Shown here piece by piece: positions 1-38,999 of a DNA stretch of 38,999 nucleotides (positions are counted from its first letter, which is position 1; each line of letters begins with the position of its first letter). The position numbers were made by a program, and so were the translations under genes. The stretch is from Bacteroidota bacterium (GTDB lineage: Bacteria; Bacteroidota; Rhodothermia; Rhodothermales; Bin80), in the NCBI GenBank assembly GCA_028875125.1, contig JAPPGC010000082.1, positions 1-38,999 on the forward strand, written 5' to 3'. The notes under the pieces are model-generated. The model did no database searches. It worked only from the letters and a program-made list of their open reading frames with translations, and was not told the DNA's origin.

Positions 1-100
1 ACTCCACGATATTCCTTATCCTCTAACAGCATTGTTACTTTCAGATATAAGTCCCCTTTATTTCGACGTTGTCCAGTAACACCGAACTCATATTCTATCT

Positions 101-730
101 TTACGCCTCATCAGGCTTAAAGGATTCATTGATTGAATCAACCGGTGCGACGGAAAACTGATAAATCACATGTTTACGTACGAACCTCGGCTGCTTGAAG
201 TGTACTCCCATAAATTTCTGAAAGTCTGAACTGGTCCAAAAATTTACGTGACCCGGATCGTCGCTGAAGCGAATCGCCCGAGCAAAGTCGTTAACTAGTT
301 TAAAATAAGGCTCACGAGGTACTGTGATTACGACAAAGCGCCTTGCAACACGCTTAAGTTCGGCCATAGCGGTTTCAACATCGTCCAGATGTTCAAGAAC
401 CTGACTACAGACCACTGTATCAAATGAGTTGTCCGAAAAAGGAAGCGCATACAGACTCCCCAACCGATAATTCACCGTTTCTCCGAAGTTTTTCTCCGCA
501 AATTCAATGGCCTGGGGTTGGACATCTACCCCCGTAATGCTCATTGAGCCATTGCGCATTGCAAGGTACTGGCTTACAAACCCCTCTCCGCATCCAGCAT
601 CTAACACTGCTTTTGGGTTCGTACTCTCCACGAGTTGATATATTACTTCCATTATACTTCGCACATGCCAACGCGAAATCGGGTCTTTGCGTGAATGCTT
701 CTGCTTGTTTGCACGATTGTATCCAGTCAT
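101..730 (-). CDS. class I SAM-dependent methyltransferase
   Basis: A 209-residue protein with the Methyltransf_11 fold. Motif I, LDAGCGEGF, lies near residues 43-51 and binds S-adenosylmethionine. It is followed by an acidic strand end (GVDVQ, near 67-71) and the motif IV/post-motif region DTVVCSQVLEHLDD near 104-117, as in UbiE/small-molecule methyltransferases. No signal peptide or membrane segment is visible, so it should be cytosolic. The substrate cannot be told from sequence. It is the last gene of a tight minus-strand operon, starting 6 nt after the L,D-transpeptidase stop, with fabI upstream; this context hints at envelope or lipid metabolism but does not prove it. The ATG start at 730 gives a basic, hydrophilic N-terminus before the fold. 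The family call is firm and the function is open. Confidence 0.85.
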   Translation of the reverse strand: MTGYNRANKQKHSRKDPISRWHVRSIMEVIYQLVESTNPKAVLDAGCGEGFVSQYLAMRNGSMSITGVDVQPQAIEFAEKNFGETVNYRLGSLYALPFSDNSFDTVVCSQVLEHLDDVETAMAELKRVARRFVVITVPREPYFKLVNDFARAIRFSDDPGHVNFWTSSDFQKFMGVHFKQPRFVRKHVIYQFSVAPVDSINESFKPDEA

Positions 731-736
731 ACTAGA

Positions 737-1531
737 TTATTTCTCTATTACAACCGGTGTCCCTTCCTTCACGTAGGTCCACATAAAATCCATGTCTTCA
801 TCACGAACTGCCACACATCCCTGGGTCCAGTTTGAGGACAAGCCTGTACCATGGCCATGAATCTCGATCATGCCCCCAAGCGGAGTCCCCATTGGAGGCG
901 CGATACCTCTTCTTTCGGACTGCATGATCGTATCAAATTGATGCTGATTAATCAAACCATCACGTAGTCCTCTTGCAGCATCCTCTGCGTTGGGATAATT
1001 AAGCAGAAAAGCTCTGTGAAATTGACTGTACGGATTCTTTCGTACAACATAGAACGCTCCTTCGGGGGTCCGCCAGTGATCGGGATTACCCTCCGTTCCC
1101 AATATCTCCTTATCTGAATAGGCATTGTAACCAAAGTCTGCTCTGAACTCACTCACAACTTCCAAGCCACGATGAAGTGTTACAAGTTTGCGGCGTTTTG
1201 ACACGAGGATCCAAATATTCGAAACTTCGTCCTCTTTCACGTATCCGGTTGCACCGTCCATCGTGCGTACGCGCACAGCGGAGCCTTCAAGTGAGAGAAA
1301 TGTGACCGGCTCCCTGAAAGCAAGTCGCACATAAGGCTTCGTTCTTTCGATATCCCGATAAAGGCTTGTTTTGCGACCGGTCACGTAGTAGAGTCTATCT
1401 GCATCCAAGCCATCACTTGTGGGTGCCTGCAGGGCATACGAATCAAGATGCACGATGCAGCAAATGGCAACCGCGGAAAGCAACAAGTATTGCATGCACA
1501 AACTTGCTAAGGGGCTGATCTTCGGTACCAA
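737..1531 (-). CDS. L,D-transpeptidase (YkuD family)
   Basis: A 264-residue envelope enzyme. A hydrophobic stretch at about residues 10-30 acts as signal peptide or membrane anchor. Residues about 47-105 resemble a small SH3-like domain (it contains TGYVKEDEV). The YkuD catalytic domain covers about 107-262. The signature is complete: HGHGTG at 225-230 and then NWTQGCVAVRD, with nucleophile Cys239 and the following Arg. Such enzymes form 3-3 cross-links in peptidoglycan or attach proteins to it, in the periplasm. Between the HxH-side strand and the front of the domain lies a longer charged insert (about 180-212), as seen in periplasmic murein L,D-transpeptidases. The gene starts 5 nt after fabI and ends 6 nt before the methyltransferase, so the three are probably co-transcribed. 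Which reaction it performs (cross-linking, protein attachment or cleavage) cannot be decided. Confidence 0.88.
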   Translation of the reverse strand: MVPKISPLASLCMQYLLLSAVAICCIVHLDSYALQAPTSDGLDADRLYYVTGRKTSLYRDIERTKPYVRLAFREPVTFLSLEGSAVRVRTMDGATGYVKEDEVSNIWILVSKRRKLVTLHRGLEVVSEFRADFGYNAYSDKEILGTEGNPDHWRTPEGAFYVVRKNPYSQFHRAFLLNYPNAEDAARGLRDGLINQHQFDTIMQSERRGIAPPMGTPLGGMIEIHGHGTGLSSNWTQGCVAVRDEDMDFMWTYVKEGTPVVIEK

Positions 1532-1536
1532 ATTAC

Positions 1537-2379
1537 CTACTGTTTCTCAGGGGAACTAGACTCATGAAACATCTGCACCATGGGCTCAACCATAGCATTC
1601 GCAATCCCCATACCGCTAAAGCCTCCGTCGTTGTAGAGTGTCTGCATTGTGACCATACGTGTCAGATCACTTAGAAGGGTTACAGCATAATCCCCACAAC
1701 TCGCTGCATCCGCATTGCCCAATGGGGACATTCTGTCGCCAAACTCAAACATGGCATCAAAACCCGAAATCCCTTGCCCCGCTGTGGTTCGCGTCGGGCT
1801 CTGAGAAATGGCATTAATGCGAATATTATGTTCGCCCAATCGAGATCCCCAAGTTCGTACGATGCTTTCGAGTAAAGCCTTGGCATCACCCATTTCGGAG
1901 TAATGCGAGAATGACCGTTGCGCTCCGATGTAGGAAAGCGTCAGGATTGAGCTCCCGCTTCTCAGGGCTTCGGTCTGCATTGAATGATGAATGATTCGAT
2001 GCAGACTGATCGCAGAAATATCCAATGTTTTGGCATACCAGTCGTAGTTCAGTTTTTCGTACGGCCGGCGCTTGCGAACGTTTACCCCCATACCGATAGC
2101 ATGAACGATAAAATCTATCTGACCATAGTACTCCTTGAGCTCATCAAATAGCGCAATCAGGTTCTGATCTTTAGTCGCATCCGCCCAGATAACTGGACTA
2201 TTAACCTGCTCAGCTAGTCCTTCAAGTGATCCAAGTCGTTTAGCAACCGGAGCATTGGAAAGTGCAAAACGTGCTCCTTCCCGGTGCGCAGACCGCGCAA
2301 TTGCCCAGGCAATGCTGCTCTCGTTCAGAGCACCAAAGATAACCCCTGTCTTGCCGGTCAATAATCCAGAACGTTCCAT
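1537..2379 (-). CDS. fabI: enoyl-[acyl-carrier-protein] reductase (NADH), FabI type
   Basis: A 280-residue short-chain dehydrogenase/reductase of the FabI type, which reduces enoyl-ACP in the last step of each fatty-acid elongation round in the cytosol. The nucleotide-binding segment GVIFGALNESSIAWAIA (residues 12-28) has the FabI spacing rather than the classic TGxxxGxG. The catalytic pair is present as Tyr150, Tyr160 and Lys167 (Y-x6-K in YSEMGDAK). Residues SPTRTTAGQGI and the C-terminal NDGGFSGMG segment also match FabI. The length is usual for the Bacteroidota-type enzyme. It is the first gene of the operon with the L,D-transpeptidase and methyltransferase. The 238 nt upstream, before the PP-loop ATPase gene, contain only short unsupported reading frames and probably hold the promoter. 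Confidence 0.9.
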   Translation of the reverse strand: MERSGLLTGKTGVIFGALNESSIAWAIARSAHREGARFALSNAPVAKRLGSLEGLAEQVNSPVIWADATKDQNLIALFDELKEYYGQIDFIVHAIGMGVNVRKRRPYEKLNYDWYAKTLDISAISLHRIIHHSMQTEALRSGSSILTLSYIGAQRSFSHYSEMGDAKALLESIVRTWGSRLGEHNIRINAISQSPTRTTAGQGISGFDAMFEFGDRMSPLGNADAASCGDYAVTLLSDLTRMVTMQTLYNDGGFSGMGIANAMVEPMVQMFHESSSPEKQ

Positions 2380-2617
2380 TTGTTGACTATTTATTTGTGC
2401 CCTAAAATAAGAAGCCTACTCCTATTTCCGACTGATTTTGGTATGGTAAGAGACTTTCAACGGAACCGGAATTAAATCTGACTTGTATGTCATTCCCACG
2501 CCTGACGCACATAAGGGTTGGATTCCCGTCCACCATAGAATCCGGACTGAAAGGATACCACGCCAATGAGTACGGGTATGGAGTGTGAAAAAGCAATAGA
2601 CCCTAAGATGATCGCCA

Positions 2618-3301
2618 TTAGGCGCAGTCATCGCCATACGCAGGCTGCAAGTCGTGATAGAAGAAATCGCCGCGCCGCACGGTAATGCCGTGTGAAAATA
2701 AAACTGGAGCAGACAACACAGGCCCGGAATGCACAAACGTGTGAAACTCTCCGTTCTCTCCGCACGGATCCGCACCTGTCGGCAGATCATTTAGAAACGA
2801 CATATCAAAACTCCGTCCCGCAAAAGAGGCATTCAATACCTTGGCGTGTACACAGACCGCAATTGCCCTGAATCCGTCCGTGATGAACTGGCGTGACAAG
2901 GTTCGCGTGGACTGCTTCCACAACGGAAACACCCCTGTCAGCCCAAAAGATGCAATCTGGTTTTCCCTGTATGCACGCAAATCCTCCAGGAATATGTCTC
3001 CGAACACAACCTTGCGTAGACCCTTGGCTGCCATGGTCGCGAACGCCTGTCCCATTCTTTTCTCGTAAATGGCATTTGTCGCCTCCGGCGGAACGACAAC
3101 TTCCGTCACCGGAAGGCCAATGGCTGCGCACTGTAACCGGAGTAAACTCCGACGAGTCCCATGCATGTTCACACGGTCGTAAGCATCGGTGACGGTGGTG
3201 ATGAGATCAACAACTTCATACCGGTCGTCGTTATGCAACGCCTGGAAAGCCATCATGCTGTCCTTTCCGCCACTGAAACACATCGCGACAGGCTCGCGCA
3301 T
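2618..3301 (-). CDS. PP-loop ATP-binding protein, DPH6 / diphthine-ammonia-ligase-like
   Basis: A 227-residue protein of the adenine-nucleotide alpha-hydrolase-like DPH6 (DUF71) family. The PP-loop SGGKDS lies at residues 10-15. Near the C-terminus the family motif GENGEFHTFV is present, followed by SGPVL. In archaea and eukaryotes this domain amidates diphthine on EF-2; bacteria lack diphthamide, so the substrate here is unknown. The reading frame is open further upstream to 3442, but the extra 47 residues do not resemble the family. Start ATG 3301 places SGGKDS at the usual distance and has AAGGGG just before it, although the spacing is short. It is transcribed toward fabI but lies 238 nt away, so it is probably a separate unit. 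The fold is confident and the function uncertain. Confidence 0.75.
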   Translation of the reverse strand: MREPVAMCFSGGKDSMMAFQALHNDDRYEVVDLITTVTDAYDRVNMHGTRRSLLRLQCAAIGLPVTEVVVPPEATNAIYEKRMGQAFATMAAKGLRKVVFGDIFLEDLRAYRENQIASFGLTGVFPLWKQSTRTLSRQFITDGFRAIAVCVHAKVLNASFAGRSFDMSFLNDLPTGADPCGENGEFHTFVHSGPVLSAPVLFSHGITVRRGDFFYHDLQPAYGDDCA

Positions 3302-3974
3302 GACCCCTTGGAAATACTTTAGGATTGGTTTACCTATGGTGCTGTGTACGCACTCGGGTAGCGGTACGTTGCTTGATACACACGCTTGAACATGCCCTAG
3401 TCCGCCAGCATGCACCGTGTCATTGATCCATTGGTAGATCAAAATGCTCGCAAGTTTCGTCCTGCACTGTAATCATCCCATGTAGTCGGCGGAGTCGTCC
3501 GTACAGATTCCCACTCCCATATCCGGCTTGTCATACTCGAACCATAATATTCACCTGAACGTGATTTCGATAGATAACACGGTGTATTGACGAAGTGCAA
3601 GCGCGGCTGCGAGCTTTGATTATGGGATTGGATCCACGAAGAACAGCACAATCCCTGTTCCATGGGTATGGCCGCAAATAGCCCTGCTGCTTTCGATCGT
3701 CGCGCGAAAGTTCATTTATATAAAGAATCCATGTATCTTTTGCCGCTTACGACAAAGAGTAGTTAGTCGGAAAGAGTTGTAATACCGGACAATAGTTAGC
3801 AATGGTTACGGTTATGTGCGAAGGGTTCGCTGATGCGGTTGCGACCGCTACAGTTTTGCCAGTTGGCCTGGAGCACGGCAATCTCAACTGAATTTATAAG
3901 CCTGAATGGACACCAGCGTTCTATGGATAAACTTTTGATCCCTACAACTATAGGTAGTCTCGTCGTTGACTTCA
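3302..3974. other. intergenic region without a supported gene
   Basis: About 670 nt between divergently transcribed genes (PP-loop ATPase on minus, ABC ATPase on plus). It contains only short reading frames, the longest 74 codons on minus at 3439-3663, with no recognisable motif. Promoters for both flanking genes should lie here, but I could not identify a convincing -35/-10 pair. No hairpin terminator or repeat was noticed. Confidence 0.5.
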
Positions 3975-4973
3975 ATGAATAATTTGTCGCAGAACACGCC
4001 TGATACGGACTTGCAAGACCAAGCCTCTACGAGTGTAGATGTGATCCAGACACTTGACCTGACGAAGCGCTACGGAATGCGTGCCAAGAAATCGGTTCTG
4101 GCCGTGGACCGGATCTCTTTCGCCGTAAAAAAGGGCCAGGTATTCGGCTTCCTCGGCCCCAACGGGAGCGGTAAGACAATCACCATCGGGATGCTCGTGG
4201 GCATCATCATGCCAACGGGCGGCAGCTTCCGCTTGTTTGGCAATTCCGATTCCAGGGGGCTCAATGCCGCACGAGCTCGAGTCGGCGCCACGCTGGAAAC
4301 GCCCAACTTCTACCCATACATGAGCGGTCGTGATAATCTGCGCATTGTTGCGGCAATCAAAGGAGTAAATCGGTCCCGCATTGAGGAGTGCCTAGCACTC
4401 GTCGGACTGTCCCGCCGCGCGAAGCACCGGTTCAAGACCTACTCGCAAGGGATGAAGCAGCGGCTAGCGCTCGCGGCTGCCATGTTAAACGACCCCGAAC
4501 TGATTGTTCTTGACGAGCCTTCCAACGGGCTCGATCCACAGGGGATCAGGGAAATCCGCGAGATTATTCACACTCTTGCCAAGCGCGGCAAGACGATATT
4601 CCTGTCGAGTCATCTGCTTGTGGAAGTCGAGCGTACATGTTCCCACGTCGCCATCATTCGCGATGGGCGAATAATTAAGTGGGGTCCGGTGGCGGAGATG
4701 GTGGGAGAAGGGAATGCTGTATTGCTTCGTTCGGAGGATATTGAAGTGCTTGCGGGCGCAATGGAAGCCTATCCAGACGCCACATCGGTCCGCAGGACCG
4801 ACGATGGCATTGTCGTTGCACTGGACTCGGGTGATCTGGCAAACGTGACACGTTATCTCTCGGAGCGAGGAATATACTTGTCCCTGCTGGCACCGCACCA
4901 GCCGAGCTTGGAAGAGGTCTTCATAGACGTAACCGGGGACACCACGGATTCAATGACAGGGCTCGCGGCATGA
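3975..4973 (+). CDS. ABC transporter ATP-binding protein (ABC-2 exporter type)
   Basis: A 332-residue nucleotide-binding subunit. Walker A is GPNGSGKT at residues 61-68, the signature is YSQGMKQRLAL, Walker B is LIVLDEPSNGLDPQG, and the switch histidine is in FLSSHLLVEVE. The C-terminal 90 residues resemble the DUF4162-type tail found on exporters of the BcrA/NatA/CcmA class. It would hydrolyse ATP on the inner face of the cytoplasmic membrane and drive the partner permease. The last codons overlap the permease start by 4 nt (ATGA), so the two are translationally coupled. ATG 3975 is chosen; an in-frame TTG at 3966 would add three residues. Residues 1-25 form a hydrophilic, Asp/Gln/Ser-rich N-terminal extension not needed for the fold. 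The cargo is unknown. Confidence 0.88.
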   Translation: MNNLSQNTPDTDLQDQASTSVDVIQTLDLTKRYGMRAKKSVLAVDRISFAVKKGQVFGFLGPNGSGKTITIGMLVGIIMPTGGSFRLFGNSDSRGLNAARARVGATLETPNFYPYMSGRDNLRIVAAIKGVNRSRIEECLALVGLSRRAKHRFKTYSQGMKQRLALAAAMLNDPELIVLDEPSNGLDPQGIREIREIIHTLAKRGKTIFLSSHLLVEVERTCSHVAIIRDGRIIKWGPVAEMVGEGNAVLLRSEDIEVLAGAMEAYPDATSVRRTDDGIVVALDSGDLANVTRYLSERGIYLSLLAPHQPSLEEVFIDVTGDTTDSMTGLAA

Positions 4974-5797
4974 AGATTCTAACTATTCTTCTGCGAATCG
5001 AATGGCTCAAAGCAGCCAAGCGGCGAATCTTCTGGGTGGCCATCGGTGCGTTCGGCCTGTTCACCGCAATTCGTGCAGTCATAGGGATATACATGGCCAG
5101 TACTATTCCAGATGTGGACTTTACCCTGCCGGAAAGATGGCCGGATATTTTGGGCGCTGTATCCGGGTTCGGACCGCTCTTTACCGCTATTCTGATGATC
5201 CTGCTCTTCGCCCCAGAATTCTCATGGCGCACTGCACGCCAGAACATAATTGACGGGCTCAGCAAGGAGCAGTTCTTCACGGGAAAGGTCATCTTGCTTG
5301 CCGGACTCGTCCTACTCTTCATGGCAGTGGCCGTGCTGATCGGCGTCAGTAGTACGATATTTAGCCCCGGCGAGAGTGGCTCCGCTATTTTCCGGCCTAA
5401 TGATCTCAGCTACATGGGCGGAATTGCCCTTGGCATGCTGATCTATGGAAGCTTCGGCCTGGTGCTCTCGACATACCTCCGCTCTTCAGGATCGGCGTTA
5501 GGTGTCCTGTTCCTGTACATTATTGTCGAAGGAATTATCCCCTTGCTGACGCTCCGAATGGGAAGCAGGACTTTACGCGACGCGATGGAGTTTCTTCCGT
5601 TTAAGGTGGTCGAGAACCTTGGGGACAATCTGGCCTACTATCCCGCAGAGCTGTTGGAGATGAACCCTATGCGCCCTGAACTAGATCTTGTACCTCTCGG
5701 GAGCCCTGATATTGGGATTCACGTGATCGTTGCGCTGGCCTACATTGTGGTACTTCTCGGACTCTCGCTTCTGAATCTGCGTAAGCGAGACCTGTGA
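4970..5797 (+). CDS. ABC-2 type transporter permease
   Basis: A 275-residue integral membrane protein with six predicted hydrophobic segments (about residues 18-42, 58-83, 98-125, 144-168, 174-200 and 245-268). The segment after helix 2, EFSWRTARQNIIDGLSKEQF, is the usual cytoplasmic coupling region of ABC-2 permeases, where the complex meets the ATPase. It ends in a short positively charged tail (RKRDL), placing the C-terminus inside. The start codon overlaps the ATPase stop, so the pair forms a two-gene operon encoding a half-size exporter that would work as a dimer. Relatives export lantibiotics or sodium, or help with gliding or cytochrome assembly. Nothing in the neighbourhood identifies the substrate here. 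Confidence 0.85.
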   Translation: MKILTILLRIEWLKAAKRRIFWVAIGAFGLFTAIRAVIGIYMASTIPDVDFTLPERWPDILGAVSGFGPLFTAILMILLFAPEFSWRTARQNIIDGLSKEQFFTGKVILLAGLVLLFMAVAVLIGVSSTIFSPGESGSAIFRPNDLSYMGGIALGMLIYGSFGLVLSTYLRSSGSALGVLFLYIIVEGIIPLLTLRMGSRTLRDAMEFLPFKVVENLGDNLAYYPAELLEMNPMRPELDLVPLGSPDIGIHVIVALAYIVVLLGLSLLNLRKRDL

Positions 5798-6376
5798 CGC
5801 AATTCCTGGACATTGTTCGTGTTTGCACGGGTCGGCGGGGAAGTGGGAATTATGCTCTAGCAAAGCACTCTTGCTTCCTTTCTTGAGAGCGGGGTTTGCC
5901 GTTCCCAAGTACACCCAGTGCGACATCCTTACCAATGGATGAAGGTCCGCACGAAAGGTGGACCTTGCCCTCCCCTTGCACAAGATGAGGGAACAGCTTC
6001 CAGAACTCGCTCGAGATTTCGTAAACCACTCCTGAATACACTATAGGACATCAATAAAAAGGTGGAGAAACGACATTCCATCAATGTGGCCGAATTCACG
6101 CATCCCGATTCGAGGACGGCTTGAGTGGAGCGATTACTTCCGCAGGAGTTCCAATGAATCGGCTTGCTAGGATTTTGCTAGAGTCTGGATTCTCACAGCG
6201 GACATCAAAGATTGCCTGCCCAATGACAATACGGCGTACGCTCAGTACAGACAGTAAGCGACCTCGATGAACTGGATGTGCATTACGAAATGCTTACATT
6301 GCAGCACCAGAATCCGAAATGGAAGATCTTCAATTTTTTCGACTAACTTCCTGTCACGGTAGATCATCACGCAAAC
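5798..6376. other. intergenic region with possible decayed coding sequence
   Basis: About 580 nt between the permease and the symporter. Two plus-strand stretches read like protein but are short and in different frames: about 6070-6270, roughly 70 codons ending in SKRPR, and about 6240-6346, ending NPKWKIFNFFD then stop. Neither has a start with context or a recognisable family. They may be remnants of a lost gene or chance. No terminator was identified after the permease. Confidence 0.3.
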
Positions 6377-8161
6377 ATGACATTAATTGACTGGGGGATT
6401 GTCTACCTCTACTTTCTCGTTGTTGCCGGCATAGCCATCTACTATTCCAAGCGTGCTGGACGCAATACATCAGAATTCTTCCTGAGCGGACGACGCATGT
6501 CCTGGTGGCTTGCTGGAATAAGCATGGTGGCTACAACCTTTGCGGCCGACACCCCAATGGCCGTAACAGAGCTTGTTGCGGAAAATGGTATAGCCGGCAA
6601 TTGGCTCTGGTGGAATTTTGCCTTTGGTGGTATGCTGACGGTGTTCTTCTTTGCACGGTTGTGGCGACGATGTGGGATTCAGACAGATGTAGAATTCGTG
6701 GAGGTTCGCTACTCCGGACGAGCTGCAGCATGGCTCCGAGGGATCAAGGCCGTCTACTTTGGTCTTCTGCTCAATGTCGTGATCATCGGATGGGTTTCTC
6801 TTGCTATGGAAACCGCGATAAAGGTATTGTGGCCTGACCTGACTATTTTCGGGCAGACCGCGTTTGTTGTTGGAAATTTGACGATAAGCGCGGCGCTCGT
6901 TGTGGTCAGTGGGCTGGTGATATTGGTATCTATTTTTGCGCTCCTGTCTGGCTTATGGGGTGTAGCTGTTACAGATGTCATGCAATTCATCTTGGCTATG
7001 GCCGGATCAGTCCTGATGGCCATATTCGTTCTTCGAGTACCTGAAGTTGGTGGAATTGCCGGTCTTAAGTCACAGTTACCGGTTGAAACTTTTCGATTTT
7101 TCCCGACCTTTGGAGAAACAACTGGAGCCGCAGCCGCCTTCGCATTGTCTATTCCCGCGTTCGTGGCTTTTATTGGCATTCAGTGGTGGAGCAGCTGGTA
7201 TCCAGGCGCTGAGCCGGGTGGCGGCGGATACAACGCGCAACGCATGATGGGAACTAGCAGCGAGCGCGACGCCACCTATTCTGCCCTGCTATTCACGATA
7301 GCCCACTATTGCATCCGGCCATGGCCATGGATCATTGTTGCCTTGGCCTCTCTGGTTCTGTATCCTAAATTGGTGGACTCACGGGAAGGCTTTGTGCTGG
7401 TTATGCGGGATGTGCTACCTGTTGGTGTACTTGGAATGGTTTTTGCCGCATTTCTGGCAGCTTTCATGAGTACTATTTCAACCCAGCTGAATTGGGGAGT
7501 CTCCTATCTGGTAAACGATTGCTGGCGAAGATTTATAAAACCGGACAGGAGCGAACGCCATTATGTACGTGTCGGGCGCGTATTTACTTTCGCGGTGGGA
7601 TTCCTGAGCATTCTCCTGGCCACGCAGTTGGAATCTATCAGTCAGGCCTGGACACTGATCCTGACCGCATCTGCTGGATTAGGCACTGTTCTGATCCTCA
7701 GATGGTACTGGTGGCGAATCAACGCATGGAGTGAACTCGTCGCAACCTTGGCTCCCATTTTGCTGGTTCTGATGACGCTGATTGGAGTGCCTATTCCCGG
7801 ACTTCAGGCCCCCTTCCCCTCCAATCTGTTTGTTGTGGTCGGACTCACAACTGCGTTATGGCTGACGGCAACCTTTTTAACCAAGCCAACGGATCAGTCC
7901 ACACTTGAAAAGTTTTACAAACTTGTACGTCCGGCCGGTCCCGGCTGGACTTCCGTTGCGACACTGTATCCAGACATTCATCCAGACGCCACGATAAGCA
8001 CCATGATTCGCCAATGGGCGGCTGGTGTTATAGTAGTATACGCCTGCCTGTTTACAACCGGTTATCTGATCCTGGGGAATATTTTGCCCGGTATCGTCGT
8101 ACTGGCCGTTGCGGTGGTTTCAACGCTCTACTTGAGACAAACTTTCTCCTCGTCGTCTTAA
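6377..8161 (+). CDS. sodium:solute symporter family protein
   Basis: A 594-residue SSS-family (SLC5-like) secondary transporter with about 13-15 hydrophobic segments spread over its whole length. The N-terminal part carries the family features: a first helix, then SEFFLSGRRMSWWLAGISM (near residues 35-53), followed by ATTFAADTP, which aligns with the sodium-site region of helix 1. It imports a solute together with Na+ across the cytoplasmic membrane. The solute, possibly a sugar, amino acid or carboxylate, cannot be read from sequence. The start is ATG 6377. The GroES-like gene follows 18 nt later, so the two are likely on one transcript, although no functional link between them is obvious. 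Confidence 0.87.
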   Translation: MTLIDWGIVYLYFLVVAGIAIYYSKRAGRNTSEFFLSGRRMSWWLAGISMVATTFAADTPMAVTELVAENGIAGNWLWWNFAFGGMLTVFFFARLWRRCGIQTDVEFVEVRYSGRAAAWLRGIKAVYFGLLLNVVIIGWVSLAMETAIKVLWPDLTIFGQTAFVVGNLTISAALVVVSGLVILVSIFALLSGLWGVAVTDVMQFILAMAGSVLMAIFVLRVPEVGGIAGLKSQLPVETFRFFPTFGETTGAAAAFALSIPAFVAFIGIQWWSSWYPGAEPGGGGYNAQRMMGTSSERDATYSALLFTIAHYCIRPWPWIIVALASLVLYPKLVDSREGFVLVMRDVLPVGVLGMVFAAFLAAFMSTISTQLNWGVSYLVNDCWRRFIKPDRSERHYVRVGRVFTFAVGFLSILLATQLESISQAWTLILTASAGLGTVLILRWYWWRINAWSELVATLAPILLVLMTLIGVPIPGLQAPFPSNLFVVVGLTTALWLTATFLTKPTDQSTLEKFYKLVRPAGPGWTSVATLYPDIHPDATISTMIRQWAAGVIVVYACLFTTGYLILGNILPGIVVLAVAVVSTLYLRQTFSSSS

Positions 8162-8179
8162 TCAGCTATACACTCACGA

Positions 8180-8569
8180 ATGTCACAGCTAATCGTTGTT
8201 GGAGATCGCGTTTTGATCAAACCCGACCTTGGTGAACAACAGACAGAATCAGGACTGGTTCTGCCCGCCTCTGTTGCCGAACGAGATCGGATTGGATCTG
8301 GTGTAGTGGAAATGGTAGGCCCCGGTCACCTGATCCCGAACCCAGACTATTCCGAAAATGAACCCTGGGCCGAGCCGAAAACAATCGGAAGATACCTGCC
8401 CCTTCAGGCAGAGGTGGGGGACCGGGCTTTCTACCAGCGTAAGGAAACGATTGAGTTTACCTACAAGCACACCAAGTACATGATCGTGCCCCATCACGCC
8501 ATACTCGTACTGATCAGACCGGATCACGAAGACATCATCGGCGAGCTTCTTGATACCGACACGCCGTAA
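8180..8569 (+). CDS. co-chaperone GroES-family protein (orphan, longer than usual)
   Basis: A 129-residue protein with a Cpn10 fold. The N-terminal GDRVLIKPD (residues 8-16) matches the first strand of GroES. ESGLVLPAS takes the place of the mobile loop GGIVLP/T region, and YMIVPHHAILVLI matches the closing strand with the Glu/His position changed. It is about 30 residues longer than standard GroES because of an insert (about residues 52-78, containing NPDYSENEPWAEPKTIGRY). No groEL lies next to it, so this is probably a second, specialised GroES-like protein rather than the main co-chaperonin. It follows the symporter gene by 18 nt. Whether it still binds GroEL is unknown; the altered mobile loop leaves that open. 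Confidence 0.8.
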   Translation: MSQLIVVGDRVLIKPDLGEQQTESGLVLPASVAERDRIGSGVVEMVGPGHLIPNPDYSENEPWAEPKTIGRYLPLQAEVGDRAFYQRKETIEFTYKHTKYMIVPHHAILVLIRPDHEDIIGELLDTDTP

Positions 8570-8636
8570 CCACCCAGACCTGCCGCTCAACCAGCATACT
8601 GCCCGTAGCCTGTTATATTGAGGAGGACGGCGAAAG

Positions 8637-8710
8637 TGGCGTGGGAGAGACTCGAACTCTCGACCTTGCGATTATGAGTCGCACGCTCTAACCTGCTGAG
8701 CTACCACGCC
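8637..8710 (-). tRNA. tRNA with CAU anticodon (elongator Met, or Ile2)
   Basis: A complete cloverleaf on the minus strand: acceptor stem GGCGTGG/CCACGCC, D stem GCTC/GAGC, anticodon stem TGCGA/TCGCA with loop CTCATAA, T stem GAGAG/CTCTC with loop TTCGAGT, and discriminator A. The anticodon CAT is at 8674-8676. CCA is not encoded. The initiator is excluded because the anticodon stem lacks the run of three G:C pairs next to the loop and the acceptor 1:72 pair is normal. Elongator tRNA-Met and lysidine-modified tRNA-Ile2 cannot be separated confidently by eye; the GCGACTCATAATCGC core also occurs in Ile2. No integrase or repeated tRNA end is nearby. Confidence 0.93.
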
Positions 8711-8801
8711 GAGCACTTGACTTCAACTGATCTTATCCAGGACTGGTTGCAACCACCAAACCAAGCCGGGGTACCAGGATACCCAACTTGGGTTGGTAGA
8801 C

Positions 8802-9974
8802 ATGCACTGGAGCAATATCATCGGGCAGGAAAAAGTCATTGAACTGTTGAAAAACAGCGTTGCCGCGGAACGTGTGGCTCATGCTTATCTGTTTCACGGT
8901 ATTGATGGTGTAGGCAAACTTGCGACTGCGCTAGCGTTTGCGCGGGTATTACAATGTACAGGTTGCCATGATGATGCATCCTGCCAGTCCTGTCAATGGG
9001 CACTAAAGTTCCGGCATCCCGATATCCAAGTAATGATACCACAGCCAAGTGACGCTGACCCCGAGGATGTTGCCAAACGTTTAGCATTACTATCCCAGGA
9101 TGAATATGCTGTTGCAGACTTCATCCGTGCCCCTTCTTTGAACCGAAAAAACGCCCCCAAATCTCTCAAGCAGCCATTCTACTCCATCGAAAGAATTAAT
9201 CTGGAGTTACGCAACAAAATGATTATGCGGCCTCAGCAGGGTCGTTATCGGATTGCGATTATTCTTGATATACAAACGATCAACGAACAAGCGGCTAATG
9301 CTTTTCTAAAATTGCTCGAAGAGCCGGGGCCGGATACAGTATTTATCACACTTACTCGCCGCAAAAATTTACTGTTGCCAACTATTCTGTCTCGTTGCCA
9401 ACACATATCATTTGACAGGCTTGCCACAGATGTCATCGCCCAAGCACTGCAAGAGCGCAAAAACATAGATGCACACCTCGCCGCAACTGTAGCGAATATA
9501 TCTAATGGTTCCTATTCCCGTGCAGTGGAACTCGCTGAGAATGAAGACCTGAGGTATGATCGTGAACGAATCCTCGACTTTCTCCGTCTTGCATTTACGC
9601 AAAAGATCGGTCCAAAAATGGCACTTATTGAGGAGTTAAATCAGGCCGGTCGAAACCGTATCAAGAATCTACTTGAACTGCTCCTGGGTTGGATGCGTGA
9701 TGTTTCACTCTACCGAACAGTTGGAGAAAACGCCCTAATCGTAAACCAGGATCAGCATGTTGAGATTGCTAAGTTCTGTGGAAACTTGGAAAATGCAGAT
9801 CTGGATGCAATGATTCGCCTTATTGAAGAAGCCCGGCTGCTCACCGAATCGAATGTAAATGCAACGTTGCTTCTTATTAACCTGTCATCCAACCTCGGGC
9901 AAGCCATGCGCGGCCCGCATAGCGGTATGCTATTCAAGTCTCTCACAACCCCACAAAATGACTTTCAGGCATAA
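8802..9974 (+). CDS. holB: DNA polymerase III subunit delta' (clamp loader)
   Basis: A 390-residue AAA+ protein of the clamp-loader type. Walker A is GIDGVGK at residues 33-39. Four cysteines at 52, 55, 61 and 64 form the usual zinc site. The sensor/SRC region is seen in NAFLKLLEEPGPDTVF and then ILSRCQ. The protein is part of the gamma/tau-delta-delta' complex that loads the sliding clamp on DNA. ATG 8802 is chosen because HWSNIIGQEKV then begins at the family's usual point; an in-frame TTG at 8793 would add three residues. It is followed after 123 nt by ricT. The holB-ricT neighbourhood is also known from Bacillus (holB-yaaT), supporting both calls. The region between Zn site and sensor is longer than in E. 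coli. Confidence 0.9.
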   Translation: MHWSNIIGQEKVIELLKNSVAAERVAHAYLFHGIDGVGKLATALAFARVLQCTGCHDDASCQSCQWALKFRHPDIQVMIPQPSDADPEDVAKRLALLSQDEYAVADFIRAPSLNRKNAPKSLKQPFYSIERINLELRNKMIMRPQQGRYRIAIILDIQTINEQAANAFLKLLEEPGPDTVFITLTRRKNLLLPTILSRCQHISFDRLATDVIAQALQERKNIDAHLAATVANISNGSYSRAVELAENEDLRYDRERILDFLRLAFTQKIGPKMALIEELNQAGRNRIKNLLELLLGWMRDVSLYRTVGENALIVNQDQHVEIAKFCGNLENADLDAMIRLIEEARLLTESNVNATLLLINLSSNLGQAMRGPHSGMLFKSLTTPQNDFQA

Positions 9975-10097
9975 CCAAGCACTTCTATTGAAGCCTACAA
10001 AAATCGAAAACCAACCTGCCACTGCATATCCCAACAGCTTGCGTATGAACGTTGTATGGTGCGAGGCGTAAATGCCGATTGAGTAATCGGGTTGATT

Positions 10098-11054
10098 ATG
10101 GCATGTGGCTCAAACGGGGCTTGTGGGTGTAGCGGCAGCACCTTGGTAGGATATGGCGGCTGTAACGACAGTTGCCCGTCCGTTCAGATTTTTGACTGGT
10201 TACCAAAATCTTCAAAAGATCCTGGCCGAGATCAATGCGACCTGGTTCAAGTGGCATTCAAGGGGCGTCGAAGAAAAATCTATAGAAACAAACGTCACAT
10301 CCCCCTTCGGGCAGGTGACGACGTGATCGTTTCTGAGCAACGCGGTCTGGATTATGGACAAGTTTCACTGACTGGCGAGCTCCTGCACCTTCACGCGAAA
10401 GAGCACCTGAATTATCACCAAATTCTTCGCCTGGCCTCTTCCAACGACCGAAATATACATTTGAAAAACAAGGCCTCCGAAAAGGATGCCTTAGCTACTG
10501 CAAGAAAAATTATCCGAAAGAAACAGGTCAAACTCAAGGTGGTGGATTCAGAATGGCAGTTTGATCGGAAACGGCTTTCAATTTTCTATACTTCCTCACA
10601 AAAGAAACTCCCCTTGGGACCGGTTATTGGAGATCTCCGAAAACATTTCGAGACACGTGTCGATTTCCGCCGTTTGAGGCCCCGTGAAGAAACCGCACGG
10701 ATAGGAGGCCTCGGGGTATGCGGCCGGGAGCTCTGCTGCTCCTCCTGGATGCGCCAAATGCCCCCCGTGTCCATCCACTCTGCAAGAAAGACGCAATCCT
10801 ACATTTCAGAGGAACAATTGCTAGGAAGATGCGGACAGCTCAAATGCTGCCTTAATTATGAACTCGAACACTATATGGAAACGCTTAAATCCTTCCCGCG
10901 AAAACATTCGCGCGTTTCCACAGCGAACGGGATTGGGAAAGTAATAGACAGAAACATATTTTCGCGTACGGTTCGGGTCCGATTGGATAAATTTTTTGTT
11001 GAAGAGTTTTCTCTCGAGGAGATTGAGTATCCCGTCAAAAAGCAGCACACTTGA
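10098..11054 (+). CDS. ricT: PSP1-domain protein, RicT (YaaT) family
   Basis: A 318-residue protein with a Cys-rich N-terminus (ACGSNGACGCSG, then GGCNDSCPS), a PSP1 domain over about residues 75-165, and the conserved C-terminal part with GGLGVCGRELCCSSW and GRCGQLKCCLNYE. In Bacillus, RicT with RicA and RicF binds [4Fe-4S] clusters and affects RNase Y cleavage, sporulation and competence; the paired cysteines seen here are those cluster-binding candidates. ricA and ricF are not in this window. ATG 10098 is chosen; a TTG two codons earlier is possible. It sits downstream of holB as in many bacteria, and 3 nt upstream of the amidase gene. The family is firm, while the role in this lineage is inferred. 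Confidence 0.87.
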   Translation: MACGSNGACGCSGSTLVGYGGCNDSCPSVQIFDWLPKSSKDPGRDQCDLVQVAFKGRRRKIYRNKRHIPLRAGDDVIVSEQRGLDYGQVSLTGELLHLHAKEHLNYHQILRLASSNDRNIHLKNKASEKDALATARKIIRKKQVKLKVVDSEWQFDRKRLSIFYTSSQKKLPLGPVIGDLRKHFETRVDFRRLRPREETARIGGLGVCGRELCCSSWMRQMPPVSIHSARKTQSYISEEQLLGRCGQLKCCLNYELEHYMETLKSFPRKHSRVSTANGIGKVIDRNIFSRTVRVRLDKFFVEEFSLEEIEYPVKKQHT

Positions 11055-11057
11055 CTC

Positions 11058-12455
11058 GTGTGTGAAGGCATAGAAATCGCCTGTCTCCCGGCAACAACCC
11101 TCCAAAGGGCATTGCGGGAACGCAGACTGTCTCCCGTCGAGCTTGCCCGTGCCTGCCTCAATGTATATGAGAAACTCAATCCTGCACTCAATGCAATCGT
11201 AACCCTCAATGAGCGGGTGTTAGAGGAAGCACGCGCACTCGAAACCAAGCCTCCCAAAGGCCTCCTGTACGGGCTTCCCGTGGGTATCAAGGACACGACA
11301 GACACGCGCGAGTTACGCACAACGTACGGCTCACCGGCTTATCGTGATCATGTTCCTGATCGGGACGCTGAAATTGTTGCCCGACTTAAAGCTGCCGGTG
11401 CACTCATCCTAGGAAAGACCAATACTCCCGCATTTGCAGTTGGAGGTGAGACCACCAATGCGGTCTTCGGGGCAACCCGCAATCCATGGGACATTACACG
11501 GTCCCCAGGAGGCTCTACTGGAGGCGGGGCGGTAGCGGTCGCAACCGGCATGGTTGCCCTTGCAGATGGTACAGATCTGGGTGGTTCTCTCCGAATGCCC
11601 GCATCATTCTGTGGCATCGTAGGTTTGCGCCCCTCGCCAGGAATCGTTCCCGAGGATTCAGTGAGCTTTTTGCGGGATCGCTTGTCCGTTGCTGGAGGAC
11701 TTGGCCGAACTGCGGGGGATGTCGGGCTCTTCATGCGTGCAGTTGCCGGGCCTTACGACGCAAGACCACTACCATATCCTGCCCATCATCCTGGTTTTGT
11801 ACTACCTGAATTGAGAGCGAACATGCGACTTGGGTACTGTGATCACCTCACCGACTTTGAACCTGCGCCCATCGTTGCCGCTACTTGCCGCTCAGCTATC
11901 AACTCACTCAAATCACGGAGTATTTCAGTTAAATCCGTGGACCTAAGCCTAACAGATGCTCCTCGCGCATTTGCCGTTCTTCGTGCACACCATCTGCTGG
12001 CTGTTCACAGAAACAGATTGAACCAACCTGAGGCAGCAGGTGAACACCTGACCCAAAACCTCAGCGAAGCACAAAGTTACAGCGCACTGAATTTAGCCGA
12101 CGCGGAGCTTATTGTTGATAGAATTTTGCGGACCTTCCGAAGGGTTTTCCAGGAAGTGGACTTTTTGCTGACGCCTACAACCACCGTTCTCCCGTTCAGG
12201 CTAGTGGATGGCTATCCTCGCCGGATCGAAAACACAGTATTATCTACCTACTACGACTGGTTTGCACCAACCTCCGTACTTTCGCTTACCGGCTTACCGG
12301 TCGCAAGTGTCCCCTGCGGACTGAGCCCTGAGGGGCTCCCCGTCGGTATACAGATAGTCGGCAAACCCTGTCAGGAGGCAGCAGTACTCGCTTTGGCAAC
12401 CCTAATGCAGGAACGATGCCCGATAAGCTTGCCGCCTATTCTTCAGCAGCTCTAG
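11058..12455 (+). CDS. amidase (amidase-signature family)
   Basis: A 465-residue hydrolase. The Ser-cisSer-Lys triad is complete: Lys78 in GIKDT, cis-Ser153 in GGSTGGG, and Ser177 in DLGGSLR. The long Gly/Ser-rich core and C-terminal PVGIQIVG match the family, which cleaves amide bonds in the cytosol (acylamides, or glutamine in the GatA subfamily). It lacks a recognisable neighbouring gatB/gatC, so a general amidase is more likely than GatA. The start is GTG 11058, 3 nt after ricT, implying co-transcription. Its last 20 nt overlap, tail to tail, the 3' end of the EF-G-like gene on the other strand. The substrate cannot be told from sequence. Confidence 0.87.
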   Translation: MCEGIEIACLPATTLQRALRERRLSPVELARACLNVYEKLNPALNAIVTLNERVLEEARALETKPPKGLLYGLPVGIKDTTDTRELRTTYGSPAYRDHVPDRDAEIVARLKAAGALILGKTNTPAFAVGGETTNAVFGATRNPWDITRSPGGSTGGGAVAVATGMVALADGTDLGGSLRMPASFCGIVGLRPSPGIVPEDSVSFLRDRLSVAGGLGRTAGDVGLFMRAVAGPYDARPLPYPAHHPGFVLPELRANMRLGYCDHLTDFEPAPIVAATCRSAINSLKSRSISVKSVDLSLTDAPRAFAVLRAHHLLAVHRNRLNQPEAAGEHLTQNLSEAQSYSALNLADAELIVDRILRTFRRVFQEVDFLLTPTTTVLPFRLVDGYPRRIENTVLSTYYDWFAPTSVLSLTGLPVASVPCGLSPEGLPVGIQIVGKPCQEAAVLALATLMQERCPISLPPILQQL

Positions 12456-14559
12456 CTGCATCGGCTACCACCTGTTCCTGCACATTCCTCGGCATGGCCT
12501 GATAATGACTGAAGCGAGCACTGTGAATACCTCGCCCCTGAGTCATTGACCGGACTCGCGTAGAATACTGATATAGCTCCGCCTCAGGTACCTGCGCAAG
12601 AATGATCTGCATACTTCCCCCAGCTTCCATACCCTTGATTGTTGCACGACGTCCATTCAGGTCTCCCATAATATCTCCCGTGTACGCATCGGGAATCGTT
12701 ACCCTCACATCATGAATGGGCTCCAGGATCACGGGCTTGGCTTTTCGGAACGAGTCACGGAACCCGAAGCGAGCGGCAGTACGAAAGGCATTCTCGTTTG
12801 AGTCAACCGAATGCATACCTCCGTCATAAATCACGAAGCGAACATCTCCGACCGGGTAACCGGCTACCGGCCCCTTCTGCATGCCTTCCAGCACCCCTTT
12901 CTGAATGGCGCCAAAAAATCTTCGCATATCAATCACACCGCCAACAATGCCGTCAATGAACTCAATAGTGGATCCCCAGCCCGTCGTAGACTGTACTGTG
13001 TTGCGCACTGAGATATCTGGACGCTTCTTGAATTCGCCTTCCAGAGGCTCAATCAGGACCGAAATATCTGCGAACTGCCCTGCCCCTCCTGTTTGCTTCT
13101 TGTGCCTATAGGACGCCCGTGCTTCGGTCGTCACTGTTTCCCGATATGCTACGCGTGGCCGACTAAAGTCTACCTCAACATTTACCTTGGATTTGAGCCT
13201 ATACTGGGCCACCTTCAAGTGCATAGATCCCTGTCCCCCCAAGCTTATCTGACTCAAATGTGGCTCGTGTACGACCACAAGTGAGGGATCTTCTGCTGTG
13301 ATTTGATGCAAACCCTGGGCCAGCTTATCCTCTTCACCTTCCGCTTTCGGTCGGATTGCCTCCCTATAACGCGGTTCAGGGAAAGGGATTGGTTTCACTA
13401 GAACGCGATGACCCTTTTTGCGAAGCGTATTGTTGGTGTGGGTATCGCGTAGCTTGACCAGCGCTCCCAGATCACCTGCCACCATACGCGGCACAGTCTC
13501 CCTATCTCTTCCGCGTAGTACGTAGAGTTGTCCTAGACGCTCATTAGTCCCGGAACTCCCATTTTCCAGATCCATTCCGGGTTCAATCGCACCACTGCAC
13601 ACACGGAAGAAAGAATAATCACCAACATGATGTTCGGCCATCGTACGATAAACAAATACTACGGGACCAGCATCAACGTCAGCATCAAGAGCCTCGCCAT
13701 TCTCCACTGGAACTGAGGGTGCAGCCAGCGGTGAGGGCAGTACATTGTTTATAAAACTCATCAAACGCGCAGTACCCGTGTTTGCAGCGGCGGCCGTACA
13801 GAAAACCGGATACAATGAACGTGATAGCATCGCCTCCCTAAGTCCGGAACGCATATCTTCCTCACTCAACATCTCTTCTTCGAGATATTTGTCCATTAAC
13901 TCCTCATCGTTAACCGCAATGTCCTCTGCCAATGCATTATGCAACTCTTCGGCACGCTCGAGAAACTCTTCGGGAATCTCACTGACGGTTGGTGGACCTT
14001 GGACGCCCGGATCGAAAGTTAGCTGCTTCATGACCAATACATCAATTAGTACATTCGGCGCACCCCCGGGAAACTGCACCACGGTTACTCCCACACCGAA
14101 ACGATCCCTCATTTGTTCAATCAATGATTCCACATCAGCCTGTGCACGATCAATCTGGTTGATCACGAACATAGCAGGTTTCTCATTTTCAGCAGCTGCA
14201 CTCCAGGCTAGCTCTGTACCAACTTCAACTCCCTCCTGGGCATTCATTACAAATATGGCAGTATCCGCCACACGTACAGCAGCAACTACCTCTCCTACAA
14301 AATCAGGGTATCCCGGCGTATCAATGATGTTGATCTTGTGCCCCTCCCATTCCGCATGCAGAAGGGATGAAAAGATGGACATCTGGCGCTCTTTTTCGCT
14401 TGGCTGGTAGTCACTTACCGTTGACCCCTCCGTAATTGTCCCCAGACGTCGCGTTTTGTTACTGACATATAGCATAGATTCAGACAAAGTGGTCTTTCCA
14501 CTCCCCTGATGACCTACGAGAACAACATTTCGGATGTGATCCGTACTATAGACTCTCAT
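12436..14559 (-). CDS. elongation factor G-like GTPase (EF-G2/FusA2 type)
   Basis: A 707-residue translational GTPase with the five-domain EF-G layout. G1 is GHQGSGKT at residues 16-23, and G3 is DTPGYPDF at 80-87. G4 reads NQID (134-137) instead of the standard NKxD, and switch I reads ERQMSI instead of RGITI. These changes match the divergent EF-G-like paralogues (T. thermophilus EF-G-2 / mycobacterial FusA2 type) rather than the main factor, so I give no symbol. Domain IV includes a GxGSTIEF segment and domain V ends with a GRGxxSARFSHY run. It may act in ribosome translocation or rescue; the exact role is unresolved. Its 3' end overlaps that of the amidase by 20 nt. It diverges from accD over 151 nt. 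Confidence 0.85.
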   Translation of the reverse strand: MRVYSTDHIRNVVLVGHQGSGKTTLSESMLYVSNKTRRLGTITEGSTVSDYQPSEKERQMSIFSSLLHAEWEGHKINIIDTPGYPDFVGEVVAAVRVADTAIFVMNAQEGVEVGTELAWSAAAENEKPAMFVINQIDRAQADVESLIEQMRDRFGVGVTVVQFPGGAPNVLIDVLVMKQLTFDPGVQGPPTVSEIPEEFLERAEELHNALAEDIAVNDEELMDKYLEEEMLSEEDMRSGLREAMLSRSLYPVFCTAAAANTGTARLMSFINNVLPSPLAAPSVPVENGEALDADVDAGPVVFVYRTMAEHHVGDYSFFRVCSGAIEPGMDLENGSSGTNERLGQLYVLRGRDRETVPRMVAGDLGALVKLRDTHTNNTLRKKGHRVLVKPIPFPEPRYREAIRPKAEGEEDKLAQGLHQITAEDPSLVVVHEPHLSQISLGGQGSMHLKVAQYRLKSKVNVEVDFSRPRVAYRETVTTEARASYRHKKQTGGAGQFADISVLIEPLEGEFKKRPDISVRNTVQSTTGWGSTIEFIDGIVGGVIDMRRFFGAIQKGVLEGMQKGPVAGYPVGDVRFVIYDGGMHSVDSNENAFRTAARFGFRDSFRKAKPVILEPIHDVRVTIPDAYTGDIMGDLNGRRATIKGMEAGGSMQIILAQVPEAELYQYSTRVRSMTQGRGIHSARFSHYQAMPRNVQEQVVADAARAAEE

Positions 14560-14710
14560 CGGGTTTTATTGCTTGATTACCTCTGTGCATGTTTTGCAAC
14601 CGAAATATACGCTTGGGCGAAGAATCTACACACTTGAAAGACGATCACTGCATCCAATGGAGAACACACTTGGTTAGAGCAGTTTAACCGGGTTTACTCC
14701 ACTCCAATCA

Positions 14711-15556
14711 ATGGCTTGGTTTCACAGAACAAAAAAGGGCATTCTGACCAAAGGCAACGGGAAGAGCAAAATGCCTGAAGGGCAATGGGAAAAGTGCCCG
14801 AATTGTGGAGCCATCAACAATCAGCGAGAGCTTAAAGCCAGTTTGAGGGTCTGCCCAAAATGCGGCCATCACTATCGTATGAATCCTGAGGGTTACTTCG
14901 CGCTGCTGCTGGACGAAGGATCCTGCGAATTTCAGGACCGGGATATAACTGCGAAAGATCCCCTGGGGTTTACAGATAGGAAGAAATATTCAGACCGACT
15001 CAATACTACTCGCAATAAGACCGGGCTGTCAGATGCTGTGCAAGCGGCCTTGGGAAGAATGGAGCGACACTCCGTATCCATAGCAGCTATGGATTTCAGG
15101 TTTATCGGGGGATCAATGGGCTCTGTTGTCGGGGAAGTCATCGCGCGCACCATTCGCCGCGGGATTGATCAGAACTTACCGGTAATCATCATCGCACAAA
15201 GCGGAGGGGCTCGTATGATGGAAGGCGCGCTCAGCCTTATGCAAATGGCCAAGACCAGTGCTAACCTTGCCAAACTGCATGAAAAAGGCATCCCCTATCT
15301 CTCGGTATTAACCAACCCCACAACTGGCGGCGTAAGTGCTTCCTTCGCAATGCTGGGCGACATTAACATTGCAGAACCTGGAGCGCTCATCGGCTTTGCA
15401 GGCCCCCGGGTGATTCGGGAAACTATTGGACAGGACCTCCCCAAAGGTTTCCAGAGTTCAGAATTTCTTCGCGACCACGGTTTTATCGATGCCGTCGTGG
15501 ACCGACGGGAACTCCGCGGTAAGTTGATTCATCTACTGGACCTTCTTCAAGAATAA
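14711..15556 (+). CDS. accD: acetyl-CoA carboxylase carboxyltransferase subunit beta
   Basis: A 281-residue protein with the AccD N-terminal zinc ribbon (Cys29, Cys32, Cys48, Cys51: CPNC and CPKCGHH). The crotonase-like carboxyltransferase domain follows, with GGSMGSVVGE, SGGARMMEGALSLMQM and GGVSASFAMLGD. With AccA it transfers the carboxyl group from biotin to acetyl-CoA, giving malonyl-CoA for fatty-acid synthesis in the cytosol. The start ATG 14711 and the length are standard. accA is not in the window. nagB follows after 14 nt and the DAHP synthase gene 15 nt further, so the three seem to be one operon ending at the hairpin at 17462. The 151 nt upstream separate it from the EF-G-like gene on the other strand. 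Confidence 0.93.
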   Translation: MAWFHRTKKGILTKGNGKSKMPEGQWEKCPNCGAINNQRELKASLRVCPKCGHHYRMNPEGYFALLLDEGSCEFQDRDITAKDPLGFTDRKKYSDRLNTTRNKTGLSDAVQAALGRMERHSVSIAAMDFRFIGGSMGSVVGEVIARTIRRGIDQNLPVIIIAQSGGARMMEGALSLMQMAKTSANLAKLHEKGIPYLSVLTNPTTGGVSASFAMLGDINIAEPGALIGFAGPRVIRETIGQDLPKGFQSSEFLRDHGFIDAVVDRRELRGKLIHLLDLLQE

Positions 15557-15570
15557 TCTAGCGTAGATTG

Positions 15571-16302
15571 ATGCGGATGGTGATCAAGTGCCTGGAGGAT
15601 TACGACGCGATAAGTTCTTATGCCGCTGATATTGTGGCCGCTGCCATCCTCGAAAAACCAACTGGCGTTTTTGGGTTTGCCACCGGCAGTACGCCCGTTG
15701 GACTCTACAAATCGCTTATAGCGCGTTACCAGCGCGGAGAAATTTCCTTCAGCATGCTTACCACGACGAATCTGGACGAATACGTTGGTCTCTCCGCAGA
15801 CCACGAGCAATCTTACCGGTTCTTCATGCAGCGCCACCTTTTCGGACGTGTAGATGTGCAACCGGAACGCATTTACTTCCCACCGGAGTCCGGGGATCCG
15901 TTTGCCTTTGATGACCTTATTCAGAGCAAAGGAGGGATAGACTTGCAAATTCTGGGTTTGGGCAGCAATGGCCACATTGGCTTTAATGAACCTGGATCTG
16001 CATTTGACTCACGCACCCGTGTAGTAGGGCTTGCATCCTCAACGATTCGTGATAATGCACGATTTTTTGAGCACTCAAGAGACGTACCGCGCCAAGCGGT
16101 AACCATGGGGATCAGGACGATACTGGAAGCCCGTCAAATCCTCCTGTTGGCTTCCGGGGCGAATAAGGCCGAAGCAGTAGTCCGCAGTCTTGAGGGTCCT
16201 CAGACAGAAAACGTTCCCGGCAGTTGCCTGCAATCTCATCATAATGTGACTGTTTTACTGGATGATGCAGCGGCAGCTGGACTTACTCGTAATGAGAAAT
16301 AA
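15571..16302 (+). CDS. nagB: glucosamine-6-phosphate deaminase
   Basis: A 243-residue NagB-type sugar isomerase/deaminase that turns glucosamine 6-phosphate into fructose 6-phosphate and ammonia. Visible family motifs are the phosphate-binding GFATGSTPVGLY, TTNLDEYVGL with the catalytic Asp, and GLGSNGHIGFNEPGS with the catalytic His and Glu. The Asn in SNGHIG replaces the Asp of the E. coli enzyme, as in Bacillus-type NagB. ATG 15571 is chosen over the TTG three bases earlier. It is in the middle of the accD - nagB - DAHP synthase operon, which has no clear metabolic link; the order probably reflects lineage history. No regulator of amino-sugar use is nearby. Confidence 0.9.
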   Translation: MRMVIKCLEDYDAISSYAADIVAAAILEKPTGVFGFATGSTPVGLYKSLIARYQRGEISFSMLTTTNLDEYVGLSADHEQSYRFFMQRHLFGRVDVQPERIYFPPESGDPFAFDDLIQSKGGIDLQILGLGSNGHIGFNEPGSAFDSRTRVVGLASSTIRDNARFFEHSRDVPRQAVTMGIRTILEARQILLLASGANKAEAVVRSLEGPQTENVPGSCLQSHHNVTVLLDDAAAAGLTRNEK

Positions 16303-16317
16303 AGATTTAGTGTACTC

Positions 16318-17427
16318 GTGATACTCATACTAAAACCAGATACGGATCCAGAATCATCCGAATACGCATTGTTGATGCGCTACCTGGATTCGCTTGTGAA
16401 CATAACCCATCGGGCGCGCCACGTCCAAGGAGTTGATCACCGATTGACCGAGATATATCTCCTGGGAAATACAAAAGCCCTAGCGATGGATTTCATGCGA
16501 AGCCTGCCCTGCGTTAAGCGGGTGATTCGTGTGCAGGAAGCATACCGGGTACTTGGTCGACATGGTCAGGAAGACTTTCCTCACCAGTTTGAATACAACG
16601 GGGTTACCTTCGATCAAAAAAGCCTACACGTTTTTGCCGGTTTGTGTGCAGTAGACACCCCAGAACACGTAGAGCTAATGATGAAGGCCCTACAAGAGAA
16701 TGGGCAGGTATGCACCCGCATGGGAGCGTACAAGCCTCGTACAAGCCCGTACTCTTTCCAGGGGCATGGTAAAGATTGCCTACCCTATGTCTTTGAACTG
16801 GCCGGCAAATATGGTATACGGATCATCGCCATGGAGGTCACACATGAGTCTCATATCGAAGAAATCGACAAAACACTCGAAGATACGGGCCATCCATGCG
16901 GCGTCCTGCTTCAAATCGGCACGCGCAACACGCAAAACTTTGAATTGCTCAAGTGTGTGGGCCGCCAGGATGAGTATCCCGTTCTGATCAAACGGGGATT
17001 TGGAATTACGCTGAATGAATCTTTGAACGCCGCGGAATACCTGGCCAGCGAAGGCAATCGCCGCGTAATCTTTGCTCTGCGCGGCATGAAGAGTAACCTT
17101 GGAGATCCGCATCGAAATTTTGTGGACTTCTCACATGTTCCAGTTGTACATCGACTCACCCGCATGCCAGTATGTATTGACCCGTCCCACTCGGTCGGTA
17201 CTCGCCAAAAAAGCCCAGACGGCCTGATGGATGTCATGCATGTGACTGCACAAGGAGTGATCGCAGGGGCTAACATGGTGCTGGTGGATTTCCATCCCAG
17301 GCCTGCCAAAGCACTAGTAGATGGCCCTCAGGCACTGTTGCTTGACGAGCTTCCCTTATTTCTTGAAGATGTACGGATCGCACGCGAAGCTTACTTAAAG
17401 CGTGTCGCACTCTTCCAACCAGATTGA
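16318..17427 (+). CDS. 3-deoxy-7-phosphoheptulonate (DAHP) synthase, divergent type I
   Basis: A 369-residue enzyme that would condense phosphoenolpyruvate with erythrose 4-phosphate in the first step of aromatic amino-acid synthesis. Residues 1-about 95 form the ferredoxin-like N-terminal domain of type I-beta enzymes. The TIM barrel contains KPRTSPYSFQG (139-149), GTRNTQNFELL and LIKRGFG. Predicted metal ligands are Cys110, His291 (in DPSHS) and Asp335 (ALVDGPQ). The usual Glu in the IEVHP motif is Asp324 (VDFHP), GPCS reads GLCA, and RGGA reads RMGA. These changes suggest a separate subfamily with the fold intact; activity is likely but not certain. The start is GTG 16318, 15 nt after nagB. 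A hairpin terminator follows. Confidence 0.85.
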   Translation: MILILKPDTDPESSEYALLMRYLDSLVNITHRARHVQGVDHRLTEIYLLGNTKALAMDFMRSLPCVKRVIRVQEAYRVLGRHGQEDFPHQFEYNGVTFDQKSLHVFAGLCAVDTPEHVELMMKALQENGQVCTRMGAYKPRTSPYSFQGHGKDCLPYVFELAGKYGIRIIAMEVTHESHIEEIDKTLEDTGHPCGVLLQIGTRNTQNFELLKCVGRQDEYPVLIKRGFGITLNESLNAAEYLASEGNRRVIFALRGMKSNLGDPHRNFVDFSHVPVVHRLTRMPVCIDPSHSVGTRQKSPDGLMDVMHVTAQGVIAGANMVLVDFHPRPAKALVDGPQALLLDELPLFLEDVRIAREAYLKRVALFQPD

Positions 17428-17461
17428 TAATCCTTCCCCGGCCTCGCAATACATCTGTTGT

Positions 17462-17485
17462 GAGGGGCACAAGGGGGTGCTCCTC
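17462..17485 (+). terminator. hairpin terminator after the accD-nagB-DAHP synthase operon
   Basis: GAGGGGCAC at 17462-17470 pairs with GTGCTCCTC at 17477-17485 (9 bp, one G-U) around a 6-nt loop, 35 nt after the DAHP synthase stop. The stretch that follows, GGCTTTCTCT, is pyrimidine-rich but is only a weak U-tract, so termination may be partial. Confidence 0.55.
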
Positions 17486-17942
17486 GGCTTTCTCTATTGA
17501 GCAAAGTCAATCCATACGTCACCCCATGTTGAGAAGATGAAAATCGCAATCAAGAGATATATTACTTCCCAAGACGGTTTTCTTCCCCCCGAAACTGCAC
17601 ATAGTCTAAGAACAGTTGGAGTTGCACGGCAATCCTTAGTAACTAAAGGATTTGAATCTTTATTTGGAAACTGGTGTGGGCAGTAATCAATTGAATTTGG
17701 ACGTCGTGCCTTGACCGATATGGCGTTGGTCGATGTGGAAAAATTCTACTCCGCGACAGACACATAACCTCATCGAAAAGACACTCACTTCACTATGCCC
17801 AATCTCATGTCAGTTGAACGACTTGTACGTCTGTATGAGTCGGACTACCCTGAATCACTCCTTTCAACCACACGGGGACTCATCAGTACGAATGGAATCC
17901 TCGGGATCATCATCAACTAATCGCGACTTATTTACAATAATT
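17486..17942. other. intergenic leader of the choice-of-anchor-B gene
   Basis: About 460 nt between the terminator and the chosen start at 17943. The reading frame of the next gene is open back to 17733, but the extra residues are hydrophilic and would bury the signal peptide. No other gene, repeat or clear promoter was recognised. Confidence 0.4.
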
Positions 17943-20270
17943 ATGAACGGATCTCTTGCCTTATATGTGTTTTCTTTCTTTGCAGTATCCACGACTTGGG
18001 CCAATCCCACCCAATTGGCAGATGGGTTTGGCAGAGCGATTGCTACTGGAGATGGGTATCTTTTTGTATCAGGATCGGCTGGGTTTGATGCCCGTGCAAT
18101 GGTGCATGTTTATGTGCGGGAAGATGACCAGAATTGGGTTTGGAAAGACTCCTTGCATGTAGGAGGCGGACACGGCCATACAATGGGATACGGGGCCGGA
18201 ACCCTGGCAGTCTCGGAACGATCTGTCGTGTATGTATTTGAGCTAGATCCTGAGACAGACCGTTTTGTGCAGACAGGTCGGCTGGGGTCAAAGTACTTGA
18301 ACACGTTTGGCAGCACTCTTGCGTTGGATGATGGATGGATTGCTGTAGGCTCCTCACAGTCTAATGGATCCACGGCCAATGTCCACCTCTTTCGGAAGAA
18401 TTCGGAAGGAACTTGGGTCAGGAGGTCTATTCTTGAAGAACCTGGAGGGCCAGCTGCATCCATGTATGGGATTGCACTTTCGATGGACCAGGGGCGGCTC
18501 CTGATCGGTTCGCCCGGAAATTGTACAGCATACCTATACGAGTATCAAGCCGGCGAATGGGACTTGTCCGCAACGCTGGCCTGTGGAGAACTAGGTGCGG
18601 AATCCATGTATGGAATGACATTGGACTTGAAAGGGGGGCGCGCAGTGATCGGAGCCCCCCGACACAATTCTGGAAAAGGTGCAGTCTTTGTCTGGCAACA
18701 CGGGGAAGGTTCACAATGGGAAAAAATGAAGATTCTTGCTCCGGAAGAGGATGCCCTTGGGTCACTTTTTGGTTCACAAGTCAAGATTCAGGACCCTCTG
18801 CGAGTCATTGTTGGAATGCCCGTATTTGGATTCCCCATGTTTGGAGGGTACGGTGACACAGAAGATAATTTGCGGATCTACACCGTTCGGGAAGATGAGA
18901 ATTCGGAGCCTGAGTATACTACAGTTCCAGGAATCGTTGTCGCAACTAGATCCACGATTGCCATAAATGGAAGTATGATGGCAATTGGATTCCCGGATGA
19001 TGCGTACGGAGAAGGAAGCGCTGAACTGCTGGAATTCAAGAGCGGAGCATGGGAGGTCGTCCAAGAACTCTTTAATGCTGAACACATGCCTCGTAAAGCC
19101 AACATCCAGTGTAATGACGGGCGGGCAGGGGTGTTTGATTGCGGGCATGTGGATCTAGCTTCGTTTCTGCCGAATGAAGAAATGGGGATGAATCGAGGGG
19201 TGCGTCTGAGCGATGTATGGGGATGGACAGATCCCGAAACCGGAATTGAATATGGTTTGATCGGCCATCTCGAAGGGACGGTCTTCATTGATTTGAGTAT
19301 TCCATCAAGTCCCAAGTATCTGGGTACCCTGCCTCGGACTCAAGGCTCACCCGGAAGCACCTGGCGGGATATCAAGGTGTATAAGGACCACGCATTTATC
19401 GTCGCCGATGGTGCCCGGGAGCATGGCATGCAAATCTTTGACCTAACACAACTTAGAGGGCTCGTAGATCCTCCAGTGGAATTTGAATCAACTGCACATT
19501 ACGACCGCATCCATAGTGCTCACAATATTGTTATCAATGAAGAGACCGGGTTTGCCTTTGCGGTCGGAGCTTCCGCAGGAGGAGAAACCTGTGGCGGAGG
19601 GTTGCACATGATTGATATCCGTGAACCCCTAAATCCCGTATTTGCCGGGTGCTTTGCTGACGTGACAACTGGACGTCGTAAGACCGGATACAGTCATGAT
19701 GCGCAGTGTGTGATTCACAGTGGTCCAGACACCGATTACACCGGACGTGAAATATGCTTCGGTGCAAATGAAACGGCGATCAGTATATCAGATGTGACAG
19801 ATAAAGAAAACCCGGTTGCAATCGGAACAGGTTCCTATCCAGATGCTACGTACGTGCATCAGGGCTGGCTAACAGAAGATCATTCCTATTTTTTCCAGAA
19901 TGATGAGCTTGATGAAATGCGCGACACGGTTGATAAAACGCGCACCTTGATTTGGGATGTGAGTGATCTAAGTGACCCAATCATGATTCGTGAATTCTAT
20001 GGGCCTACTTCAGCATCGGATCACAATCTGTACATACACGGTAATCTGATGTACCAGGCCAACTACAAAAGTGGATTGCGCATTATTGATGTATCCTCGC
20101 CAGAGGATCCTGTTGAGATTGGATACTTCGACACCACCCCGCATGGGACTGATGAGCCCGGATTTGATGGAACCTGGAGCAGCTATCCATACTTTGAGAG
20201 TGGAATTATTGTTGTGACAAGTATCAGAGAAGGAGTGTTCATTTTGAAGAAGCAGCCCGCAGATATTTAG
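17943..20270 (+). CDS. choice-of-anchor B family secreted beta-propeller protein
   Basis: A 775-residue exported protein. A signal peptide is clear in MNGSLALYVFSFFAVSTTWA. Residues about 25-330 contain repeated units with the form LALDDGWIAVGS / MTLDLKGGRAVIGAP, typical of FG-GAP/seven-bladed propeller sheets. The C-terminal half has the choice-of-anchor-B core with LVIVD-like units (GTVFIDLSIPSSPKYLG, LHMIDIREPLNPVFAG, LRIIDVSSPEDPVEIG) and conserved GYSHDAQC and DHNLYIHG. Family members are surface or secreted and vary in their C-terminal anchor; this one ends in FILKKQPADI, with no T9SS or LPXTG tail. ATG 17943 is chosen because it begins the signal peptide; 17892 (ATG) and 17733 are alternatives. 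The function is unknown. The gene stands alone. Confidence 0.8.
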   Translation: MNGSLALYVFSFFAVSTTWANPTQLADGFGRAIATGDGYLFVSGSAGFDARAMVHVYVREDDQNWVWKDSLHVGGGHGHTMGYGAGTLAVSERSVVYVFELDPETDRFVQTGRLGSKYLNTFGSTLALDDGWIAVGSSQSNGSTANVHLFRKNSEGTWVRRSILEEPGGPAASMYGIALSMDQGRLLIGSPGNCTAYLYEYQAGEWDLSATLACGELGAESMYGMTLDLKGGRAVIGAPRHNSGKGAVFVWQHGEGSQWEKMKILAPEEDALGSLFGSQVKIQDPLRVIVGMPVFGFPMFGGYGDTEDNLRIYTVREDENSEPEYTTVPGIVVATRSTIAINGSMMAIGFPDDAYGEGSAELLEFKSGAWEVVQELFNAEHMPRKANIQCNDGRAGVFDCGHVDLASFLPNEEMGMNRGVRLSDVWGWTDPETGIEYGLIGHLEGTVFIDLSIPSSPKYLGTLPRTQGSPGSTWRDIKVYKDHAFIVADGAREHGMQIFDLTQLRGLVDPPVEFESTAHYDRIHSAHNIVINEETGFAFAVGASAGGETCGGGLHMIDIREPLNPVFAGCFADVTTGRRKTGYSHDAQCVIHSGPDTDYTGREICFGANETAISISDVTDKENPVAIGTGSYPDATYVHQGWLTEDHSYFFQNDELDEMRDTVDKTRTLIWDVSDLSDPIMIREFYGPTSASDHNLYIHGNLMYQANYKSGLRIIDVSSPEDPVEIGYFDTTPHGTDEPGFDGTWSSYPYFESGIIVVTSIREGVFILKKQPADI

Positions 20271-20661
20271 GCACAACTCTTGAAAATTCTATCGTTCGGA
20301 GGTGAGTATTGCTCTGGGAGGTCTAAACGCATACTTTGTGGGTTGCAGGAGAATTGCAAGTCCCTCAATTTAGAGACCACGAAACAGAGCCTTATGTCAA
20401 TGACATGTCAGGTCGACTGTTGGAAATACGGGCTGGTGTGAAGTTCCGGGCTGTTAGATAATTGCGTAGGGCTCTTCGAAAGTATCCGGTCGAAATTGAA
20501 GACGCTGCAGCGGCTTTGGTAAAGTCGTTCGCGTTCTCAATTCCCAAATCCTTACTATCGAATCCAAGTCGGGTTTTGGGCCGAATTCTCGTATACAACC
20601 GGTAGAGTCTTCAATTAAGCGAATCAGGATCGTGTAGTGCGACACGAAAATCAAAAGAACT
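20271..20661. other. intergenic region, nothing recognised
   Basis: About 390 nt between the converging choice-of-anchor-B and pepF genes. It holds only short reading frames on both strands without motifs. I found no convincing hairpin terminator for either gene. Confidence 0.4.
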
Positions 20662-22455
20662 TCAACTTGAAGTCTGCTCACACTCTGTATAGACGGTCTC
20701 GGCACGCTTAATAAGCGTCTCTATTGCATTCAAGCCCTTATGCCAAAAAACTGGATCCTGCAAGTCCACACCCATGCGAGCAACAAGCTTGTGTGGCCAG
20801 TCCGAACCGCCTGCCCGCATGAGCTCAATGTACTGACCAGGAAATGCATCCTGAGACTCCAAATAGCGGGCATACAGGGCCAACACCAGCAGCTCACCGA
20901 ATGCATAGGCATACACGTAACCAGGAGTATGCAAGAAATGCGGGATATAGCTCCACCAACGACGATAATTGTCAGTCAGTGTGACACTGTCTCCAAACAT
21001 TGCTGACTGGGTTGATATCCAGTACTCGGCAAATGTATCTGCGGAAAGCTCTCCGTGGTTGCGCCTGGCGGTATGGATCTCGACCTCAAAGCGGTTCATG
21101 GCAATCTGGCGAAATACGGTCGCCATAGTATCGCCGATCTTGCTAATTAATAGTGCCAGCACACTGCGCGGATCTGACTCCTCTGCTAACAATCGCTGAA
21201 AAACTAGCATCTCACCGAAAACAGAGGCCGTCTCCGCTGTGGTCAGTGGCGTGCTGGCCTGCAAGTATCTCTGGTCTCTAGATAGGAATTGATGCACACC
21301 ATGCCCTAACTCATGTGCAAGTGTTTGTACATCACGCACACGTCCGGTATAATTCAGCAATACATAGGGATGTGCACTGGGAACTGCGCCATGACTGAAC
21401 GCCCCTCCCTGCTTACCGTCTTTCACGGGCGCATCGATCCATTTTTCTTCAAAGAAACGTTCCGCGATTTGGCCCAAGAGTGGATGAAATTCCCCGTAGC
21501 CTTCCAGCGTAATCTGTTTTGCACTGTCCCATGTGTAATACGCTTCACTTTCACCAACCGGAGCGTACCGGTCATAATCATATAGTGGGCTCAGACGAAG
21601 AATCCTGCTTTTAAGATCATAGAAACGGGCCACCAAGTCATAGCGGCTCACTACAGCAGCTATCAGGGCCTCCGCAGTCTCATCAGATATCTCGTTGCTG
21701 ATATTGCGGGCCCTGAGCCAGTGCGGCAGACTCCTCATACGGTCGGTAGCAGCTTTGTCCGCCAGAATCGTGTTGAAAATATACGTGAGGGTGTGCTCCT
21801 TTGCGGCGAGCCCTTCGGTAAAGCTGTCTGCCGCCTCCTTACGCAATTCCCTGTCCTGTCCATGCAATTTTGCAAGTATGTGCTCCTGGGACAGCTCTTC
21901 TCCACGTAGCGTGAAGCGCATCCGACTGGTAGTTTCGGTGAAATAGCGCATCCATGCAGATCTGCCTGTCACGTGTGTTTCTGCAAGCACTTGCTCCTCT
22001 AGTTCGGACAGCGTATGGTCCTTGAACAATCGCTCACACTCGAGAAAGTGACGATATCCAGCAAGGGTATCCTCCTTCATCAGGGCCTCCGCTTGCTCGT
22101 CATCCACCTTCACCCACTCTAGGCCAAAAAAAAGCAGCACCTTCCCAATTTTGGTACAGGTCTCGCGGACATATTGCAGGAGTGCTCCACGCTCTGGATC
22201 GTGCGTAGCCGTTGCCCAGTACAGATAAGCGTAAGTCATTGCCCGGCCAGACCGCTCTTGGAGCTGCTCATACTCCGCAATTGCTTTCTGCAACTGGGAT
22301 GCCTCAAGATCTGATATTCGCCCCCGCCAGGTCTCAGAGAAACGCTTGGCAGTGTCGTACAATGCTGTTAAGTCCTGCCTTAGAGCATTTTCATCTTCGA
22401 ACAGATGCGTCAAATCCCAGTGTACATTCTCTGCACCGGTCGGTCGATTGCTCAT
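20662..22455 (-). CDS. pepF: oligoendopeptidase F (peptidase family M3)
   Basis: A 597-residue zinc metallopeptidase. The HEXXH motif is HELGH at residues 381-385, and the third ligand, Glu, lies about 25 residues later in TTAETASVFGE. The helical N-terminal domain and the C-terminal HTPGYVYAYAFGEL segment match PepF/M3B. It cleaves oligopeptides of about 7-17 residues in the cytosol; no signal peptide is present. The length is typical (about 600). The start ATG 22455 gives an N-terminus (VHWDLTHLF) standard for the family. It diverges from the ytxJ-like gene over 88 nt, which must carry both promoters, and converges on the choice-of-anchor-B gene. Confidence 0.9.
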   Translation of the reverse strand: MSNRPTGAENVHWDLTHLFEDENALRQDLTALYDTAKRFSETWRGRISDLEASQLQKAIAEYEQLQERSGRAMTYAYLYWATATHDPERGALLQYVRETCTKIGKVLLFFGLEWVKVDDEQAEALMKEDTLAGYRHFLECERLFKDHTLSELEEQVLAETHVTGRSAWMRYFTETTSRMRFTLRGEELSQEHILAKLHGQDRELRKEAADSFTEGLAAKEHTLTYIFNTILADKAATDRMRSLPHWLRARNISNEISDETAEALIAAVVSRYDLVARFYDLKSRILRLSPLYDYDRYAPVGESEAYYTWDSAKQITLEGYGEFHPLLGQIAERFFEEKWIDAPVKDGKQGGAFSHGAVPSAHPYVLLNYTGRVRDVQTLAHELGHGVHQFLSRDQRYLQASTPLTTAETASVFGEMLVFQRLLAEESDPRSVLALLISKIGDTMATVFRQIAMNRFEVEIHTARRNHGELSADTFAEYWISTQSAMFGDSVTLTDNYRRWWSYIPHFLHTPGYVYAYAFGELLVLALYARYLESQDAFPGQYIELMRAGGSDWPHKLVARMGVDLQDPVFWHKGLNAIETLIKRAETVYTECEQTSS

Positions 22456-22543
22456 GTATCAAGTAAAAATTTGGAGCACATAGAACCTTGAATCCTGATA
22501 ATTGTTGTAGAAATCATTGCAAGCAATCCTTTGGTACACTCCC

Positions 22544-22876
22544 ATGTCATACCGGTCAATTGATTCTACCGATGGACTCCAGGATGCCCTTGATCAATCT
22601 CAGTCGGAACCCATCGTACTATTCAAGCACAGTAATACCTGTGATCTTTCCGCGATGGCAAGACAGGAAATGGTCTCGATTGATATCCCTGTTTTTGAGC
22701 TTGTCGTTCAAACTGCACGGCCTCTGTCCAACCACATTGAAGCTCACTTTGGAATTCGACACGAATCTCCACAAGTAATTCTTCTCTCTGAGGGCAAGGC
22801 AATCTTCAATGCATCCCACCGGGCCGTAACCGCGGATAACATTCATTCAGCAGTCAGTCCGCTACTGGCATCTTGA
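22544..22876 (+). CDS. ytxJ: monothiol bacilliredoxin-like protein (YtxJ / DUF2847)
   Basis: A 110-residue thioredoxin-fold protein. The active-site region FKHSNTCDLSAMA carries one cysteine where YtxJ/BrxC-like proteins have TCxxS. The later VILLSEGKAIFNASH matches the fold's cis-Pro/strand end of the family. Such proteins are thought to remove bacillithiol from, or add it to, protein thiols in the cytosol. ATG 22544 is chosen because it begins the family-like N-terminus; the frame is open 27 nt further upstream. Its stop TGA overlaps the TTG start of the TlpA-like gene by 4 nt. Together they form a small redox operon. The symbol is by family resemblance. Confidence 0.72.
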   Translation: MSYRSIDSTDGLQDALDQSQSEPIVLFKHSNTCDLSAMARQEMVSIDIPVFELVVQTARPLSNHIEAHFGIRHESPQVILLSEGKAIFNASHRAVTADNIHSAVSPLLAS

Positions 22877-23379
22877 GATTTGCAACCTGCTTACTGCTCC
22901 TTGCTGTCTGCATCGCATGCAATCCGCCTGAGCAGGAAGCAATACCGGGCGTATCTGTGCGCCCTGCCCCTGACTTTACGCTGAAAACGCTTGAGGGAGA
23001 TTCATTGCAATTGTCCTCATTAAAGGGGCGTACGGTGCTTTTGAATTTCTGGGCCACATGGTGTACTCCCTGTCTTCAGGAGATGCCAATGTTAGCTCGG
23101 CTGCACCGTGAATGGGAGACGCGCGGCGTCACGGTTCTCGGCATATCTCTAGACTCTGGAGATACCGAAATTATTACCCACTATACCAATAGACTGGGAA
23201 TACCCTATCCAATCCTCCTTGGCAGCGACGCAGTCGCAACCGCCTATAGAGTAATCGCACCGCCTGCCACCTACGTGATTGACGTAGACGGTATGATCAC
23301 AAATCATATCACCGGCCTCGTAAACATGGAGGAACTTGAAGCTACACTGAAAACGCAGCTGAAATCCCAGGTTCGATAG
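22873..23379 (+). CDS. TlpA-family thiol:disulfide oxidoreductase, envelope-attached
   Basis: A 168-residue AhpC/TSA-Redoxin-type thioredoxin. Residues 4-16 form a hydrophobic N-terminus ending in CIAC-N; the lipobox is weak (Cys at -3), so it is either a lipoprotein anchored at Cys16 or a cleaved export signal. The active site is WCTPC (63-67), and the cis-Pro lies in IAPPATYVID. It would reduce or oxidise thiols in the periplasm, perhaps in cytochrome c maturation, since a c-type cytochrome is made from this window. TTG 22873 is the start: it overlaps the upstream stop (TTGA), giving translational coupling, and no better start allows the full signal. It converges on recA with 5 nt between the stops. 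Confidence 0.82.
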   Translation: MRFATCLLLLAVCIACNPPEQEAIPGVSVRPAPDFTLKTLEGDSLQLSSLKGRTVLLNFWATWCTPCLQEMPMLARLHREWETRGVTVLGISLDSGDTEIITHYTNRLGIPYPILLGSDAVATAYRVIAPPATYVIDVDGMITNHITGLVNMEELEATLKTQLKSQVR

Positions 23380-23384
23380 AACCG

Positions 23385-24407
23385 TTATGCTTCCAGGTTG
23401 GCAACCGGATCTTTCAACCCGAGCTTTGTGCGTACGGCTGACTTGATCAGCTCATAATCCTCCGGATTATCCACGAGCCATCTTTTTGCCTGCTCTCGCC
23501 CCTGTCCCATCCTCACATCTCCATAGCCATACCACGAACCGCTCTTAGCAATTAGATCATAACTCACCGCCAGGTCCACGAGCTCTCCCGCTGACGAGAT
23601 TCCCTCTCCGTACACGATATCGAATTCAGCCTTGCGAAAAGGCGGAGCCACCTTGTTTTTAACAACTTTTACGCGCGTCCGATTGCCAACAACCTCTGTT
23701 GCGCTCTTGATCGCACCAATGCGGCGGATATCCAGTCTGACCGAACTGTAGAATTTAAGGGCTTTTCCGCCTGGTGTAGTTTCCGGGTTCCCAAACATAA
23801 CCCCGATTTTCTCCCGAAGCTGATTGATAAAGATCAACACGGCCTTTGAGCGGCTGACGATTCCGGTCAACTTCCGTAATGCCTGACTCATCAGGCGGGC
23901 CTGCAACCCAACATGAGCGTCTCCCATGTCGCCCTGGATTTCGGCTGAGGGAACCAATGCCGCTACAGAATCAACAACAATCATATCCAGTGCACCGCTC
24001 CTGACAAGTGTCTCACAGATGTTCAAGGCCTGCTCTCCCGTGTCCGGCTGGGACATCAGCAATTGGTCAATATCCACACCTAGCTGTTCTGCATAGGAGG
24101 GATCGAACGCATGCTCTGCGTCAATGAATGCACATTGTCCACCCAGCTTCTGTGCTTCGGCCAGACAATGGATAGAAAGTGTAGTCTTGCCCGAGGATTC
24201 GGGTCCATATATTTCTACCACTCGACCACGCGGGATTCCTCCTACACCAAGGGCGGCATCCAGTGCAATCGATCCCGTCGGGATTGCTTCTACCTGTACA
24301 GGTGGCGCGTCCCCCATCCGCATGATGGAGCCCTTACCATGCTGTCGTTCAATCTCCTTGATTGCAAGATCCAGCGCTCGTTTCTTTGGATTTCTCTTTT
24401 CAGTCAT
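23385..24407 (-). CDS. recA: recombinase A
   Basis: A 340-residue RecA. Walker A is GPESSGKT at 68-75, and Walker B is [12 protein letters not shown]. The DNA-binding loop 1 region is [15 protein letters not shown], and loop 2 is [27 protein letters not shown]. It forms the ATP-dependent strand-exchange filament and stimulates LexA self-cleavage. The start is ATG 24407 and the length is usual, with a shortened C-terminal acidic tail. It lies downstream of cinA (64 nt gap), the order found in many bacteria (cinA-recA). The TGTTAC-N4-GTAACA palindrome over the cinA stop could be an operator. The 3' end faces the TlpA gene 5 nt away. Confidence 0.97.
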
Positions 24408-24469
24408 AACCTTCTTCTCGTAATTTTTCCCAAAAATACAACTCTGACGGTTGATACAGCTAAAAGTCC

Positions 24470-24485
24470 TGTTACGATTGTAACA
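24470..24485 (-). promoter_or_regulatory. palindrome upstream of recA, possible SOS operator
   Basis: A perfect 6+6 nt inverted repeat, TGTTAC-N4-GTAACA, starts 62 nt upstream of the recA ATG and covers the cinA stop codon. A palindrome of this kind upstream of recA fits a LexA-type operator, and its half-sites resemble the TTAC/GTAA half-sites reported for Bdellovibrio LexA (with N3 there). No lexA is in this window, and the assignment is inference. Confidence 0.35.
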
Positions 24486-25716
24486 ATATCAGACGCATAA
24501 AATTTATCGCAGCGATTGCGCTTTTTTCCTTATTTCGCCGACGACCCCGTCCAAACTGATGTTTGACGGCCCGGGTGCCTTGGTCGTCTGCATACCCAAT
24601 CCAGACCGTGCCAACCGGTTTCTCTTCAGTCCCACCTGAGGGACCCGCGATTCCTGTCACAGACAGGCCCAAATCACTCCCCAGACGTGCACGCACACCT
24701 TCTGCCATTTGCATAGCAACAGGTTCACTGACAGCGCCGAATTGTTCCAGCGCATCCGCATCAACCCCTAGTTGATGTTGTTTGACAACATTTGAGTAGG
24801 CCACAACACCACCCATTACATAGCTTGACGACCCCGAAATATTTGTCAACTTGTCCAATACCAAACCACCTGTGCAACTCTCGGCAACCGCAACGGTAAG
24901 GCCGCGCCACTTCAGGAGATGCCCTACAACACCTTCCAGCGTATCATCGTCACAGCCGTATACCGCTACTCCAAGCTTTACACGAACATATCTCTCCGCT
25001 GCATCAAGACGATCACTAGCGTCCTCTCCCGTGACGGTCAGCCTTATTCGGACGCCGTGTAATCTGGGCAGGTACGCAACAACAACACCAGGGTCCAATA
25101 GATGAGACTCGGACTCAATCTGACGTTGAACCGTAGTCTCCCCCACTCCTGCGGTCAGTAGCGTACGTTGTTCAATTACTGAACGGCCCCTTAATGCACG
25201 AATTCGGGGGATCACGTGCTCAGAAAAAATCGCCCTCATCTCATGAGGTACCCCTGGCATGAGAACGACTATACTTCCGGTATCTCCTTCATACCAAAGT
25301 CCAGGAGCTGTTCCCCTGGAGTTGGGTAGCACTTCAAACCCGTCTGGAACACTGGCAACACGCTCAGAACCGGCAGGCACATCCCGGCCCAACAGTGCAA
25401 ATCGACGCTTAATTGCGGCAAGCACATCAGCATCTACGCTGAGATTCGATCCTATCAATGCTGCGGCGGCTTCCCTGCTAACATCATCAGGAGTAGGTCC
25501 CAGGCCACCAGTTAACACAGTTAGTCGACCGTGCTGCATACCCTCTGCAAGCGCTCCCCTAATGGCCTCCTTGTCGTCACCAACAGTCAATGTCCGCACA
25601 ACGGGGATGCCAAGTCGCGTCAACTCTGCCGCAAGGTATGCAGCATTTGTATCAAGAACCTGACCTATAAGGAGTTCTTCACCTACGGTTACGATGCTCG
25701 CGATGAGCTTTGTCAC
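24472..25716 (-). CDS. cinA: CinA family protein (damage/competence-inducible, NMN deamidase related)
   Basis: A 414-residue protein. The N-terminal MoCF-like domain (about 1-170) has [15 protein letters not shown] and [16 protein letters not shown]. The C-terminal CinA domain (about 255-414) has [22 protein letters not shown] and [22 protein letters not shown], the nicotinamide-mononucleotide deamidase signature. Proteins with both domains cleave NMN or ADP-ribose in pyridine nucleotide recycling. GTG 25716 is chosen because GGAGG at 25725-25729 lies 8 nt upstream; the frame is open back to TTG 25731, but that codon sits next to the Shine-Dalgarno. The SD overlaps the pyrE stop, so the genes are coupled. 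recA follows. Confidence 0.88.
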
Positions 25717-25721
25717 GCCAC

Positions 25722-26342
25722 TTACCTCCAATTTGCGAACGTCCAGGCCTGATAGCTGTTACGCCATTCCCGCAGTGTTTCCACCATTTCGGGGCCCCAA
25801 TACCCGGTCTCAAGCCCTTCCACCAGCAGCGTGTCAAAGCTGGACAATGTTACAAGCGGAGATCCCTTTTCCGCAAACCGTTCGGCAACGCCGTCCAATT
25901 TATAGGTAAAGATCGCCAGCGTAGCTACCGGCATAAAACCGGTTGCGTTCTTTACGGCCTCGGCAGCCTGTATGGCTGAAAGGCCCGTAGCGACCAAATC
26001 CTCAATCATAAGAACCCTTGTCCCCTCAGCGAGGGACCCTTCAATCTGGTTTTGGTGCCCATGACCTTTCGGCTCTGGCCGGACATAAACCAGGGGAAGG
26101 GATAGGCGATCTGCTAAGAACGCGGCGTGAGCGATTCCAGCCGTTGCTACACCTGCCACGCAGTCAAATTCGAGACCCGCAGCTTTTTCTGCGAATCCAT
26201 CCGTCAGCATTCTGCGAACCTCTGGATACGAAAGCGTGAGACGGTTATCACAATAAAACGGTGCCAACATTCCAGAGGCCCAAACAAACGGTTCCCCCTT
26301 CGAAACGGCTGCCGCTCCGATCCTCAGCAGCTCTCGAGCCAC
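25722..26342 (-). CDS. pyrE: orotate phosphoribosyltransferase
   Basis: A 206-residue enzyme that joins orotate to PRPP, giving OMP in pyrimidine synthesis. The N-terminal motif FVWASGMLAPFYCDNR is the PyrE signature, and RPEPKGHGHQN is the mobile catalytic loop. The PRPP-binding motif is VLMIEDLVATGLS. The frame is open back to 26462, but that would overlap pgsA by 91 nt. GTG 26342 gives ARELLRIGAAAVSKG, the usual family N-terminus, and leaves a 29-nt gap after pgsA, so it is chosen. It is the second gene in a minus-strand pgsA - pyrE - cinA - recA operon. The cinA Shine-Dalgarno overlaps its stop. Insertion of pyrE into the pgsA-cinA-recA series is unusual. Confidence 0.88.
   Translation of the reverse strand: MARELLRIGAAAVSKGEPFVWASGMLAPFYCDNRLTLSYPEVRRMLTDGFAEKAAGLEFDCVAGVATAGIAHAAFLADRLSLPLVYVRPEPKGHGHQNQIEGSLAEGTRVLMIEDLVATGLSAIQAAEAVKNATGFMPVATLAIFTYKLDGVAERFAEKGSPLVTLSSFDTLLVEGLETGYWGPEMVETLREWRNSYQAWTFANWR
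25725..25729 (-). promoter_or_regulatory. Shine-Dalgarno of cinA overlapping the pyrE stop
   Basis: On the minus strand the sequence is GGAGG-TAA-GTGGC-GTG. The pyrE stop TAA (25722-25724) directly follows the SD, and the cinA GTG follows after 8 nt. This fixes the cinA start and implies that ribosomes ending pyrE help to start cinA. Confidence 0.7.
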
Positions 26343-26371
26343 TCGAGACGCAATAGGTAATGGTTGCTTGA

Positions 26372-26941
26372 TTATTTCACCCAGTTTCTTGGTTGGAAGT
26401 AAAGTAATCCCGTCAAACTCGTCACGGCTACCAACAAAATCATGAATCCATACATAAACCACCCCCCTAGCAGTTCACTAGCGAGCGGCGCAGTACTGGA
26501 TATATGACTTAATACTAGCAACAGTAAAAATAAACCTAAAAATATCAATTGTAACGCAGTCTTGGCCTTAGCAGTCCGTATAGTGCGAAGAGCTCGTCCA
26601 CTAGACTCTGCGACCATACGCAACACAGTCACCAGCACATCACGCAATGCAATGATACCTACTGCCCACCAAGGTACCTGTTGCGGATACAACAAAGCTA
26701 GCGCGACAAAGGTGCCCAGCACCAGCACCTTGTCTGCGATGGGGTCAAGGAGGCGTCCCAGGCGACTGTTCATTTCCAGCGCACGGGCAATATACCCGTC
26801 CGCAAAATCTGACAATGCCCCAAGGATAAACAGGGCGAAGGCAAGCGAATGCGACCACATCGTTTCTCGAAAAAGAAAAACGATGACTAAGGGAGTGACC
26901 ACAATGCGAAATATTGTAATGGCATTGGGTATGAACCGCAT
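26372..26941 (-). CDS. pgsA: CDP-diacylglycerol--glycerol-3-phosphate 3-phosphatidyltransferase
   Basis: A 189-residue integral membrane enzyme. The CDP-alcohol phosphotransferase motif is complete: DG-x2-AR-x8-G-x3-D-x3-D in DGYIARALE...RLGRLLDPIAD. Four or more hydrophobic helices surround it. It makes phosphatidylglycerol phosphate on the cytoplasmic membrane. ATG 26941 is chosen because RFIPNAITIFRI is the normal PgsA N-terminus; the frame is open 23 codons further up to 27010, without family similarity. It appears to be the first gene of the pgsA - pyrE - cinA - recA operon and diverges from dnaK across 173 nt, which should hold promoters for both. No -35/-10 pair could be assigned with confidence. 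Confidence 0.9.
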   Translation of the reverse strand: MRFIPNAITIFRIVVTPLVIVFLFRETMWSHSLAFALFILGALSDFADGYIARALEMNSRLGRLLDPIADKVLVLGTFVALALLYPQQVPWWAVGIIALRDVLVTVLRMVAESSGRALRTIRTAKAKTALQLIFLGLFLLLLVLSHISSTAPLASELLGGWFMYGFMILLVAVTSLTGLLYFQPRNWVK

Positions 26942-27114
26942 GGCGCAACTGCACAGAATCCCCCATTGTACCCGAATCATTGTCGCGCGTTCATGGCCAG
27001 ATATGGACATAACTGACGCGTAAATGTGCCATTCTGTCCAATTGTAGCCATGGCCGGATTATTGTTCGCTACGGTTGTGTTCACATTATTGACAACAAAC
27101 TCCAACAAAAAGAA

Positions 27115-29025
27115 ATGAGCAAGATTATTGGAATTGATCTGGGAACCACAAACTCTGTCGTCGCTGTCCTGGAAGGAGGCGAACCCAAGGTCATTGAAAA
27201 TACCGAAGGCGGGCGCACAACCCCGTCGGTCGTGGCTTTCAAGAAAGACGGTGAGCGACTTGCTGGAGGCCCCGCCAAAAGGCAGGCGGTTACCAATGCC
27301 GAGAATACCATCTTCTCGATCAAGCGCTTTATGGGCCGCAGTTATTCTGAGGTGCCGGGCGAGCTCAAGACTGTTCCTTATAAGGTTGTAAAAGGAGAAG
27401 GCGGAACCGCCCGCGTGAGTATTGAGGACAAGACCTACACGCCGCAGGAAATTTCGGCAATGATACTGCAGAAGCTCAAGAGCACTGCAGAAGATTATCT
27501 GGGAGAAAAAGTCACGGAGGCAGTCATTACCGTACCTGCCTACTATAACGATGCCCAGCGGAAAGCAACCAAAGAAGCGGGGCAGATTGCGGGATTGAAT
27601 GTTCGGAGAATCATCAACGAGCCTACTGCGGCTGCACTCGCTTACGGCCTTGGAAAGCAGCAGCAAGATCGTACGATTGCGGTATACGATCTCGGAGGAG
27701 GAACCTACGATATCTCCATCCTCGAACTTGGGGGCGGCGTCTTTGAAGTCAAATCAACAAACGGCGATACGCATCTCGGTGGCGATGATTTTGATCAGCA
27801 GCTGATCAACTATCTTGCCGACTCATTCCAGCAGACTGAGGGCGTAGACCTGCGCGCCGACAAAATGGCGCTCCAGCGACTGAAAGAAGCCGCAGAGAAG
27901 GCCAAAATAGAACTCTCAAGCAGTACGCAGACCTCAGTCAATCTGCCGTTCATTACTGCAACCGCAGATGGTCCAAAACATTTGACCGACACGCTTTCAA
28001 GGTCAAAAATCGAGCAACTGATCGGCCACTTGGTGAAGCGCACTGTCGCTCCAATGGAGAAAGCCCTGGAGGATGCCAAACTCAATCGAGATCAGATTGA
28101 CGATGTGATCCTGGTTGGCGGTTCTACGAGGATTCCTCTTGTACAAGAGACCGTTAAGAAATTCTTCGGCAAGACACCGAACAGATCTGTTAATCCAGAT
28201 GAGGTTGTGGCGATGGGCGCGGCTATCCAGGGTGGTGTGCTGTCTCAGGATATCAGTGACGTGCTGCTCCTTGACGTAACCCCGCTGAATTTGGGGATCG
28301 AAACGCTGGGCGGAGTTATGACAACGCTGATTGAAGCAAATACAACTATCCCAACACGGAAGCAGGAAATGTTCTCAACTGCAGCTGATAATCAGCCTTC
28401 GGTGGAGATCCATGTACTGCAGGGTAACCGGGATCTGGTAATTCACAACCGAACTATCGGAAAATTTCACTTAGATGGAATTCCTCCGGCAAGGCGTGGA
28501 ATACCACAAATAGAGGTCGCCTTTGATATGGACGCAGACGGAATACTGAACGTGAGTGCAAAGGACAAGGCTACAGGCAAGGAGCAGTCCATACGCATCG
28601 AAGCATCCAGTGGGCTTTCGGAAAGAGAGATTGAGGAAATGAAACAGCAGGCCAAAGAAAATGCGGCCGAGGATAAACAGCGGCGTGAGGAGATTGAACT
28701 GCTCAATAAAGCGGATACGCTGATTTATACTTCCAAAAACAATCTCTCCGAGTACGGAGAAAACCTTCCTGACGAGAAAAAAGCAAAGATAACTTCTGCG
28801 CTGGAGCGCCTGGAGGGACTGCACGAATCCAAGAATTTTGGAGAACTGGAGAGCGGCATTGATCAGCTCAATGAGGCCTGGACAGAAGCGAGTCAGGAGA
28901 TTTATGCTGCACAGCAGGCGAAAGCCCAAGAAACTACCGAGGCTACATCAGACAATGGACAGACCTCCGAGGAGGACGTGATTGATGATGCCGATTTTGA
29001 GGTTGTTGATGACGAAAACAAGTAG
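27115..29025 (+). CDS. dnaK: molecular chaperone DnaK (Hsp70)
   Basis: A 636-residue Hsp70. The ATPase domain begins [13 protein letters not shown] and contains [27 protein letters not shown] and [11 protein letters not shown]. The substrate domain has [17 protein letters not shown], and the C-terminus ends in an acidic [10 protein letters not shown] tail. It folds and protects proteins in the cytosol with DnaJ and GrpE, neither of which is in this window. The start ATG 27115 and the length are standard. No CIRCE element was seen upstream, so heat-shock control through HrcA is not supported by what I can see. The stop is 3 nt from the tatD stop on the other strand, with no hairpin between. 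Confidence 0.97.
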
Positions 29026-29028
29026 TCT

Positions 29029-29829
29029 CTAGACACTGTCGGGATAGAACAGTCGCCGGGCTGTGGCGGAAGTGACCTCCGCCACCTCGGCGACTGTGCA
29101 GTTATATATTTCTGCAATTTTCTCGGCAACTAGTTTTACCCTGGCCGGCTCATTGCGCCTGCCCCTGTATGGAACCGGTGTCATGTAGGGAGCATCTGTT
29201 TCGAGTACGATCTGATGCAACGGAACATCGCGCAGCATATCCGCAACACCGGAGTTCTTGAAGGTCACCGCACCGCCAACACCTATCAGAAACCCTAGTT
29301 TGGCTGCAGCTTCCGGTAACCAGTCTGGACCAGTAAAGCAGTGGAATATCCCGCGCGCGCGTCCATCATCGAATGGAGGCAATTCCCGCTCAAGTATTCG
29401 GACGGCGTCGCGATGAGCATTGTATTGATGCCGCTTATCCCTAAGATGTATAATCAAAGGCAGTTCAGTCTCCGCAGATAACCGAATATGTCGAGCAAAA
29501 AAATCGGGCTGCCTTTTGTCGAAGTACTCGTCCCAGTAGTAATCTAGTCCGCATTCTCCCACCGCAACCACCTGGGGCGTTTCGCACAACTGGATAATAT
29601 TGTCAAAATCATCGTCTGCCGCCTCCGGGATATAAGTTGGATGAATGGCAGCCATTGCGCGCAGGTTGTCGTACCGAGCACACAGATTGAGGGCAAGGTG
29701 TACTGACTCTACATCAATGGCAGGTACAAAGATCTCTCCTACCCCAGCCTCATGTGCGCGTGCAAGAACAGTATCTAGGTCGTCTACAAAGCGGCTATCA
29801 TACATGTGCGCGTGCGTGTCAATCAGCAT
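29029..29829 (-). CDS. tatD: TatD family metal-dependent hydrolase / DNase
   Basis: A 266-residue TIM-barrel hydrolase of the amidohydrolase superfamily. All TatD metal ligands are visible: DTHAH near the N-terminus (residues 4-8), Glu in GECGLDYY, His in LPLIIHLRD, His in FHCFTG, and Asp in LETDAPYM. The last motif is followed by GRRNEP, the usual nucleotide-contact segment. Members act as 3'-5' exonucleases or on D-aminoacyl substrates in the cytosol. Its start is ATG 29829. The 3' end nearly touches dnaK (3 nt between stops). Its promoter must lie in the 165 nt shared with the divergent DoxX-esterase gene. Confidence 0.9.
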   Translation of the reverse strand: MLIDTHAHMYDSRFVDDLDTVLARAHEAGVGEIFVPAIDVESVHLALNLCARYDNLRAMAAIHPTYIPEAADDDFDNIIQLCETPQVVAVGECGLDYYWDEYFDKRQPDFFARHIRLSAETELPLIIHLRDKRHQYNAHRDAVRILERELPPFDDGRARGIFHCFTGPDWLPEAAAKLGFLIGVGGAVTFKNSGVADMLRDVPLHQIVLETDAPYMTPVPYRGRRNEPARVKLVAEKIAEIYNCTVAEVAEVTSATARRLFYPDSV

Positions 29830-29994
29830 GTGATTATCGGTTATTGATTAAATATTAAGTCGTTAGAGGGAAATAGGACGCTGTTGATACAGATACCCTC
29901 ATGATACCCCGACATCCATAATCAGTAACGCTCAGAAAATCTCTTGAATCCGTACCTTGGACTTTCACATTCTCAAACAGAACTTTGATCAAAC

Positions 29995-31281
29995 ATGATC
30001 TGGAACAAATTAAGCAAGCATGCTGACTTGGGTCTGCTCATATTTCGAGTGGGTTTTGGACTTGGCATGTTGATCTTCCACGGCTGGGGTAAACTAACGG
30101 GCGGTCCTGAGGCGTGGGCTAATGTTGGTGGAGCTGTGGAGATTTTCGGTATTGGTTTTGGCCACACATTCTTTGGATTCCTTGCAGCCCTGGCTGAGTC
30201 AGTTGGTGCTATATGTATTGTGCTTGGACTATTCTACCGCCCGGCATTGACTGCTCTTGGTTTGACCATGCTCGTGGCAACCCTGATGCACATTACCACT
30301 GGACAGGGAAGCCCTGCACATGCCATCAAAAACCTGTCCATTTGTGCAGGTATGCTGTTTGTTGGCCCCGGTAAATACAGCCTGGATTGTGGCCTCGGAC
30401 GAAAAGCTACAGGATCTGCCGCAGTATTGGCACTGGCCTTATTCCTCGTTCCCGGTAGCGCTATTGCGCAACACAGCACCGTGCATGACGAACTGAAGCT
30501 GCAGAGCGATATCCTGGATTCAGAACGAAAATACGCAGTCTATCTGCCACCGGACTACCATACAAGTGAGCGCAGTTATCCGGTTCTTTACTTGCTGCAT
30601 GGTGCAGGAGATGATCAGACTGGCTGGATTCAGTTTGGTGAAGTCCGTCATATCGCGGACAAAGCAATCCGAGCAGGGAAGGCAACGCCAATGGTGATCG
30701 TAATGCCCGACGCGAATACCGGAGTTCGTGGTTATTTCAATGACGTGAGCAACACTTGGCGGTACGAAGACTTCTTTTTTGAGGAGCTGATGCCCCATGT
30801 AGAAGAGCGATTCCGAATCAAGTCCCAGAAACGCTATCGCGCAGTTGCTGGACTCTCAATGGGCGGTGGCGGCTCTTTCATGTACGCGCTTCACCGACCT
30901 GACCTCTTCTCCTCCGCTGCACCACTGAGTGCCTGGGTTGGACCCAGTTCGGTAGAGCAATACAAGAATACTATGGAACGATGGGGAAATGACATATCAA
31001 CTGTTTCAGACGAGGAGATTGAATCCTATGTGAAACGGCACAATGCAGTAGAACTGATCCGGTCGCTGCCGGCAGAGGATATCGGATCAGTCCGCTGGTT
31101 CATAGACTGCGGTGACGACGATTTCCTGTATGAAGGCAACTCGCTGGCACACATTGAAATGCGGAAACGCGAAATCCCACATGAATTCCGCATCCGGGAT
31201 GGCGGACACACATGGACCTACTGGCGTGATAGCCTGCCCACAGTGCTTCACTTTGTTTCACAGGCATTCCATCAATACTAA
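29995..31281 (+). CDS. DoxX-domain / alpha-beta hydrolase esterase fusion protein
   Basis: A 428-residue single frame joining two families. Residues 10-135 are a DoxX-type membrane domain with four helices (RVGFGLGMLIFHGWGKLTGG, then LAESVGAICIVLGLF). A further hydrophobic stretch, residues 139-158, ends in GSAIAQ and resembles either a fifth helix or a former signal peptide. Residues about 165-428 are a putative esterase (PF00756-like): nucleophile Ser288 in GLSMG, acid Asp373-376 and His405 in GGHTW. The hydrolase would lie outside the cytoplasmic membrane, tethered by DoxX. No frameshift or internal start that separates them is evident. It leads an operon with the DUF5916 and cytochrome-Vgb genes (13- and 17-nt gaps). 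The substrate is unknown. Confidence 0.82.
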   Translation: MIWNKLSKHADLGLLIFRVGFGLGMLIFHGWGKLTGGPEAWANVGGAVEIFGIGFGHTFFGFLAALAESVGAICIVLGLFYRPALTALGLTMLVATLMHITTGQGSPAHAIKNLSICAGMLFVGPGKYSLDCGLGRKATGSAAVLALALFLVPGSAIAQHSTVHDELKLQSDILDSERKYAVYLPPDYHTSERSYPVLYLLHGAGDDQTGWIQFGEVRHIADKAIRAGKATPMVIVMPDANTGVRGYFNDVSNTWRYEDFFFEELMPHVEERFRIKSQKRYRAVAGLSMGGGGSFMYALHRPDLFSSAAPLSAWVGPSSVEQYKNTMERWGNDISTVSDEEIESYVKRHNAVELIRSLPAEDIGSVRWFIDCGDDDFLYEGNSLAHIEMRKREIPHEFRIRDGGHTWTYWRDSLPTVLHFVSQAFHQY

Positions 31282-31294
31282 TAGGACTAAGGCT

Positions 31295-33553
31295 ATGCCT
31301 CAGCCGGTAAAATGGCGTGCCTTACTGCGTGCCGCAATTGTGGTCTGCGCAGTGTTTCCATTGATGTCAGCGAGGTCCCAATCTCAATCTGTTGAGACCG
31401 ACTCCCCCTTTATTCCAACAAGGCTTACCGGTCCTATCGAAATAGATGGATTTATCAACGATTCGGCCTGGGATGAGATTGTCCCACTGCCTCTGGTCAT
31501 GTACGAACCTATATTCAGAGGGGCTCCGTCTGAGCGAACGGATATTCGTATTGCCTATGACGATCAGTATCTGTACTTGGGAGGAAATCTGTATGACAGT
31601 AATCCGGATGGAATTCGAGCTAATTCTATGTACCGGGACTTGTATAGTGGTGATGACACCGTAAGTCTCATATTGGATACTTTCAATGATCGTCAAAATG
31701 GACTGTGGTTCTTTACCAACCCAAATGGGATTCGTGCCGATATGGCCATTTCCAATGATTTGGAGGGAAGTGTAGGAAGCCCCTTTGGAACTGTCATTAA
31801 TTCGAGCTGGAATACATTTTGGGATGTAGCTACACAGGTGACAGATATGGGATGGTCCGTTGAAATGCGGATACCCTTCACCAGTCTGGGTTTCCAATCC
31901 GAAGAGGGAGTAGTTGAGATGGGCTTTTCGGTGACACGTCAGATCGCAAGGAAAAACGAAACCCAAGTTTTTCCTGCAATACCGCCGAATTGGAACATGT
32001 CCTTCGCTAAGCCTAGCCAACTTGGCCGTATCCAATTGCGCGACGTACGCGCAGGGCGCCCGTTATATATCACGCCCTATGTATCAGGCGGAGGCGCTAC
32101 GGAAGCCAATCTCCTGGAAGACGAATCAAAGTATGAACACAAATCAAACTTGACCGGAGATATAGGAGGTGATGTGAAGTACAATATCACCAACAACCTG
32201 ACACTCGACTTAACTGTCAATACCGACTTTGCACAAGCGGAGGCAGATGACGAGCAGGTCAACCTGACTCGTTTTTCCCTTTTCTTCCCTGAAAAGCGCA
32301 GATTCTTTCAGGAGCGTGCCGGAATCTTTGATTTCCGAACGGCAGGACGGTTCGACAGACTCTTCAATACACGTCAGATTGGCCTATACGAGGGAGAAAC
32401 TGTGCCCATATTTGGAGGGGCTCGCCTTGTGGGTCGTATTGGTAGCTGGGATGTTGGGGCTATTAACATGCAAACCGCTGCTGCTCATGGGAATCCATCC
32501 GAAAATTTTGGCGTCTATCGTCTACGTAAACAGGTATTCAATCCCAATTCATACGTGGGTAGCATGGTCACCACAAGGATTGCATCAAATGGATACTGGA
32601 ATGCTGTGTACGGCCTTGATAGCCAGATTAAGGTAGGCAGCCGAGAGTACCTTGAATTCAAGTGGGCGCAAGTGTTTGACGAAGCCGTTCCCAATATCAC
32701 GCTTCGAGACAACAGCTATGCGCGTGCACGTATTGAGCGGCGAACTGAGATCGGATTTGCATACTCCCTGTCATCGACTTGGGGAGGGCCCAATTTTGAA
32801 CCCGGTATGGGGTTTGTCTCACGTACTGGCTTCATCCAGCCATTCTTCACACTCAGTTACGGCTGGTTTGCTAGCGAAGCTTCCAAGGTTCTGTCTATGC
32901 GTCCACGTCTCTTGCTTGCACAATTCCGGCGTGACTCGGATGGCAGCCTCGAAACTGGCGCTTATTGGTTCAGCTGGTTCGTTTCGATGAAATCTGGAGC
33001 ATTTCATACATTTGAGGTGCAAGCACGCACGGAAGACCTACATGAAACCGTAGAATTCCCCGAGGACACTGAAGTGCCTATCGGCAAATACAGTTTCTAT
33101 AATCTCGGATGGGAGTATATGGCACATAGTGGACGTCTCTTTCGTGTGGATGGGTCTGCGACGGTCGGAAATTTTTACGACGGTACCAATATTGAAATTC
33201 AGGCAGAGCCCACATGGAACCTCTCGCGTCATCTAGAGCTTGGGGCAACCTATCAGTTTAATCGTGTACGATTTCCAGACAGGGGGCAGGCCTTTTTTGT
33301 GCATGTCGCTCGTATTCGGACACAGATTGGTTTTTCGACACAAGCCAGTATTAATGCCTTCCTGCAGTACAATACTGCATCTGATGTGGTCTCAGCAAAT
33401 GTTCGATTTCGCTACAACTTCCGCGAAGGAAATGACCTCTGGATAGTCTATAATGAAGGACGCAACACCGACCGTCTGAGTAGTGATCCAGAATTGCCAT
33501 TCCTGGACGGTCGAAGAGTACTCATGAAGTACACCTACACATTTATCCGTTAA
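31295..33553 (+). CDS. DUF5916 outer-membrane protein with CBM9-like domain
   Basis: A 752-residue exported protein. A signal peptide (LLRAAIVVCAVFPLMSARSQS) ends near residue 30. Residues about 46-230 form a family-9 carbohydrate-binding-like domain (GPIEIDGFINDSAWDEI, YDDQYLYLGGNLYDS). The rest is a DUF5916 beta-rich region with LTLDLTVNTDFAQAEADDEQ and FFPEKRRFFQE, the most conserved part of this family, and a C-terminus ending in aromatic YTYTFIR, as in outer-membrane barrels. The family is common in Bacteroidota and its function is unknown. ATG 31295 is chosen because it begins the signal peptide; the frame is open to 31112 inside the upstream gene. It starts 13 nt after the DoxX-esterase gene and ends 17 nt before the cytochrome gene. 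Confidence 0.85.
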   Translation: MPQPVKWRALLRAAIVVCAVFPLMSARSQSQSVETDSPFIPTRLTGPIEIDGFINDSAWDEIVPLPLVMYEPIFRGAPSERTDIRIAYDDQYLYLGGNLYDSNPDGIRANSMYRDLYSGDDTVSLILDTFNDRQNGLWFFTNPNGIRADMAISNDLEGSVGSPFGTVINSSWNTFWDVATQVTDMGWSVEMRIPFTSLGFQSEEGVVEMGFSVTRQIARKNETQVFPAIPPNWNMSFAKPSQLGRIQLRDVRAGRPLYITPYVSGGGATEANLLEDESKYEHKSNLTGDIGGDVKYNITNNLTLDLTVNTDFAQAEADDEQVNLTRFSLFFPEKRRFFQERAGIFDFRTAGRFDRLFNTRQIGLYEGETVPIFGGARLVGRIGSWDVGAINMQTAAAHGNPSENFGVYRLRKQVFNPNSYVGSMVTTRIASNGYWNAVYGLDSQIKVGSREYLEFKWAQVFDEAVPNITLRDNSYARARIERRTEIGFAYSLSSTWGGPNFEPGMGFVSRTGFIQPFFTLSYGWFASEASKVLSMRPRLLLAQFRRDSDGSLETGAYWFSWFVSMKSGAFHTFEVQARTEDLHETVEFPEDTEVPIGKYSFYNLGWEYMAHSGRLFRVDGSATVGNFYDGTNIEIQAEPTWNLSRHLELGATYQFNRVRFPDRGQAFFVHVARIRTQIGFSTQASINAFLQYNTASDVVSANVRFRYNFREGNDLWIVYNEGRNTDRLSSDPELPFLDGRRVLMKYTYTFIR

Positions 33554-33570
33554 CCCCTTCGAGAGCAACG

Positions 33571-34806
33571 ATGAGCACCTCCTTGATCTATTCCTTACGT
33601 CTCACGCTAAGCTCATTACTGCTCGTGCTGATGAGTACAGCATCAATTTCTGCCCAGAACCGACAAAGTACTCCACTTCCAGAGGGACATGCAAAAGTAC
33701 TTGTAGAGCAGGCATGCACATCCTGCCACACGATCAGTGCTATCACTAGATCGGGGTTTGATGGCGTAGAAATGTGGCGGTCTGTGCAGGAGTCGATGAT
33801 TCAGTTACCCGAATCAGATGCCATCAGTATCGCCGAATACCTGGCTGAACATTTCCCTGCACGCGATGATCGGAAGCCAACCCTGGTTGATGGACCAGTT
33901 GAAATAGATATTCAGGAATGGACTGTGCCTACGCTGGGACAGCGCTCTCGGGATCCAATTGAAGCACCGGATGGATCCATTTGGTGGACTGGAATGTGGG
34001 CAAGCCTGGTAGGACATCTTGATCCTGTAACTGGCAACATGAAAGAATATCCCCTACCCCCTGAGGCAAGACCTCATAGCATTGTCCCCGATGAGGATGG
34101 CTTTATCTGGTACACCGGAAACAGTAACGGTACAATTGGCAAACTTGACCCGGCAACAGGAGACATTACTGAGTATCCAACCGAAGCAGGGGATCCACAT
34201 ACGGCAGTTTTTCATCCGAATGGTGACCTTTACTTCACTTCCCAGAGAGCGGCAATGCTGGGAAGGCTGAACCCTGTTACTGGAGAGCTCAAAGAAATAC
34301 CGACCGAGCCTCGCCCTTACGGTATCATCGTGGCTCAGGACGAAACTGTATGGATTGCCTACAATGGCACCAACAAACTCGGAGCCATGAATCCAGAATC
34401 AATGGAGGTCCAGTACTATACTGTGTCTGATCCAGATACGCGCATCCGTCGACTAGGTATTGACTCAAAGGGGATTATCTGGTTCGTGAACTCTTCCAAA
34501 GGGCGAATTGGCCGACTTGATCCTGCAACCGGTGAAATCAAGGAATGGGAGTCACCAAGTGGACCACGCTCCCATCCGTATTCTTTGGCTGTGATCAATG
34601 ATAAAATCTGGTACAATGAGTCTGCCATGCGCCCTGATGCTTTGGTTCGTTTCGATCCAGAAACAGAATCTTTCCAGAGCTGGGCTATCCCCAGTGGTGT
34701 GGGAATCATCCGGCATGTATGGGTTACACGCGAAAACAAGCTGCTCATCCACCAGAGCAGTTCCAACCGAATAGGCCTGGTAACCATAAAGGAACTGGCT
34801 AATTAG
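33571..34806 (+). CDS. cytochrome c / Vgb-like beta-propeller fusion protein
   Basis: A 411-residue exported protein. After a signal peptide (about residues 1-29, ending SISAQ) comes a short c-type heme domain with CTSCH at residues 49-53. A candidate Met axial ligand is Met76 in ESMIQLP. From about residue 112 there are repeated units of the virginiamycin-B-lyase (Vgb/streptogramin lyase-like) propeller: GHLDPVTGNMKEYPL, GKLDPATGDITEYPT, GRLNPVTGELKEIPT and GRLDPATGEIKEWES. Such repeats make a seven-bladed sheet that binds ligands. The heme suggests an electron-transfer or sensing role in the periplasm. It is the third gene of the DoxX-esterase operon. Assay-level function cannot be inferred; true Vgb catalytic residues were not checked. 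Confidence 0.82.
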   Translation: MSTSLIYSLRLTLSSLLLVLMSTASISAQNRQSTPLPEGHAKVLVEQACTSCHTISAITRSGFDGVEMWRSVQESMIQLPESDAISIAEYLAEHFPARDDRKPTLVDGPVEIDIQEWTVPTLGQRSRDPIEAPDGSIWWTGMWASLVGHLDPVTGNMKEYPLPPEARPHSIVPDEDGFIWYTGNSNGTIGKLDPATGDITEYPTEAGDPHTAVFHPNGDLYFTSQRAAMLGRLNPVTGELKEIPTEPRPYGIIVAQDETVWIAYNGTNKLGAMNPESMEVQYYTVSDPDTRIRRLGIDSKGIIWFVNSSKGRIGRLDPATGEIKEWESPSGPRSHPYSLAVINDKIWYNESAMRPDALVRFDPETESFQSWAIPSGVGIIRHVWVTRENKLLIHQSSSNRIGLVTIKELAN

Positions 34807-34920
34807 GGATGAAGTAGGAAGGAGTGTTGGTCGCGAATATAATTCCCATTTAGAAGTACTAACCGTAGGGCAGATCTACGTGTAGACCGCGACTTTTTGA
34901 TATTCGGGTATTATTCCGCC

Positions 34921-35023
34921 AGGGTACACGTGGGCGACCAGTTTGATCAGCGCTCATAGTGAGGTATCGTAAGTTGTGATGCCGGGGGCTAGGATTGCAT
35001 GCATCCGGAGAGGGTGACGAACC
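34921..35023 (+). repeat. 5' leader shared by the two WD40 genes, copy 1
   Basis: Upstream of the first WD40 gene: blocks AGGGTAC, GGGCGA and GTGAGGTATCGTAAG (34959-34973) and the Shine-Dalgarno GGAGAGGGTGA (35007-35017), followed by CGAACC and the ATG. The same blocks in the same order precede the second WD40 gene (38076-38186). The region before it (34807-34920) contains TCTACGTGTAGA but no clear terminator for the cytochrome operon. Confidence 0.75.
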
Positions 35024-37177
35024 ATGAACATGAAACACGGGATCGTAGTATTGACACTTGCGCTGTCTGCGTCCGCTGCAGGACAGGGAATTTGGACGAT
35101 CACGGATGCAGGACACTCTTCAATAGTTACTTCTGTGGCGTTTTCACCGGACGGCACGCTATTTGCCTCTGGGTCAGCGGACAAAACGATTCGCCTGTGG
35201 GAAGTAGCTACAGGAAAGGAGTTACGACGCTTCAAAGAGTCGATACCTTCGTCAATTCTTTCCCTAGCATTTTCACCGAACGGCTCGCAGCTAGCTTCTG
35301 GATCAAGTGGTGGTAGGACCTGTCTGTGGAATGTCGCCAAAGGGCAGGAGGTATGGTGCTTTGAAGGACCCACTAAGGTTTTTTCCGTGGCATTTTCACC
35401 AGACGGTGCGCTGCTGGCTACTGGGATAGATACCAGAGGAGTAGACCATACGATCCGTACATTCATTGTAGCCACAGGGCAGGAGGTGCGACACTTCGGA
35501 GGGAATTCACATACAGTTTATTCCCTAGTATTTTCACCGGACGGAACACAGATTGCCTCTGGATCAAACAACGGGACTCTCAGTCTGTGGGATGTAGCCA
35601 CGGGGCAGGAGGTGCGACGCTTTGAAGGGTATTCAGTTTATATTAGTTCCGTAGTATTTTCACCGGACGGCTCGCTGCTGGCTTCTGGGTCAGGGGATAA
35701 TACGATCCGTCTGTGGGATACGGCCACTGGTCAGGAAGTGCGAATCTTTGAGGAACATACCGGTTCGGTCCTTTCCGTAGTATTTTCGCCGGACGGTACG
35801 CAGCTGGCTTCTGGGTCATATGACAATACGATCCGTCTGTGGGATGTAGCCACAGGACGGGAGGTACGGCGCTTCAAAGGGCATACACATCCTGTTTATT
35901 CCGTGGTGTTTTCACCGGATGGTTCGCAGTTGGTTTCGGGAGCACATGACTGGAGTCTCCGTCTGTGGGATGTAGCGACGGGCCTGGAAGTGCGGCGCAT
36001 CAGAAGCCACACAGCTTGGATTGGTTCCGTAGTTTTTTCTCCCGATGATACGCAGCTGGCTACTGGGTCACATGACAATACAGTCCGTCTGTGGGATGTG
36101 ATCACGGGGCAGGAGGTGCGACGCTTTGAAGGACATACACATCGCGTTCACTCCGTGGCATTTTCACCAGACGGTACACAGCTCGCTTCTGGATCATGGG
36201 ACGATTCCATCCGCCTATGGGATATAGCCACGGGACAGGAGGCGCAGCGCTTTGAAGGACATACTGGTAATGTTACTTCCGTAGCATTTTCACCGGACGG
36301 CACGCAACTGGCTTCGGGGTCAGATGACTGGAGTCTCCGTCTGTGGGATCTTGCCACGGGACAGGAGATACGACGCTTTGTAGGCCACACAGGTAGCGCT
36401 AATTCCGTAGTATTTTCACCGGACGGGACGCTCCTGGCTTCTGGATCAGATGACCGTACTATCCGTCTGTGGGATGTAGCCACCGGACTGGAGACGCGAC
36501 GCTTCGAAGGGCACATAGCTAACGTTAATTCCGTAGTATTTTCTCCAGATGGCACACAGTTGGTCTCTGGATCATGGGACAGTACGATCCGTCTATGGGA
36601 TGTAGCCTTGGGACAGGAAGTGCAGCGCTTTGAAGGGCATGCTGGTAATGTTACTTCCGTAGTATTTTCACCGGACGGTGCGCAGTTGGCCTCTGGATCA
36701 CAGGCTGTTATGATAACATTTCGTAGACACGACAATACGATTCGTCTGTGGGATATAGCCACAGGACGGGAAATAGACCGGCTAGACAGTGAATACCCTG
36801 TTTACTCTATAGCTATTTCCGGGAGTGAACGCTTTATCGCATCGGCTGGAGCAACAGCAATCAGGTTATGGGATGCCAAGGCTACAGCATTGGAAACGGT
36901 GCCCCCCTCAGGTTTAGAGGTCCCAGCAACATTTACGCATTACCCGAATCCCGCGGGAGCATTCACTACAGTCGAATACGCGCTTCCAAAGGCGACTCAA
37001 GTCCAGTTGTCAATCCATGATCTTCTTGGACGCGAGATAGTCAGTATGCTGGATGCGACTCAGGCGGCTGGTTCTCACAGTCTGCAACTGTCCACCCTGC
37101 AGCTTTCGGGAGGGATTTATTTTCTGCGGCTTATCACTGATGACACGCAGGTGACACGACCGCTAGTCGTACGCTGA
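35024..37177 (+). CDS. secreted WD40-repeat protein with type IX secretion sorting domain
   Basis: A 717-residue protein. A signal peptide (MNMKHGIVVLTLALSASAAG) precedes about fourteen WD40 units of some 42 residues, each with FSPDG near the start and RLWDVATGQE at the end. Fourteen units can form two seven-bladed propellers. Units 3 and 13 carry longer inserts, and the last is degenerate. Residues about 634-717 are a T9SS type A sorting domain: FTHYPNPAG, VEYALPKATQVQLSIHDLLG, then GIYFLRL. The product should cross the outer membrane and be surface-attached or released. The ATG has a strong Shine-Dalgarno, GGAGAGGGTGA, 6 nt upstream. It is paralogous to the gene at 38187. The propellers likely bind proteins or glycans; the target is unknown. 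Confidence 0.92.
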   Translation: MNMKHGIVVLTLALSASAAGQGIWTITDAGHSSIVTSVAFSPDGTLFASGSADKTIRLWEVATGKELRRFKESIPSSILSLAFSPNGSQLASGSSGGRTCLWNVAKGQEVWCFEGPTKVFSVAFSPDGALLATGIDTRGVDHTIRTFIVATGQEVRHFGGNSHTVYSLVFSPDGTQIASGSNNGTLSLWDVATGQEVRRFEGYSVYISSVVFSPDGSLLASGSGDNTIRLWDTATGQEVRIFEEHTGSVLSVVFSPDGTQLASGSYDNTIRLWDVATGREVRRFKGHTHPVYSVVFSPDGSQLVSGAHDWSLRLWDVATGLEVRRIRSHTAWIGSVVFSPDDTQLATGSHDNTVRLWDVITGQEVRRFEGHTHRVHSVAFSPDGTQLASGSWDDSIRLWDIATGQEAQRFEGHTGNVTSVAFSPDGTQLASGSDDWSLRLWDLATGQEIRRFVGHTGSANSVVFSPDGTLLASGSDDRTIRLWDVATGLETRRFEGHIANVNSVVFSPDGTQLVSGSWDSTIRLWDVALGQEVQRFEGHAGNVTSVVFSPDGAQLASGSQAVMITFRRHDNTIRLWDIATGREIDRLDSEYPVYSIAISGSERFIASAGATAIRLWDAKATALETVPPSGLEVPATFTHYPNPAGAFTTVEYALPKATQVQLSIHDLLGREIVSMLDATQAAGSHSLQLSTLQLSGGIYFLRLITDDTQVTRPLVVR
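35114..36884 (+). repeat. tandem WD40-coding repeat array in the first WD40 gene
   Basis: About fourteen tandem units with a usual period of 126 nt (42 codons). The block that encodes VVFSPDG (consensus GTAGTATTTTCACCGGACGG) and the one that encodes IRLWDVATG recur with few changes. Units have diverged more from one another than in the second gene, which has several nearly identical units. Confidence 0.85.
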
Positions 37178-38075
37178 TCTAGAATAGGAGCATCGAACGT
37201 CCTTGGAATGAATTGAGTCTGTAGCTGGAACCCGTTGAGTTCTTCGGTTTAATGGAGAGGCACAACATCGCAGCCTGTTCCATGAAAAAACGATTTTCTT
37301 TTCTCGTTGAGCACGACGAGCTTCAAGCCGCCCACACATCTTGAGAATCTCAATTATCCTCATCCGAACGTTCTCGCAACGTGACAGTGCCTGTAGCTCC
37401 ATCAGTTCTGCCGGAATACTATCCCGATTATAGGAATCAATCTGGGTGTCGGCAATCGGAACGTGCCCAAGTTGAACTGCGAATCGTGAGTCTTGCGCAG
37501 AACAGAGGAAGAGAAATACCCCGATTCGTACCCTCTGTCATGGCGAACACTAGAATCAGAAATGGATTGGAAGGGCATTACCCTCTGGTGTGAATGGCCG
37601 AGGGCAGTCTCCGTATAAACAGCACCAACCGTCGGCGCATACCTAAATCCCCTCAGTTTCCTGATCTACCCCCTTGACAGCAACTGCAAAAGGTTATCCC
37701 ATCCCTCACGGACAAATACAAAACCGCATGGAGTAGGATCAAGTAGTTCCCACAAAAACTGATATAGCTCCTGGGCTATTTCTGCGGACAATTGTACAAC
37801 TCAGACAATCAGCCCGTGCAGCAGCGTGATTCGCAGCAACCTGATCCCAATTGACCACATGCCAGAACGCGGCAATATAGTCGGGACGATGATTCTGGTA
37901 ATTCAGGCAGTTCGCATGCTCCCAAACGTCCAACCCGACGATGGACGTATAGGAGAACGAAACGAACATTTGCGTTCATGCTCGGAGATAGATCGGGAGC
38001 CCGAGGCGAGAAATAGTGGAGTTTTAGGGCCAAATTTGCTACGTTAAGTAAGGAGTCTGGGCGACTAGTTGGGCT
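37178..38075. other. non-coding stretch with gene debris between the WD40 genes
   Basis: About 900 nt without an intact gene. A superoxide dismutase remnant is on the minus strand (37814-37942). Another minus-strand stretch, 37666-37801, reads like a protein C-terminus ([16 protein letters not shown], then GWDNLLQLLSRG and a stop) but matches no family I know. Plus-strand frames at 37381-37593 are uninformative. No IS end, inverted repeat or terminator was recognised. Confidence 0.5.
37814..37942 (-). pseudogene. superoxide dismutase (Fe/Mn) C-terminal remnant
   Basis: The minus-strand frame gives [10 protein letters not shown], then [23 protein letters not shown]. This is the C-terminal signature of Fe/Mn superoxide dismutases, in which the Asp and His of D-x-WEH bind the metal and [13 protein letters not shown] are conserved. 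The usual AYY after WEH reads ANC. Upstream, on the minus strand, the same frame soon meets stops and no longer resembles the family, and the downstream tail is foreign. Only about 40 residues of a roughly 200-residue enzyme remain, so this is a dead fragment, perhaps cut off when the second WD40 gene region was inserted. Confidence 0.8.
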
Positions 38076-38186
38076 AGGGGTACGTCTGGGCGATCTGGAG
38101 CGTTCAAAGCTTGGGGTGAGGTATCGTAAGCTGCGATGCCGGATGTCTGATAAGACATTGTATACATCCAGAGAGGGTGACGAACC
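38076..38186 (+). repeat. 5' leader shared by the two WD40 genes, copy 2
   Basis: AGGGGTACGTCTGGGCGA, GTGAGGTATCGTAAG (38116-38130) and the Shine-Dalgarno GAGAGGGTGA (38171-38180) appear in the same order as before the first WD40 gene, with CGAACCATGAACATGAAA in common across the start. The block GTCTGGGCGA also occurs twice within 40 nt (38055 and 38085). The leader duplicated together with the gene. Confidence 0.75.
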
Positions 38187-38999
38187 ATGAACATGAAATA
38201 CGGGATCGTTGCGTTAACGTTTGCGCTGTCTGTGCCCGCTGCGGGGCAGAGAATTTGGACGATAGTAGAGACGGGACACACTTCGTCTGTTCGTTCCGTG
38301 GCATTTTCACCGGACGGCATACTACTAGCTTCTATATCATCTGACAATTCGATCCGTCTGTGGAATGTGGCTACGGGGCGGCTGCTACGGCTTCTTAAAG
38401 AGCCCAGAACACTTGAAGGTTATTCTGTGGCATTTTCACCGGACGGCACGCAGCTGGGTTCTGGAGCAAGCTACGGTTTGATTCTTCTGTGGGATGTGGC
38501 CACGGCGAAGGTGGTGCGGCGCTTTGGAGGGCATTCAAGTTATGCTAATTCCGTGGCATTTTCACCGGACGGTACGCAACTGGCTTCTGGAGAAAGCGGC
38601 CGTTTTATCCGTCTGTGGAATGTGGCCACGGGGCAGGAAGTGCGACGCTTTGAAGGACACGCACGTGGTGTTAATTCCGTGGCATTTTCACCGGACGCTA
38701 CGCAGCTGGCTTCGGGGTCACGGGACTTAACGATCCGTCTGTGGCGTGTAGCAACAGGACAGGAGCTGCGGCGCTTTGAAGGGCATACGAATTGGGTCTA
38801 TTCAGTAGTATTTTCACGGGACGGCGCACAGTTGGCTTCGGGGTCACTTGATGGTACGATCCGTCTTTGGGATGTAGCCACGGGACAGCAGGTGCGGCGC
38901 TTTGAAGGACACGCACGTGGTGTTAATTCCGTGGCATTTTCACCGGACGGCGCACAGTTGGCTTCGGGGTCACTTGATGGTACGATCCGTCTTTGGGAT
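38187..38999 (+). CDS. secreted WD40-repeat protein, 3' end beyond the window
   Basis: An open frame of 271 codons from ATG 38187 to the window end without a stop, hence a partial gene. The N-terminal MNMKYGIVALTFALSVPAAG is a signal peptide closely similar to that of the first WD40 protein. Six complete or nearly complete WD40 units follow, with the same FSPDG and RLWDVATG landmarks. The nucleotide period is 126 nt. Unit 1 is followed by one unit with a 1-codon length difference. Later units are almost identical at the DNA level. A T9SS domain beyond the window is likely by analogy but is not seen. The Shine-Dalgarno GAGAGGGTGA lies 6 nt upstream of the ATG. Confidence 0.88.
   Translation, partial: MNMKYGIVALTFALSVPAAGQRIWTIVETGHTSSVRSVAFSPDGILLASISSDNSIRLWNVATGRLLRLLKEPRTLEGYSVAFSPDGTQLGSGASYGLILLWDVATAKVVRRFGGHSSYANSVAFSPDGTQLASGESGRFIRLWNVATGQEVRRFEGHARGVNSVAFSPDATQLASGSRDLTIRLWRVATGQELRRFEGHTNWVYSVVFSRDGAQLASGSLDGTIRLWDVATGQQVRRFEGHARGVNSVAFSPDGAQLASGSLDGTIRLWD
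38301..38999 (+). repeat. recently homogenised 126-nt WD40 repeats
   Basis: The block GCATTTTCACCGGACGG (or variants) starts at 38301, 38430, 38556, 38682, 38808 and 38934: a spacing of 129, then 126 nt. Segments 38646-38697 and 38898-38949 are identical over 52 nt. Segments 38819-38873 and 38945-38999 are identical over 55 nt, up to the window edge. Identity at third codon positions points to recent duplication or gene conversion. Confidence 0.85.

Follow-up and report, generated by a model that had tools for sequence, protein, structure and literature searches.

A candidate operon of one marine Rhodothermales family encoding a DoxX-esterase precursor, a CBM9-DUF5916 barrel and a heme-motif propeller protein

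Three closely spaced genes of a Bacteroidota genome, all seemingly destined for the cell envelope, raise the question of whether they work as one system or merely sit side by side. We addressed it in a window of 38,999 nucleotides, i.e. the whole stretch of contig JAPPGC010000082.1 that was analysed. The source genome (3.3 Mb, 129 contigs, completeness of 98 %) has Rhodothermales/Rhodothermaceae MAGs as its near relatives. Genes, folds, conservation, gene order and the features of the gene 1 joint were computed; co-transcription, cleavage, enzyme activities and a shared pathway are what we infer. The literature searched yielded no description of DUF5916, of a DoxX-esterase fusion or of the gene 3 protein, hereafter cyt-Vgb. 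The features of the locus are as follows.

29995..31281, + strand: gene 1, fusion of DoxX, internal signal peptide and esterase, 428 aa (ORF list, Pfam)
29995..30393, + strand: DoxX part of gene 1, residues 1-133, hydrophobic inner-membrane segments (PF07681 at residues 13-98; hydropathy peaks)
30394..30468, + strand: joint of gene 1, residues 134-158, signal-peptide-like, predicted cut Ala158/Gln159 (-1/-3 residues, dN/dS)
30469..31278, + strand: esterase of gene 1, residues 159-428, feruloyl-esterase-like alpha/beta hydrolase (PF00756; 7xrt/7xrv)
31295..33553, + strand: gene 2, CBM9-like domain and DUF5916 barrel, 752 aa (Pfam, predicted model)
31403..32050, + strand: CBM9-fold domain of gene 2, residues 37-252 (7nwn match; PF06452)
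32063..33544, + strand: predicted beta barrel of gene 2, residues 257-750 (model; nearest barrels at Z 15-17)
33571..34806, + strand: gene 3, c-heme motif and Vgb-fold propeller (cyt-Vgb), 411 aa (ORF, Pfam, model)
33715..33729, + strand: heme-attachment motif CTSCH of cyt-Vgb, residues 49-53 (77-sequence alignment)
33898..34794, + strand: seven-bladed propeller of cyt-Vgb, residues 110-408 (2z2o_D)

The sequence-only reading of this locus had described three genes lying 13 and 17 nt apart, all coding for exported or membrane products. The ORF coordinates agree with this layout (gaps at 31282-31294 and 33554-33570), the start of gene 2 being taken as the ATG at 31295 and the mechanical ORF beginning earlier, at 31112; the assignment of all three products to the membrane or to export was likewise upheld. 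A promoter and terminator scan of the window returned site counts at or below those of shuffled sequence, and within the two gaps it detected no promoter-like or terminator-like site. Further downstream, 35024-38999 holds a 717 aa WD40-repeat protein whose C-terminal tail resembles a type IX sorting domain; a second, similar reading frame behind it continues past the end of the window.

All available genomes of the family (n = 16) were searched for the three genes; they are draft assemblies, in which some absences may represent gaps, and orthologue counts vary with the E-value cut-offs chosen. Conservation of the gene order in relatives had been proposed as a check on the sequence-only reading, and scattering together with separate transcripts as the outcome that would speak against it. 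A conserved order and scattering were each observed in part. A tight trio was found in eight of the 16 genomes (G000, G004, G008, G009, G010, G012, G014 and G015), spanning five genera, and a loose one in G001, where the order is retained with ~0.3 kb between genes 1 and 2 and where gene 2 is split between frames. In the remaining seven genomes, the trio is disrupted or short of a member: the three genes share a contig over ~19 and ~23 kb with other genes in between (G007 and G011); esterase and cyt-Vgb lie on the same contig (G003 and G005) or on separate contigs (G002, whose cyt-Vgb contains a stop), and no close DUF5916 gene was found in these three genomes; only the fusion is present (G006); or cyt-Vgb and DUF5916 are on separate contigs (G013). 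Esterase and cyt-Vgb orthologues each occur in 15 of the 16 genomes, the former missing in G013 (89 % complete) and the latter in G006 (98 % complete). Since half of the family retains the order, at distances between about -4 (genes overlapping by 4 nt) and about 57 nt, this order is more than chance, and its conservation makes a single transcript likely. Beside cyt-Vgb, four genomes (G002, G003, G005 and G007) carry a cassette (L067 2661-7911, L065, L064 and L180) in which two repeated genes and one divergent gene, all of unknown kind, accompany a DUF547 gene; it coincides with a broken trio.

The surroundings of the trio were also compared. The esterase adjoins TatD/DnaK in five genomes of the window's genus and a methylmalonyl-CoA mutase gene in four or five from other genera. 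Part of the right-hand flank (SOD and the genes after it) is common to genomes of the genus and to others, and plain inheritance may therefore account for the linkage. The idea of a mobile block was rejected as strong evidence, only one flank being different and the right-hand one partly shared.

To follow the genes beyond the family, cyt-Vgb loci were sought in 84,980 species genomes, and 80 of the 128 relatives were taken. Of these 80, 12 came from Rhodothermales (eight of them with the trio); the other 68 were mostly from Gammaproteobacteria, with some from Acidobacteria and Gemmatimonadetes. None of these 68 had an esterase beside cyt-Vgb, and a distant DUF5916 protein (23-32 % identity) lay within the stretch at seven of them. 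No steady neighbour of cyt-Vgb was found in the other phyla, the commonest ones being unrelated housekeeping-type genes. Among the order's 98 genomes from other families, the esterase was retrieved in 13 (E <= 1e-60), cyt-Vgb in two (E <= 1e-90) and both in one; cyt-Vgb may thus have entered this family from elsewhere. Outside the family the trio itself was not seen, the 68 loci from other groups being devoid of the esterase. Two of the loci (L101 and L157) belong to MAG records titled Klebsiella pneumoniae with a cyt-Vgb gene otherwise known from marine-type MAGs, and these titles may be wrong.

These distributions bear on the proposal that the three genes form a single system, which our data do not bear out: the trio is broken or incomplete in seven family genomes, and the esterase and cyt-Vgb hardly ever occur together outside the family (0/68 loci and 1/98 genomes). 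A single system is thus only possible, and an obligate three-part machine is not likely; a lineage-specific operon is likely. A plausible alternative, to which we give somewhat less than an even chance, is that the genes are neighbours by inheritance only and serve unrelated processes, whether or not they share a transcript. In some relatives, each gene has been lost or relocated on its own, no partner constantly accompanies cyt-Vgb in other phyla, and the DUF5916 paralogues of the same genome have varied neighbours, as observed at the five paralogue loci inspected (L173-L177) among eight matches to the gene 2 protein, itself included. Such an explanation sits less easily with a trio that stays tight across five genera while insertions in the family fall mostly elsewhere (in eight genomes), or with a cyt-Vgb relic found in a genome of a second family (G048). 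This relic (L068 7513-7692) consists of the last 59 residues at 83 % identity and lies directly upstream of an unfused esterase.

We then considered what each gene encodes. In gene 1, the esterase (PF00756, E 1.8e-36) has as best solved relatives two structures entitled 'Ferulic acid esterase', 7xrt (E 1.6e-88) and 7xrv (E 4e-88). The alignment spans the whole mature part (residues 3-271 of 271), and the nucleophile motif GLSMG is aligned with 7xrt, its serine being replaced by alanine in 7xrv; unlike gene 1, both relatives are devoid of a DoxX fusion. The domain shows the esterase fold family and the nucleophile motif expected of feruloyl/CE1-type enzymes, and unfused orthologues with 61-69 % identity occur across the phylum (394-genome sample). 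On account of these relatives, the enzyme is predicted to act on feruloyl esters.

The DoxX part (PF07681, E 2.8e-10, 41.1 bits versus a cut-off of 23.6) is joined to this esterase in a full-length fusion in 11 of the 16 family genomes, i.e. ten of genus g1 and one of g2, all independently assembled MAGs. The fusion was detected in no further genome among 114 of the order, and of 394 genomes sampled from a larger set across the phylum, seven had it, all g1. In G012, from another genus, a separate DoxX gene ending in its own stop (L058 6999-7409) was found upstream of the unfused esterase and on the same strand, and DoxX and esterase were therefore likely neighbours before fusing. The two are separated there by ~5.5 kb including AAA-ATPase genes; the insert (L058 8128-12685), with two AAA-ATPase-type genes, may be a defence-type island. 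Of the free DoxX genes, the two examined that are closest to the fused one (L194 and L195) both have a DsbD-type neighbour, and the second also lies beside a redoxin gene and a gene with a Dioxygenase_C match.

The sequence-only reading had called this product a tethered hydrolase, a description that the joint does not favour. A hydrophobic segment (residues 140-158 by hydropathy) ends in small residues of signal-peptidase type: in 11/11 fusions, alanine stands at -1, before glutamine, and A, S, T or G occupies -3. A like site lies at the same place in 7/7 of the unfused orthologues listed, one of them with glycine at -1. Additionally, dN/dS between the window and G004, G008 and G009 amounts to 0.02-0.15 for DoxX, 0.41-1.07 for the joint (based on 25 codons) and 0.03-0.06 for the esterase. 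A joint that evolves loosely between two constrained domains is the pattern expected of a cleaved signal peptide. The joint thus looks like the former signal peptide of the esterase; these sequences agree best with a precursor that signal peptidase I cleaves, cleavage being predicted, and the hydrolase is probably not tethered. That the esterase instead remains attached to the inner membrane through DoxX appears rather unlikely to us: the single continuous frame in 11 genomes and the hydrophobicity of residues 140-158 would suit an anchor, whereas the cleavage-type site in every fusion and the relaxed evolution of the joint would not. There is a parallel for a cleaved precursor in FbcH, the cytochrome b/c1 precursor of Bradyrhizobium, a single chain from which a membrane protein and an exported protein arise by cleavage at an internal signal sequence. 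The one-chain layout is alike in gene 1; the proteins are unrelated, and here cleavage is predicted only.

Gene 2 was expected to encode an outer-membrane protein with a carbohydrate-binding domain, a description supported by a barrel of outer-membrane type and a CBM9 fold. Pfam assigns CBM9_1 (PF06452, E 9.5e-7) and DUF5916 (PF19313, E 1.8e-17; 63.8 bits versus a cut-off of 22.6, covering only part of the profile). In the predicted model (26 sequences, pLDDT 83.7, pTM 0.81), the N-terminal domain has the CBM9 fold (7nwn, Z 20.0, rmsd 2.8, 176 aligned residues), and a search for a solved CBM9 sequence to which its sugar-binding residues could be aligned gave none. The remainder forms a barrel of outer-membrane type, for which 24 strands of at least 9 residues were counted from the strand list of the model; an insert near residues 313-330 is of low confidence. 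This fold (Z 15-17) is shared by chain B of the Mtr complex 6r2q (Z 16.6), by FimD (15.9) among the FimD/PapC ushers and by TonB receptors (about 15), from all of which gene 2 differs by the CBM9 domain in front. As a specific relative, 6r2q chain B came top, but ushers and TonB receptors follow within about 1-2 Z units and none was singled out.

For gene 3, the claim of a heme-motif protein with a propeller is borne out. The predicted model (32 sequences, pLDDT 89.0) combines a small helical domain with a propeller that matches the Vgb_lyase family (PF24684, E 4.3e-37) and superimposes on Vgb (2z2o_D, Z 37.2, rmsd 2.0, 288 aligned residues, 23 % identity). The alignment holds 77 sequences; four of the 80 loci (L091, L122, L147 and L148) lack a complete ORF in the cyt-Vgb cluster and stand outside the 77, and L136 was omitted from the structure alignment on account of a stop. 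The Pfam cytochrome models gave no match in the window protein and sub-threshold ones in homologues. The heme assignment is made because CTSCH at 49-53 is kept as a C..CH-type motif in 77/77, and Cys49, Cys52, His53 and Met76 are each present in 77/77. In two cyt-Vgb proteins, those of L072 (gene at 4628-5863) and L059 (gene at 11428-12699), the motif is longer, the cysteines being three residues apart instead of two (CTSSCH, CTASCH). The heme domain of one homologue, L090, has a weak match, below cut-off (4.2e-5), to SorB, the sulfite dehydrogenase cytochrome subunit; SorB is a separate subunit, whereas the heme domain of cyt-Vgb is fused to the propeller.

Virginiamycin B lyase (2z2o, 2qc5) shares the seven-bladed fold of cyt-Vgb, which differs in its N-terminal heme domain, its mapped catalytic positions and its set of invariant residues. 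The column that we mapped, from the range aligned to 2z2o_D, to Glu284, a catalytic position of Vgb, is S396 (S in 68 and T in 9 of 77). By the same mapping, His270, named as catalytic in the title of structure 2z2p, falls on H382 (H 35, N 39 and R 3 of 77). That cyt-Vgb would be a cytochrome-bearing streptogramin (virginiamycin B) lyase is thus most improbable: the propeller fold is the same and the Vgb profile matches, but the NCBIfam virginiamycin B lyase models give 87.5 and 79.9 bits for cut-offs of 600, and neither mapped catalytic column is kept. According to PMC8916777, substrate and Mg are bound in blades 6 and 7 of Vgb and a related propeller enzyme works through a different site, so that a change of chemistry on the Vgb fold has precedent.

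The residues invariant in 77/77 include H169, N184, D208, H210, Q225, Y250, N265, R293, Y337, E350, R381 and H394, among others, with at least one polar residue per blade (e.g. H169, H210, Y250, R293, Y337 and R381). Because of this conserved polar ring, we infer that cyt-Vgb is a cytochrome-linked oxidoreductase. A heme-based ligand sensor devoid of enzyme activity, which the pairing of heme and propeller might suggest, has little probability: the protein lacks a signalling domain, no steady regulatory neighbour appears among the loci listed, and its conserved polar pocket would rather suit an active site. We propose only tentatively, and with more doubt than confidence, that the oxidoreductase is a new cytochrome-linked propeller type, distributed over Gammaproteobacteria, Acidobacteria, Gemmatimonadetes and Rhodothermales, with an active site to which each blade contributes at least one invariant polar residue, and in this family working beside an esterase freed from a self-exporting DoxX precursor.

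Taken together, the reading that we favour, at about even odds as a whole, is a probable operon limited to one marine Rhodothermales family and making three cell-envelope proteins in the following manner. Gene 1 would yield a precursor in which the old signal peptide of a feruloyl-esterase-type hydrolase links this enzyme to DoxX; signal peptidase I would most likely cut behind Ala158, so that DoxX stays in the inner membrane and the esterase is free in the periplasm. The product of gene 2 would be a large barrel in the outer membrane, bearing a CBM9-fold domain and probably serving as a pore for entry or capture. Gene 3 would add a protein of the periplasm that combines a c-type heme domain with a Vgb-fold propeller, an oxidoreductase that may send electrons to its own heme. 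Their common theme would likely be to take up and process ester-linked glycan material, perhaps aromatic, at the envelope.

Were the joint cut, gene 1 would represent a recent fusion that has lost a stop codon while its export signal kept functioning, with two proteins arising from a single gene and the succession of events known (DoxX and esterase apart in G012, fused in two genera). Should cyt-Vgb prove to be an oxidoreductase, the name of an antibiotic-resistance enzyme would be wrong for 77 sequences from several phyla, and a conserved chemistry of marine bacteria would await discovery.

Follow-up and report, generated by a model that had tools for sequence, protein, structure and literature searches.

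The two WD40 genes at the end of the window (the whole stretch of 38,999 nucleotides that was analysed, C10:1-38999 of its genome) are tandem members of a small, probably exported double beta-propeller family of one Rhodothermales genus. The family is surface-directed and evolves by exchange of blades, probably for recognition. The main reading, to which a probability of about 0.6 is assigned, is that these tandem double propellers are exported, hold a constant 14 blades, have their binding face remodelled by blade exchange, and bind variable partners. A fuller version is put tentatively, at somewhat below even odds: that the family forms a T9SS-exported surface recognition repertoire, its binding faces rapidly remodelled as parts of blades and entire propellers are exchanged while the blade number stays the same, with diversifying selection at the face positions known from fungal non-self recognition receptors.

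The genome holding the window comprised 129 contigs and was 98% complete. Its source is a marine-type bacterium with one close sponge-dwelling relative. Species were compared within the genus, namely the window's own (G000), G001, G003 and G004. Public records name two relatives, the MAGs Rhodothermales p16x33bins.37 and Rhodothermaceae bin80; the latter is G001, obtained from the sponge Aplysina aerophoba and assembled from Illumina plus PacBio reads (PMC5649159).

Gene 1 (35024-37177, + strand) is a complete ORF of 717 aa encoding a WD40 double propeller, as indicated by its profile units and by Pfam models. A blade profile made for the analysis resolved 14 units of 42 residues in it, and only about 30 residues precede the first blade. 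Matches to WD40 (PF00400) lay far above the cut-off, in 13 stretches of gene 1 and in seven of the right part of gene 2, and propeller Pfam models also matched gene 1. The AlphaFold2 model of gene 1, built from a 7-sequence alignment (single-sequence input gave a pLDDT of 45), predicted 56 strands in the propeller region, mostly with pLDDT >80, which corresponds to 14 four-stranded blades. Among solved structures, the highly repetitive propeller protein 2ymu came closest both in sequence and in fold. The 14 blades are most simply taken as two 7-bladed propellers, the arrangement formed by the 14 blades of 2ymu and of WRAP from Nostoc punctiforme (PMC9218822).

Gene 2 begins at 38187 and its 5' part, with blades 1-6, is an open ORF up to the window end (38187-38999, + strand), recognised by its family match and its blade units. 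Past a scaffold gap it continues with blades 7-14 and a sorting domain, and ends at C10:40403; the gene is in frame if the gap stands for one base (813+1+1304 = 2118 nt). The N-terminus of gene 1 (35024-35086, + strand; MNMKHGIVVLTLALSASAAGQ) and that of gene 2 were both signal-peptide-like, as judged by eye. A T9SS type A sorting domain (TIGR04183) was matched in gene 1 at 36941-37171 (+ strand; 49.0 bits, cut-off 23), and a second search put it at the same site. The same domain was found at the 3' end of gene 2, past the gap, where the earlier note had proposed to look for it (36.0 bits), and in a third paralogue (49.5 bits). The genome of the window encodes T9SS machinery (SprA, 1688 bits, and the PorV family) and holds about 55 sorting-domain matches. 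The sorting domain should place the WD40 proteins on or outside the cell surface.

The third paralogue, on contig C54 (L011 4952-7099), is open apart from a single in-frame TAA in blade 4. About 2 kb downstream of it lies a decayed sorting-domain fragment with three stops (C54:20814-21005). On the same contig, a 60-residue N-terminal fragment is duplicated at 67% identity (L011 7360-7539 and 9318-9497), upstream of an 873-aa gene. A second and more distant WD40 sorting-domain subfamily, also of 14 blades, was seen at L078, L079, L080 and L075 14258-16663; its member at L079 carries an exact internal repeat of 102 nt.

The order of genes was the same in G000, G003 and G004 (genes at 31112-33553 and 33571-34806 in the window, the WD40 pair, and superoxide dismutase), and in G001 a single WD40 gene followed the same upstream genes. 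Immediately downstream of that single gene, G001 has a 600-aa gene that by eye resembles a transposase gene (L093 5573-7375), at the place where the other species have the second WD40 copy and the superoxide dismutase. Between the WD40 genes of the window lies a vestige of a superoxide dismutase gene, from its 3' part (37838-37954, - strand; 79% identity over 39 residues to the intact gene at L010 7033-7647). A similar remnant in G004 indicates that the tandem duplication is old and preceded the species split. The leader upstream of gene 1 (34959-35023, + strand) has a copy upstream of gene 2 (38116-38186); this duplication comprised a 27-nt family at 93% identity and a 246-nt family at 76%, and the leader-region alignment ran from 34959 to L010 4117.

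Gene 2 had been reported to contain segments identical over 52 nt (252 nt apart) and 55 nt (126 nt apart). Both identities were exact, and no other exact direct repeat anywhere in the window was as long, the next being 30 nt. The 52-nt repeat covers the front half of blade 4 (38646-38697, + strand; columns 8-25, with face residues R, G and N) and the front half of blade 6 (38898-38949, + strand). The 55-nt repeat occupies 38819-38873 and 38945-38999 (+ strand), its second copy being cut by the scaffold gap. As a null, whole codons of gene 2 were permuted among its blades, separately for each of the 42 columns (400 trials); the longest in-phase exact run then averaged 24.9 and reached a maximum of 45. 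Both repeats outran this null, so a conserved blade motif is not enough to account for them.

The gap adjoining the window end consists of 100 N (C10:39000-39099, equal to L010 5001-5100). The last 55 bases before it recur at 38819 and the first 55 after it at 38875-38929, and both matches end at exactly 55. Because both gap edges are recurring 55-mers, the figure of 55 nt very probably reflects the assembler k, and the pattern would point to a de Bruijn assembler that ran with k=55 and stopped at a loop. With a single missing base (G) in the gap, the true identical tract would be about 111 nt, its first copy running from the back of blade 5 to the front of blade 6 (38819-38929, + strand). Gaps in G003 likewise adjoin exact duplicates, of 55-58 nt.

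These features of the contig end lend some weight to an assembly artefact, in which repeats or strain variants were collapsed or falsely joined, and a published comparison found that WD40 units of 126 bp can be wrongly left out or added when SPAdes assembles short reads (PMC12222747); a literature search on 100-N gaps of SPAdes returned nothing directly relevant. However, the 52-nt repeat is internal to the contig and falls short of 55 nt, the k-mer at which a de Bruijn contig ends is really shared, and gap-free genes in other genomes, including that of G001 with its PacBio reads, had exact internal repeats of 59-102 nt. The mosaic paralogues described below are also independent of gaps, except G003_C3b. 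A pure artefact was rejected on the internal 52-nt repeat, the gap-free repeats elsewhere and the mosaics, and an artefactual origin is considered quite unlikely. The caution that the identical segments could arise from assembly at a contig end was thus justified for the 55-nt repeat, whose apparent length was set by the assembly, but not for the 52-nt repeat or for the comparative data, which are independent of it.

Between species, the flanking proteins were 88-97% identical (dN/dS 0.05-0.13) and the WD40 proteins 71-81% identical (dN/dS 0.36-0.43). Compared with its counterpart in G003, gene 2 kept positional orthology at blades 1, 2 and 8-14 and lost it at blades 3-7, and dS was about 0.5 in blades 3-7 and about 0.25 in blades 8-13. 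The identical tracts of gene 2 fall within this zone of blades 3-7. Blades 4-7 had no better match anywhere than among the blades of their own gene, and blade 6 is a composite of the front of blade 4 (face residues R, G and N) and the back of blade 5 (face residues L and G). The paralogues of other species are mosaics of propeller-sized blocks: G004_C20a and G004_C20c were 91-96% identical in blades 1-6 and 71-80% in blades 7-12, G004_C20a and G004_C20b were 83-91% identical in blades 10-13, and G003_C3b occupies slot 1 but is of the slot-2 type in its blades 8-14.

High identity among blades could also mean that one unit was recently amplified, as happened in Nostoc WRAP, and that the genes have not gone on exchanging blades since. 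Blades within a gene were 65-88% identical in DNA, and amplification from single blades is widespread (PMC9218822). However, for most blades of gene 2 another species has an orthologue at the same position, which puts the array before the species split; identity within genes was patchy, and the paralogues are mosaics. Retained positional orthology and mosaicism together disfavour simple amplification, which is judged very unlikely. As the mechanism, the sequences best support segmental gene conversion, or else balanced unequal exchange, both inside single genes and among the tandem paralogues. The recent segmental copying or gene conversion proposed in the earlier note agrees with the repeats in excess of the null, the matches among blades of the same gene and the mosaic paralogues, and turnover between related species is borne out by the lost positional orthology, the raised dS and, again, the mosaics.

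Blade number did not follow the same course. With the 42-residue profile, 14 blades were counted in 11 of the 12 genes of the near subfamily in G000, G001, G003 and G004, the sole exception being G004_C48a with 13. Gene 2 was counted as 6+8 = 14 across the gap, taken as one base; in G004_C30 an insertion interrupts one of the blades counted, and the C54 gene was read across its stop for blade counting only. The four intact genes of the second subfamily had 14 blades each, and the broken gene G003_C3b was compatible with 14. As 14 blades recurred in several independent assemblies, including one that used PacBio reads, repeat number does not vary as first proposed; this part of the earlier note was not supported across species, either by the near relatives or by the intact genes of the second subfamily.

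The five most variable blade columns were 15, 33, 14, 35 and 17. In the fungal proteins HET-D and HET-E, codons 7, 9, 25 and 27 of the top face are reported to be under diversifying selection (PMC1805685), and these were mapped by motif to columns 15, 17, 33 and 35, a set named in advance. The dN/dS of this set was 2.06, against 0.25 for all other columns and 0.16 for the conserved positions between the face columns (16 and 34). Among 137 blades there were 122 distinct four-residue face combinations. Fixed-effects likelihood, applied to one tree of recombining units, gave dN/dS >1 at columns 10, 14, 17 and 33 (p of 0.01 or less); column 15 was marginal, column 35 was not significant, and most of the framework was under purifying selection. 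The AlphaFold2 model of gene 1 places the tested face columns within the d-a and b-c loops or at their margins. The expectation of fast change at propeller-face positions was therefore upheld by column variability, by the dN/dS of the four columns and by the likelihood analysis. Where gene 2 and the corresponding G003 gene are true positional orthologues (blades 8-13), the face-column dN/dS was 0.76, not >1, which indicates that much of the face change between species comes with replacement of blades.

Relaxed constraint would account for variable blades in another way, with redundant paralogues drifting and recombining and having no recognition role. It would fit the TAA in the C54 paralogue, the decayed sorting-domain fragment near that gene and the 13 blades of G004_C48a. 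Relaxation should, however, raise the rate of all columns, but the framework is strongly purified and the nonsynonymous excess is confined to the face loops; it is disfavoured by this strong framework conservation and is regarded as unlikely.

Exchange of blades under constant number, the preferred reading, can be set out as follows. With blades that repeat each other and genes that stand in tandem, homologous recombination (gene conversion or balanced unequal exchange) would copy segments of one blade into another, and blocks the size of a propeller between paralogues. A constant 14 blades would be maintained by selection for folding. Copied tracts would bring their face residues along, and point mutation with diversifying selection at face residues, together with shuffling of the variants, would keep the binding face changing. 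The most likely role would be to bind variable surface partners, for instance glycans or proteins of a host, or bacteria nearby. That conversion is the mechanism, that the proteins are in fact exported and that they bind such partners is proposed from sequence comparison. As one relative is a sponge symbiont, recognition of a host or of microbes is a candidate role for the WD40 proteins. The naturally recombined propellers of the family could be used to test which residues of the face determine specificity, and they are a warning that WD40 genes of this kind may be misreported in short-read genomes.

Sponge-associated bacteria are known for eukaryotic-like repeat proteins, WD40 proteins among them (PMC8163846), and the relative G001 likewise came from a sponge. 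Sponge surveys, however, count repeat genes, and WD40 was not enriched in that of PMC8163846. The literature search found no report joining T9SS with WD40 and none of WD40 blade turnover in sponge-associated bacteria; nor did it find the combination of T9SS export, nearly constant blade number, exchange of propeller blocks and matching face positions.

Among bacterial proteins, WRAP of Nostoc punctiforme (Npun_R6612) and 2ymu are likewise WD40 proteins with 14 blades and high blade identity (PMC9218822). The blades of WRAP are nearly identical and derive from one recent amplification, and the protein has a STAND ATPase, whereas here the blades are older, were reshuffled piecemeal and are part of proteins built for T9SS export. 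The HNWD proteins of Podospora anserina (HET-D, HET-E and HET-R; PMC1805685, PMC2873952, PMC12222747) likewise have units of 42 residues (126 nt) with high internal identity, exchange within and between paralogues, pseudogene members and failures of short-read assembly. Their four diversifying face positions have a probable counterpart here in columns 15, 17, 33 and 35 taken as a set. Concerted evolution of units within and between paralogues, as in HNWD, was found here in a partial and patchy form, not a complete one. HNWD proteins are, however, cytoplasmic NACHT receptors of variable repeat number, whereas the present family has a signal-peptide-like N-terminus, a T9SS sorting domain and an approximately constant 14 blades. 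No NACHT or HET domain was present in gene 1, where the roughly 30 residues before the first blade leave no room for one, and membership in HNWD was rejected on the absence of these domains and on a repeat number that does not vary across species. Highly repetitive bacterial propellers of 14 blades (PMC9218822) and positively selected, concerted evolution of fungal WD40 repeats (PMC1805685) are already known, and the present family shows a known evolutionary mode in a new setting, that of putatively T9SS-exported bacterial propellers. If this reading is right, bacteria independently reached the solution of fungal HET-D and HET-E, but in a surface-directed form and with a constant number of blades.
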